Assembly (NCBI GenBank): GCA_020073015.1
Contig: JAIQFZ010000054.1
Coordinates: 1 to 43,749 of the forward strand
Direction: 5' to 3'
DNA: 43,749 bases
DNA from: Terriglobia bacterium
Lineage (GTDB): Bacteria > Acidobacteriota > Terriglobia > Terriglobales > Acidobacteriaceae
Under the pieces are notes generated by a model. The model was given only the letters and a program-made list of their open reading frames with translations, searched no databases and had not been told where the DNA came from. Numbering within the stretch: the first letter of the stretch is position 1; every line of letters begins with the position of its first letter. This document shows positions 1 to 43,749 of this stretch, piece after piece. The position numbers were made by a program, and so were the translations under genes.

Positions 1-759
1 CTGGGGCAGTGTCACCGGGCCATACTCGATCGAAGGGACGCGCAGGGCGTGCTGAGTGGCTTCCTCCTGCATTCCCCAGAAAAGTTCGGTGCCGACCGCG
101 CCCGTGTTGCGTGACCACGTCGGGTTGTCTTTTGCGAGTGTCTCGAAAACATCGCCCATGAGCATGCTGAAGCTGGCGCCAAGGTCGAGCGTCAGCTGAT
201 ACCGATGGCCTTCGATTTTCGCCGGAACCTGGATCATGCCATTCGGTGGATTCACGAACACCTTCGCGGATTTTCCGGTGAATTTTGCCTGGCCAGGGGC
301 AGCGACCGTCAGTTCGCGATCGACGTAGTCCATGATCAGGTCGTAGTTGCGCAGCACGGTGGAGGGTAGATTGATCTCGGCGCTCGATCCGGGGGCGATG
401 CTGTCGGCGGCGACCATCTTCGCTTCCTTCACGTCTGCGAAAGAGATCTTCATCCCGCCTACCACGATTTCCTTCGGGGCTCGAAACGTGCGCACTTTGG
501 CGCCGAGGATCTCGGTTTCTTTGGAGTCAGGCGTGGGTTGGAGCGCCATCAGCTTGGCTACGCGCTCGTTGAGCCAGACGTCGGCGTTACCGGTGTCGAC
601 CCATCCGCGCACTCGCTTCTGGCTGCCGTCCGGGAGCGGAAGGTACACGTCGATGATGATGCGGTTGTGATCGAGCGTGACCGGGACGGTGGCCGCTTGC
701 GGAGCGGTTTGCGCGGCGGCAGCTACAGCGAGGATGAGAGAAATGAATGCGGATTTCAT
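1..759 (-). CDS. Secreted retropepsin-like aspartic protease family protein (3' part missing)
   Basis: Read on the minus strand from ATG at 759; the frame stays open for 253 codons and runs off the window edge, so the C-terminus is not visible. The N-terminus MKSAFISLILAVAAAAQ is a signal peptide, implying export. Two half-site motifs of the pepsin/retropepsin fold are seen: a clear VDTGNAD near residue 54 and a second LDLGASFSML near residue 190, where the usual DTG reads DLG. This suggests a periplasmic aspartyl-protease-like domain. Whether it is proteolytic is uncertain because the second motif is degenerate (inference). Its start lies 20 bp from a long palindrome (780-851) that separates it from the divergent mtnP. 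Confidence 0.75.
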   Translation of the reverse strand, partial: MKSAFISLILAVAAAAQTAPQAATVPVTLDHNRIIIDVYLPLPDGSQKRVRGWVDTGNADVWLNERVAKLMALQPTPDSKETEILGAKVRTFRAPKEIVVGGMKISFADVKEAKMVAADSIAPGSSAEINLPSTVLRNYDLIMDYVDRELTVAAPGQAKFTGKSAKVFVNPPNGMIQVPAKIEGHRYQLTLDLGASFSMLMGDVFETLAKDNPTWSRNTGAVGTELFWGMQEEATQHALRVPSIEYGPVTLPQ

Positions 760-779
760 GGGAGGATTCTACTGAAAAT

Positions 780-851
780 TCACCACAGAGGCACAGAGAC
801 ACAGAGGAACAAAGGAGCAAGATTTTCTCCGTGTCTCTGTGCCTCTGTGGT
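780..851. repeat. Long intergenic palindrome, CACAGAGGCACAGAG family
   Basis: The arms CACCACAGAGGCACAGAGAC (from 781) and their exact complement ending about 851 flank a roughly 28-bp A/G-rich centre, giving a 22-bp perfect stem. Related sequences occur at 7077-7107 and 31232-31315. It lies between two divergent genes, so it is not a simple terminator of either. It is probably a dispersed palindromic element. Confidence 0.8.
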
Positions 852-867
852 GGATTTTGGCCTGCGG

Positions 868-873
868 TATAAT
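868..873 (+). promoter_or_regulatory. Possible -10 box of mtnP
   Basis: A perfect TATAAT lies 42 bp before the TTG start of mtnP and 17 bp after the long palindrome. I see no convincing -35 hexamer at the right distance, where the palindrome arm sits. The assignment rests on the -10 match and position only. Confidence 0.35.
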
Positions 874-914
874 CACGAGTTCCGCAATCATACCCAGCCT
901 TTTCAGGAGCGCAA

Positions 915-1778
915 TTGCAGCAGGCAGAAATCGGAATTATCGGCGGTAGTGGTTTGTACCACATGCCCGGCTTCAGCGATGTGCATGAAGTCCACCAGCA
1001 GACGCCGTTTGGCGACCCCTCCGACGCATATGTTTTGGGCACGCTCGAAGGACGCAAGGTGGCGTTTCTGGCGCGCCATGCCCGTGGACACAAGTTGCTT
1101 CCCACCGAACTAAACTTCCGCGCCAACATTTACGGCTTCAAGCAGCTTGGTGTCGAGCGGATCGTTTCGGTGTCCGCCGTCGGGTCGCTGAAGGAAGAGC
1201 ACAAGCCGCTCGATTTTGTTATCCCGGAGCAGTTTTTCGATCGCACTCGGCACCGCGTCGATACTTTTTTCGGTGACGGCATTGTGGCTCACATCGGGTT
1301 CGGCGATCCGGTTTGCGGAGAGATGACCAGGGTGGTCGAAGGCGCCTGTAAGACTGTTGGTGTAACCGGAAGGCTTGGTGGAACTTACATCTGCATGGAG
1401 GGGCCGCAGTTTTCTACCAAGGCCGAATCGAACGTGTACCGCAGTTGGGGCGCCGACGTGATCGGCATGACCAACTTGCAGGAAGCGAAATTGGCGCGCG
1501 AAGCGGAAATCTGCTACGTCACGATCGCGATGGTAACGGACTACGATTGCTGGCATCCGCATCACGACTCAGTGACGGTTGACCAGATTATTTCTGTGCT
1601 CGTGAAAAACGCCGAGAACGCTGCCAAGGTGGTGAAGGCTACCGTCGGCGCCATGCCGAAGACGCGTTCCTGCAAGTGCGGATCGGCGCTAGCCCACGCG
1701 ATCCTAACCGAGCGGGACAAAATTCCGGCTCGCACAAAAGAGAAACTGAGTCTGATATTGGGAAAGTATCTGAAGTAG
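915..1778 (+). CDS. mtnP: S-methyl-5'-thioadenosine phosphorylase
   Basis: Phosphorolyses 5'-methylthioadenosine to adenine and methylthioribose-1-phosphate, in methionine/polyamine salvage (family knowledge). The 287-residue protein has the nucleoside phosphorylase fold throughout: GIIGGSGLY at the N-terminus, LARHARGH (phosphate-binding loop), [16 protein letters not shown], and [12 protein letters not shown]. The segment [18 protein letters not shown] matches the human MTAP region ATDYDCW, favouring MTA over guanosine/inosine as substrate. TTG at 915 is chosen because AGGAG sits at 905-909 with 5-nt spacing and the family N-terminus begins there. A PfkB kinase follows 79 bp downstream. A close paralogue with broader purine nucleoside specificity cannot be excluded. 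Confidence 0.93.
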
Positions 1779-1780
1779 TC

Positions 1781-1840
1781 GCTGGTCGCTAGTCGCAAGT
1801 CGCAGGCAGCGCCTGCATAGACTAGCAACTAGCGACCAGC
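1781..1840. repeat. Nested palindrome between mtnP and pfkB-type kinase
   Basis: The outer arms GCTGGTCGCTAGT (1781-1793) and ACTAGCGACCAGC (1828-1840) form a perfect 13-bp stem. Inside it, GCAGGC (1802-1807) pairs with GCCTGC (1811-1816). It begins 2 bp after the mtnP stop. It could end mtnP transcription, but there is no T-tract. The TAGTCGCTAGTCGC-like composition recurs loosely at about 9638-9656 and 11928-11950. Confidence 0.7.
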
Positions 1841-1857
1841 AACTAGCGACTGACTTT

Positions 1858-2781
1858 ATGAGCATCCTTGTCGTCGGTTCCGTAGCCTTTGACACAATCG
1901 CCACGCCCTCCGGCCGCGCCGAGAATATACTCGGCGGCGCTGCCACTTACTTCTCTCTTGCCGCTAGTTACTTCACCAGTGTCCGCATGGTTGCTGTAGT
2001 GGGTGAGGACTTCACTGCCGACAACGAAGCAGTTCTCAAGAAGCGAGGCGTGGACACTCGTGGCATCGAGCGCACGAAAGGCAAGACGTTCCGCTGGGGC
2101 GGTCAGTATCTCGACAGCCTGAACGAGGCCAAAACCGACTTCACGGAACTGAATGTCTTCGAAAACTTTCAGCCGCGCATTCCGAGCGAATATTCCGACA
2201 CCCAGTTCCTGTTCCTCGCCAACATCCATCCCACGCTCCAGGCGGCTGTCCGCCTGGAGATGGACGGAGTGCGCCTGACCGGCGGCGACACCATGAATTT
2301 CTGGATCCGGGGCACGCCGAAGGAACTAGCGGAAACATTGAAGCTGGTCAATGTGCTGCTCATCAACGATACCGAGACGAAAATGCTCGCGGGCGAACAA
2401 AATCTTCCCCGTGCTGCGAGGAAGGTTCTTGCCATGGGTCCGCAGGCGCTCGTCGTCAAGCACGGCGAATACGGGGCGACCATTTTCTTCCGGCAGGGTG
2501 CCTTCGGTATCGGATCACATCCCTTCCGCGCACCCGCCTTGCCCATCGAGGAAGTGAAGGACCCAACGGGAGCGGGCGATTCGTTCGCCGGTGGGTTTAT
2601 GGGGTACATCGCGTCGCAAGGCGAGATCAATCGCGAAGTCCTCAAGCGCGCCCTGTTTTACGGCGGCGTGATGGGATCATTCGCCGTGGAACGCTTTGGC
2701 ACTGAGCGCCTGCAGGAACTGACTCGTGATGAAATCGACGCGCGGTTCCAGGTCTTCCGCGAATTGACGCATCTGGAATGA
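1858..2781 (+). CDS. PfkB-family sugar/nucleoside kinase
   Basis: Cytoplasmic ATP-dependent kinase of the ribokinase fold, 307 residues, the usual family length. The N-terminus MSILVVGSVAFDTIATP and GGAATYFSLAA form the substrate-binding region. The C-terminal PfkB signature DPTGAGDSFAGGFMGY is complete and contains the catalytic Asp and the anion-hole glycines. It starts at ATG 1858, 79 bp after mtnP, with only a palindrome between. The context suggests a role in nucleoside or ribose salvage next to MTA phosphorylase, but the substrate cannot be read from sequence. It is not MtnK, which belongs to a different fold. Confidence 0.88.
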   Translation: MSILVVGSVAFDTIATPSGRAENILGGAATYFSLAASYFTSVRMVAVVGEDFTADNEAVLKKRGVDTRGIERTKGKTFRWGGQYLDSLNEAKTDFTELNVFENFQPRIPSEYSDTQFLFLANIHPTLQAAVRLEMDGVRLTGGDTMNFWIRGTPKELAETLKLVNVLLINDTETKMLAGEQNLPRAARKVLAMGPQALVVKHGEYGATIFFRQGAFGIGSHPFRAPALPIEEVKDPTGAGDSFAGGFMGYIASQGEINREVLKRALFYGGVMGSFAVERFGTERLQELTRDEIDARFQVFRELTHLE

Positions 2782-2783
2782 GT

Positions 2784-2856
2784 GCAGAAGCAAGAAGTCA
2801 GATTGGAAAAGTGAAATCCGCGGGAGTCTCGGTTTGCTTCTGCAATCTGACTTCTT
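2784..2856. repeat. Inverted repeat downstream of the PfkB kinase
   Basis: AAGAAGTCAGATTG (2792-2805) is exactly complementary to CAATCTGACTTCTT (2843-2856). GCAGAAGC (2784-2791) is likewise repeated inverted at 2836-2843. It begins 3 bp after the kinase stop and ends 14 bp before the next start codon. This is probably a dispersed element, possibly with an attenuating role. Confidence 0.7.
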
Positions 2857-2869
2857 ACTTTTGACTTTC

Positions 2870-4507
2870 ATGGCCGAGCCTCCGATAACGCACCGATTCA
2901 ATCGCGACTTGCTGCGGGTTGCGGCGATCGCGTCGGTCGTTTCGCTGCTTTCCTTTCTCTACTATTTCCAGCACGCTCAGATTCTGCTCTACGGTGACGC
3001 CGTCGCGCATATGAACATTGCGCGGCGCGTCTTCGACTCGCAAACTCCGGGCCTGCTGCAGCTGGGAACCGTCTGGCTGCCTCTGCCTCACTTGCTGATG
3101 ATTCCGTTGCTGCTCTCCCACTCGATGTGGCAGAGCGGATTAGCTGGCTCCCTCCCCTCGATGATCGCGTATGTGCTGGGAGTCGTGGGCGTGTTTCGCC
3201 TGGTGCGCGGTCTTCTTGCCTCGGATGTTCGCACCGGTTTGGCGGCAGAAATCAGCGCATGGGTGGCGGCGTTTGTCTATGCGGCCAATCCAAACCTGAT
3301 CTACCTACAGACGACAGCCATGACCGAGTCGCTGTACCTGGCGCTGTTCGTGTGGGCCACTGTCTACTTTGCGGAATCAGTTCGAACGCTCACGAATGAT
3401 CTTCCCGAGAAGGTCGAGGCAAGTGCACCGCTGTTCCGGTGCGGTCTGTGTCTTGCGGCTGCCGAATTTACTCGCTACGACGGATGGTTCCTCTCGGCCA
3501 CGGTCGGCGCCATCGTTTCGGTTCTGGCGATTCAGCGTTGGAGCAACCGCGTGCTCCGGCGCTCAGCTATCAAGTTTCTGCTCGCGATCGCGGCCGTCCC
3601 ACTTCTGTGGCTGGCTTATAACGCCACGGTCTATGGGAATCCGCTGGAGTTTGCCAACGGCCCTTACTCGGCGAAAGCCATCCAGCGACAGAGCGCAGCA
3701 CTGAATCCGGCGGAGAATCACGTTGCCATCGCCGCCAGCTACTTCCTGAAGTCGGCAGAACTGAACATGGCCCCGGGAGCCTGGGGACGCTTGTGGGTCG
3801 TCACCACCGTGTCCGCATTGGGATTCGCCTTGTGGAGGTCGCGCGCGCAGGCCGCAACGTTTCTGCTCTTGTGCATGCCGGTTGCGTTCTATGGGTTTTC
3901 CATCGCGCATGGGGGCGTGCCGTTGTACGTTCCATCCTGGTGGCCATTCACCTGGTACAACATTCGCTACGGATTGCAATTGCTGCCGTTGTTCTCCGTT
4001 GCAGCAGGAATTCTGATTGCCGCGCCGCTGACCACAGGCAAACGTTCGGCGCGGTGGCTGGCAGCCGCGGTGATGGCGCTGGCTGCTTTCAGTTACGTAT
4101 CGATTTGGAGAACACAGCCGCTTTGCTTCACGGAAGCCTGGGTGAATTCCCGAACCCGAATCGCGCTGGAGTCCGCGGTGGAGCGCGCCATCGCGGTGCG
4201 GCCGCCAAACGCCCGGTTCCTGATGTATCTGGGGGATCACGCGGGTATCTTTCAGCAGGCCGGAATTCCGCTGCGGCAGGTGGTGAACGAGGGAAATCAT
4301 CGTCCGTGGAAGAAACCGTCGGATCCATCCGGACTGTGGGAGCGAGCGCTGGCGGACCCGCCGCAATACACGGACTATGTCATCGCTTTTGATGGTGACA
4401 CGGTGGATCGGTCAGTAAATCGAACCCGACTCACCCTCCTAGACGAAATTCACGTCACCGGGCAGCCGCGTGCGCGCATTTATGCCACCCAGGCAGGCGC
4501 GCCCTGA
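2870..4507 (+). CDS. Multi-spanning membrane glycosyltransferase, GT-C type (GT39/ArnT-like)
   Basis: A 545-residue integral membrane protein with about ten hydrophobic segments, the first near residues 14-32. The first periplasmic loop carries YGDAVAHMNIARRV, an acidic motif in the position of the catalytic loop of GT-C enzymes that use polyprenyl-phosphate sugars. A later segment, TRYDGWFLS, also resembles this family. The C-terminal 130 residues are soluble and probably periplasmic. ATG 2870 is preferred because the in-frame extension upstream lies inside the inverted repeat. The likely role is transfer of a sugar to an envelope glycan or protein. Acceptor and donor are unknown. Confidence 0.72.
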   Translation: MAEPPITHRFNRDLLRVAAIASVVSLLSFLYYFQHAQILLYGDAVAHMNIARRVFDSQTPGLLQLGTVWLPLPHLLMIPLLLSHSMWQSGLAGSLPSMIAYVLGVVGVFRLVRGLLASDVRTGLAAEISAWVAAFVYAANPNLIYLQTTAMTESLYLALFVWATVYFAESVRTLTNDLPEKVEASAPLFRCGLCLAAAEFTRYDGWFLSATVGAIVSVLAIQRWSNRVLRRSAIKFLLAIAAVPLLWLAYNATVYGNPLEFANGPYSAKAIQRQSAALNPAENHVAIAASYFLKSAELNMAPGAWGRLWVVTTVSALGFALWRSRAQAATFLLLCMPVAFYGFSIAHGGVPLYVPSWWPFTWYNIRYGLQLLPLFSVAAGILIAAPLTTGKRSARWLAAAVMALAAFSYVSIWRTQPLCFTEAWVNSRTRIALESAVERAIAVRPPNARFLMYLGDHAGIFQQAGIPLRQVVNEGNHRPWKKPSDPSGLWERALADPPQYTDYVIAFDGDTVDRSVNRTRLTLLDEIHVTGQPRARIYATQAGAP

Positions 4508-4622
4508 CGTCGATCCCTGCACGATGACTACGCTCTGACCCAATCCCGTTACCCTTCCCTGACACGCTGCACCGAACGCGCGAAGACGGCGGTGTTAGAA
4601 TTCGCTCGAAGCTGGTTGCCGC

Positions 4623-5327
4623 ATGGATACTATCCACCAATCATTGCATCTGTTGTGGAATGAACTGAGCGGGGTACTCAGTTCCACGCTGACGCGGCTG
4701 GTGGTAGCTGCGATCCTGGGCGGCATTATTGGTCTGGAGCGCCAGCTCCGGCATAAGCCGGCGGGCCTGCGAACCAACATGTTCATCTGTTTTGGCGCCG
4801 CCATGTTTACCGTGCTGTCGCGGCAACTCGCAGGTACCGAGGCAGACAGCGCGCGGATTGCAGCGCAGATCATCCCCGGCATCGGATTCATTGGCGCCGG
4901 CTCGATCCTGCATTCCCGCGGCTCGGTGACCGGCTTGACCACGGCCGCGACGCTGTTTGTCGTGGCTTCGGTCGGAATGGCGGTCGGCGGCGGCTTGTAT
5001 CTGACTGCCTGCTTCGCGACCGCCATCATCCTAATTGCGCTGGCGCTGCTCGGACGGCTAGAGCGCACCTACGCGTTGCGCACCGCCCTCACCACTTACG
5101 AGGTAACCGGCCGCAATGTGGACTCCATGCTGCGCGAGGTGAACCGCATCCTGAACGAAGAAAAACTCACCATGCAACGCGTGCATCTGGCTTCCGCCGA
5201 CCCGGACTTCCGCCTCGTTTTCGCCGTGGATTGTGAACGCGAGGAGCAAAACGTCTTCTCCCTTCGCCTGCACGAGTCGAACGTGTTCGCCGCCGTCACT
5301 CCGCTGGCCACCACGGAACACGAATGA
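4623..5327 (+). CDS. MgtC/SapB-family membrane protein
   Basis: A 234-residue inner-membrane protein. The MgtC signature is strong: LGGIIGLERQLRHKPAGLRTN near residues 37-57, then IIPGIGFIGAGSILH and TGLTTAATLFVVASVGMAVG. Four or five membrane helices are followed by a soluble C-terminal domain of about 80 residues (from TYALRTAL on), which resembles the ACT-like tail seen in MgtC proteins. MgtC relatives affect Mg2+ limitation and membrane ATP synthase in pathogens, but their role in free-living bacteria is unclear. Its stop overlaps the dapF start by 4 bp (ATGA), so the two are probably translated together. Confidence 0.88.
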   Translation: MDTIHQSLHLLWNELSGVLSSTLTRLVVAAILGGIIGLERQLRHKPAGLRTNMFICFGAAMFTVLSRQLAGTEADSARIAAQIIPGIGFIGAGSILHSRGSVTGLTTAATLFVVASVGMAVGGGLYLTACFATAIILIALALLGRLERTYALRTALTTYEVTGRNVDSMLREVNRILNEEKLTMQRVHLASADPDFRLVFAVDCEREEQNVFSLRLHESNVFAAVTPLATTEHE

Positions 5328-6118
5328 GCGCGACCGCCCACGGCATTCCATTTACGAAGGCCTCTGCTTGCGGCAATGACTTTCTGATCATCGACGCTGC
5401 CCATACCCCGGCGGACCTTGCGGCCCTCAGCCGGCGCTGGTGCGACCGGCACAATGGGATTGGCGCCGACGGCGTGGAGTGGCTGTTTCCCGATCCGGAG
5501 GCGGACGTGTTCGCCCGCTTGTTCAACGCGGATGGCTCGGAGGCGGAAATCTCGGGCAATGGCACACGTTGCGTCGCGGCCGATTTGTGCGCGCGCACTG
5601 GCAAAGAGCAAATCATCATCCGTACCGGTGCAGGCCTGAAGACGTGCCGGCTTACTGCACGGCGGGGCGCTACGTTTGAATTTGAGGCTGATATGGGGCA
5701 GCCCACCGTGGGCGAACTGGCGTCGATTGAAACGACAGCAGTCCGCGCCCAGGGAGCGAATGTTTCGATGGGCAATCCGCACTTTGTGATTTTTGTCGAT
5801 ACGTTTCCGGAGGGCTGGCAGCGGCAGGCGGCTCTGGTCGGCGCCCAGCCGCGATTTCCCCAGGGCACCAACGTGGAGTATGTGGTGGTGCGTGGTCCAA
5901 ATGAAATCGAAATTCGCCTATTCGAGCGCGGTGTAGGAGAAACGGAATCTTCCGGGACGGGCTCCTGTGCATCGGCCGTCGCCGCCATCGCCAGCCACCG
6001 GGTTTCTTCTCCGGTGACGGTAATTGCGCCCGGTGGCCCGCAAACGGTGCGTTGGGAGAAGCACGTATTTCTGACGGGTCCGGCGACGCTCGTTTGCCGG
6101 GGAGAGTTCATCGTTTAA
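5324..6118 (+). CDS. dapF: Diaminopimelate epimerase-like protein with Ser/Ser in place of catalytic Cys pair
   Basis: DapF converts LL- to meso-diaminopimelate for lysine and peptidoglycan. The 264-residue protein has the full DapF pattern: CGNDFLIIDA at the N-terminus, HNGIGADGVEW, FNADGSEAE, SMGNPHFVIFVD and a TGPA segment at the C-terminus. However, the two active-site positions read ISGNGTRC (Ser77, where E. coli has Cys73 in QCGNGARC) and TESSGTGSC (Ser210, where E. coli has Cys217 in QACGSGAC). The non-catalytic cysteines just downstream are kept. It overlaps mgtC by 4 bp and is followed 12 bp later by ldcA. It may be a functional variant or a DapF-fold enzyme with another reaction. 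Confidence 0.85.
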   Translation: MSATAHGIPFTKASACGNDFLIIDAAHTPADLAALSRRWCDRHNGIGADGVEWLFPDPEADVFARLFNADGSEAEISGNGTRCVAADLCARTGKEQIIIRTGAGLKTCRLTARRGATFEFEADMGQPTVGELASIETTAVRAQGANVSMGNPHFVIFVDTFPEGWQRQAALVGAQPRFPQGTNVEYVVVRGPNEIEIRLFERGVGETESSGTGSCASAVAAIASHRVSSPVTVIAPGGPQTVRWEKHVFLTGPATLVCRGEFIV

Positions 6119-6130
6119 GATCGATCTCAC

Positions 6131-7078
6131 ATGGCTTGCACCTCTAAACCGCGCAGCAAACCGCTGACGCTCCGCGCCGGGGACAAGGTCGGCATTGTCG
6201 CGCCTGCCTCGAACATCAAGCTGGAACTGCTCGAAGCGGGCTGCGACGGTCTTCGCCACGCCGGCTATGAGCCGTTCTATTTCGACTCGATTCTGGATCG
6301 GGACTTGTATTTTGCCGGATCGGTCGAGCGCAGGGCGCGGGAGTTGGAACAGATGTTCGTGCGCGACGACATTCGTGCCATCGTCTGCGCCCGTGGAGGC
6401 TACGGAGCCAACTATCTGCCGGAAGTCCTCAACCCGGCGAAGATTGCGCCGCATCCCAAGATTTTCGTTGGATACAGCGATCTGACCGCGCTGCTGACCT
6501 GCTTCGCGGATAACGCCAGCTTCGTGTCATTTCACGGGCCCATGGTGACCAAGGATTTCGCCGTCGCAGGCGGAGTCGATCCCGAGTCCTGGCAAAACGC
6601 GCTCGGCGGCGCCACGGAGTGGCAGATTGGTGAAGGATCCGGCGCGAAACCGCTGGTGGCGGGCACAGCCGAGGGGATCCTCTACGGAGGATGCCTCTCG
6701 ATTCTGGTCGCCTCTCTGGGCACGCCGCACGAAATTCGTCCCGCTGGAACGATTCTGTTTCTCGAAGACATTGCGGCCAAGCCTTACCAGATCGACCGCA
6801 TGCTGATGCAGTTGAAACTGGGAGGCAGGCTGAAAGACGTGCGGGGAATCATCTTCGGCGAAATGCTGGATTGCCGTCAGGGCCCAGAGCAGGACTACAC
6901 GCTCGAAGAAGTGATTCTGCGCATTGTGGGCAATCTTGGAATTCCCGTGGCCTTCGGACTGCGCTCCGGTCACGTTTCCCGCGCCAACATTACGTTGCCG
7001 TTCGGAGTCCGCGCCAGATTGGAAGTCGGTAGCACCGTGAACCTGCACATCTTGGAGTCCGCGACCGAGAATCGATAA
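6131..7078 (+). CDS. ldcA: LD-carboxypeptidase (muramoyltetrapeptide carboxypeptidase, S66 family)
   Basis: Removes the terminal D-Ala from recycled murein tetrapeptides in the cytoplasm, giving the tripeptide that Mpl uses. The 315-residue protein shows the S66 landmarks: GIVAPAS at the N-terminus, CARGGYGANYLPEVL, VGYSDLTALL carrying the nucleophilic Ser, FLEDIAAKPYQIDRML with the catalytic Glu, and LRSGHVSRANITLPFG with the catalytic His. There is no signal peptide, consistent with a cytosolic recycling enzyme. It lies 12 bp after dapF, with mpl less than 400 bp downstream, so the neighbours share the same substrate. Confidence 0.93.
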   Translation: MACTSKPRSKPLTLRAGDKVGIVAPASNIKLELLEAGCDGLRHAGYEPFYFDSILDRDLYFAGSVERRARELEQMFVRDDIRAIVCARGGYGANYLPEVLNPAKIAPHPKIFVGYSDLTALLTCFADNASFVSFHGPMVTKDFAVAGGVDPESWQNALGGATEWQIGEGSGAKPLVAGTAEGILYGGCLSILVASLGTPHEIRPAGTILFLEDIAAKPYQIDRMLMQLKLGGRLKDVRGIIFGEMLDCRQGPEQDYTLEEVILRIVGNLGIPVAFGLRSGHVSRANITLPFGVRARLEVGSTVNLHILESATENR

Positions 7079-7107
7079 CCACAGAGGGCACAGGGGACAC
7101 AGAGGAG
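7077..7107. repeat. Fragment of the CACAGAGG palindrome family
   Basis: CCACAGAGGGCACAGGGGAC and the following ACAGAGGAG resemble one arm of the element at 780-851. It starts inside the ldcA stop codon. Only one arm is present, so no hairpin forms. Confidence 0.55.
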
Positions 7108-7131
7108 CGTCAAACCGAGAGGGTGGCGTTA

Positions 7132-7434
7132 ATGGGCGAAAGAACGGCAGGAACTCTCTTGAGGTGGCGGCTAGTGTTCCGGGTGACGGTTGTCGTGACG
7201 TGGTTTCTGATTATTGCAGTGATCTGGTTCCTTCCGCGAGTTGGGACGAAGGCCGTCTCGATGGCTATATTCTGGTGGTTCCGAGCAGTTGCAGTCTTCG
7301 GGGCCATATACCTGGCTTATGAGGTCGGTCAGGTGTCGGATAAGCGAGTTGGCGTTGGAGGGTTGATTCTAGATGCAGCTTTAGTGGTCCCAATGTTTCT
7401 TTTTTGGTTCGCCGTAATGGCAGCGACCTTCTGA
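7132..7434 (+). CDS. Small membrane protein of unknown function
   Basis: A 100-residue protein with three predicted membrane helices (about residues 14-36, 42-64 and 76-98). I do not recognise the family. ATG 7132 is chosen because GAGAGG lies 9 nt upstream; an in-frame GTG at 7123 is an alternative. It sits between ldcA and mpl on the same strand, within a recycling gene run. Its open frame and hydrophobicity favour a real gene, but there is no functional clue beyond its position. Confidence 0.6.
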   Translation: MGERTAGTLLRWRLVFRVTVVVTWFLIIAVIWFLPRVGTKAVSMAIFWWFRAVAVFGAIYLAYEVGQVSDKRVGVGGLILDAALVVPMFLFWFAVMAATF

Positions 7435-7461
7435 GGCCTTTGGTTCGATCGTATCAACACA

Positions 7462-8883
7462 ATGAAAGTCAACTCCAAACACATCCACCTCATTGGCATC
7501 TGCGGTACCGCGATGGCGTCGCTGGCCGGCATGCTGAAAGAGCGCGGCTTCCGCGTCACTGGCTCCGACGCGGCCGCGTATCCACCGATGTCCACGTTTC
7601 TCGAAGCGCTCGGAATCCCCGTCGCACAGCCGTTTGCCGAAGCCAACTTGAATCCGCGTCCTGACCTTGTCGTGGTCGGCAACGCGCTCTCCCGTGGCAA
7701 TGTAGAACTGGAGCGCCTGCTCGACGAGCGCATTCAATTCTGCTCGCTGCCCCAGATCCTGCATGATGAATTTCTGGTAGGGAAGGAAGTGCTGGTCGTT
7801 GCCGGAACGCACGGCAAGACGACCACCACTTCGATGCTCGCGTGGATCTTCGAAGCCGCCGGCCTCCAGCCCTCGTTCCTCATCGGTGGGATTGCAGAAA
7901 ACTTCGGCAGCAGTTTCGGTCTCGGCCAGGGCCGGCACTTCATTCTGGAAGGCGACGAATACGACACGGCGTTCTTCGATAAAGGTCCGAAGTTCCTGCA
8001 CTATTTTCCCGACTCGGTGATTCTGACCTCAGTCGAATTCGATCACGCGGATATCTACAAAGATCTCGACGCGGTGGAGACGGCCTTTAAGCGCCTGGTG
8101 AACCTGGTGCCGCGCCGCGGCCGCATCCTGGGCTTCGACCGCGGTGACAGCGTCGACCGCTGCCTGAGCAAAGCGTTCTGCCCGGTCGAGCGCTACGGCA
8201 CGACCGGCCGCGCCACGTGGAAAGTCGCCGATCTGACATTCGAACCGGAGCGCACCTCGTGGTCGGTGCTGCGAGATGGCAAACCATGGGCCGGTTTCCA
8301 ATTCTCGCTCGCCGGCGAATACAACGTCTGGAACGCGACGGCAGCCGCGGCGCTGGCGGTCCATCATGGTGTTCCTCCGGCAGCCATCGCCGCGGCGCTC
8401 GCAACCTTCCGCAGCGTCAAGCGGCGGCTCGAGGTGAAAGCGCAAGTCAACGGAATTACCATCGTCGACGACTTCGCCCATCATCCAACCGCCATCGAGC
8501 AAACGCTCGGCGCCTTGCGCGAGCGCTATCGCGGAGCGCGCCTGTGGGTGGTGCTGGAGCCGCGCTCGAACACGCTGCGCCGCAACGTGCTGCAGGAGGC
8601 GCTCGCCCGCAGCCTGGCGCAGGCGGACGAGGTGGTTGTGGCCGGCATCTTCAAGTCCGATGCGATTCCAGAAGCCGAGCGGCTGGACCTGAACCGGGTG
8701 TCCGGCGAAATCCAGAAACGCGGCAAGCCAGCCCGCGTGCTGGCCGACGCCGATGCCATCGTCAACGCCATCGCACCGGAACTGCGCGCCGGAGACGTGG
8801 TTGCCATTCTATCCAATGGCGGATTCGGCGGCATTTATGAGAAGCTACCCGAGCGTTTGCGCAAGCTCCGGGCGAGTGAATAA
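7462..8883 (+). CDS. mpl: UDP-N-acetylmuramate:L-Ala-gamma-D-Glu-meso-DAP ligase
   Basis: Reattaches the recycled tripeptide to UDP-MurNAc in the cytoplasm, bypassing MurC/D/E. The 473-residue protein begins with a Rossmann segment, HIHLIGICGTAMASLAGML, typical of Mpl/MurC. The ATP P-loop GTHGKTTTTSMLAW is at about residues 115-128, followed by EGDEYDTAFFDKGPKF, which is characteristic of Mpl rather than MurC. DDFAHHPTAI and LEPRSNTLRRN in the C-terminal Mur ligase domain support the call. It follows dapF and ldcA. Its stop overlaps the GTG of plsC by 8 bp. Confidence 0.95.
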   Translation: MKVNSKHIHLIGICGTAMASLAGMLKERGFRVTGSDAAAYPPMSTFLEALGIPVAQPFAEANLNPRPDLVVVGNALSRGNVELERLLDERIQFCSLPQILHDEFLVGKEVLVVAGTHGKTTTTSMLAWIFEAAGLQPSFLIGGIAENFGSSFGLGQGRHFILEGDEYDTAFFDKGPKFLHYFPDSVILTSVEFDHADIYKDLDAVETAFKRLVNLVPRRGRILGFDRGDSVDRCLSKAFCPVERYGTTGRATWKVADLTFEPERTSWSVLRDGKPWAGFQFSLAGEYNVWNATAAAALAVHHGVPPAAIAAALATFRSVKRRLEVKAQVNGITIVDDFAHHPTAIEQTLGALRERYRGARLWVVLEPRSNTLRRNVLQEALARSLAQADEVVVAGIFKSDAIPEAERLDLNRVSGEIQKRGKPARVLADADAIVNAIAPELRAGDVVAILSNGGFGGIYEKLPERLRKLRASE

Positions 8884-9658
8884 AAACCTTTGGGGCTCGA
8901 TCGGGAGACACGCTTCCTTGTTCCGCACCATCCTCATGCTGCTGTTCTGGACCATCGCGCTGCCGCTGGCGGTGCTGACCGGATTTCCCTGGACCTTCCT
9001 CACCAAAGACGTCACCTTCCTTTATCGCACCTGCATGTGGGGAGCGTTCACGGGCGTCCGCATCGCGGGCGTGCGCGTGCAGACGCTTGGGCTCGACAAA
9101 CTCGACCCGGCTCGCTCGTACATTTTTATGTCCAACCACATCTCGAACCTCGATCCCCCGATCACGCTTCCGCTCATCCCACGCCGCACGTCGGTGATGG
9201 TCAAGAAGGAGCTGTTCAGCTATCCGCTCTTGGGCAGCGTTATGCGCATCGGCGCGCTGGTACCGGTCGATCGGGGAAACCGCGACGCCGGCATCTCGGC
9301 TGTGCGTGAAGCCGTCAAGGTAATCGAGCAGGGTCTCAACATGACAATCTACGTAGAAGGGAAGCGGTCGTTCGACGGCCGCCTGCTGCCTTTCAAGAAA
9401 GGCCCTTTTTACCTGGCGGAGGAGTGCAACGTTCCGGTGGTCCCGATCACGATTTCCGGTACCGAAGAGGTCATGCCGAAAGCGCGCTTTGCAATCCAGC
9501 CCGGAACGGTCACCGTCCAGTTTCACGACCCGATTGAACCCGCCGACTTCGGCGATCGCGATTGCCTGATGGCGAAGGTCCGCGCCGTGATCGACAGCGG
9601 CCTGCCGCCGGAACTGCAGGAAAACAGCAGCCAGAAGTCAGTCGCCAGTAGTCGGTAG
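8876..9658 (+). CDS. plsC: 1-acyl-sn-glycerol-3-phosphate acyltransferase
   Basis: Acylates lysophosphatidic acid to phosphatidic acid at the inner membrane. The 260-residue protein has an N-terminal hydrophobic segment (LFRTILMLLFWTIALPLAVL), the HX4D catalytic box SNHISNLDPP, VPVDRGNR, a modified EGTRS box read as VEGKRSFDG, and PVVPITISGT. The GTG at 8876 overlaps the end of mpl by 8 bp and gives a normal PlsC N-terminus. No good Shine-Dalgarno is visible, so translational coupling is likely. ATG 8938 is an alternative start that would remove about 20 residues. Confidence 0.85.
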   Translation: MNKNLWGSIGRHASLFRTILMLLFWTIALPLAVLTGFPWTFLTKDVTFLYRTCMWGAFTGVRIAGVRVQTLGLDKLDPARSYIFMSNHISNLDPPITLPLIPRRTSVMVKKELFSYPLLGSVMRIGALVPVDRGNRDAGISAVREAVKVIEQGLNMTIYVEGKRSFDGRLLPFKKGPFYLAEECNVPVVPITISGTEEVMPKARFAIQPGTVTVQFHDPIEPADFGDRDCLMAKVRAVIDSGLPPELQENSSQKSVASSR

Positions 9659-9750
9659 AACATCCTTCACAAAACGGTCTTGAGAAGGGTACAGCTTCAC
9701 AGGCTGAGGACCTCAGCGGCTGAAGCCGGCACTGAAAATAAGCCAGTTAT

Positions 9751-9770
9751 CGCAGCGATAAATCGCTGCG
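9751..9770. repeat. Perfect 20-bp palindrome
   Basis: CGCAGCGAT and ATCGCTGCG flank AA, giving a 9-bp perfect stem. It lies in the 378-bp gap between plsC and adk, directly before three 22-bp tandem repeats. It is preceded by GC-rich short inverted sequences (about 9700-9730, around CAGCGGCTGAAGCCG) typical of dispersed intergenic repeats. Confidence 0.75.
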
Positions 9771-9772
9771 CC

Positions 9773-9837
9773 ACCCAAAATCAACTACAACATCACCCAA
9801 AATCAACTGCAACATCACGCAAAATCAACTCAACATC
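9773..9837. repeat. Three tandem 22-bp repeats
   Basis: Units at 9773-9794, 9795-9816 and 9817-9837 (the last 21 bp) share ACSCAAAATCAACTNCAACATC. Units 1 and 2 differ at one position; unit 3 has one substitution and one deletion. There are only three units and no spacers, so this is not a CRISPR. It could be a multi-copy binding site or simply repeat growth. Confidence 0.8.
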
Positions 9838-9923
9838 GATTTTTTTTGCAGCCTGTTCAGCCGTGCCCCTGGAATTTGCTCTTCGCTGCCGGGAACGCGC
9901 GCTCGTTCCCGCTCACGATCAAA

Positions 9924-9939
9924 TGTGATCCCCATCACA
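9924..9939. promoter_or_regulatory. CRP/FNR-type operator upstream of adenylate kinase
   Basis: TGTGA (9924-9928) and TCACA (9935-9939) are separated by exactly 6 bp, with AAA before and ATT after, matching the E. coli CRP consensus arrangement. The centre at about 9931.5 would be near -42 if the hexamer TAGGCT (9962-9967) is the -10, a class II activator geometry (inference). The downstream gene is adk, 98 bp away. Nothing else in the rest of the 9659-10036 gap looks coding. Confidence 0.6.
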
Positions 9940-10036
9940 CATTCCAAGCTATCACTCAAGCTAGGCTCTGATTCCGGAGCATGCTCCCAACTTGAGCGGG
10001 CCTCCGATCGACGGCCGCCCTCTTTCAGGTGTCATC

Positions 10037-10807
10037 ATGAGCGAGCAAAACAAGAATGACCGGGCGGCATGGCTGCAAGGACCTGCCGCCGAGTGTTTAA
10101 TTCCCGAAGCACAGGCGAACCCGTGGCGACTGGTGCTACTGGGCGCGCCGGGAGTTGGCAAAGGCACGCAGGCTGATCTGTTGCACCAGCGGCTGGGCGC
10201 TTGCCATCTCTCGACCGGAGATGTCTTCCGCGCCGCCACTCGAACCGACTGCAGCCCCTCGCCGGCCATGAAAGAGGCGCTCGAATACATGCGCCGCGGC
10301 GCACTCGTTCCCGACGCCACCGTCTGGGAGATGGTGCGCGAGCGCAGCAGCTGTTTCCGCTGTCGTGGCGGCTTCGTGCTCGACGGATTTCCCCGCACGC
10401 TGGCCCAGGCCGAGTCGCTCAAGCAACTGCTGGATGACGAAAAACTCCCGCTGGCTGCGGTCGTGAACTACGAATTGCCGCTCCATGAAATTGTCGACCG
10501 CCTGAGTGGCCGTCGTACCTGCGAAAAGTGCAAAGCCGTCTTTCATGTCACCGGGCAGCCGTCCCAAAGCGGTGATTTCTGTGATCGCTGCGGCGGCCGC
10601 CTGTTTCAGCGGGAAGACGATCGTCCCGAATCCGTCACCGTTCGCATGGACGCCTACGAGCGGAGTACCGCGCCCCTGATCCAGTTCTACCGGGATCTCG
10701 GCCTGCTGATGCCGATCGCCGCCGATGGTTCTCCAGAAAAGATTTTTGCTCGCACACTTACGGCGCTGGAGGCGCGCCTGAACTGGAAGGCCGATCTGGC
10801 CAGTTGA
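10037..10807 (+). CDS. adk: Adenylate kinase with N-terminal extension and Cys4 LID
   Basis: Interconverts ATP + AMP with 2 ADP. The 256-residue protein has the P-loop GAPGVGKGTQADLL at about residues 37-50, LSTGDVFRAA for AMP binding, GFVLDGFPRTLAQAE, and a zinc-type LID with CEKC and CDRC. About 30 residues precede the first beta-strand, whereas the family normally starts within about 5 residues of it. ATG 10037 has AGGTG 5 nt upstream; an in-frame TTG at 9992 would lengthen the extension further. The gene stands alone, away from ribosomal-protein genes where adk often lies, so it may be a second, regulated adenylate kinase. A CRP-like site lies upstream. Confidence 0.87.
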   Translation: MSEQNKNDRAAWLQGPAAECLIPEAQANPWRLVLLGAPGVGKGTQADLLHQRLGACHLSTGDVFRAATRTDCSPSPAMKEALEYMRRGALVPDATVWEMVRERSSCFRCRGGFVLDGFPRTLAQAESLKQLLDDEKLPLAAVVNYELPLHEIVDRLSGRRTCEKCKAVFHVTGQPSQSGDFCDRCGGRLFQREDDRPESVTVRMDAYERSTAPLIQFYRDLGLLMPIAADGSPEKIFARTLTALEARLNWKADLAS

Positions 10808-10861
10808 TTTACGGAAGGGTACGGATACTGGGATATCAGCAGAGCGAGATGCCTTCTACCT

Positions 10862-11866
10862 TCAATCTCCTTCGGTGAGCTTTCGCACCGCCCGGGCAAT
10901 CTCCGGCAACTTCGGATACACCGCGCAGTATCTCAACCACAATTTGTGATCAATGGCGGGCGAGCCGCTGACCATGGCTCCGGGAGGAACGTCTTGCGGG
11001 ATTCCGCTTTGCGCAATGGCAATGGCGCCGTCTCCGATCTTGACATGCCCCGCCACGCCGACTTGTCCGGCGAGAACGACGTTATTGCCCACATCCGTTG
11101 TCCCGGCGAGCCCGACCTGCGCACAGAGGAGCGTGTCGTGTCCGATGGTGCAGCTATGACCGACGTGCACCATATTGTCGAGTTTTGCACCGTGTCCAAT
11201 TCGCGTCTCGCCCACGCTGGCGCGGTCGATACAGGCGTTGGCCTGAATTTCGACATCGCCTTCGACGGCGACGATGCCTCCCTGCGCGATCTTGTGCCAG
11301 TGTCCCGAGTCGTCTTTCGCAAAGCCGAAGCCGTCCGAGCCCACGATGGCGCCATTCTGCAGCACCACGTTGTCTCCAAGTTCGCAGAACTCGCGCACCA
11401 CGGCGTGTGCGTGCGCAAAGAAGTTGTTGCCAATCTGGGCGCCGCAATAAATCACCACGTGGGCAAGCAGCACGGCGTTATCCCCGATCTCGGCGTCCTG
11501 ATCGACCACGACGTACGGACCCACGTGCGCGTTCTTTCCAATCCTGGCGGTCGGATGAATCGCAGCCGTCGGATGCACGCCCGGCGCATAGCGCGGCCCC
11601 TGATAAAACAGTTCAACCGCCTTCGCCCAAGCCAGATACGGATTCTTGCTCCGCAGCATTCCCGTCGAGATGGCAGGAAAGTTCTCCGCCACGATGACAG
11701 CCGAAGCTTTGGTAGTCTTCGCCGCGGCCGTGTACTTCACATTGGCCACGAAAGTGACCTGTCCCGGACCAGCATGTTCAATGCCGGCCACGCCGGTAAT
11801 TTCGGTGTCAGGAGAGGCGTTCTCGAGCATTGTGCCGAGGGCTTCAGAGATCTGGGAAAGTTTCAT
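10862..11866 (-). CDS. lpxD: UDP-3-O-acyl-glucosamine N-acyltransferase
   Basis: Third step of lipid A synthesis: transfers a hydroxyacyl chain from ACP to the 2-amino group. The 334-residue protein starts MKLSQISEALG, continues with the uridine-binding N-domain (to about residue 100), then a left-handed beta-helix of hexapeptide repeats. The conserved DNMVHVGHSCTIGHDT carries the catalytic His. GSDGFGFAKDDSGHWHKIAQ is characteristic of LpxD. ATG 11866 is chosen because the frame upstream lacks LpxD-like sequence. The gene is convergent with adk. It supports a lipid A-bearing outer membrane in the host. Confidence 0.95.
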   Translation of the reverse strand: MKLSQISEALGTMLENASPDTEITGVAGIEHAGPGQVTFVANVKYTAAAKTTKASAVIVAENFPAISTGMLRSKNPYLAWAKAVELFYQGPRYAPGVHPTAAIHPTARIGKNAHVGPYVVVDQDAEIGDNAVLLAHVVIYCGAQIGNNFFAHAHAVVREFCELGDNVVLQNGAIVGSDGFGFAKDDSGHWHKIAQGGIVAVEGDVEIQANACIDRASVGETRIGHGAKLDNMVHVGHSCTIGHDTLLCAQVGLAGTTDVGNNVVLAGQVGVAGHVKIGDGAIAIAQSGIPQDVPPGAMVSGSPAIDHKLWLRYCAVYPKLPEIARAVRKLTEGD

Positions 11867-11954
11867 AAAAGTGAACCCGTGCGCAGATGGTGATTGTAAA
11901 CGGAGGTGGGCTGGGATGAGGTGGTCCGTCAGCTGACTACTGACTACTGCTCTC

Positions 11955-12428
11955 TCACTCCTCAAACATGGGCACTTGCCGGGTATCAGCGAGTTTGCGC
12001 CGCCGCCGCGCTGCCCCAATTACCGCCAGCACCGTCACCGACGTCAAAGCCGAGCGCGGTACGAAAACCCGCTGCGTGTTCGAGCGCAGGTCCGGAGGGT
12101 TCATCAGAAATCCCTCGGGGGGATTCTGCGTGAGGTCGTTGGGCAGGATGCCTTCGATGACTTCGCTGTCCTTGAACTTCAGCCGCACCCAGAGGCCTTC
12201 GGTTCTCGGCCGCGTGGTGAACGTCTTACGGGCGAGGACATCCGAATCCGAAAACTCGCGGACAAAATAAACCGCTTTTATATCCCGTAGGTCGATGGCA
12301 ACAACATTGCCGGTCGTGTTGAGCAACTCCAGCTTTCCATCCACCACAAAATTCGCAGGGGCCACGTACCCGTTGACGGTATCGCGGTCGGCCTTGCGGA
12401 CGATCACCTTTTTGTGGGTCGAAGACAT
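11955..12428 (-). CDS. Conserved hypothetical protein (DUF6982-like)
   Basis: A 157-residue protein, MSSTHKKVIVRKADRDTVNG at the N-terminus, with alternating hydrophobic beta-strands and the phrase IDLRDIKAVYFVREFSD. The C-terminal part ends with a basic patch and lacks membrane helices or a signal peptide. It resembles small acidobacterial proteins of the DUF6982 type, recalled from memory and not searched. It lies 88 bp upstream of lpxD on the same strand. ATG 12428 is preferred over an upstream in-frame start at 12446. Function unknown. Confidence 0.65.
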   Translation of the reverse strand: MSSTHKKVIVRKADRDTVNGYVAPANFVVDGKLELLNTTGNVVAIDLRDIKAVYFVREFSDSDVLARKTFTTRPRTEGLWVRLKFKDSEVIEGILPNDLTQNPPEGFLMNPPDLRSNTQRVFVPRSALTSVTVLAVIGAARRRRKLADTRQVPMFEE

Positions 12429-12581
12429 GTGGAGACGAAACCTCAAACTCCGCGCGGAAAGCGCACCGGAACAGCGGATTCTAAAGCTCTAGTGGCGATT
12501 CTCGCACTTTCGCCCTGAAGTACGCGAGTTTGTCCCCGTCACAGTAGCCAAACGGGTAAACGTTGTGTTAAGTTCTCTAGC

Positions 12582-12610
12582 TTGCTGCCATTCGAAGTTT
12601 GCGGTATAAG
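12582..12610 (+). promoter_or_regulatory. Sigma-70-type promoter upstream of the CCA/poly(A) polymerase gene
   Basis: TTGCTG (12582-12587), a 17-bp spacer and TATAAG (12605-12610) fit a vegetative promoter. The transcript would have a leader of about 115 nt. In the 303-bp gap 12429-12731 I also see TGTGGAAAA (12675-12683) and TGTGAATAA (12686-12694), which resemble reversed DnaA boxes. Nothing else in the gap looks functional. Confidence 0.5.
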
Positions 12611-12731
12611 TCTAATGTATAGATAGAGTTAGATTCCACATTCGGGACAACGCCGCAGTTTGGCTGCTGTCTCCTGTGGAAAAGCTGTGAATAACGCCCC
12701 GGTCCAGCCACGGCACGGCGACTAGGAAGGC

Positions 12732-14342
12732 ATGGCCGATTACATCTACACCCTGGAAACCCGGCTCTCGCCGGACCAACTAAAAGCAGTCACCCTGGTC
12801 CAGGACGCTGCCAAAGCGGCAGAAATGAATCTGTATTTGACCGGGGGCGCCATCCGCGATGTCATCAGCGGCTTGCCGATCCGCGACCTGGATTTTACCG
12901 TGCAGGGGAACGCGCTCAAACTGCAAAAAGACCTGGAGCGGGCGGGCGCCGTGGTGGGCGATTCCGATGACGCCACGAAGGCCTTACTCCTCACCTTCAA
13001 AGGCGGAGTGCGCGCCGAAATTGCCATGGCGCGTTCCGAGCGTTACGACAAGCCCGGCAAACCTCCACAGATTGCGCCCGCCACGATCAGCGAGGATCTT
13101 CGCCGCCGCGATTTCACCGTGAACGCGATGGCCTTGTCGCTGAACGAGGGGTCGCGCGGACTCTTGATGGACCCGTTCAATGGCGCCGCGGATATCGAGG
13201 CCAAAGTCATCCGCGTGTTACACAACTACGCGTTCCTCGAAGATCCCTCGCGGCTGATTCGGGCGTCTCGCTTTACTACTCGATTCCACTGGCCGCTCGA
13301 GGATCGCACGCAGGCCCGCTATGTATCCGCCAAGGAAAACAACTACATCGAGTACATTCGGAGTTCGACCATCGGATACGAGATCGAACAACTGGCGTAC
13401 GAGGACGATCCGCTCAGCGTGCTGAAGGTCTACGAAAAAGAAGGATGGCTGAAAGTCCTGAATCCACGCTGGAGCACGGCCAAGGTGGATAGCGTCGGCC
13501 TGGGCGCGCTGATGAAGACGCGCCAGCAGATGAACGAACTCGGCTACGCGCCCGATGCGGCTCCGGCGGTGCTGTATTTCCTGACCGACCGGATGGGCGA
13601 GAAAGATATTTCCGATTTGCGCCGCGCCATCCCTCGCAAGGACCTGGTCGAAGCCTGGAAAGACCTGGAAGACCACGCGCAGCAATTGGCCAAACGGCTG
13701 GCGGGGAAAGAAGCGGCCACGCCGTCGCGCACCTGGCAGTTGTTGTCGGGCGCGCGTCCGGAGATGATTCTGTTCCTGGCCATCACGGCACGTCAGCAGG
13801 CGGTGGCACAGAAGATCAAGAACTTCTTCACCAAGTGGCGCCAGGTGCAGCAGAAGATTCCCCTCCTCGAAATGACCGAGTTGCACATCACGCCGCAACT
13901 GCCGGCATATCCCAAGATTTCGAACGACGTGTTCCTGCTGTTGCTCGACGGCAAACTGCGCTCGCGAACGGAAACCCTGAAGTACCTGAAGCCGCTGGCG
14001 CCTCCACCCCCTCCACCCCCGCCGCCGCCCTCAGCCAAACGCGGACGCGCTGCGAAAGCAGCTGCAGCCGCCGCTGCGGCTACGGCTACTGTGATCGCGG
14101 CCAGTGCGAAAGCTAAAGGGAAAGGAAAAGATCAGCCCGCGGCCACCCCCGCCGTGGTCGCCGCGAAGCCGGCAGCCAAGGGCAAGCCCGCGACTGCAAA
14201 GCCTGCACCGCCTGCCAAGCCCGCAGCTCCCGCCAAGCCATCCAAGCCCGAGACGCCGGCAAAGAAGTCCGCAGCCAAGCCCAAGGCTAAACCTGCGCCA
14301 AAGAAAGGCCAGCGCAACAAGGCCAAGGGCAAGAAGAGATAA
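12732..14342 (+). CDS. CCA-adding enzyme/poly(A) polymerase family protein with Lys/Ala/Pro-rich tail
   Basis: Class II nucleotidyltransferase acting on RNA 3' ends. The head domain is clear: LYLTGGAIRDVISGLPIRDL (residues about 35-54) with the GG and RDxD elements, then RRRDFTVNAMAL and LEDPSRLIRASRF. The middle (to about residue 420) is helical, as in bacterial CCA enzymes. The last roughly 115 residues are unusual: a run of about ten prolines, then a low-complexity stretch of Ala, Lys and Pro like histone H1 or the tails of some DNA-binding proteins. Whether it adds CCA or poly(A) cannot be told from sequence. Total length is 536 residues. Confidence 0.85.
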   Translation: MADYIYTLETRLSPDQLKAVTLVQDAAKAAEMNLYLTGGAIRDVISGLPIRDLDFTVQGNALKLQKDLERAGAVVGDSDDATKALLLTFKGGVRAEIAMARSERYDKPGKPPQIAPATISEDLRRRDFTVNAMALSLNEGSRGLLMDPFNGAADIEAKVIRVLHNYAFLEDPSRLIRASRFTTRFHWPLEDRTQARYVSAKENNYIEYIRSSTIGYEIEQLAYEDDPLSVLKVYEKEGWLKVLNPRWSTAKVDSVGLGALMKTRQQMNELGYAPDAAPAVLYFLTDRMGEKDISDLRRAIPRKDLVEAWKDLEDHAQQLAKRLAGKEAATPSRTWQLLSGARPEMILFLAITARQQAVAQKIKNFFTKWRQVQQKIPLLEMTELHITPQLPAYPKISNDVFLLLLDGKLRSRTETLKYLKPLAPPPPPPPPPPSAKRGRAAKAAAAAAAATATVIAASAKAKGKGKDQPAATPAVVAAKPAAKGKPATAKPAPPAKPAAPAKPSKPETPAKKSAAKPKAKPAPKKGQRNKAKGKKR

Positions 14343-14366
14343 GAAAACGAAGGTCAAACTGCAAGG

Positions 14367-14425
14367 TGTCATCCTGAGCGGAGCGTGAATTCTGCGAAGC
14401 AGAATTCACGCGGAGTCGAAGGAGC
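14367..14425. repeat. GTCATCCTGAGC-type dispersed repeat with perfect hairpin
   Basis: TGTCATCCTGAGCG (14367-14380) is followed by a perfect 12-bp stem (CGTGAATTCTGC at 14384-14395 with its complement at 14399-14410, loop GAA) and GGAGTCGAAGGA. A second member, in the opposite orientation, is at 33241-33290. It lies 25 bp after the nucleotidyltransferase stop and could also act as a transcription end. Confidence 0.75.
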
Positions 14426-14531
14426 CCTACCTCAGCCCCCCTGTCAATACCGGCGCAGCAGATTCCCTATGCTATGCGGTCGATGCCGACGGCGTCCTTC
14501 AAATTGCCTCTCCCCTGCTCCAAGTCAGGCT

Positions 14532-14537
14532 TATAAT
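14532..14537 (+). promoter_or_regulatory. -10 box immediately before a start codon (leaderless candidate)
   Basis: A perfect TATAAT lies 6 bp before the ATG at 14544. With usual spacing transcription would begin at or next to the A of the ATG, and there is no Shine-Dalgarno. A -35 hexamer is not obvious: TTGCCT at 14504 would leave 22 bp. Confidence 0.4.
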
Positions 14538-14543
14538 GTATCA

Positions 14544-15230
14544 ATGCGTCGCGCTCTAACCATTGGGGCGTTTGTTCTTCTCGTCGCAGTCGTGTCAGCC
14601 TCAGCCCAGCGTGGCGGTATGCGGGCTTCCGGCGGCGGTCACGGCATTGGTGTTGGACACCCTTCCGGCGGCCACGCCTTCAGCGGAAGGCACGGTGGAC
14701 CGCGCGCACGTCCTTCCTTCCGTGGAGATGGTTTTGGTGGAGTACACTTTCGTGCCGGTGGTTTCCATCACTGCCACGGTTGCCGCTCGCGTTTCTGGTC
14801 TCCGTGGGGGTACGCCGGATATGGCTATGGCGCCTACTATCCCTTCTGGTGGGGGGACACGTCTTCTTCTTACAACTTCGACGAAGAGCGCGAGCAGGAA
14901 ATCCTGCTTGCCAATCAGATGAACGCGCTGAGCATTCAGGAACAGAACCTACGCGAGCGCGAAGATTGGCTACGGGAACGGGAAGAACAGGATTCGTATG
15001 CGCGGCGGCTGCCGGTGCGCGAGGAAGAACATTCCGCACCGTCGCCCGCAACGGTGCTGGTGTTCCGCGATCAGCATCAGCAGGAAGTCCGGAACTACGC
15101 GATCGCCGGCGGCACACTCTGGGTCTTTAGTGAGCAGGCTGCAAAAAAAGTCCCTCTCTCTGAGCTGGATCTTGCCGCTACCACGAAAGCGAACAACGAA
15201 CGCGGCGTGGAATTCCAGGTTCCGAAGTAA
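14544..15230 (+). CDS. Secreted Gly/His/Arg-rich protein of unknown function
   Basis: A 228-residue protein. The signal peptide MRRALTIGAFVLLVAVVSAS is followed by about 90 residues rich in Gly, His, Arg and aromatic residues. Next comes a charged, probably helical or coiled segment with repeated REREDW/REREEQ, and a compact C-terminal domain: ATVLVFRDQHQQEVRNYAI to KVPLSELDLAATTKANNERG. The tail resembles short domains common at the ends of secreted acidobacterial proteins (recollection, unsearched). It is probably periplasmic or surface-associated. ATG 14544 is chosen because it starts the signal peptide. Confidence 0.7.
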   Translation: MRRALTIGAFVLLVAVVSASAQRGGMRASGGGHGIGVGHPSGGHAFSGRHGGPRARPSFRGDGFGGVHFRAGGFHHCHGCRSRFWSPWGYAGYGYGAYYPFWWGDTSSSYNFDEEREQEILLANQMNALSIQEQNLREREDWLREREEQDSYARRLPVREEEHSAPSPATVLVFRDQHQQEVRNYAIAGGTLWVFSEQAAKKVPLSELDLAATTKANNERGVEFQVPK

Positions 15231-15251
15231 GACTCCGTCAGCTGGGCTCGG

Positions 15252-15280
15252 GCACGCGGGCAAGAATGCCCGCGCCACAC
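15252..15280. repeat. REP-like palindrome (GCGGGCAAGAATGCCCGC family), copy 1
   Basis: GCGGGCA and TGCCCGC pair around AGAA, followed by GCCACAC. Relatives are at 29886-29914, 32314-32340, 32361-32387 and, within coding sequence, 39317-39343. It lies between the secreted protein gene and dnaE. Confidence 0.75.
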
Positions 15281-15390
15281 GGGATTGCACCAGTTTCGGG
15301 TGTTGCGCGATTCTCTCCAGCCATTAGAATGATTGCGTCCCGGCTTCTTTGGGAAGCCAAGCGCCACTCGCGCCTAGCAACTGGGTTTTC

Positions 15391-18300
15391 ATGTCAGAAT
15401 TCGTCCACCTGCACCTGCACAGCGACTACTCTCTGCTCGACGGCGCTTGCGACGTCGAGAAGCTCGTCCAACGCGTCCAAGAACTCGGCATGCCCGCTGT
15501 GGCTATGACCGACCACGGCAATATTTTCGGCGCGGTGCATTTCGTCAACGCGGCTCACAAAGTTGGCGTCAAACCCATCGTCGGCTGTGAACTCTACGTC
15601 TGCAAGAAAGACGACCACAACATCGAGCGCACGCCTCCTGAAGGTGACACCTACAACCACCTGATTGTGCTCGCCGAAAACGAAGAAGGCTACCGCAACC
15701 TGGTGAAGATCACTTCAGAAGCCTCGCTCCACGGCTTCTACTACAAGCCGCGTGTCAGCAAGAAGTTTCTGGCTGAGCACTCGAAAGGATTGATCGGCCT
15801 GTCCGGCTGCTTGAAGGGCGAAGTCGCGGAACGCCTGGTGGAAGGGAACTACGACGCGGCCCGCGCGGCCGCCAGTTTCTACAGCGATCTGTTCGGCAAA
15901 GAAAACTTCTTCCTCGAAATTCAGGATCAGGGACTGGAACTCGAACACCGCATCCACGCCGGGCTGTTCAAGCTGGAAAAGGATCTCGGCCTGCCGCTGG
16001 TCGCCACCAATGACAGCCACTACCTTTGTGAAGACGATGCCCACGCCCAGGACGTGATGGTTTGTATTCAGACCGGCAAGTCCATCCAGGACACCAACCG
16101 GATGAAGTTCGAGGGCACGCAGTTCTACGTCAAGAACGGCGACGAGATGTACAGGGTCTTCAAGGATTCGCCCGATGTCGTCGCGCGCACCCTCGACATC
16201 GCCGAGCGTTGCAGCCTGCGCCTGGAAAAAGTTCCCAGCCCGTTCCCGCGTTTTGACGTTCCCGCCGGATTCACGATCGACAGCTACTTCGAGCACATCA
16301 CCCGCGAAGGGTTTGCGCGCCGCCTGGAGAGCCTGCGCAGGTTGGCGGAGCAAGGCCGTCTGAAGCACTCACTCGCCGACTACGAGCAGCGCCTCTCGCG
16401 CGAGATCATCATTATTCAGCAGATGAAATTCCCCGGATACTTCCTGATCGTGTGGGACTTCATCCGCTATGCCAAAGAGCACGACATTCCGGTGGGCCCG
16501 GGCCGCGGATCGGCCGCCGGCGCGCTGGTTGCGTACTCGCTCGGCATCACCGACATCGACCCGCTGCAGCATGAACTGCTCTTCGAGCGTTTCCTGAACC
16601 CGGAGCGCATTTCGATGCCCGATATCGACATCGATTTCTGCATGAACCGCCGCGGCGAGGTGATCAACTACGTAACGCAGAAATATGGGCGCGAAAATGT
16701 GGCCCAGATCATCACCTTCGGCACCATGGCGGCGAAGGCGGCGATCAAGGACGTTGGGCGCGCGATGGATATGCCCTACAGCGATGTGGACCGCATCGCG
16801 AAGATGGTTCCGGCGACGCTCAACATCAAGCTCGACGATGCCATCAAAGAATCACCCCAGTTGCAGGAAGCCTACGACAAGGATGCGCAGGTTCGTCAGT
16901 TGCTCGACACGGCGCGGAAACTCGAAGGCCTGGTCCGCAACTCCGGCGTACACGCAGCCGGCGTCGTGATTTCGCCTCGCCCGCTGATTGAGTTAGTTCC
17001 ACTCCATCGAACGAAGAACGACGAAATTGTCACCGCCTTCGACATGGTTGCTATCGAAAAGATGGGCCTGCTGAAGATGGACTTCCTCGGGCTCACGACC
17101 CTGACGATTCTCGACGACACGCTTAAGCTGATCGCGCAGAAAGGGACGACCCTTACCCTCGACGACATTCCGCTCGAAGACCACGAGACCTACGAAAGAG
17201 TCTTCCACAAGGGACTGACCTCAGGCGTCTTCCAGTTTGAATCGGGTGGCATGCGCGATGTGCTGCGGCGCTACCACCCCAACTCCATCGAAGACCTCAC
17301 CGCCCTGAACGCGCTCTACCGGCCCGGACCGATTCAGGGCGGCATGATCGACGATTTCATCGAGCGCAAGCATGGGCGCAAGAAGATCGAATACGAACTG
17401 CCCGAACTCGGCGAAATCCTTAAGGAAACGCTGGGCGTCATCGTCTATCAGGAACAGGTGATGCAGGCGGCCAACCGGCTCGCGGGCTACTCGCTCGGCG
17501 AGGCCGATCTGCTGCGCCGCGCCATGGGTAAGAAGAATGCCGAAGAAATGGCCAAGCAGCGCGAGCGCTTCGTGCAGGGAGCGACGAAGAACGGCTTCCC
17601 GCCGAAAAAGATCGAGAAGATTTTCGACCTCATGGCCCAGTTCGCCGGATACGGCTTCAACAAGTCGCACTCCGCCGCCTACGCCCTGCTCGCCTATCAC
17701 ACGGCCTATTTGAAGACGCACTATCCCATCGAGTTTATGGCTGCGCTGCTCACGTCGGTCACGGGCAGCACCGATGACGTCGTGAAGTACATCAACGAGT
17801 GCCGTGAGATGGGCATCGCCGTGGAGCCACCCGATATCAACGTCAGCGACGCCAACTTCACGCCGCACGGGCAGGCGATCCGCTTTGGGTTGGCCGCGGT
17901 GAAGAACGTAGGAGCAAATGCGATTGAGTCGATCGTTGCTGCGCGCAAGAAGCTCGGCCGCAATTTCCGCTCGCTCTACGAATTCTGCGAAGAAGTCGAT
18001 CTCCGCCTGCTCAACAAGCGCGTGCTCGAATCGTTGATCAAGAGCGGCGCCATGGATTCCTTCGGCCGCCGGGCGCAACTGATGCAGGCGCTCGACAAAG
18101 CCATCGAGCGCGCTCAAAAAACGCAACGCGATGCTGAATCGGGCCAGCATGGGCTGTTTGGCGTGTTTGCCGACGAAACCACGCAGCCGGCCAACGATGC
18201 GCTCCCCAATACGCCCGACTGGGACGAACACACCCGCCTGTCCGCGGAAAAAGAAATTCTCGGTTTCTTCATCACCGGCCATCCGCTGGAGAAGTACAAA

Positions 18301-18921
18301 GACAAGCTGACCGACCTGAATGCCAAGACGGTCGAAGAGATTGCGGCGATGAAGAACTCCACCGCTAAGGAAGAAGTCATCACCACCGCGGGGATCATCA
18401 CCGGCGTGCGCGTCCTGAAGTCGAAGCGCGGCGATTTCTACGCTCAGGCCGCTCTGGAAGACATGACCGGGAAAGTGGGCGATTTCTACGCTCAGGCCGC
18501 TCTGGAAGACATGACCGGGAAAGTGGACATGATCGTTTTTCCCGAGGCCTACAAGCGGCTCCAGGAGAAAGTCAAACTCGAGGTACCGGTGCTGGTGCGG
18601 GCCGGCGTGCGCGTCGAAGAGGGTGCGAATCCCAAGATTACCGCCGCCGAGATCATCCCGCTCGACGAAGCGAAGGTGCCGTTGCCCAAGGCATTGCGCG
18701 TCCGCATCCCGCTCGAGAGCGCCACCGACGGCACGGTCGACGCCCTGCACAGCCTGTTCAACGAGCGCAAAGGGGAGGCCAAAGTCCTGTTTGATGTCGA
18801 GCGCCCGGGCGATTTTATGGTCGTGATGGAGGCCGAGGGCTATAATGTGATGCCGGACCGCAGTTTCCTAGGCCGTGTGGAAGAGCTGTGCGGCCGCGGC
18901 AGTGTGCGCATTATCAGTTGA
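15391..18921 (+). CDS. dnaE: DNA polymerase III alpha subunit
   Basis: Replicative polymerase, 1176 residues, normal for DnaE1. The N-terminal PHP domain begins EFVHLHLHSDYSLLDGA. The palm has GPGRGSAAGALVAY and the catalytic PDIDIDF at about residues 410-416. ANRLAGYSLGEADLLRRAMG and YGFNKSHSAAYALLAYHTAY mark the fingers, a helix-hairpin-helix region follows, and an OB-fold lies at about 990-1075. In that OB-fold a 16-residue segment beginning GDFYAQAALEDMTGKV occurs twice back to back (residues 1014-1029 and 1030-1045), from an exact 48-bp duplication. ATG 15391 is chosen by homology; a TTG at 15349 would add 14 residues. accA follows, as in E. coli. Confidence 0.96.
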   Translation: MSEFVHLHLHSDYSLLDGACDVEKLVQRVQELGMPAVAMTDHGNIFGAVHFVNAAHKVGVKPIVGCELYVCKKDDHNIERTPPEGDTYNHLIVLAENEEGYRNLVKITSEASLHGFYYKPRVSKKFLAEHSKGLIGLSGCLKGEVAERLVEGNYDAARAAASFYSDLFGKENFFLEIQDQGLELEHRIHAGLFKLEKDLGLPLVATNDSHYLCEDDAHAQDVMVCIQTGKSIQDTNRMKFEGTQFYVKNGDEMYRVFKDSPDVVARTLDIAERCSLRLEKVPSPFPRFDVPAGFTIDSYFEHITREGFARRLESLRRLAEQGRLKHSLADYEQRLSREIIIIQQMKFPGYFLIVWDFIRYAKEHDIPVGPGRGSAAGALVAYSLGITDIDPLQHELLFERFLNPERISMPDIDIDFCMNRRGEVINYVTQKYGRENVAQIITFGTMAAKAAIKDVGRAMDMPYSDVDRIAKMVPATLNIKLDDAIKESPQLQEAYDKDAQVRQLLDTARKLEGLVRNSGVHAAGVVISPRPLIELVPLHRTKNDEIVTAFDMVAIEKMGLLKMDFLGLTTLTILDDTLKLIAQKGTTLTLDDIPLEDHETYERVFHKGLTSGVFQFESGGMRDVLRRYHPNSIEDLTALNALYRPGPIQGGMIDDFIERKHGRKKIEYELPELGEILKETLGVIVYQEQVMQAANRLAGYSLGEADLLRRAMGKKNAEEMAKQRERFVQGATKNGFPPKKIEKIFDLMAQFAGYGFNKSHSAAYALLAYHTAYLKTHYPIEFMAALLTSVTGSTDDVVKYINECREMGIAVEPPDINVSDANFTPHGQAIRFGLAAVKNVGANAIESIVAARKKLGRNFRSLYEFCEEVDLRLLNKRVLESLIKSGAMDSFGRRAQLMQALDKAIERAQKTQRDAESGQHGLFGVFADETTQPANDALPNTPDWDEHTRLSAEKEILGFFITGHPLEKYKDKLTDLNAKTVEEIAAMKNSTAKEEVITTAGIITGVRVLKSKRGDFYAQAALEDMTGKVGDFYAQAALEDMTGKVDMIVFPEAYKRLQEKVKLEVPVLVRAGVRVEEGANPKITAAEIIPLDEAKVPLPKALRVRIPLESATDGTVDALHSLFNERKGEAKVLFDVERPGDFMVVMEAEGYNVMPDRSFLGRVEELCGRGSVRIIS
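18430..18525. repeat. Perfect 48-bp in-frame tandem duplication within dnaE
   Basis: Bases 18430-18477 and 18478-18525 are identical with no substitutions, and the reading frame is kept. It duplicates strands of the OB-fold (GDFYAQ... to ...MTGKV). Other DnaE proteins have this segment once (family knowledge). Confidence 0.95.
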
Positions 18922-19078
18922 CCTGACGAGTTAACAGATTCGACGAATGAGTCGAGCGAAAATAAAGCGAGTCGAGGCGCCCCTGAACGTTGCGGGAAAC
19001 CCCGCTGTGACCGGCACCGAGTTTCTTCTCGCGATGGTGGAAGCGCATCATACAAGCAGGAATGGAAACGTCATCAAA

Positions 19079-20038
19079 ATGAATTCTGCAGTCAAGGCGC
19101 AAGAGGAGTTGTTGAAGATTGAGCAGCAGATCGAACGGCTGCGGTCGCTCGAAGGGCAGAACGACGAGACCCGCCGCCAGATCGAGCAACTGCACGACCG
19201 CGTGAATGACCTGCGCCGCGAGGTTTCCTCACAATTCAATGCCTGGCAAAGGACGGAACTGGCGCGTCATCCGCAGCGCCCGTATACGCTCGACTACATC
19301 GAGCGCCTCTTTACCAGCTGGAGCGAAATTCACGGCGACCGCGGCTTCCGCGACGATCCTGCGATCGTTTGTGGGATGGCCCGCTTCCACGGCGAGGAAG
19401 TCATCGTGGTCGGGCAGCAGAAAGCACGCGACGCCAAGCAGAGAGTCTATCGGAACTTCGGCATGCCTCATCCCGAAGGCTATCGCAAGGCGCTGCGGGT
19501 GATGAAGATTGCGGAAAAGTTCAAACGTCCGATTCTCACGTTTGTCGATACCGACGGTGCCTATCCCGGCCTGCATGCCGAAGAGCGCGGCCAGGGCGAG
19601 GCGATCGCGCACAACTTACGGGAGATGGCCCGGTTGGAAGTGCCGATCATCGCGACCGTGATTGGGGTCGGCGGCAGCGGCGGAGCGCTGGCGATTGCTG
19701 TGGCCGATCGCGTCCTGATGATGGAGAACGCGGTGTATTCGGTGATTTCGCCCGAGGGCTGCGCTTCCATCATGTGGCGCGATGCCAGCAAGAAAGACCT
19801 GGCCGCGCAAGCCATGAAGATCACCGCCAAGGACCTCAGTGAATTGGGTTGCATCGACGATATAGTCCCGGAACCCGCGGGCGGCGCGCATGCTGACCAT
19901 GCCCTGGCGGCTGAGTTTTTGGATACTGCCCTGCAGAAACATCTGGCAGAGATCAAAGGTCAACCGGTGCGCGCTCTGCTCGAATCCCGCTACCAGAAGT
20001 TCCGCAACATGGCGCAGTTCTTCCAGGTGGAAGCGTAA
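19079..20038 (+). CDS. accA: Acetyl-CoA carboxylase carboxyltransferase subunit alpha
   Basis: Forms the carboxyltransferase with AccD and makes malonyl-CoA for fatty acid synthesis. From ATG 19079 the protein is 319 residues, the length of E. coli AccA, beginning with the usual amphipathic helix (EELLKIEQQIERLRSLEG). RPYTLDYIERLFTSWSEIHG, FVDTDGAYPGLHAEERGQGE and VGGSGGALAIAVADRVLMME are diagnostic. An in-frame ATG at 18947 would add 44 residues with no family match and a weak ribosome site, so it is not used. It is directly downstream of dnaE, an old synteny. Confidence 0.95.
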   Translation: MNSAVKAQEELLKIEQQIERLRSLEGQNDETRRQIEQLHDRVNDLRREVSSQFNAWQRTELARHPQRPYTLDYIERLFTSWSEIHGDRGFRDDPAIVCGMARFHGEEVIVVGQQKARDAKQRVYRNFGMPHPEGYRKALRVMKIAEKFKRPILTFVDTDGAYPGLHAEERGQGEAIAHNLREMARLEVPIIATVIGVGGSGGALAIAVADRVLMMENAVYSVISPEGCASIMWRDASKKDLAAQAMKITAKDLSELGCIDDIVPEPAGGAHADHALAAEFLDTALQKHLAEIKGQPVRALLESRYQKFRNMAQFFQVEA

Positions 20039-20074
20039 GAACCTTTTCAGTTCGGTAAAGCAGAAAAAGCAATG

Positions 20075-20106
20075 AACCACGAAGGACACGAAGTCTCACG
20101 AAGGTT
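20075..20106. repeat. Imperfect AACCACGAAGGACACGAAG repeat
   Basis: A short low-complexity sequence with a repeated CACGAAG motif (20078, 20087 and 20098). The rest of the 269-bp gap between the convergent accA and hom shows no open frame, tRNA or convincing terminator. Confidence 0.5.
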
Positions 20107-20307
20107 TTGGTCCCAGTGAGATGTTGCGGCGGCGCGGCAGGCAAGTGACCTAATGGCCGCGCGGCGCAGAAAAGGCCGTCCCCGTGATCTTCGCGATACG
20201 ATGATTGCCGGGACTGCACCCGCCCAGCACGCCACGCTAGCAACCCGCAACCCTGTCCATTTCCAAGATACTTCCATTCCCCTCGTCAATCCTTGGACCG
20301 TCTAACG

Positions 20308-21612
20308 CTACAGAATCGGCAAGTGCAGGCACGGCTGCACCAGGAAATCCAGCGAGTTGATCTGCCGTAATGCCTGTTCCACCAGCGCCGCCTTGCATTC
20401 CTCCAGCGTAATCAGAAAGGGCAGGTGTGATTTCGGACAGCCCGGTTTCTGCAGCACCGAATCGATATTGATGCCGCACTGGGAGAGAATCGTTGCGAGG
20501 CTTGCGATGATGCCGGGCCGGTCTTTCACCAGGAAGCGCAGATAGTGCTTGGTGGTGAAGTCGGCGGTAACGGTGGGCGTTTTCTCGACCGGCTGTCCAG
20601 CGTAACTCTTCGCGGCTTGCTTGGCGCGAGCGATGGCCAGGATATCAGACACGACCGCGACGGCGGTGGGATGTCCGCCGGCGCCGTGGCCTCCAAACAC
20701 CGTCTCGCCACCGTAGGTTCCGGTGGCCATCACCAGGTTTTGGCTGCCTTCCACGCGCGCCAGCGGCGATGAGAGTTCGACCAGGGCCGGCTGAACTGCG
20801 GCAAACAATTCGTCTCCTTTTAACTCTGCCCAGGAAATCTGGCGAATCGTGCAACCCAGCTGGTTTGCGTATTCAAAATCCACGGTGTCGATGGCCGAAA
20901 TCGAACGGGCCACGATGCTCCCTGGTTTGACATTGCAGTGCAGTCCGACTCGCGCGAGGATCGCGAGTTTGGCCCGCGCATCCAGGCCGTCGATGTCTTC
21001 GGTCGGATCGGCTTCGGCGAAGCCAAGCTTCTGTGCCTCCCGCAGAGCCGTGGCGAAGGAAACGCCATTGCTCTCGATCTGGCTGAGAATGTAGTTGCAG
21101 GTGCCGTTGAGGATCCCGCAGATCTTGAACAACTCATCGCCGGCCAATCCCTCGTGCAACCCGGAAATCACCGGCACGCCGCCCGCCACCGACGCGCCAA
21201 ACTCAATCTGCTGGTTCATGCGCCGCGCCATGCTGATCAGCTCGGGACCGCAGTGCGCGATCAACTGCTTGTTGGCGGTGACGACAGATTTCCCCGACGC
21301 CAGCGCGCGGCGGATCCAGTCTTCGGTGGGTTGCAGGCCGCCCATCACCTCGACCACGATGTCCACGTCGGAGGACAGAACGTCGTCGATATTCTCAGTC
21401 CACTGCACCGAGGAGGGAAGCCAGTCCACCTTCTTCCGCGCCACGTTGCGATTGAGGACGTGAGTGAGGTGCAGGTGGGTGTTGGATCGCTCGCAGAGAA
21501 TTCTCGCCACGGAGCTCCCCACCGTGCCGAAGCCAACCAGGGCCACGTTGCAATTTTGTGCGCCATCGGCGGCGCGGTTGCCGGTGGAAGCGAGTTTCGA
21601 GGTACCAGTCAT
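20308..21612 (-). CDS. hom: Homoserine dehydrogenase
   Basis: NAD(P)H-dependent reduction of aspartate semialdehyde to homoserine, on the way to threonine and methionine. The 434-residue protein has the Rossmann motif ALVGFGTVGSSVARIL, then VVEVMGGLQPTEDWIRRAL, VTANKQLIAHCG, the catalytic-domain ILNGTCNYILSQIE and EADPTEDIDGLDARAKLAIL. A C-terminal ACT domain (KHYLRFLVKDRPGIIASLAT on) implies allosteric feedback, typically by threonine. ATG 21612 is chosen over an ATG 12 bp upstream because GGGAG lies 5 nt before it. It is divergent from the kinase gene. Confidence 0.95.
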   Translation of the reverse strand: MTGTSKLASTGNRAADGAQNCNVALVGFGTVGSSVARILCERSNTHLHLTHVLNRNVARKKVDWLPSSVQWTENIDDVLSSDVDIVVEVMGGLQPTEDWIRRALASGKSVVTANKQLIAHCGPELISMARRMNQQIEFGASVAGGVPVISGLHEGLAGDELFKICGILNGTCNYILSQIESNGVSFATALREAQKLGFAEADPTEDIDGLDARAKLAILARVGLHCNVKPGSIVARSISAIDTVDFEYANQLGCTIRQISWAELKGDELFAAVQPALVELSSPLARVEGSQNLVMATGTYGGETVFGGHGAGGHPTAVAVVSDILAIARAKQAAKSYAGQPVEKTPTVTADFTTKHYLRFLVKDRPGIIASLATILSQCGINIDSVLQKPGCPKSHLPFLITLEECKAALVEQALRQINSLDFLVQPCLHLPIL

Positions 21613-21817
21613 TCCATCTCCCATGCTTCAGATTCTGGCTCGGGCGGCAAACCTGTTTTCCCGCCTCGTCCTATTATCACCGAAGCGGCATGGTGGCTGG
21701 GTTTCTTGCACCGCAGGAAGGAAGCCTCGGAGACGGGAGATATCCTCCCCGGTTTCGGAGCAAAATGCGAGTGCTTGAGCGAACCATGAACCCAAGGAGT
21801 CTCCTTGCGTCTATTGG

Positions 21818-21846
21818 TTGACTTGCCCGATGGCCACCCGTAAGAT
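21818..21846 (+). promoter_or_regulatory. Sigma-70 promoter of the Ser/Thr kinase gene
   Basis: TTGACT (21818-21823), a 17-bp spacer and TAAGAT (21841-21846) give a near-consensus promoter 24 bp before the ATG. The ribosome site GGAG is at 21861-21864. The remainder of the 257-bp divergent gap with hom shows nothing else that I can support. Confidence 0.65.
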
Positions 21847-21869
21847 TTCAGCCCAGTTCTGGAGCGGGG

Positions 21870-24821
21870 ATGATCGGTCAGGTGGTTTCGCATTACCGCA
21901 TCGTCGAGAAACTCGGCGGGGGCGGCATGGGGGTGGTGTACAAGGCCGAAGACACCCGGCTCGACCGCTTTGTTGCCCTGAAGTTCCTTCCTGAGAATGT
22001 GGCCCAAGACCGCCAAGCGCTGGAGAGATTTCGGCGCGAGGCGAAAGCTGCGTCGGCGCTGAACCATCCGAATATCTGCACCATCTACGACATCGGCGAG
22101 CAGGACGGTAAGGCCTTCATCGTCATGGAGTACCTGGATGGGGCCACGCTCAAGCACCTGATCGGGACGCGTCCGATGGAACTGGATGCGCTCCTGGCGC
22201 TGGGCATCGAGATAGCGGACGCGCTGGATGCGGCGCACGGGCAGGGCATTGTTCATCGTGATATCAAGCCGGCAAATATTTTTGTGACCAAGCGCGGGCA
22301 CGCGAAGATGCTGGATTTCGGGCTCGCGAAGGTGACACAAACACCGAGCCGACCCGCGCAGTTGTCGGGTGTCACGGTGGAGGCCACGGTAGCGGAGGAG
22401 CACCTGACCAGCCCCGGTTCCGCCATCGGCACGGTCGCCTACATGTCTCCCGAGCAGGCCAAGGGGAAGGAACTGGATGCACGCACCGACCTGTTCTCCT
22501 TCGGGGCAGTGCTCTACGAGATGGCCACCGGGACGTTGCCGTTCCGTGGAGATACGTCGGCGCTGATTTTTCAGGCGATCCTGGATCGGGCACCGACCTC
22601 GCCGGTCCGGCTGAATCCGGACTTGCCCGCGAAGCTGGAAGACATCCTCAATAAGGCGCTGGAGAAAGATCGCAACCTGCGGTACCAGCACGCCGCGGAC
22701 ATCCGCGCCGATCTGCAACGCTTGAAGCGGGACACGGAGACGGGCAGAGCGGTGGCGGCCAGTTCGGGCTCGGTGGCCGCGGCGCAGGAATCCGGGCCAA
22801 GACCGGCCGCGCAGGCAGGCCCGCCGGGTTCTGGTGCGGCGGCAGTGGCGGCAGGTTCGCCGGCTGCGGTGCCGCCTGTGAGCGGGACCGCTCCCGCGGC
22901 GGGGAAGAGATCGTGGAAGCCGCTGGCGATCGTTGCCGTTGTAGTGATCGCGGCAGTAATTGGCGGCAGCTTGTTTTTTCGGTCCCGGAGGGCAAGCGCG
23001 CTCAGCGAGAAAGACACGGTCGTGCTCGCCGACTTCGTCAACACGACGGGTGACGCCGTCTTTGACGGGACCCTGAAGCAGGCGCTGGCCGTGCAACTGG
23101 AGCAATCTCCTTACCTGAACCTGTTGCCGGAATCCCGAATCCGAGAAGCACTGCGGTTCATGGGCCGCCCGGCTGACGAACGCCTTAGCAACGACGTCGC
23201 CCGCGAGATCTGCCTGCGCGAAGGGGGCAAGGCCATGCTCAGCGGCACCATCGCCAGCCTGGGCACTCATTACGTCATCACCCTTTCCGCGCTGAATGCC
23301 CAAACCGGCGACGTGTTGGCCCGCGAAGAGATTGAGGCGGAGAGCAAGGAACAGGTTCTTAAGTCGCTCGACCGGGCTGCTTCCGGATTGCGGGGGAAAC
23401 TGGGCGAGTCCATCGGCTCCGTGCAGAAGTTCGCCACACCGCTCGAGCAGGCCACCACCTCGTCCCTGGAAGCCTTGCAGGCCTTCAGCCTCGGCCAAGC
23501 CGAGCACCAGAGACTTGCCGATGAGAAGGCGATCCCCCATCTCAAGCGCGCCGTCGAACTGGATCCCAACTTCGCCATGGCGCATGCCACCCTGGGCGTG
23601 GCCTATAACAATCTCACGCAGGGAGAGCTAGCCGCGAGTTATATTCGCAAGGCTTTTGATTTGAAAGAAAGGGCCAGCGAACGCGAAAGGCTCTACATCT
23701 CGTCGCATTACTACGACATGGTCACCCGGGAAATAGAGAAGGCCATCGAGATTTACGAACAGTGGAGGCAAACCTACCCGCGCGACACCGTGGCTCCCGA
23801 CAATCTCGCCTTGCGCTATCAGTCCATGGGACAGCACGAGAAAGCCCTGGCCAGTGCCAGCGATGCCCAGCGCCTCGACCCCAAAGACGTTTACGCCTAC
23901 CAGAATGTTGCCGACGCCTACGAACGCCTCAATCGCTTCGACGAAGCCAGGGCGGTGGCCGAGCAGGCGGCCGCGCAGAACATGGGCCGCTCGGTTCATT
24001 TCACACTCTTCGAACTCGCCTTCCTTCGCGGCGATGAAGCCGCTCAGCGGCACGAACTGGAATTGGCTGCCGGAAAGCCGGACGAACCGATCTTGGTCTG
24101 GTTTCACGCCCGGGGCGAGTGCGCGCTGGGCAGGTTGCAGCCGGCCCGGGCAGCCTATGTCCAAAGTGAAAGTGTCTCCCAGCGCCTGGGATACAAGGAA
24201 TTTAGCGGCGTAATTCTGGCTGACCAGGCCTGGTGCGAAGCGGAACTGGGCAACCTTACCGAAGCTCGCCGCAAAATATCAGATGCTCTCGCTACGTCGC
24301 AGGACCGCGACACCCGGACGATTGTCATGCAAATGCTGGCCCTGACCGGAGATGCCGCGCGCAGCCAGAAAATTGCCGAAGAGCGAGTCCGCCAGGATCC
24401 CACCGACACCCTGCTCAACAAGGTCTTCGTTCCGCTCGCCCAGGCCACCAGCGACCTGCAACGCAGCCAGCCGGCACAGGCCGTGGCGCGACTGGAAGCG
24501 GCCGCCCCCTACGAACTCGGCAGCGGTCCCGGCACCGCCGGCTACTCGGTGAACTCTCTTCGAGGCGAAGCCTTTCTGCGCTTGAAACAGGGCGCAAAGG
24601 CGGAGGCCGAATATAGGAAGATTCTCGCCCACCGCGGCATTGACCCACTCGATATCTCCTACCCTCTCGCCCATCTCGGCTTGGGGCGCGCTTACGCCCT
24701 CGAAGGCAATACCGCAGCCGCCAAGTCCGCCTACCAGGACTTCTTTGCCGCATGGAAAGACGCCGATCCCGACACGCCCGTCCTCAAGCAGGCCAAGGCC
24801 GAGTACGCGAAGTTGCAATAG
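21870..24821 (+). CDS. Hanks-type Ser/Thr protein kinase with TPR sensor domain
   Basis: A 983-residue transmembrane kinase. The kinase domain (1-about 285) is complete: [11 protein letters not shown] glycine loop, catalytic Lys38 in [16 protein letters not shown] near 129-138, DFGLAKV at 149-155 and [21 protein letters not shown]. An Ala/Pro-rich linker leads to one membrane helix at about 351-371 ([19 protein letters not shown]). Outside lies a domain of about 110 residues (from [20 protein letters not shown]), then TPR-like repeats to the end. This architecture is common in Acidobacteriota (family knowledge). The ligand and substrates are unknown. It is transcribed alone, divergent from hom. 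Confidence 0.93.
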
Positions 24822-24985
24822 CCTGAGTCCCATCGTGTTTTCCGATTGTGGCAGACCTGCCTGTTGCTGTTCTGATTAACCCCTGCCGCGATGGGGCGCG
24901 TATAATAAGGGTTTTCCCGCTTCACTCCGCAAGAATCCCCGGGCGAATGGGGTTTGCCCGGTCATGACAAGGGAAGGTACAAGGG

Positions 24986-26824
24986 ATGGCCACTACCGAT
25001 GTCGTGCCCCAGGAATCATCCGGCCAGCTGGGGCAACAGCGTGTCGTCAATGACATGAGTATCCAGGTTGCGACCGTGAACGGTTCCGGGTCGCAGAGTT
25101 CTAACACAGTTCTCCTGCGCAGCATTTTTCAGATGGGCGTGCCGATTTCGGGCAAGAATCTATTTCCTTCGAACATCGCCGGGTTGCCCACGTGGTATAC
25201 GATCCGCGCCAATAAGGATAGCTACATCGCGCGTAAGAAGGAAATCGATCTGCTGGTCGCGATGAATGCCGAGACCGCGCAGGACGATGTGAAGTCGCTG
25301 GCGCCGGGGGCCTCTGTGCTTTACGACGAGCCCCTCGCTCTCGATAAACTGCGTGACGACTTGATTTTCTACAGCGTGCCTTACGACAAGCTGGTGGCGC
25401 CCGTGTGCCCGGAAGCCAAGCTGCGCAAGTTGATCAAGAACATGATCTACGTCGGCGTGGTCGCGCAGTTGTTTGAGATCGAGATGGGCGAAGTCGAGAA
25501 CGCCATCCGCAAGCAGTTCGCGAAAAAGGCGAAGGCTGCGAACCTGAACTTGGCGGCGGCCAAGGCAGGATATGACTACGCGGCGGCGAACCTGAAGAAG
25601 CGCGATCCGTTCTACATCCAGCGCATGGACAAGACGAAGGGCAAGATCATTATCGACGGCAACTCGGCCGCAGCGATGGGCTGCATGTTTGCCGGGTGCA
25701 CGGTGGTGACCTGGTATCCGATTACACCGTCGTCGTCGCTGGTGGAGACGATGATCGACTACATGAAGGAATACCGCATCGGCCCCGACGGCAAGGCGAC
25801 GTTTGCCATCGTGCAGGCGGAAGACGAACTGGCCGCGATTGGCATGGTCATTGGCGCGGGCTGGGCCGGCGCGCGCTCGATGACCGCGACCGCCGGGCCG
25901 GGCATCTCGCTGATGGCCGAGTTCACCGGGCTAGCCTATTACGTAGAAGTACCCGCGGTGATCTGGGACATTCAACGCGTCGGGCCTTCGACCGGATTGC
26001 CGACCCGCACTTCGCAGGGCGACGTGATTTCGACGGCCTTCCTGAGTCATGGCGACACGAAGCACATCCTGCTGTTCCCGAATTCGATGATCGAGTGCTT
26101 TACGATGGCCCAGGACGCCTTCGACCTCGCCGAACAGTTTCAGACACCGGTGTTCGTGATGTCGGATCTTGACCTCGGTATGAATAACTGGATGTCGGAT
26201 CCGTTTCCGTATCCCGACAAACCAATCAAGCGCGGAAAGGTTCTGAGCAAAGAGGATCTGGAGAAGCTGGGCAGCTTCGCCCGCTACAAGGATGTGGATG
26301 GCGATGGTGTTGGTTATCGCACGTTGCCAGGTACCGATCATCCCGCGGCGGCGTGGTTTGCGCGCGGCAGCGGACACAACGAGAAGGCGCAGTACAGCGA
26401 GCGTCCCGACGACTTTGAACGCAACATGGAGCGCATCAACAAGAAGTTCGAGACGGCGCGGTCGTTTGTGCCCCGGCCGGAGTTGACGGGTAGCGGAAAG
26501 CAGAAGGTGGGCATCCTGGCCTATGGCACGTCCCACTGGGCCATTGTTGAGTCGCTCGATCAACTGAGCAAGGAACATAACTTGAAGGCGGACTATCTGC
26601 GAGTGCGCGCGTATCCATTCACGCGCGAAGTCCACGACTTCATCGAGCAACATGAGCATGTGTATATCGTCGAGCAGAACCGCGACGCGCAGATGGCAGC
26701 GCTGCTGAAACTCGACATCAAGCCGGAGCTTACACCGCGGCTCCGCTCAATCTGCCATATTCATGGCCTGCCGATTGATGCGCGTTCGGTCACCGACGAA
26801 CTCATGATGATGGAGGGCAAGTAA
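24986..26824 (+). CDS. korA: 2-oxoacid:ferredoxin oxidoreductase, fused gamma-alpha subunit
   Basis: With KorB it oxidatively decarboxylates a 2-oxoacid, most likely 2-oxoglutarate, to the CoA ester while reducing ferredoxin. The 612-residue protein combines a gamma domain (about 25-215; LRSIFQMGVPISGKNLFPSN) with an alpha domain (about 220-610; WYPITPSSSLVE, QAEDELAAIGMVIGAGWAGA, TATAGPGISLMAE). VGPSTGLPTRTSQGD is typical of the KGOR type. There is no ferredoxin domain. AAGGG precedes the ATG, and a TATAAT lies at 24901-24906 with no clear -35. korB follows directly, with no gap. Confidence 0.9.
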   Translation: MATTDVVPQESSGQLGQQRVVNDMSIQVATVNGSGSQSSNTVLLRSIFQMGVPISGKNLFPSNIAGLPTWYTIRANKDSYIARKKEIDLLVAMNAETAQDDVKSLAPGASVLYDEPLALDKLRDDLIFYSVPYDKLVAPVCPEAKLRKLIKNMIYVGVVAQLFEIEMGEVENAIRKQFAKKAKAANLNLAAAKAGYDYAAANLKKRDPFYIQRMDKTKGKIIIDGNSAAAMGCMFAGCTVVTWYPITPSSSLVETMIDYMKEYRIGPDGKATFAIVQAEDELAAIGMVIGAGWAGARSMTATAGPGISLMAEFTGLAYYVEVPAVIWDIQRVGPSTGLPTRTSQGDVISTAFLSHGDTKHILLFPNSMIECFTMAQDAFDLAEQFQTPVFVMSDLDLGMNNWMSDPFPYPDKPIKRGKVLSKEDLEKLGSFARYKDVDGDGVGYRTLPGTDHPAAAWFARGSGHNEKAQYSERPDDFERNMERINKKFETARSFVPRPELTGSGKQKVGILAYGTSHWAIVESLDQLSKEHNLKADYLRVRAYPFTREVHDFIEQHEHVYIVEQNRDAQMAALLKLDIKPELTPRLRSICHIHGLPIDARSVTDELMMMEGK

Positions 26825-27868
26825 ATGTCGACCACTCCAACTGCTCCGGCTCCGAAAACGAATCGCATCGGTCTGCAGGTGCTGGACTATCGCGGCGGCA
26901 AGACGACGCTGTGCGCGGGCTGCGGTCATAACGCGATCTCGGAACGCATCATTGACGCGATGTACGAAATGGGCGTCCGGCCCGAGCGCGTCGCGAAGTT
27001 CAGCGGTATCGGATGCTCGTCGAAGAGCCCGGCTTATTTCATGAACCGCTCGCACAGCTTCAACTCTGTGCATGGACGCATGCCCTCGGTCGCAACCGGA
27101 GCAATGCTTGCCAACAAAGACCTGATTGCGCTCGGCGTGACGGGCGACGGTGACACCGTGTCGATCGGCGCCGGGCAGTTTATCCACCTCATGCGCCGCA
27201 ACCTGCCGATCATCTACATCCTCGAAGACAATGGCGTGTACGGGCTCACCAAAGGCCAGTTCTCCGCCACCGCCGATCTCGGCTCGACCCTGAAGACCGG
27301 TGTGGTTAACGACCTTCCGCCGATTGACACGTGCGCGCTGGCGATTCAGCTGGGCGCAACGTTGGTCGGCCGGTCGTTCTCCGGCGACAAGCGGCAGTTG
27401 CACAGCATGCTGAAAGCGGCGATCGCGCACAAGGGTACAGTCATGCTTGACGTGGTTTCGCCGTGCGTGACTTTCAACGACCACGAGGGCTCGACGAAGT
27501 CTTACAAATACATGCAGGCCCATGAGGAGCCACTGCACGAAGTCAGCTTTGTGCCGGCGTTCGAAGAGATCAATGTGGATTATGATCCCGGGACCACGCT
27601 CGAAGTCACCATGCACGATGGGTCGAGCTTGCGGCTGCGCAAGCTCGAAGAAGACTACGACCCGACCGACAAGATCGAAGCCGTGCACCGCCTGATGGAA
27701 TCGCACGTCAAGGGCGAAGTGCTGACCGGCGTGTTCTATATCAACGCGAAGGCGCCCAGCTTTATCGACATGCTGAATGTGACCGACCAGCCGCTGGCAA
27801 CCCTGCCGGAGTCAGTGGTGCGTCCAGGCCGAGAAGTGCTGGAGAAGTGTATGGAGGAACTGCGCTAG
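26825..27868 (+). CDS. korB: 2-oxoacid:ferredoxin oxidoreductase, beta subunit
   Basis: Thiamine-diphosphate-binding subunit, 347 residues. The TPP motif GVTGDGDTVSIGAGQFIHLM followed by LEDNGVYGLTKGQ is complete. CAGCGHN near residue 31 and KFSGIGCSSKSPAYF contribute cluster and cofactor positions seen in this family. HGRMPSVATGAMLAN is characteristic of 2-oxoglutarate-type enzymes. It begins at the base after the korA stop, so the two form one operon, which ends at the terminator at 27928-27962. In an aerobic heterotroph the pair could replace 2-oxoglutarate dehydrogenase (inference). Confidence 0.93.
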   Translation: MSTTPTAPAPKTNRIGLQVLDYRGGKTTLCAGCGHNAISERIIDAMYEMGVRPERVAKFSGIGCSSKSPAYFMNRSHSFNSVHGRMPSVATGAMLANKDLIALGVTGDGDTVSIGAGQFIHLMRRNLPIIYILEDNGVYGLTKGQFSATADLGSTLKTGVVNDLPPIDTCALAIQLGATLVGRSFSGDKRQLHSMLKAAIAHKGTVMLDVVSPCVTFNDHEGSTKSYKYMQAHEEPLHEVSFVPAFEEINVDYDPGTTLEVTMHDGSSLRLRKLEEDYDPTDKIEAVHRLMESHVKGEVLTGVFYINAKAPSFIDMLNVTDQPLATLPESVVRPGREVLEKCMEELR

Positions 27869-27927
27869 AGGACTGCGCTTCTCGCTCTTCATAGTCTTCC
27901 CAAGAACTATTCCGTCGTGGGAAAAGT

Positions 27928-27962
27928 CGAGCCGGGCCCTTTCGGGACCGGCTCGTGTTTTT
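27928..27962 (+). terminator. Rho-independent terminator of korAB
   Basis: CGAGCCGG (27928-27935) pairs with CCGGCTCG (27948-27955). An inner GCCC/GGGA stack with one mismatch extends the stem, and TGTTTTT follows at 27956-27962. It begins 60 bp after the korB stop. Confidence 0.85.
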
Positions 27963-27979
27963 GTACTTGAATTCGCCGC

Positions 27980-28666
27980 TTAGTTCACCGCGAAGATCAG
28001 GTCGTCGTGATCGTCGTACGCGCCCGTGCTGCAGGAGGAGGCGCTTCCCTGATAGCGGAAGTTTGCCCGTACCGCTTGCAGGCTTCCGGTGGGGAGTGTG
28101 TAGGTCCTGGAGATCGACTGCGCGCCGCCACCGGAGGGCACGATCGTCCCGATCAGCACCCAGGTTGGGCTGTTGGGGTTGGCCGCGTAGTAGAGGTCGA
28201 GAGCGTCGGAAGAACCGGTGCTCCAGGCCCAGACGGTGGCGGTGACGGTGACGGTGGTGCCGTGAGTCAGGGCTCCGCCGTCGGTGGATGCGACTACGAT
28301 GCGGTCATTGGACTCATCGGAGTGGAAGGTTCCCGAGGTGCCATCCGCGCACGAGCTGTTGATGTTGTTCGGTTGATTGGGTTCGGAGCCGCCGGTCAGA
28401 GTGTCGAGATGGTCGGAGGTGAAGGAGCTGTACGCCTAGACCGTCGCGCTGACCTTTACGGTTTTGCCCGGCGCCAGCGTGCTGCCGTCGGTGGTTTGGA
28501 TAACCAGGCGGTCGTTGGACTCGTCGGAGTGGAAGGTTCCGGACGTGCCATCGGCGCAGGAGCTGTTGATGCTGTTGGGTTGATTGGGTTCATTGCCGCC
28601 GGAGAGCGTATCGCGACCCAGCAGCAGAGATGGACCGGAATCGCAGCCGATGCCCCGGCGCTCCAT
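27980..28666 (-). pseudogene. Remnant of a secreted protein: two tandem C-terminal modules split by an in-frame amber codon
   Basis: On the minus strand one frame runs to TAA at 27980. From 28666 it encodes a module with GGNEPNQPNSINSSCADGTS and ESNDRLVIQTTDG, reaching KVSATV, then TAG at 28436-28438. The same frame then resumes with AYSSFTSDHLDTLTGGSEPN, a second module with NNINSSCADGTSGTFHSDES and ESNDRIVVASTDGG, and ends in STGAYDDHDDLIFAVN. The second module reads TATVWAWSTG where the first reads SATV-stop-AYSS, so the amber most simply comes from TGG to TAG. An in-frame TGA at 28670-28672 and no signal peptide show that the 5' part is gone. Such modules close extracellular enzymes. The parent is unknown. 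Confidence 0.8.
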
Positions 28667-28680
28667 CTTTCATCTCGATC

Positions 28681-29691
28681 TCAAGCACTCATGGTCAGGA
28701 CGACGCGGAAGCGGGCTCGGCCACTGATCATCTGCTGGTAGGCTTCGTTGGCTTTTTCCAGCGGATAGCGCTCGATCATCGGACGGACTCCGGTGAGCGC
28801 GCTGAACTGCATCGTGTCTTCGGAATCCTTGGCGGTTCCGGAAGCCCATCCCTGGATGGCCTTGCGGCCAGAGATCAATTGAATGGGCGTGACCGTGATG
28901 GGCTCCATGCTTGCACCTACGACAACCAGTTTGCCGTTGTTGGACAGGCCGTTCACGACTGCGGAAATGGATTTGGAATCGGGAGCGGTGGCGAGGATCA
29001 CGCGGGCGCCGCCGAACTTCTGCAACTCCTGGGCGGGATCACAGGAAGCCGTATCCACGAAATGGGCGGCACCAAGTTTGCGGGCGAGTGGTTCTTTGTC
29101 TTTGCCCCGGCCGATGGCGAAGGTGCGGAAGCCCATCTGGCGTGCGTACTGAATGCCGAGATGGCCGAGACCTCCGATGCCCTGCACGGCGACGAGATCG
29201 CCAGCGCGAGCGCCCGAGTTGCGCAGGGCATTGAAGACTGTGATGCCGGCGCAGAGCAAGGGCGCGGCTTCAGCAGCCGGGAGGTCGTCGGGGATGGCAG
29301 CGACGGACTCGGCCGGCACAACGACGTATTCCGCGTAACCGCCGTCGTGGCTGATGCCCGTGATTTTTTCGTTCCGGCAGTTAATGAAATCGCCGCGGCG
29401 GCAGGCATCACAGGTGAAGCAGTGGCCGCCGTGCCAGCCGACTCCCACGCGCTGACCGACCTGCCAGTTGGTGACGTCGGCGCCGACGGCGTCGATGCGG
29501 CCGGCGATTTCGTGTCCGGGCACGCGCGGGTACTGGATGCCGGGCCCATGGCCTTCTTTCACCAGCGCATCACTGTGGCAGATGCCGCAGGCTTCGACTT
29601 TTATGCGGACTTGGTTGCGGGCGAGTTCGGGGGTGGGTCTTTCTACGAGTTCGAAATTGCCACCGGGCTTGCTGACTTGGACTGCTTTCAT
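28681..29691 (-). CDS. Zinc-dependent alcohol dehydrogenase (MDR family)
   Basis: NAD(P)-dependent alcohol/aldehyde oxidoreductase, 336 residues. Catalytic zinc ligands are visible as Cys38 in CGICHSD and His60-Glu61 in GHEIAG. The structural zinc site is Cys90, Cys93, Cys96 and Cys104. The nucleotide-binding loop reads VAVQGIGGLGHLGIQYARQM, the AdhP-like GxGGLGH. It ends 15 bp before the secreted-protein remnant. The substrate is not determined; AdhP-like primary alcohol activity is the nearest guess. ATG 29691 is followed directly by the standard MKAVQV start. Confidence 0.92.
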   Translation of the reverse strand: MKAVQVSKPGGNFELVERPTPELARNQVRIKVEACGICHSDALVKEGHGPGIQYPRVPGHEIAGRIDAVGADVTNWQVGQRVGVGWHGGHCFTCDACRRGDFINCRNEKITGISHDGGYAEYVVVPAESVAAIPDDLPAAEAAPLLCAGITVFNALRNSGARAGDLVAVQGIGGLGHLGIQYARQMGFRTFAIGRGKDKEPLARKLGAAHFVDTASCDPAQELQKFGGARVILATAPDSKSISAVVNGLSNNGKLVVVGASMEPITVTPIQLISGRKAIQGWASGTAKDSEDTMQFSALTGVRPMIERYPLEKANEAYQQMISGRARFRVVLTMSA

Positions 29692-29885
29692 GTGAAGTGC
29701 CTCGGAGTATGTGAGTTAGAAATTCGTGTGCAGAGTAAGAGATGAGGCAGGAGACAGCGAAGACTCAGCGAGGGAGAGATTCGCTGGCGTTGGGCCGGGT
29801 GAGGACGCCACAGCGCTCTACGGAAGAGCGAGGTGGGACAGAGTCCCGTTTCTACACGACACATACAGTCGTTCTAAGGCAGGCA

Positions 29886-29914
29886 GTGCGCGGACAAGAG
29901 TGTCCATGCTACAC
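29886..29914. repeat. REP-like palindrome (GCGGACAAGAGTGTCC family), copy 2
   Basis: GCGCGGACA...TGTCC with GCTACAC following; the right arm is degraded (TGTCCATGC instead of TGTCCGCGC). It has the same orientation as the copies at 15252 and 32361. It lies between the adh gene and the small protein gene. Confidence 0.65.
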
Positions 29915-29918
29915 CTTT

Positions 29919-30137
29919 TTATCCGGTTTTCTTAAGTTCGCCTTCGAAGGAATGTTCGGGGCTGTGGCCGGGTTCGGGGAAATCGCTGTCGGCGCCGTCC
30001 ACCATCGGATCCGGATTGCGGTGCGACAGTTGGCCCGTCATGGAGTTGTTGCCGGCTTGGGTGCGGTCGTCGGGCTCGAGCGAACCCTTGCCGCGGTCGG
30101 CGTCGTTATCGAGATGATCGCTGGCGTGATTGGGCAT
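29919..30137 (-). CDS. Small hydrophilic acidic protein, unknown function
   Basis: A 72-residue protein starting MPNHASDHLDNDADRGKG and containing MTGQLSHRNPDP and DSDFPEPGHSPEHS, with no hydrophobic segment. The Asp/Pro/His-rich phrase resembles small uncharacterised acidobacterial proteins I recall, but I cannot verify this. GGCGGA lies 7 nt before the ATG. A longer in-frame start at 30206 has no better signal. Its composition is unlike the random frames around it, which favours a real, probably disordered, gene product. Confidence 0.55.
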   Translation of the reverse strand: MPNHASDHLDNDADRGKGSLEPDDRTQAGNNSMTGQLSHRNPDPMVDGADSDFPEPGHSPEHSFEGELKKTG

Positions 30138-30283
30138 GGTGGTGTCCGCCGTGAAGGAATTAAGTGAATAACAGGCCAGCCTACGCTGAACTCCACGATC
30201 GAGCAACGGCTAAAGATCGCCGAGGGTAGGTTGTTCGACCGGTAATGCAAAGCCCGAGCTGAGCCCGTATCGTTGGTAACGGA

Positions 30284-30319
30284 GATTCATTCTAAGTGAT
30301 TCATTCTACTCGCTATAGT
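30284..30319 (+). promoter_or_regulatory. Direct repeat and -10-like box in the divergent gap before the HAD gene
   Basis: GATTCATTCTA occurs at 30284-30294 and again at 30298-30308 (14-bp period), followed by TATAGT at 30314-30319. This could be a tandem operator beside a weak promoter for the phosphatase gene 68 bp downstream. No -35 is visible. Confidence 0.3.
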
Positions 30320-30386
30320 TTGATTTGATCGGGGTGATCGGGAAAATTAATGGCCCGTTCACAGGGTAGGGAATCTAATATCAGGT

Positions 30387-31226
30387 ATGGCAAATAAACA
30401 GCGGAAACACTATCTGTTCGCCAGCGACTTCGACCAGACGTTGACCTTTAACGATACGGGCTACGTTTTGAGCGAGTTGCTGGGGATTTCGACGGAAGAA
30501 TTTGAGCGCCGGATCAGGGGCATGGCCAAGCTGAACCTGGTCCAGCAGGGCGCCGAACTCTCTTACCTGCTTTTGCACGATCCGGACTTCCGCACGCGGG
30601 TGCGCAAGGAGCACCTCTACGAGGTGGGGAAGCGGATTCGGCTCAAGGAGAATATCAAGCAGGTTTACGACATTCTGAACCGCAGGATCGACGGGTTTCA
30701 CTTTGATTTCTACGTGCTTTCGGCGGCGCCCGTGGAGGTGATTAAGTCGGCGCTGGAGGGCGTTGTGCCGGACGATCACATTTTCGGCACAGAGTTTAAG
30801 TACTCCGCGTCGGGCGAGATTGAATCGTTGGTGCGAGCGACAGCCGGGTACGGCAAGGTGGAGCGGTTGGACCAGCTTCAGGAGGAGTTGGGAGTGCCGG
30901 CAGACCACGTCGTGTACGTGGGTGACGGCAGTTCGGATATTCACGTGATGCTGCATGTAAACCGGCACGATGGATTCACGATTGCGGTTTCAGAATCGAA
31001 GAAAGTAACGCAGATCGCGAAGCGGACGGTGCTGAGCGAGAACGCGCTGGCCACGCTGGTGCCCATTCTGGAGGAAATTGCGGGATGGACGCGGCCAAAG
31101 ATCCGGCAGTTGTTTGAATCGTATGGATTCCTGATCCAGGGTTGGGAAAGCGTACAGACGGATTGGGTCACGCTGCGGGCGAGCGGAGCGGTGGTGGAGA
31201 AAGCCGTAGCGGCCGAAGCAAACTAA
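30387..31226 (+). CDS. HAD-superfamily phosphatase (phosphoserine phosphatase-like)
   Basis: Cytoplasmic Mg2+-dependent phosphohydrolase, 279 residues. HAD motif I is DFDQTLT, with nucleophile Asp14 and acid Asp16; motif II is [10 protein letters not shown]; motif IV is [14 protein letters not shown]. The helical cap between motifs I and II (residues about 25-90) is of the C1 type, as in SerB-like enzymes. The C-terminal 70 residues are an extra helical extension. The substrate cannot be deduced. The ribosome site before ATG 30387 is weak (CAGG, 2-nt spacing). The gene is convergent with the tol cluster. Confidence 0.87.
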
Positions 31227-31231
31227 ACCTT

Positions 31232-31366
31232 AAACCAATTCACCGCGGAGTCGCCGAGGGCGCAGAGGAATGCTGGATCAGGTTCCTCTGTGCTTGCGGC
31301 TTGCTCTGCGGTTGGATTTTTTGGGGAGATAAAATCCCACTCATTGCAAAAAACGCGATGAGTGGG
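31232..31366. repeat. Two intergenic hairpins between convergent genes
   Basis: The first (31232-31315) belongs loosely to the CACAGAGG family: GCGCAGAGGAA pairs with TTCCTCTGTGC, and CACCGCGGAG with CTCTGCGGTTG. The second has CCCACTCAT (31336-31344) and ATGAGTGGG (31358-31366), a perfect 9-bp stem. They lie between the ends of the HAD gene and cpoB, so they could end transcription from both sides. Confidence 0.6.
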
Positions 31367-31381
31367 GCACCCCGTTGGTGA

Positions 31382-32227
31382 TTACTGACGGGTCTTTGGA
31401 GTGGCTGGGCCTAGCTTGCGCAGCTTGTCTCTGGCTTGCGTGGCCTCGGTTGTTTTCGGATAGCGCTGGATGACGTGCTTCAGTTCCTGCGTTCCGTCGT
31501 CTTGTTGGCCGAGTTCGATGAGCGCGAACCCTTTTTTCAACTGGGCCGCGGCGGCCTTGTTCCCGCTCGGGAAATTCTGCAGCACCAGGTCGTAGTTTGC
31601 GATCGCCTTCTTGAAGTCGCCGGCCTTGTACTGAATCTCAGCCAGATAGAAGTAGGCGTTTCCGGCCAGATCGGTGTTGGGATAGAACTTCAGGTAGTCG
31701 TTGAATTCCTGCGTGGCCAGGTCGTTCTTGCCGCCGTTGTAATCGCGCAGCGCGTTGTTGTAGAGGACGTCGGGGGGCGGGGCCTGGGCCATGGCTTGTG
31801 CGGCCTGCTGTTGCTGGGCCTGCTGCGCCGCGAGCGACTGCTGAGCGGCTTGCATGTCTTCGAACTGCTTGCTCAGCTTGGCCAGGCGGACCTTCAACTC
31901 GTCCATGGTGTCATTCAGCGCCTGGATCTGGCCGGAGATCTGGTCGACTTGCGCGGCGCGGTCCTGCTGCTGCTTGTTGATGGAGTTTTGCAGGTCGGCA
32001 ATTGCGGAGCTGACTTTGTTGGTGGCGTCGGTCTGCTGCTCGACCAGGTTTTTCATGACGCCCATGCGCTCGTTGAATGACTGTTGCATGAGGGTCATCT
32101 GCTGCTGCAATTGCTCGACCTGGGTTTGGAGCTGGACGATCTCCTTGCTCGCTCCGTACGCGGGGGCGAGGGGGATCCAGAGAGCGAAGAAAAGGGCGAG
32201 GACGGTGGTAAGGCGATTTGATTTCAT
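31382..32227 (-). CDS. cpoB: Tol-Pal accessory protein (CpoB/YbgF)
   Basis: Periplasmic coordinator of peptidoglycan synthesis and outer-membrane constriction (family knowledge). The 281-residue protein has a signal peptide (MKSNRLTTVLALFFALWIPL ending APAYGA), a long coiled coil of about residues 30-135 with many Gln, a Gln/Ala linker, and three TPR repeats at the C-terminus (YNNALRDYNGGKNDLATQEF, AYFYLAEIQYKAGDF, LKKGFALIELGQQDDG). ATG 32227 is chosen over an upstream TTG because it starts the signal peptide. It is the last gene of the tol cluster. Confidence 0.9.
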   Translation of the reverse strand: MKSNRLTTVLALFFALWIPLAPAYGASKEIVQLQTQVEQLQQQMTLMQQSFNERMGVMKNLVEQQTDATNKVSSAIADLQNSINKQQQDRAAQVDQISGQIQALNDTMDELKVRLAKLSKQFEDMQAAQQSLAAQQAQQQQAAQAMAQAPPPDVLYNNALRDYNGGKNDLATQEFNDYLKFYPNTDLAGNAYFYLAEIQYKAGDFKKAIANYDLVLQNFPSGNKAAAAQLKKGFALIELGQQDDGTQELKHVIQRYPKTTEATQARDKLRKLGPATPKTRQ

Positions 32228-32313
32228 AGCTAATCTATTGGATGACAAAAGTCGGGTGGGTGTCTAGCGGGTAGGACCATCGGAATCACCCGGAGGTGCC
32301 GTCGTTGTTTTGA

Positions 32314-32387
32314 GTGGCGCGGGCATTTCTACCCGCGCCCACAGTTTAGTCACTCCAAATGCGCGGACAAGAGTGTCCGCGCTACAC
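32314..32387. repeat. Inverted pair of REP-like palindromes, copies 3 and 4
   Basis: Copy 3 (32314-32340) reads GTGGCGCGGGCATTTCTACC and on into CGCGCCC; copy 4 (32361-32387), in the opposite orientation, has GCGCGGACA/TGTCCGCGC and ends GCTACAC. A head-to-head pair is the BIME arrangement known from enterobacterial REPs. It fills the gap between pal and cpoB. Confidence 0.8.
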
Positions 32388-32390
32388 GCT

Positions 32391-33116
32391 CTACTTTTCG
32401 TACACGAAATGGCCGCGCCGATTTTCCTGCCAGCAGGACTCGGTCGAGGCGGTGCAGAAGGGTTTTTCCTTGCCGTAGCTGATGGTCTTGATGCGGTCGC
32501 CAGCGACTCCAGCCTGGACGAGCGCATTTTTGACCGCGTCGGAGCGATTGGTGCCGAGCGCGAGGTTGTACTCGGTGGAGCCGCGTTCGTCACAATGTCC
32601 CTCAACCGTGATGCGAATGTTGGGATGCTGTTGCAGGAAGCTGGCATCCCCCTGCAGGGAGGCCTGCTGGTCGGCGCGGATATCGGCCTTGTCGTAATCG
32701 AAGTAGATGTCCTTTACGTTTTGCGCGAACAGTTGCTCGTCGGTGACAGTGGGGGGCGGTGGAGGCGGTGGAGGCGGCGCAGTCACGGTGACGCGCGCGG
32801 TGGCTTCCTGCGTTCCTCCCTCGCCCTTGGCGACGAGATGGTAGGTCGTGGAATCCGCGGGCGTGACCTGGCGCGAACCATTGGCGTCGACGGCGCCAAT
32901 GCCATCAATGCTGACATTGGTGGCGTTGGTGGTCTGCCATGTGAGCGTGGTGGACTGGCCTTTTTCAAGTGTGTTGGGATTGGCCGCCAGAGAGGCCGTC
33001 GGAGACGGCGTCGGCGGTGGGGGCGGCGGTGGTGGGGGCGGTGCCACTTTTTTTGCGCAGGCTCCCCAGAACAGGATCGCGCCGAGTGTCAGTACCAGCG
33101 TGAGCCACTTCTTCAT
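32391..33116 (-). CDS. pal: Peptidoglycan-associated lipoprotein with extra Ig-like domain
   Basis: Outer-membrane lipoprotein that binds peptidoglycan. The 241-residue protein starts MKKWLTLVLTLGAILFWGAC, a lipoprotein signal with Cys20 as the acylation site. A run of ten prolines, an Ig-like domain of about 75 residues (SLAANPNTLEKGQSTTLTWQ onward) and a second proline run precede the OmpA domain. That domain has IYFDYDKADI, VEGHCDERGSTEYNLALG and NRSDAVKNAL, the DAP-binding set. E. coli Pal (173 residues) lacks the Ig-like insert. It lies between tolB and cpoB. Confidence 0.93.
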   Translation of the reverse strand: MKKWLTLVLTLGAILFWGACAKKVAPPPPPPPPPPTPSPTASLAANPNTLEKGQSTTLTWQTTNATNVSIDGIGAVDANGSRQVTPADSTTYHLVAKGEGGTQEATARVTVTAPPPPPPPPPTVTDEQLFAQNVKDIYFDYDKADIRADQQASLQGDASFLQQHPNIRITVEGHCDERGSTEYNLALGTNRSDAVKNALVQAGVAGDRIKTISYGKEKPFCTASTESCWQENRRGHFVYEK

Positions 33117-33240
33117 CGGATGCTTCACCTTAGTCCTCCATTTTTTGTGCGCCCAGATTGTGGCATACAATTTTACAGAATCACGGCGGGGCGCACCATG
33201 GGCCGGCCGCGAAACCGTGGAAAACTTGTTCTCAGTTACC

Positions 33241-33290
33241 CGAAGCGAGGAGCCTAACTGCAGATCCTTCGCTTCGCTCAGGATGACAAT
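33241..33290. repeat. GTCATCCTGAGC-type dispersed repeat, second copy
   Basis: On the minus strand it reads TTGTCATCCTGAGCGAAGCG and continues AAGGATCTGCAGTTAGG. It is a relative of the element at 14367-14425, sharing the TGTCATCCTGAGCG head. It lies between pal and tolB. Confidence 0.75.
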
Positions 33291-33297
33291 TCATTGA

Positions 33298-34728
33298 TCA
33301 CTTCCAGCTCCAGTTGGGCTGGGTGTTGTTGCCGGTAAAGGTTAACTGCTTCACAGTGGTGCCGTCGGCCAGCATCGTCCAGATTTGGTCGCTGCCGGAA
33401 CGGTGCGATTGAAACACGATATGCCGGCCATCGGGCGACCAGCACGGAAAATCGTTTCGTCCAGCATCATGCGTGAGCTGCACCCACTGCTTGCTGGCGA
33501 CGTCCATCAAGTACAGATCATTCGAGCCGGGTTCGCCGGGGCCATACTTGCGTGCCCAGGAGAAGGTCAGAAACTGGCCGTTGGGCGACCAGTTGGGCGA
33601 GACGGCGTAGCCCTGGTCGGTGACGCGCTGCACGTTCGTGCCGTCGGCTTCCATGGTGTAGATCTGCGGCAGGCCCGTGCGTCCGCTGACGAACGCGATT
33701 TGCGCGCCGGTCTTGCGGTTCCAGGTGGGCGAGACGTCCGGACCCTGGCCGTTGGTTAGGCGGCGCAGGTTGCCGCCGGAAGAGTCGGCGACAAAAATGT
33801 TGGGATAGCCGCTTCGTGAAGAGGAGAAGGCCAACTTGCCGTCGGGCGACCAGGAGGGCGACAGGTTCATTCCTCCGAAGCGCGGGAAGCTGACCATGCG
33901 ATTCAAGTCGAAGGAATACATCATGATCTCCCAGCCGCTCTTGGTGACGGAACTGAAGGCGAGGCGGGAGCTGTCGGGCGAGATGCGCGGCGAGAGCGAG
34001 ATGCTTCCCATGTGCGTGACGGCGTGCTGATTGGCGCCATCGTAGTCCATGGTCCAGATTTCCTTGTGGCCGCTACGCTCGCTGACGAAATAGATTCTGC
34101 TTTCGGCAATGCCGGGGATGCCTCCGCCGAGGCGAAAGATGATTTCGTCGGCGAACTTGTGCGCGATGACGCGCACCGCGTCGCTTGTCGCCGCATCACT
34201 GTACTGCTTGCCCAGGACTTGCGGCGAGGCTTGATTTTTGACGTCGTAGAGCCATCCCTGCAGAGTAACTTTGTCGGCGGTGGCGCCGAGGTTGCCGAAG
34301 GCCAGCATCGAGGCATTCGGGGGCGGCGAGTTCCAAGCGGAGAAATTGACTTCAGTTGGCTGCCCGGGGACTTGGAGGGGATAAAAGCTCTTGGAAACCA
34401 GGTCGAAGATGCCGGCGTTGTCGAGATCGTTCCAGAGCGTGTCGTTGAACGTCTTCAGCAGGTCGGTGTTCTTGGCATCCTGGGTCGAGGGCTTGAAGTC
34501 GGAGGCGGCGAGGCGGACTTTCTCGACGCCGAGTCCGGTACCGGTGCGAATCCAGTCCTGTGCGGAACTGGTGGCCGCCAGCAACAGCGACAATGCGACA
34601 ACGATGAGAAACGAGTATGGGCGGCCCAGCTGGGATGTTCTATCGTGGCGCGACGTAATCCCCTTGCCTGGAGAACGAAATTGTTTCTCTCTTATGGGAT
34701 GCCGAATGGGGCGAGTTGCGTTGCTCAA
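33298..34728 (-). CDS. tolB: Tol-Pal system beta-propeller protein
   Basis: Periplasmic protein that binds Pal and TolA. A TTG at 34728 is chosen as start because AGGAG lies 6 nt upstream of it; the product has 476 residues. An unusually long, basic N-terminus (about 45 residues) precedes the hydrophobic signal segment PYSFLIVVALSLLLAATSSA. The TolB N-domain (from about 60) is followed by a six-bladed propeller with repeated SPxxSPDG-type motifs: LSPSWSPDGKLAFSSSRSG, DVSPTWNRKTG, AVSPNWSPNGQF and DFPCWSPDGRHIVFQS. The gene lies downstream of the TolA/TonB gene. Confidence 0.93.
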   Translation of the reverse strand: MSNATRPIRHPIREKQFRSPGKGITSRHDRTSQLGRPYSFLIVVALSLLLAATSSAQDWIRTGTGLGVEKVRLAASDFKPSTQDAKNTDLLKTFNDTLWNDLDNAGIFDLVSKSFYPLQVPGQPTEVNFSAWNSPPPNASMLAFGNLGATADKVTLQGWLYDVKNQASPQVLGKQYSDAATSDAVRVIAHKFADEIIFRLGGGIPGIAESRIYFVSERSGHKEIWTMDYDGANQHAVTHMGSISLSPRISPDSSRLAFSSVTKSGWEIMMYSFDLNRMVSFPRFGGMNLSPSWSPDGKLAFSSSRSGYPNIFVADSSGGNLRRLTNGQGPDVSPTWNRKTGAQIAFVSGRTGLPQIYTMEADGTNVQRVTDQGYAVSPNWSPNGQFLTFSWARKYGPGEPGSNDLYLMDVASKQWVQLTHDAGRNDFPCWSPDGRHIVFQSHRSGSDQIWTMLADGTTVKQLTFTGNNTQPNWSWK

Positions 34729-34820
34729 TGTTTGCTCCTGGAGCGTCGTGCTCTGTTCGTCGTCTGTAAAGTTACGTCTCGCTATGCTCGGCTGGACGGG
34801 CGAGGAGGCCCGTCTCTCCA

Positions 34821-35600
34821 CTACCTTTTATAGTCGAACCAGAATTCTACTGACACCCGGCTGCCGGAATAATCGGACGGCAACGGACCGAAGGTGTCGA
34901 TGCGCTGAATGGCACGCATGGCTGATATATCCAGCGACGGCACGCCGCTCGACTGTTCAATCTGCACGTTCGCCGGATGGCCATCGCGGCCGATGTCAAA
35001 CGTCAGGTACACACGATTGGCCTGCGTGATCCGCGGATCGATTTCATACTTCAGCCAGTTCTCGGAAACCTTCCGCTGCACGCTCTGCACATACCAGGAG
35101 AAACGGTTACCGAAATCGCCGCCGCCGCCGGTGAATCCGAATCCGCCCTTGGCGCCGCCGGCATTGAACATGGTATAGGGTCCGCTGACGGGGCCACCCT
35201 CGCCATACGGAACTTGATTCGATTCCGGTAGTTCCGGTTCCGGTTTGCGTTTGGTGGCGCTCGTCACCGGCTTGGGCTTGGTCTTCGTGCTTTTGTCGGG
35301 GATCGGGATCGCTTCGGGTTCTTTCTCCTCAACCTTGGGCTGCGACTGCGAGAGGCCCTTGGATTCGGTGGCCAGCACATTCGTGGTCTCAACCTTCGGT
35401 GCGGGCAAGGGAACCGAACTCACCAGCGTCGCGCCCATGGCATCGCCGCCACCGCCGCTGCCCCAGCCTTGGCCGCGAGTTCCGTGTACGAACAGGGTGT
35501 AGAAAACGACGAAGGCGGTGAACGCCAAGTGCAATCCGATTGACCAGCCGAGGGGCCGGGTGAGTCCGCGGTGTTCGGAATAAATGTCAGCGCTTGCCAT
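34821..35600 (-). CDS. TonB C-terminal domain protein, TolA-like
   Basis: Energy-transducing link between TolQR and the outer membrane. The 259-residue protein has one N-terminal membrane helix (LGWSIGLHLAFTAFVVFYTL), a Gly-rich then Pro/Lys/Glu-rich periplasmic spacer and a TonB-type C-terminal domain (VYLTFDIGRDGHPANVQIEQ onward, with SLDISAMRAIQRIDTFGPLP). In this cluster it most likely plays the TolA role. It starts at ATG 35600, overlapping the end of tolR by 14 bp. The C-terminal fold is TonB-like by motif, so a TonB function is possible. Confidence 0.85.
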   Translation of the reverse strand: MASADIYSEHRGLTRPLGWSIGLHLAFTAFVVFYTLFVHGTRGQGWGSGGGGDAMGATLVSSVPLPAPKVETTNVLATESKGLSQSQPKVEEKEPEAIPIPDKSTKTKPKPVTSATKRKPEPELPESNQVPYGEGGPVSGPYTMFNAGGAKGGFGFTGGGGDFGNRFSWYVQSVQRKVSENWLKYEIDPRITQANRVYLTFDIGRDGHPANVQIEQSSGVPSLDISAMRAIQRIDTFGPLPSDYSGSRVSVEFWFDYKR

Positions 35601-36012
35601 GGGAATCAATGGGCTGCGTCACGATGCTTACGTTGCTGATGCCGGCCTGCTTGATGGCGTCCATAACGGTGGCGAAGGCGCCGAAGGGGACGTCTTCATC
35701 GGAGCGCAGGTAGATGGACTGGTGCTGCGGGTCGCGAATTCGTTGTTTCAGCTTGGCGCCGATCTGGTTGATGTTGATGGGATCGTTGCCGAGGAAGACT
35801 TTTTGCGATTTGTCGATGCTGATGACGAGGCGCTCTTCGGTGATTTCTTTCACGGTGCGCGTGTGAGGCACGTTGACTTCGATGCCCGACTGGAGCACCG
35901 GAGCGGTCACCATGAAAATGATGAGCAGAACGAGAACAACATCGACCAGGGGTGTGACATTGATATCGGAGAGTGCCGTCTGGGTGCGTCCGTTGGCGGT
36001 GGTGAAGGCCAT
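35587..36012 (-). CDS. tolR: ExbD/TolR-family biopolymer transport protein
   Basis: Proton-motive-force coupling subunit, 141 residues. One membrane helix (LVDVVLVLLIIFMVTAPVL) carries the essential Asp of the LVD motif. The preceding INVTPLVD and the periplasmic RSDEDVPFGAFATVMDAIKQ are diagnostic. Its ATG shares one base with the tolQ stop (TGATG), so translation is coupled. The neighbours tolB and pal favour the Tol rather than the Exb assignment. Confidence 0.93.
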   Translation of the reverse strand: MAFTTANGRTQTALSDINVTPLVDVVLVLLIIFMVTAPVLQSGIEVNVPHTRTVKEITEERLVISIDKSQKVFLGNDPININQIGAKLKQRIRDPQHQSIYLRSDEDVPFGAFATVMDAIKQAGISNVSIVTQPIDSHGKR

Positions 36013-36719
36013 CAGCGACGCGCCTCCGTGGTTGCGGGAGTCTGCTGGCGCTCGACCAGGTTGAGCATTTCGAGCGTGAAGTCGTCGTTGCGCGCGGCCA
36101 GTTCGCGGATGGAGCCATTGATCAGGTTGTAGGCAATGACGGCCGGGATCGCGGCGGCGAGACCAGCGGCGGTCGTGATCAGCGCCTCGGAAATTCCGGG
36201 GGCGACGGCGCGCAGAGTGGCGGCGCCCGCCGTGCCGAGTCCGTGGAAGGCGTCAATGATTCCCCAGACCGTTCCAAAGAGTCCGACGAAGGGAGTAACG
36301 GCTCCGGTGATCGCTAGCCACGGGACGTTGCGTTCCAGGCGTGTGATTTCCTCCGACGATGCGATCTGCATGGAACGCTGGATCGAGGTCAGATTGTGGA
36401 TGCCGCCAGTCATGCCCATCTGGCGCTTGAATTCCTCGACTGCGCCTTCGAAGACGCCGACCAGCGGGCTGGGGCGGAACTGATTAGCGACGGAGGCGAC
36501 GTCTTGCATGCGCTGCGCTTTGCGGAAAGTGCGCACGAAGCGGCCGCTCTGGGTGCGGGCGCGGCTGATCAGGCGCCATTTCGAGAGGATCACAGCCCAG
36601 GAAAGCACGCTGAAGGCGATCAGCAGCGCTAGGACGGTCTTGGCAACCGCACCGGTTTGAAGGACGAGATCGACGATTTCGCCGCCGACAAACAGCAAAA
36701 GAACTGAGGCAAGATGCAT
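36012..36719 (-). CDS. tolQ: MotA/TolQ/ExbB-family proton channel
   Basis: Inner-membrane channel subunit, 235 residues. Three helices are visible: TVLALLIAFSVLSWAVILSK near residues 28-47, WLAITGAVTPFVGLFGTVWG near 135-155, and ALITTAAGLAAAIPAVIAYN near 180-200. The conserved TPFVGLFGTVWGIIDAF is diagnostic. ATG 36719 is used; the in-frame extension upstream includes the putative promoter and lacks homologous sequence. It is the first gene of tolQ-tolR-tolA-tolB-pal-cpoB. Confidence 0.92.
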   Translation of the reverse strand: MHLASVLLLFVGGEIVDLVLQTGAVAKTVLALLIAFSVLSWAVILSKWRLISRARTQSGRFVRTFRKAQRMQDVASVANQFRPSPLVGVFEGAVEEFKRQMGMTGGIHNLTSIQRSMQIASSEEITRLERNVPWLAITGAVTPFVGLFGTVWGIIDAFHGLGTAGAATLRAVAPGISEALITTAAGLAAAIPAVIAYNLINGSIRELAARNDDFTLEMLNLVERQQTPATTEARR

Positions 36720-36724
36720 TGGCG

Positions 36725-36750
36725 TTAGGGGAACCCTAATGAGAATTATA
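36725..36750 (-). promoter_or_regulatory. Promoter and palindrome before tolQ
   Basis: On the minus strand TATAAT (36750-36745) is followed by the perfect palindrome TTAGGG-TTC-CCCTAA (36739-36725), which would sit at the transcription start, 5 bp before the tolQ ATG. It could be an operator or a small hairpin masking AGGG. No good -35 is seen. Confidence 0.4.
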
Positions 36751-36865
36751 GACGAAGGTGACGGGCGGATTTGGGAGTGTATCCCATCGGTCAACGCTCC
36801 TGTCCCTCAAACGACTCCACCGGAGAGCGGGCGGAGCACGCGGGCAGAAGCATCTTTGACGCCCA

Positions 36866-37804
36866 TCAGGGACTTGGGATCGCGGCTGCCGTTTCGTTCG
36901 AGTAGGCACTCTGCTGGCCGGCGCCATCGACGGCGGTGGTTACGTAGTAGTAGGTGGTTCCAGCCGCGACCGTGGAATCGGTGTAGTTGGTGGCAGCGCC
37001 GAGCGCGGCATTGATCTGCTGGTAAGGGCCGCCATGCTTGGTGCCACGGTAGATGTCGTAGCCGACGACACTGGGGTCGGTTTCCTGCCAGGTGAGGTCC
37101 GCGCTGTGGGCGCCCGGTGCCACGCCAGTGCCCGTCAACTGTTCCGCCGCGGGTGAGACGACCGCGTTGCTGAAGTATCCCACCTTGCCGGAGGCTGTGC
37201 CGGACTGGTTCGGGGTGAACTGGAGCGTGGCCTGGATGCGTTGTCCGGACGGGATGGTGACGGGCAGGGTCAGTCCCTGAATGGAGAACTCCGAACTGGT
37301 CAACTGGTCGGTGGAAATGGCGACGTCTCCGTAGGCGGCCGAGAGCGTGGTGGAGAGGGTGGCGCTCTGTCCGACGGTGACGTTGCCGAAGTTCAAGGTC
37401 GAAGGAGATACGGTCAACTGCGGTCCGGAGACACCGGTTCCTGCGACCGGCATCGAGAGGCTTTTGTTGAGCGCAGTACTGACCAGTGTGAACGTGCCGG
37501 TGACGTGTCCGGCCGCCGCGGGCTTGAAAAGGATGGGCAACTGGACGGTCTTGCCGGGGAGGATCGTGAGCGGCAAGGAGAAGCTGCCAAATCTGAACTC
37601 ACTTCCCTGTTTTGACTTGGAAGTGATGCGCAGAGACTTTGTTCCGGTATTGGTGAGGTGGATCGTAAAGGAACTGGGGGTGCCAACTTCAACCTTGCCG
37701 TAAGCGTGACTGCAGGGTTTGCATTGCAGTTGCTGGGCCCAGGCACGCGCGGGCGGCAAGGAAGATAGCAATAGTGCGAGCGCCATCAGGGGGAAGAATC
37801 GCAT
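36866..37804 (-). CDS. Secreted protein with two Ig-like (ASPM/SPD-2/Hydin type) domains and a fibronectin III domain
   Basis: A 312-residue exported protein. The signal peptide is MRFFPLMALALLLSSLPPAR. Two beta-sandwich repeats follow: SSFTIHLTNTGTKSLRI to FKPAAAGHVTGTFTL, then PSTLNFGNVTVGQSATL to FTPNQSGTASGKV. A FN3 domain ends the protein (ADLTWQETDPSVVGYDIYRG with TTYYYVTTAVDGAGQQS). The role is probably adhesion or surface scaffolding. There is no anchor or catalytic motif. It has the same strand as the tol cluster, 146 bp upstream of tolQ, but is probably independent. Confidence 0.82.
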   Translation of the reverse strand: MRFFPLMALALLLSSLPPARAWAQQLQCKPCSHAYGKVEVGTPSSFTIHLTNTGTKSLRITSKSKQGSEFRFGSFSLPLTILPGKTVQLPILFKPAAAGHVTGTFTLVSTALNKSLSMPVAGTGVSGPQLTVSPSTLNFGNVTVGQSATLSTTLSAAYGDVAISTDQLTSSEFSIQGLTLPVTIPSGQRIQATLQFTPNQSGTASGKVGYFSNAVVSPAAEQLTGTGVAPGAHSADLTWQETDPSVVGYDIYRGTKHGGPYQQINAALGAATNYTDSTVAAGTTYYYVTTAVDGAGQQSAYSNETAAAIPSP

Positions 37805-37956
37805 GCGCTTTATCTTCTGGAAGCGTGAAGAATGGAGGCAAACTCGGAAGTGCAACAATGCCCATTTTGGTAACTCGATAGGACGTAGGCGGTGCGCGCC
37901 GTCGGGCAGGGGCGGCCTGTGCTATGCTGCGCGTAATCCGCGATTCCAGGATTCTT

Positions 37957-39666
37957 GTGCTGGCCGAACTTCGACTCGAAAATTACGCCGTCATTGACAA
38001 CGTGGTGGTTGAGTTCGCCGCTGGACTGAACCTGCTGACGGGGGAAACCGGGGCGGGGAAGTCGATCCTGATTGATGCCCTGGGGTTGCTGCTGGGCGAG
38101 AAGGCGTCATCGGAAGTGATTCGGACGGGCGCGGAGCGGGCGGTGGTGGCGGCCGTGTTTGAGAGCGAGGGCTCGGCGCTCCGTGCCATCGAAGAAATCC
38201 TGGAAAACAATGGGCTGGATTCCGATGGTTCCTCGCTCATTCTGCGGCGCGAAATTGCGGCGGGTGGCAAGGGTCGGGTCTTCATCAATAATCAGCCGGC
38301 GACCGTTGCGGTGCTAAAGCAGATTGCGTCACACCTGGCGGTTGTCCATGCGCAGAACGAATCCATCGTGAACTTCGATGCGGCGGCCCGGCAGGAACTG
38401 CTCGATGCATACGCCGGAGTCGAGTTGAAAGAAGTGTCTGAGGCCTTCACGAACTGGAAGGGCATTCGCGAGCGCATTGCGGAACTGGAGCACGACGAAG
38501 CCAACCGGATGCGGCTGCTGGACCTGTGGAATTTTCAGTGCCGCGAGATCGAAGAGGCGCACCTGCAGGCCGGAGAAGACGAGCGCCTGGAGGTCGAGAA
38601 GCGAGTTCTCGCGAATGCGGAGAAGATTTACGGCGCGGCCATGCACGCCTTTGATCTGCTCTATGAGGGAGACGCCTCGACGTCTTCGAGCTTGCGGGCG
38701 GCGCAGAAGCACGTGGAAGAGTTGGCCCGGTATGAGCCGAAGTTTCAGGAGGCGCGGGCGGCACTGGAGTCGGCGCGGATCAGCGTGGAAGATGTGGGCG
38801 CAACGCTGCGCGATTACGCTGGGGGGATTCAGGCATCCCCAGAGCGGTTGGCTGAACTCGAAGAGCGTCTGGCGCTGCTGGATCGGCTGAAAAGGAAGTA
38901 CGGGCCAACGCTGGAGAATGTGATGGCTCTAGGCGAAGAAGTTCGCCGCAAACTGAATGAAATGGAGAATAAAGATCAAGTACTGCTTGAACTGCGAGCG
39001 AAGCTGGAGGCGGCGGCTGAGGAATATCGGAAGGCGGCGCGCGGTGTTTCGCGAAAGCGGACGGATTCGGGGCGAAAGTTAGAAAAACTGGTCGAGGCAG
39101 AGATCAACGATCTTGCCATGCGGGCCAGTTTTCGAATTGCGGTCGAAGAACACGAGGGCGAAGAGCACTGGATGGCGTCGGGCATCAATCAGGTGATCTA
39201 TCGGATTGCGCCGAATGCCGGGGAGACGATGCGTCCGCTGGAGCAGATCGCGTCGGGCGGGGAGTTGTCGCGGGTCATGCTGGCGCTGAAGGCGAGCGTG
39301 GAGGCGGGTAAGAGAAGTGTGGCGCGGGCGCCCTCGCCCGCGTCGAAGGCGGCGCAGCGCACGCTGGTGTTCGACGAAATCGATACCGGAATCGGCGGAC
39401 GGGCGGCAGAGGCGGTGGGGAGGAAGTTGAAGGCCTTGTCGAAAGCGAACCAGGTGCTGTGCGTGACCCACCTGCCGCAGATCGCGACGTTTGCCGATTA
39501 TCACTATTTGATTGAGAAGCGCGAGACTTCCGGGCGGACGAAGACTTCAGTGCGCCTGATTACGGGCGAGGAACGCACCGAGGAAGTGGCGCGCATGCTG
39601 TCTGGGGCGAAGCTGACGGAGACTTCGCGGAAGCATGCGGAGCAGATGATTCGGGCGAATGGGTGA
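37957..39666 (+). CDS. recN: DNA repair protein RecN
   Basis: SMC-like ATPase in double-strand break repair, 569 residues. GTG 37957 is chosen because CCAGG lies 6 nt upstream and the product then starts MLAELRLENYAVIDNV, the usual RecN N-terminus; ATG 37924 would add 11 residues. Walker A GETGAGKS is at 29-36; a long coiled coil spans about 150-370; the ABC signature SGGELSRVMLALK is followed by Walker B TLVFDEIDTGIGG. Between these, about residues 449-468 (GKRSVARAPSPASKAAQR) are longer than usual and are encoded by a copy of the window's REP-like repeat. Its 3' end is repeated at 42634-42720. Confidence 0.94.
   Translation: MLAELRLENYAVIDNVVVEFAAGLNLLTGETGAGKSILIDALGLLLGEKASSEVIRTGAERAVVAAVFESEGSALRAIEEILENNGLDSDGSSLILRREIAAGGKGRVFINNQPATVAVLKQIASHLAVVHAQNESIVNFDAAARQELLDAYAGVELKEVSEAFTNWKGIRERIAELEHDEANRMRLLDLWNFQCREIEEAHLQAGEDERLEVEKRVLANAEKIYGAAMHAFDLLYEGDASTSSSLRAAQKHVEELARYEPKFQEARAALESARISVEDVGATLRDYAGGIQASPERLAELEERLALLDRLKRKYGPTLENVMALGEEVRRKLNEMENKDQVLLELRAKLEAAAEEYRKAARGVSRKRTDSGRKLEKLVEAEINDLAMRASFRIAVEEHEGEEHWMASGINQVIYRIAPNAGETMRPLEQIASGGELSRVMLALKASVEAGKRSVARAPSPASKAAQRTLVFDEIDTGIGGRAAEAVGRKLKALSKANQVLCVTHLPQIATFADYHYLIEKRETSGRTKTSVRLITGEERTEEVARMLSGAKLTETSRKHAEQMIRANG
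39317..39343. repeat. REP-like palindrome inside recN, copy 5
   Basis: The 27 bases starting GTGTGGCGCGGGC match the reverse complement of copy 1 (15252-15280) at 23 of 27 positions by eye. Left arm GCGGGCG and right arm CGCCCGC still pair. It is read in frame as VARAPSPAS in the loop before Walker B. Confidence 0.7.
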
Positions 39667-39735
39667 GTGGTTGCACTATGAACAGTCCACGCTAGCTGGG
39701 ACGTTGTACAGACTGATGCCCTCTGTGATTCTCAG

Positions 39736-39762
39736 GAAGGCCGGGGTACGCACCCGGCCTTC
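39736..39762. terminator. Hairpin between convergent recN and secreted-protein gene
   Basis: GAAGGCCGGG (39736-39745) and CCCGGCCTTC (39753-39762) form a perfect 10-bp stem with a 7-nt loop. It lies 69 bp after recN and 15 bp after the stop of the opposing gene. T-tracts are absent, so termination is likely but not certain. Confidence 0.6.
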
Positions 39763-39777
39763 CCCCGATGGCTCGTT

Positions 39778-40191
39778 TCAGCGTCCCAGATACATGGTGA
39801 CATGCTGCGGTTCGCGGTTCTTCGCCAGCATCAGTTCCGATGGATGCTGCAGCATGATCCGGCCAGTCTCATAGCCTGGCGTCCAGATCTCACTCACATA
39901 GTAGTGGCCGCCATAGCGATGGAAGACAAGTTTGTACTTGTCCGCAGCTCCCGGTTTCTGGATCGGCAGGCTGGTGATGAATACGTTTACGTTTCCATCC
40001 GCGCTGCGGAACGACAGCTTTCCCGGCTGTGCGACGACCCGCACCGTGTATTCGCCCGCCGGCACCAGTCGATCGCCGACCACGAAGGCGAACGGCGTTC
40101 TGAAAGTGAGTGGCTCGGTTGACTGCGCGTTCGCCATTCCCACGGCGAGCCCGACGATCACTACGAGAAGCGCGATTGCTTTGCTTTTCAT
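39778..40191 (-). CDS. Small secreted protein of unknown function
   Basis: A 137-residue protein with the signal peptide MKSKAIALLVVIVGLAVGMANA, then a compact beta-rich domain: FRTPFAFVVGDRLVPAGEYT, SADGNVNVF, HRYGGHYYVSEIWTPG and a C-terminus rich in Glu, Lys and Arg. I recall similar short proteins as frequent in Acidobacteriota but do not know a function. AAGGAGG lies 6 nt before ATG 40191, the best ribosome site in the window, so it is probably well expressed. It is divergent from the winged-helix/propeller gene. Confidence 0.75.
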   Translation of the reverse strand: MKSKAIALLVVIVGLAVGMANAQSTEPLTFRTPFAFVVGDRLVPAGEYTVRVVAQPGKLSFRSADGNVNVFITSLPIQKPGAADKYKLVFHRYGGHYYVSEIWTPGYETGRIMLQHPSELMLAKNREPQHVTMYLGR

Positions 40192-40204
40192 AAGTCCTCC
40201 TTAT

Positions 40205-40264
40205 GGTTCCCTGGATTTTCTGGGAACCTGCGCGCACTATCGGGCGAGTCGCTTTCCGGATCAA
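40205..40264 (-). promoter_or_regulatory. Promoter and leader hairpin of the secreted-protein gene
   Basis: On the minus strand TTGATC (40264-40259), a 17-bp spacer and GATAGT (40241-40236) form a plausible sigma-70 promoter. The leader then carries GGTTCCC/GGGAACC arms (40228-40222 and 40211-40205) just before the ribosome site. Confidence 0.45.
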
Positions 40265-40334
40265 TACACTGCAGATAGATCGGAGGTGAGATAGAAGTAT
40301 CCGGCTAAGTGGCTGGAGAGGCAGTTCTTAATCG

Positions 40335-40348
40335 CCTGTATATACAGG
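40335..40348. promoter_or_regulatory. Perfect 14-bp palindrome, candidate operator
   Basis: CCTGTATATACAGG lies in the 288-bp divergent gap, 132 bp before the winged-helix gene. It is shorter than the E. coli LexA box (CTG-N10-CAG; here CTG-N6-CAG), so a dimeric regulator other than E. coli-type LexA is more likely. Confidence 0.4.
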
Positions 40349-40479
40349 ACCAGAACACCAGGCACAATAACGAGAGCTTCCAGTCATGCGCTAAATGGGA
40401 ATAGAATTCAGAACAGACCGCCGGGATATTGAAGTGTGCAGTCTGTCAGTCGCTAACCTTGGCGGAACGGGGCAGCTGT

Positions 40480-42576
40480 ATGGAACAGACTACGGTCTCC
40501 CCACGCGTATACCGCTTCGGCTCGTTTGAGCTTTCCGTCGAGGCTGCCGAGTTGCGCAAGAACGGCGTCCGCCTCAAGCTACAGGACCAGCCCTTCCATA
40601 TCCTCCGTACCCTGCTCGAACATCCCGGCGAACTTGTTACTCGCGAACAACTTCGCCAGCAACTTTGGCGCGAAGGCACCTTTGTTGACTTCGAACACGG
40701 CTTGAATACCGCTATCAAGAAAATTCGCGATGTTCTCGGGGACGACGCCGATACGCCGCGCTACATCGAAACCGTCCCCCGCAAGGGATACAGGTTTCTT
40801 GTGCCGGCGAATCGAGATGCCGCGGCAGTGGTCCAGGCGCCGCCGCCTTCTTCACGGAGTCATTGGCAATCGCGCACTCTAGTTCTCATCGTAGCCCTCG
40901 CCGTCGCGATCGGGATCGTTGTGCTCGTCCTCCGCGAACGTTCGTATCCACCGAATCTCCGCATCACCGCGACCCGGCAACTGACCTTTACCGGTGACGT
41001 GTCGCCTTTCTCCACCATCGAAACCGATGGCCGGCGCGTGTACTACTTCAAGTATCTTGACAGTCACCTCTACTCAGTCCCCGTAGGCGGGGGACCGGAG
41101 AGTAGTTATGCCACCAGGTTTCGCGAGCCGGTCATTCTCCACATTTCACCGGATGGCTCGACTTTGCTCGTGAAGGAATCAATCGGTGTTTCTGGCGGGA
41201 GAAGTGACCGTATTTGGCTGCTGCCTACGAACGGTGGTCCGGCGCGACCATTGGGAGACATCGAAGCGCAGTCCGCAGCCTGGTCGCCCGATGGTAAGGC
41301 CATCGCTTTTGCGCAACACGAAGCCCTTTACCGGACCGAGGATGAGGGAGCTACTTACCGCCGGCTCGTGAATACGACGGGAGATGTTCCGTGGATGCGC
41401 TGGTCACCCGACGGCCGGCATCTGCGATTTACCGTAACCGATTCCAAGACTCGCGTTTCTTCGACCTGGGAAGCTGGCCACAACAGCCAGGTGCACTCTG
41501 TCGCGATGAATCTGGGACGGCCCCTAGATACCTGTTGCGGAATCTGGACGAGGGACAGCAGGTATTTCTTTTTCCGCGAGCTTCGCGGCGAACGAACCGA
41601 CTATTGGGCCGCCAAAGAGATCTGGTCGCCGTTGCGGTCCGGAAAGCCTTCTTTGCTCAGCGGCGGAGGCATGGAGATGGTTGCTGCCACTGCCAGTCCG
41701 CTCGAGGACTCGCTTTTTGTCGTCGGGCACGAGGAGTCAGGGATGATATTCAAGTTTGATCTTGCGCGCCGGCAGCTTACGCCATTCCTGCCGGAACTCA
41801 GCGTTCAAGATCCCGATTTCTCGTCAGACGGTAAATGGATGGTTCTTTGCCAACTGCACACCCGGCAAAGTGTTCTCTGGCGTGCCCGAAGCGATGGCAG
41901 TGAGTGGCTTCAGTTGACCGACCCTAAATTGTTCGTCGGTTACGCACGCTTTTCCCCGGATGGTAAACGCATCGCTGTGATGGCCAAATGGCCCGACCAA
42001 CCATGGAAGATCTACTGGGTCTCTGCCGACGGCGGCGCTCTTCACGAACTCAACGTGCCCATCACAAGTCAGGCTGACCCCAACTGGATGGCTGACAATG
42101 AATCGATCATTTTCGGCCAGCCGCCGCGTTGGTTTGCCGAGCCAGATTCTCCGCGAGCGATCTATATCCACAGCCTCCAGACCGGCTCCATTTCGAAAGT
42201 GCCAGGTTCAGAAGGCTGGTACAGTCCGCGCCTATCACCGGATGGCCGCCGCCTGTTGGCGCTCTCCATCGACGAGCACAAGCTCGCCCTCTATGACTTT
42301 GCTACCTCACAATGGCGCATTTTGGTTCAGAGCCCGCGGAAGAGAATAGGATCGCCAATTTGGTCGCCCGATGGGCAATGGGCTTATGTGAATACATATG
42401 GGAAGAACGGCTCTGTCCTTCGCATCCGGATCCGCGACGGCATCACCGAAGAGATCCTGTCGTTCGGTGAAAGGATTGCAAGCCCAAGCTGTTATGCGTG
42501 GAGCGCGCTGAATGCATCACTCCTGATTAGCTGCGCTCGCCCCAACTCCAACATCTACGCCCTGCACTACGAGTGA
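40480..42576 (+). CDS. Winged-helix DNA-binding, membrane-anchored beta-propeller protein
   Basis: A 698-residue one-component receptor-like protein. Residues about 8-105 are an OmpR/CadC winged helix (YRFGSFELSVEAAELRKNGV, LLEHPGELVTREQLRQQLW, GLNTAIKKIRDVLGDD, YIETVPRKGYRFLVP). A membrane helix follows at about 130-150 (TLVLIVALAVAIGIVVLVL). The rest (about 165-698) is a TolB/WD-like propeller with repeated SPDGK motifs (AAWSPDGKAIAF, MRWSPDGRHLRF, ARFSPDGKRIAV, PRLSPDGRRLLA, PIWSPDGQWAYV). The architecture suggests sensing outside and transcription control at the membrane, like CadC. ATG 40480 has GGGG 7 nt upstream. Confidence 0.88.
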   Translation: MEQTTVSPRVYRFGSFELSVEAAELRKNGVRLKLQDQPFHILRTLLEHPGELVTREQLRQQLWREGTFVDFEHGLNTAIKKIRDVLGDDADTPRYIETVPRKGYRFLVPANRDAAAVVQAPPPSSRSHWQSRTLVLIVALAVAIGIVVLVLRERSYPPNLRITATRQLTFTGDVSPFSTIETDGRRVYYFKYLDSHLYSVPVGGGPESSYATRFREPVILHISPDGSTLLVKESIGVSGGRSDRIWLLPTNGGPARPLGDIEAQSAAWSPDGKAIAFAQHEALYRTEDEGATYRRLVNTTGDVPWMRWSPDGRHLRFTVTDSKTRVSSTWEAGHNSQVHSVAMNLGRPLDTCCGIWTRDSRYFFFRELRGERTDYWAAKEIWSPLRSGKPSLLSGGGMEMVAATASPLEDSLFVVGHEESGMIFKFDLARRQLTPFLPELSVQDPDFSSDGKWMVLCQLHTRQSVLWRARSDGSEWLQLTDPKLFVGYARFSPDGKRIAVMAKWPDQPWKIYWVSADGGALHELNVPITSQADPNWMADNESIIFGQPPRWFAEPDSPRAIYIHSLQTGSISKVPGSEGWYSPRLSPDGRRLLALSIDEHKLALYDFATSQWRILVQSPRKRIGSPIWSPDGQWAYVNTYGKNGSVLRIRIRDGITEEILSFGERIASPSCYAWSALNASLLISCARPNSNIYALHYE

Positions 42577-42633
42577 AGGGTCTACTTTGCCTTCACCGGC
42601 ACTTCGCAGATTTTTCAACTGTTCTGCGGCGGC

Positions 42634-42720
42634 GAAGAGGTAGCGCGTATGCTATCCGGGGCGAAACTGACCGAGACTTCGCGGAAGCATGTGGAACAGA
42701 TGATTAAGGAGAGTGGGTGA
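42634..42720 (+). pseudogene. Detached 3' end of a second recN
   Basis: These 87 bases align without gaps to the last 87 bases of the resident recN (39580-39666), with 14 mismatches. Nine of them are synonymous third-position changes. The product would be EEVARMLSGAKLTETSRKHV followed by EQMIKESG and a stop. No homology to recN is seen upstream of 42634. It must come from a recN that evolved under selection and then lost its 5' part. Confidence 0.85.
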
Positions 42721-42734
42721 AGCCGAAGAAGCTC

Positions 42735-43160
42735 CTACAGCACCAGCACATCGGTGCCATGCGATTGAAGTGCGCGGTCAAAGGTGATGAACTTTAGGCC
42801 TGCGACGGCGGCAAAAGCCAGAAGGTAAGCGTCCGCCCAAACCTTTGGGGACCGACTGGACAGCCGGGACCGCGAACGAAACTCCTTTTCGAGATCCTCG
42901 GGCTCCGGCAAGAAGGCAATGCGAGTATCCGCCCAGATTCGGTCCCACAAATTCCAGGCTTCGGACATGGTCTTCGTGTCCTTTCCCATGATCGGATCGG
43001 TAGTGAGCAGCCTCAGGACGGTCATCTGGGTGAAACGGCAGAAGAAGAATTGCTCCTCGCCGGCCTGCTCGAACCAACCTTGGGCTCTTTCTGAATGCAC
43101 GTGCCGGCTCCAAATCAGCGCCAGCCACACGTTCGCATCAAGGAAATTCAACGTGTTCAT
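42735..43160 (-). CDS. vapC: PIN-domain toxin, VapC-like ribonuclease
   Basis: A 141-residue PIN domain protein. NFLDANVWLAL holds the first catalytic Asp (Asp8), WADAYLLAFA the central Asp, and LKFITFDRAL the last. VapC toxins cut tRNA or rRNA and are held inactive by VapB (family knowledge). Its start lies within the last 23 bp of the upstream antitoxin gene, the usual order antitoxin-toxin. It sits directly after the recN fragment, next to the putative island boundary. Confidence 0.88.
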   Translation of the reverse strand: MNTLNFLDANVWLALIWSRHVHSERAQGWFEQAGEEQFFFCRFTQMTVLRLLTTDPIMGKDTKTMSEAWNLWDRIWADTRIAFLPEPEDLEKEFRSRSRLSSRSPKVWADAYLLAFAAVAGLKFITFDRALQSHGTDVLVL

Positions 43161-43380
43161 AGATTTGTTCGTTGGTGAGGTCGATCTTCGGGCCGTCGGA
43201 GACGATCAGTGGGAACTGCACTCTCTTAGGACGCGGGTGCTGGCCTTGCAGGAGCACAGTTCTGACCCCCGCTAGGACCAGCTCGCGCACCGAGCGGCCG
43301 TTCGCGGCCGCTTGTGCTTTTAGCTTCCGGTATAGGGGCGATGGAATGTCAACTGTGGTGCGAACCGAATCGCGCTTCAT
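43138..43380 (-). CDS. vapB: Antitoxin, VapB-like ribbon-helix-helix protein
   Basis: An 80-residue protein. MKRDSVRTTVDIPSPLYRKL and the following KAQAAANGRSVRELVLAGV form a ribbon-helix-helix DNA-binding domain. The C-terminal 35 residues (KRVQFPLIVSDGPKIDL...) would wrap the toxin. ATG 43380 is preferred; a longer in-frame start at 43503 adds a non-homologous segment. It overlaps vapC by 23 bp, giving coupled translation and, by analogy, autoregulation at its own promoter. Confidence 0.83.
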   Translation of the reverse strand: MKRDSVRTTVDIPSPLYRKLKAQAAANGRSVRELVLAGVRTVLLQGQHPRPKRVQFPLIVSDGPKIDLTNEQIYEHVEFP

Positions 43381-43595
43381 CGACGCTATTATCCCATGCG
43401 TGCCATAAATATGGAAGTACAGTCGTGCGGTCCTCGGGCAAGCACCGCAATCGGCGGGGTGCCGTTCACTCCCCGGATTCCGCCGATCACTGCTAATCCT
43501 CACAGTCTCAAAGGCTTACATTGACCTTGGGAGCCGTTTTCGGTACCCTATAGAGAATCTTTTCCAGTGGAACGTGTAACCTAAGAAAGTGGGGG

Positions 43596-43749
43596 ATGGC
43601 TTTGTCTGAGAGCAAGAGTTTACTGCTGTTGAAGCCGCGTGGGTTCTGCGCCGGGGTGGTGCGGGCCATTGACATTGTGCGGATCGCGCTGGAGGCGTTT
43701 GGGCGGCCGATTTATGTGCGCAAAGAGATTGTCCACAACCGGTTTGTAG
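43596..43749 (+). CDS. ispH: 4-hydroxy-3-methylbut-2-enyl diphosphate reductase (5' part only)
   Basis: Last enzyme of the MEP isoprenoid pathway, an iron-sulfur protein. Only 51 codons are inside the window. [18 protein letters not shown] has the first cluster-ligand Cys, and [12 protein letters not shown] matches the usual YVRHEIVHN with His to Lys at one place. ATG 43596 is preceded by AAGTGGGGG. TTGACC (43521-43526) and TACCCT (43544-43549) with 17-bp spacing are a weak promoter candidate. Confidence 0.93.

Follow-up and report, generated by a model that had tools for sequence, protein, structure and literature searches.

A second recN 3' end beside a predicted vapBC pair in a Terriglobia bacterium as a possible scar of gene transfer

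Why does the 3' end of recN occur twice, about 3 kb apart, in a Terriglobia bacterium, and which of the two copies is foreign? The window analyzed here is the whole of contig C3 (43,749 nucleotides), probably from a metagenome-assembled genome (MAG), and belongs to a genome of 5.5 Mb in 245 contigs (G000). It carries a full-length recN on the forward strand (37924..39666), identified by the NCBIfam equivalog TIGR00634, and a repeat search found that its 3' end (39579-39666, taken as the reference copy) recurs on the same strand at 42633-42720, a segment hereafter called the stump. The two 88-nucleotide copies are identical at 74 positions (84%; blastn E 2.5e-21), with a 19-base identical run counted by eye, and both run to the stop codon of recN; a genome search at E<=0.001 found no further recN match. 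Nine of the 14 differences are silent, and the remaining five nucleotides alter four residues (A>V, R>K, A>E, N>S). Counted by codon position, 1, 4 and 9 of the differences fall at positions 1, 2 and 3. These counts confirmed the original prediction of a repeated recN end of about 84% identity with mostly synonymous differences. In 20,000 simulated runs, in which 14 random changes were all placed on one copy, the resident tail, with transitions taken as half, at least nine silent codons were obtained in 0.0003 of the runs and at least nine third-position changes in 0.01. A local copy decaying under purely neutral change is thus unlikely, although the argument would weaken if some changes fell on the resident side, which is under selection; the stump resembles the end of a recN from another lineage, one once under selection. 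Identity of 84% is by itself compatible with a copy made within the lineage, since the silent divergence between G000 and its sister genome G019 is already 0.47.

The stretch between the two ends holds a divergent pair of genes, namely a small secreted-type protein of 137 amino acids (39778..40191, reverse strand), its signal-like start being judged by eye, and a CadC-like regulator of 698 amino acids (40480..42576, forward strand), in which a winged helix (Pfam Trans_reg_C) is joined to a PD40/TolB-like propeller (Pfam PD40). At E<=0.001 the small protein had no match in Pfam or NCBIfam, and no recombinase family was found when both genes were scanned against the two collections. At six of the nine other loci of the genus sample where homologues of the small protein were found, they adjoin a divergent CadC-like gene, and two of the remaining three are short loci at contig ends. 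Matches to the CadC-like gene at E<=1e-130 occur in only 3 of 398 family genomes, G000 included; the best family matches, sought as a possible donor, reached 38 and 41% at the amino acid level, and no island donor was found among them, nor did positions 39660-42640 align at the DNA level (E<=0.001) with any other recN locus of the genus that was compared. The island is a recurring divergent gene pair that was inserted here separately and is locally unique. In composition the island is equivocal: the codon-bias distance of the CadC-like gene (0.317) lies inside the native range of 0.23-0.52, and its GC3 is lower (0.65 versus 0.73-0.81). Our literature search found no paper on acidobacterial CadC/WD40 regulators and none on recN as an integration site.

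To decide which end is native, the resident recN was compared in blocks of 40 codons within a set of 20 recN sequences, representing 20 of the 24 genomes of this uncultured acidobacterial genus (G005, G010, G012 and G013 were omitted as split, partial or missing). G019 was its nearest sequence in 12 of the 15 blocks, and its protein is 93% identical to that of G019, against 79-87% for the other near-full-length copies of the genus. The recN tree likewise pairs G000 with G019 (support 1.000), and the upstream genes agree with this relation among the matches listed. The exceptions are block 120, where G006 is nearest (88.3 versus 87.5 for G019), block 440 (39247-39366), where the values are 83.8% for G001, 80.2% for G011 and 76.6% for G019, and the short last block of 20 codons, which is closer to G020 (98.2 versus 94.7 for G019) and also to G009. 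A mosaic recN was discarded; small exchanges at the three exceptional blocks are possible, including one at 39247-39366. Repeated exchange at the recN tail was also considered, as silent conservation there between G000/G019 and 11 other genomes is 0.71 against a mean of 0.54 (sd 0.086; rank 11 of 560 windows), but the signal was too weak, all pairs together giving only 0.60 versus 0.54. On these comparisons, the resident recN is for the most part vertically inherited. Replacement of the native allele by a foreign recN, as the original prediction had envisaged, thus finds no favor here except in a two-step version considered below; the prediction was probably right about a second recN lineage and probably wrong about which copy is foreign.

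The stop codon of vapC lies 14 bases past that of the stump, and vapB and ispH follow. The vapC gene (42735..43160, reverse strand) matched both Pfam PIN (PF01850) and NCBIfam TIGR00028 over their cut-offs. Candidate vapB (43138..43380, reverse strand) is an 80-residue frame, part of a longer open frame, that overlaps vapC and gave a weak FitA-like RHH match (21.1 versus a cut-off of 27 bits); no NCBIfam family was found for it, and a vapB partner was present at all 15 vapC loci examined. By its PIN-domain VapC, vapBC is a predicted toxin-antitoxin pair, and no second vapC was found in the genome at E<=1e-20.

A recN match was obtained in 23 of the 24 genomes of the genus, including G000, and the recN-ispH gap, which in the window corresponds to 39667-43595, was closed in 19 (all except G008, G012, G013, G020 and G022). 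In G002 and G023 recN is directly followed by vapCB, an arrangement that the original prediction had asked to look for in some strains, with a phd/vapC2 pair and ispH further along. The gap of the sister G019 contains phd/vapC2 and lacks vapCB, whereas that of G000, unlike those of G002 and G023, is devoid of phd/vapC2. Altogether, 10 of the 19 closed gaps contain toxin-antitoxin pairs, and these are of at least three kinds: vapCB in G000, G002 and G023; phd/vapC2 in G002, G023, G003, G007, G011, G019, G014 and G004; and a HigB-like toxin with an HTH partner in G010. Remnants of vapB were seen in the gaps of G009, G006 and G003. The recN-ispH gap thus behaves like a toxin-antitoxin hotspot. 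The gap of G003 (L041) also contains an IS1-type transposase match over cut-off. The order recN, small protein, CadC-like gene and ispH without the stump was seen in no relative examined.

When the stump, spacer and vapCB were aligned together, each of the two relatives returned a single blastn piece, with 83% identity over 791 columns for G002 and 85% over 801 columns for G023. The vapBC pair had been described as lying immediately outside the island; it instead forms one colinear block with the stump, and the proposed imported block, comprising the recN tail, vapCB and a further 37 bp, extends over 42633..43417. Its ancestry was examined through silent distances, which for vapCB are 0.46 (G000-G023), 0.62 (G000-G002) and 0.55 (G002-G023), and for recN 1.13, 1.06 and 0.49, respectively. 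Expressed as the ratio of the distance of G000 from the other two over that between G002 and G023, the value is 0.99 for vapCB (CI 0.73-1.34, 300 bootstraps) and 2.23 for recN (CI 1.80-2.84, 60 bootstraps). Control genes were hand-chosen open reading frames with more silent than replacement change; three of those chosen lack a G023 counterpart, and the seven testable ones gave 1.33, 1.80, 2.11, 2.31, 2.42, 2.94 and 3.33 (60 bootstraps each), the two lowest having intervals that overlap that of vapCB (34821-35609, 1.02-1.91; 35587-36012, 1.21-3.16). Since its ratio is below those of recN and the controls, vapCB fits poorly with vertical descent from the G000/G019 split, and the stump and vapBC probably arrived together from the G002/G023 side of the genus. 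Transfer from that side, and not the reverse, is suggested by the vapB remnants in other members and by the alike G002-G023 distances of vapCB and recN. Relatives of vapCB occur elsewhere in the family, including at other loci and in other genera; among 15 vapC loci with flanks of up to ~1.5 kb, a sample that did not include G002, a recN match was found in the flanks of G000 and G023 only. A vapCB tree of 15 taxa was not used, as its support was low and it contained one long, oddly placed branch (G202).

On the right side, the contig ends 154 bases into ispH, so that the last part of the window (43462..43749, forward strand) consists of the ispH upstream region and the start of the gene, which continues on contig C34 through a perfect 139-bp overlap (43611-43749). 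This break inside ispH may reflect strain variation at the gap. Over the first 963 bases of ispH on C34, identity is 90.6% with G019 and does not exceed 85.9% with any of the 17 other loci of the genus that matched; most of ispH is therefore native sequence. Nearer the block, the noncoding part of 43462-43749 is 82.3% identical to G017 over 96 columns and 82.1% to G019 over 117, and in the first 154 bases of ispH (43596-43749) G001 (91.8%), G010, G017 and G004 are all nearer than the sister G019 (88.8%). When C34 was split into 80-base blocks, G019 came third in the first block and seventh in the second, and was the nearest in 12 of the 16 that followed. Because the nearest 290 bases fit no one relative and later ispH is mostly G019-like, the right edge of the foreign stretch is placed between 43417 and ~160 bases into ispH, and the first bases of ispH are possibly the edge of the exchange itself.

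Taken by itself, the stump does not point to G002 or G023. Of its 88 positions, 76 are shared with G009, 74 each with the resident recN, G020 and G014, 72 with G002 and 71 with G023, so that it is as close to the resident recN as to either proposed donor type. Likelihood placement on the recN tree, using 84 nucleotides, put it best beside G009; a place beside the resident recN was 2.28 log units worse (AU p 0.219) and one beside G023 2.39 worse (AU p 0.096), whereas G002 (p 0.037), G019 (0.042) and the group of G006, G020 and G023 (0.043) were rejected at AU 0.05. The recN tree that had been proposed as a check did not decide whether the stump stands apart from the resident copy: 37 positions lay within 3.4 log units, as 84 nucleotides leave most placements open. 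As the sequence of the stump says little, the case for its foreign origin is built on two observations, its colinear match with vapCB and the excess of silent differences.

A comparable, independent structure was found in G011 (L031, oriented 5232-5428), where a 197-bp recN tail, decayed and broken in frame, begins 114 bp after the stop codon of an intact recN and lies ~100 bp ahead of a phd/vapC2 pair. The identity of this tail is 78% with the recN of G011 itself and 83% with the G020 recN, and its last 84 nucleotides were no better resolved on the recN tree. At replacement sites, the distance of the G011 phd/vapC2 pair to G002, G023 and G003 over their mutual distance has a median of 3.77 (2.61-5.66, 60 bootstraps), compared with 1.12 (0.94-1.44) for recN, for which faster evolution of the pair is an alternative to discordant ancestry. 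In a wider survey, the recN tail was found in 282 of 300 family genomes and more than once in six, among which only G000 and G011 had a second tail behind recN; the candidates in G182, G201, G223 and G299 proved to be contig-start fragments or whole second copies, except that one of the three G223 matches of the first survey was untraced, two being recovered on follow-up. Of 80 named loci, 74 had the recN end and at least 300 bp downstream, and only L096, on the same contig as the G011 tail, had a second one, in surveys that would miss very short tails.

On balance, and by no great measure, we consider it probable that the stump is the hitchhiking 3' end of the recN of a related soil species, imported together with vapCB by homology-facilitated illegitimate recombination (HFIR). 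On the donor side, of the G002 and G023 type, recN would have been directly followed by vapCB and, further on, ispH, and a fragment running from the recN tail through vapCB would have entered the G000 lineage from there. The recipient's own recN, followed by the small-protein/CadC-like pair, would have kept its place, while the fragment recombined, probably by homology, at its ispH end and was attached at its recN end, downstream of CadC, by a join lacking homology, thereby stranding the last 88 bases of the donor recN. The recN homology stops at 42633 by blastn and CadC ends at 42576, leaving one non-homologous junction in a homologous gene, as in HFIR. When the 56 bp before the stump were compared with nine recN sequences, seven gave shuffle p values of 0.09-0.52, and G020 and G009 gave 0.013 and 0.017 (uncorrected); the stump may reach slightly further upstream than 42633. 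By eye, G009 has a repeated GAAGAG in this region that could have lost 12 bases. Family matches to ComEC and DprA are present in the genome, although E. coli and most controls match too, and they only allow for DNA uptake.

The same final structure could have arisen in two steps, an unlikely reading in which homologous recombination gave an ancestor a foreign recN end with vapCB, and a conspecific fragment with a native-type recN end and the CadC pair later recombined in recN, joined illegitimately inside the recN tail and displaced the older tail as the stump. The colinearity and silent distances of vapCB fit this order too, G020 and G009 are nearer than G019 in the last block of recN, though that block has only 20 codons, and gene displacement after illegitimate joining is proposed for the immunity arrays of Vibrio T6SS clusters (PMC5361080). 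Two separate events are required, however, together with a donor of the island whose recN resembled that of G019, and neither intermediate is present in the 19 closed gaps. Less probable still is a local duplication, whereby the recN tail was duplicated within the lineage as the island went in, the copy drifted, and vapCB was ancestral at the locus. The place of the stump beside the resident recN, to which it is as close as to most relatives, was not rejected and agrees with such an origin, and the vapB remnants in three other gaps suggest an old vapCB; these are opposed by the silent excess (P 0.0003 under neutral change), the similarity of vapCB to G002 and G023, which is too high for vertical descent, and the lack of vapCB in the sister genome.

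Integrative elements can use the 3' end of a gene and restore it. The recN 3' end on both sides of the inserted stretch, with the 19-base identical run inside it, resembles such integration, and the original prediction had offered an attachment-like target as its second possibility. That a mobile element integrated in the recN 3' end and supplied a replacement end is nevertheless very improbable, considering that neither of the two island genes scanned is a recombinase, that the outer copy is tied to vapCB as in the relatives, that the break points differ (88 nucleotides in G000 versus 197 in G011, two cases only), and that no in-locus second tail was found besides that of G011. An assembly chimera is the least credible of all. 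The named relatives are MAGs, and the end of the contig within ispH, with its overlap to C34, is a break in the assembly graph; however, a chimera would need two joins, with native recN before and native ispH after, and searches of the bin found neither another full recN (E<=0.001) nor another vapC (E<=1e-20).

Hitchhiking import of the recN tail with vapCB, our preferred reading, has a counterpart in Vibrio T6SS clusters, where HFIR is proposed as the source of displaced or orphan immunity-gene arrays (PMC5361080). In both, homology on one side would be combined with a non-homologous join on the other, by which new genes are added and a gene piece or an old gene is stranded downstream; in our locus, unlike those arrays, what is stranded is the 3' end of a housekeeping gene for DNA repair beside a type II toxin-antitoxin pair, and the anchor and join are deduced from relatives rather than from a known donor. 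Like the mobile chromosomal type II pairs vapBC, phd/vapC and higBA, the pair has relatives at other loci and in other genera and is patchy in one intergenic gap, but unlike them it carries an apparent scar of the donor's neighboring recN. Overall, the repeated recN end is real and mostly explained by known processes; read as a transfer scar it is instructive, though a fairly ordinary trace of gene transfer. A broader proposal, which we regard as doubtful and advance only tentatively, is that the recN-ispH gap of the genus is a docking site where species swap toxin-antitoxin pairs, the recN 3' end traveling as a homology arm and failed joins leaving tails as fossils that record each swap. A stranded core-gene end beside a toxin-antitoxin pair would offer a direct record of the origin and joining of the pair, which is usually lost, and should the same pattern extend through the genus, how chromosomal toxin-antitoxin pairs pass from one species to another would become testable from genomes.
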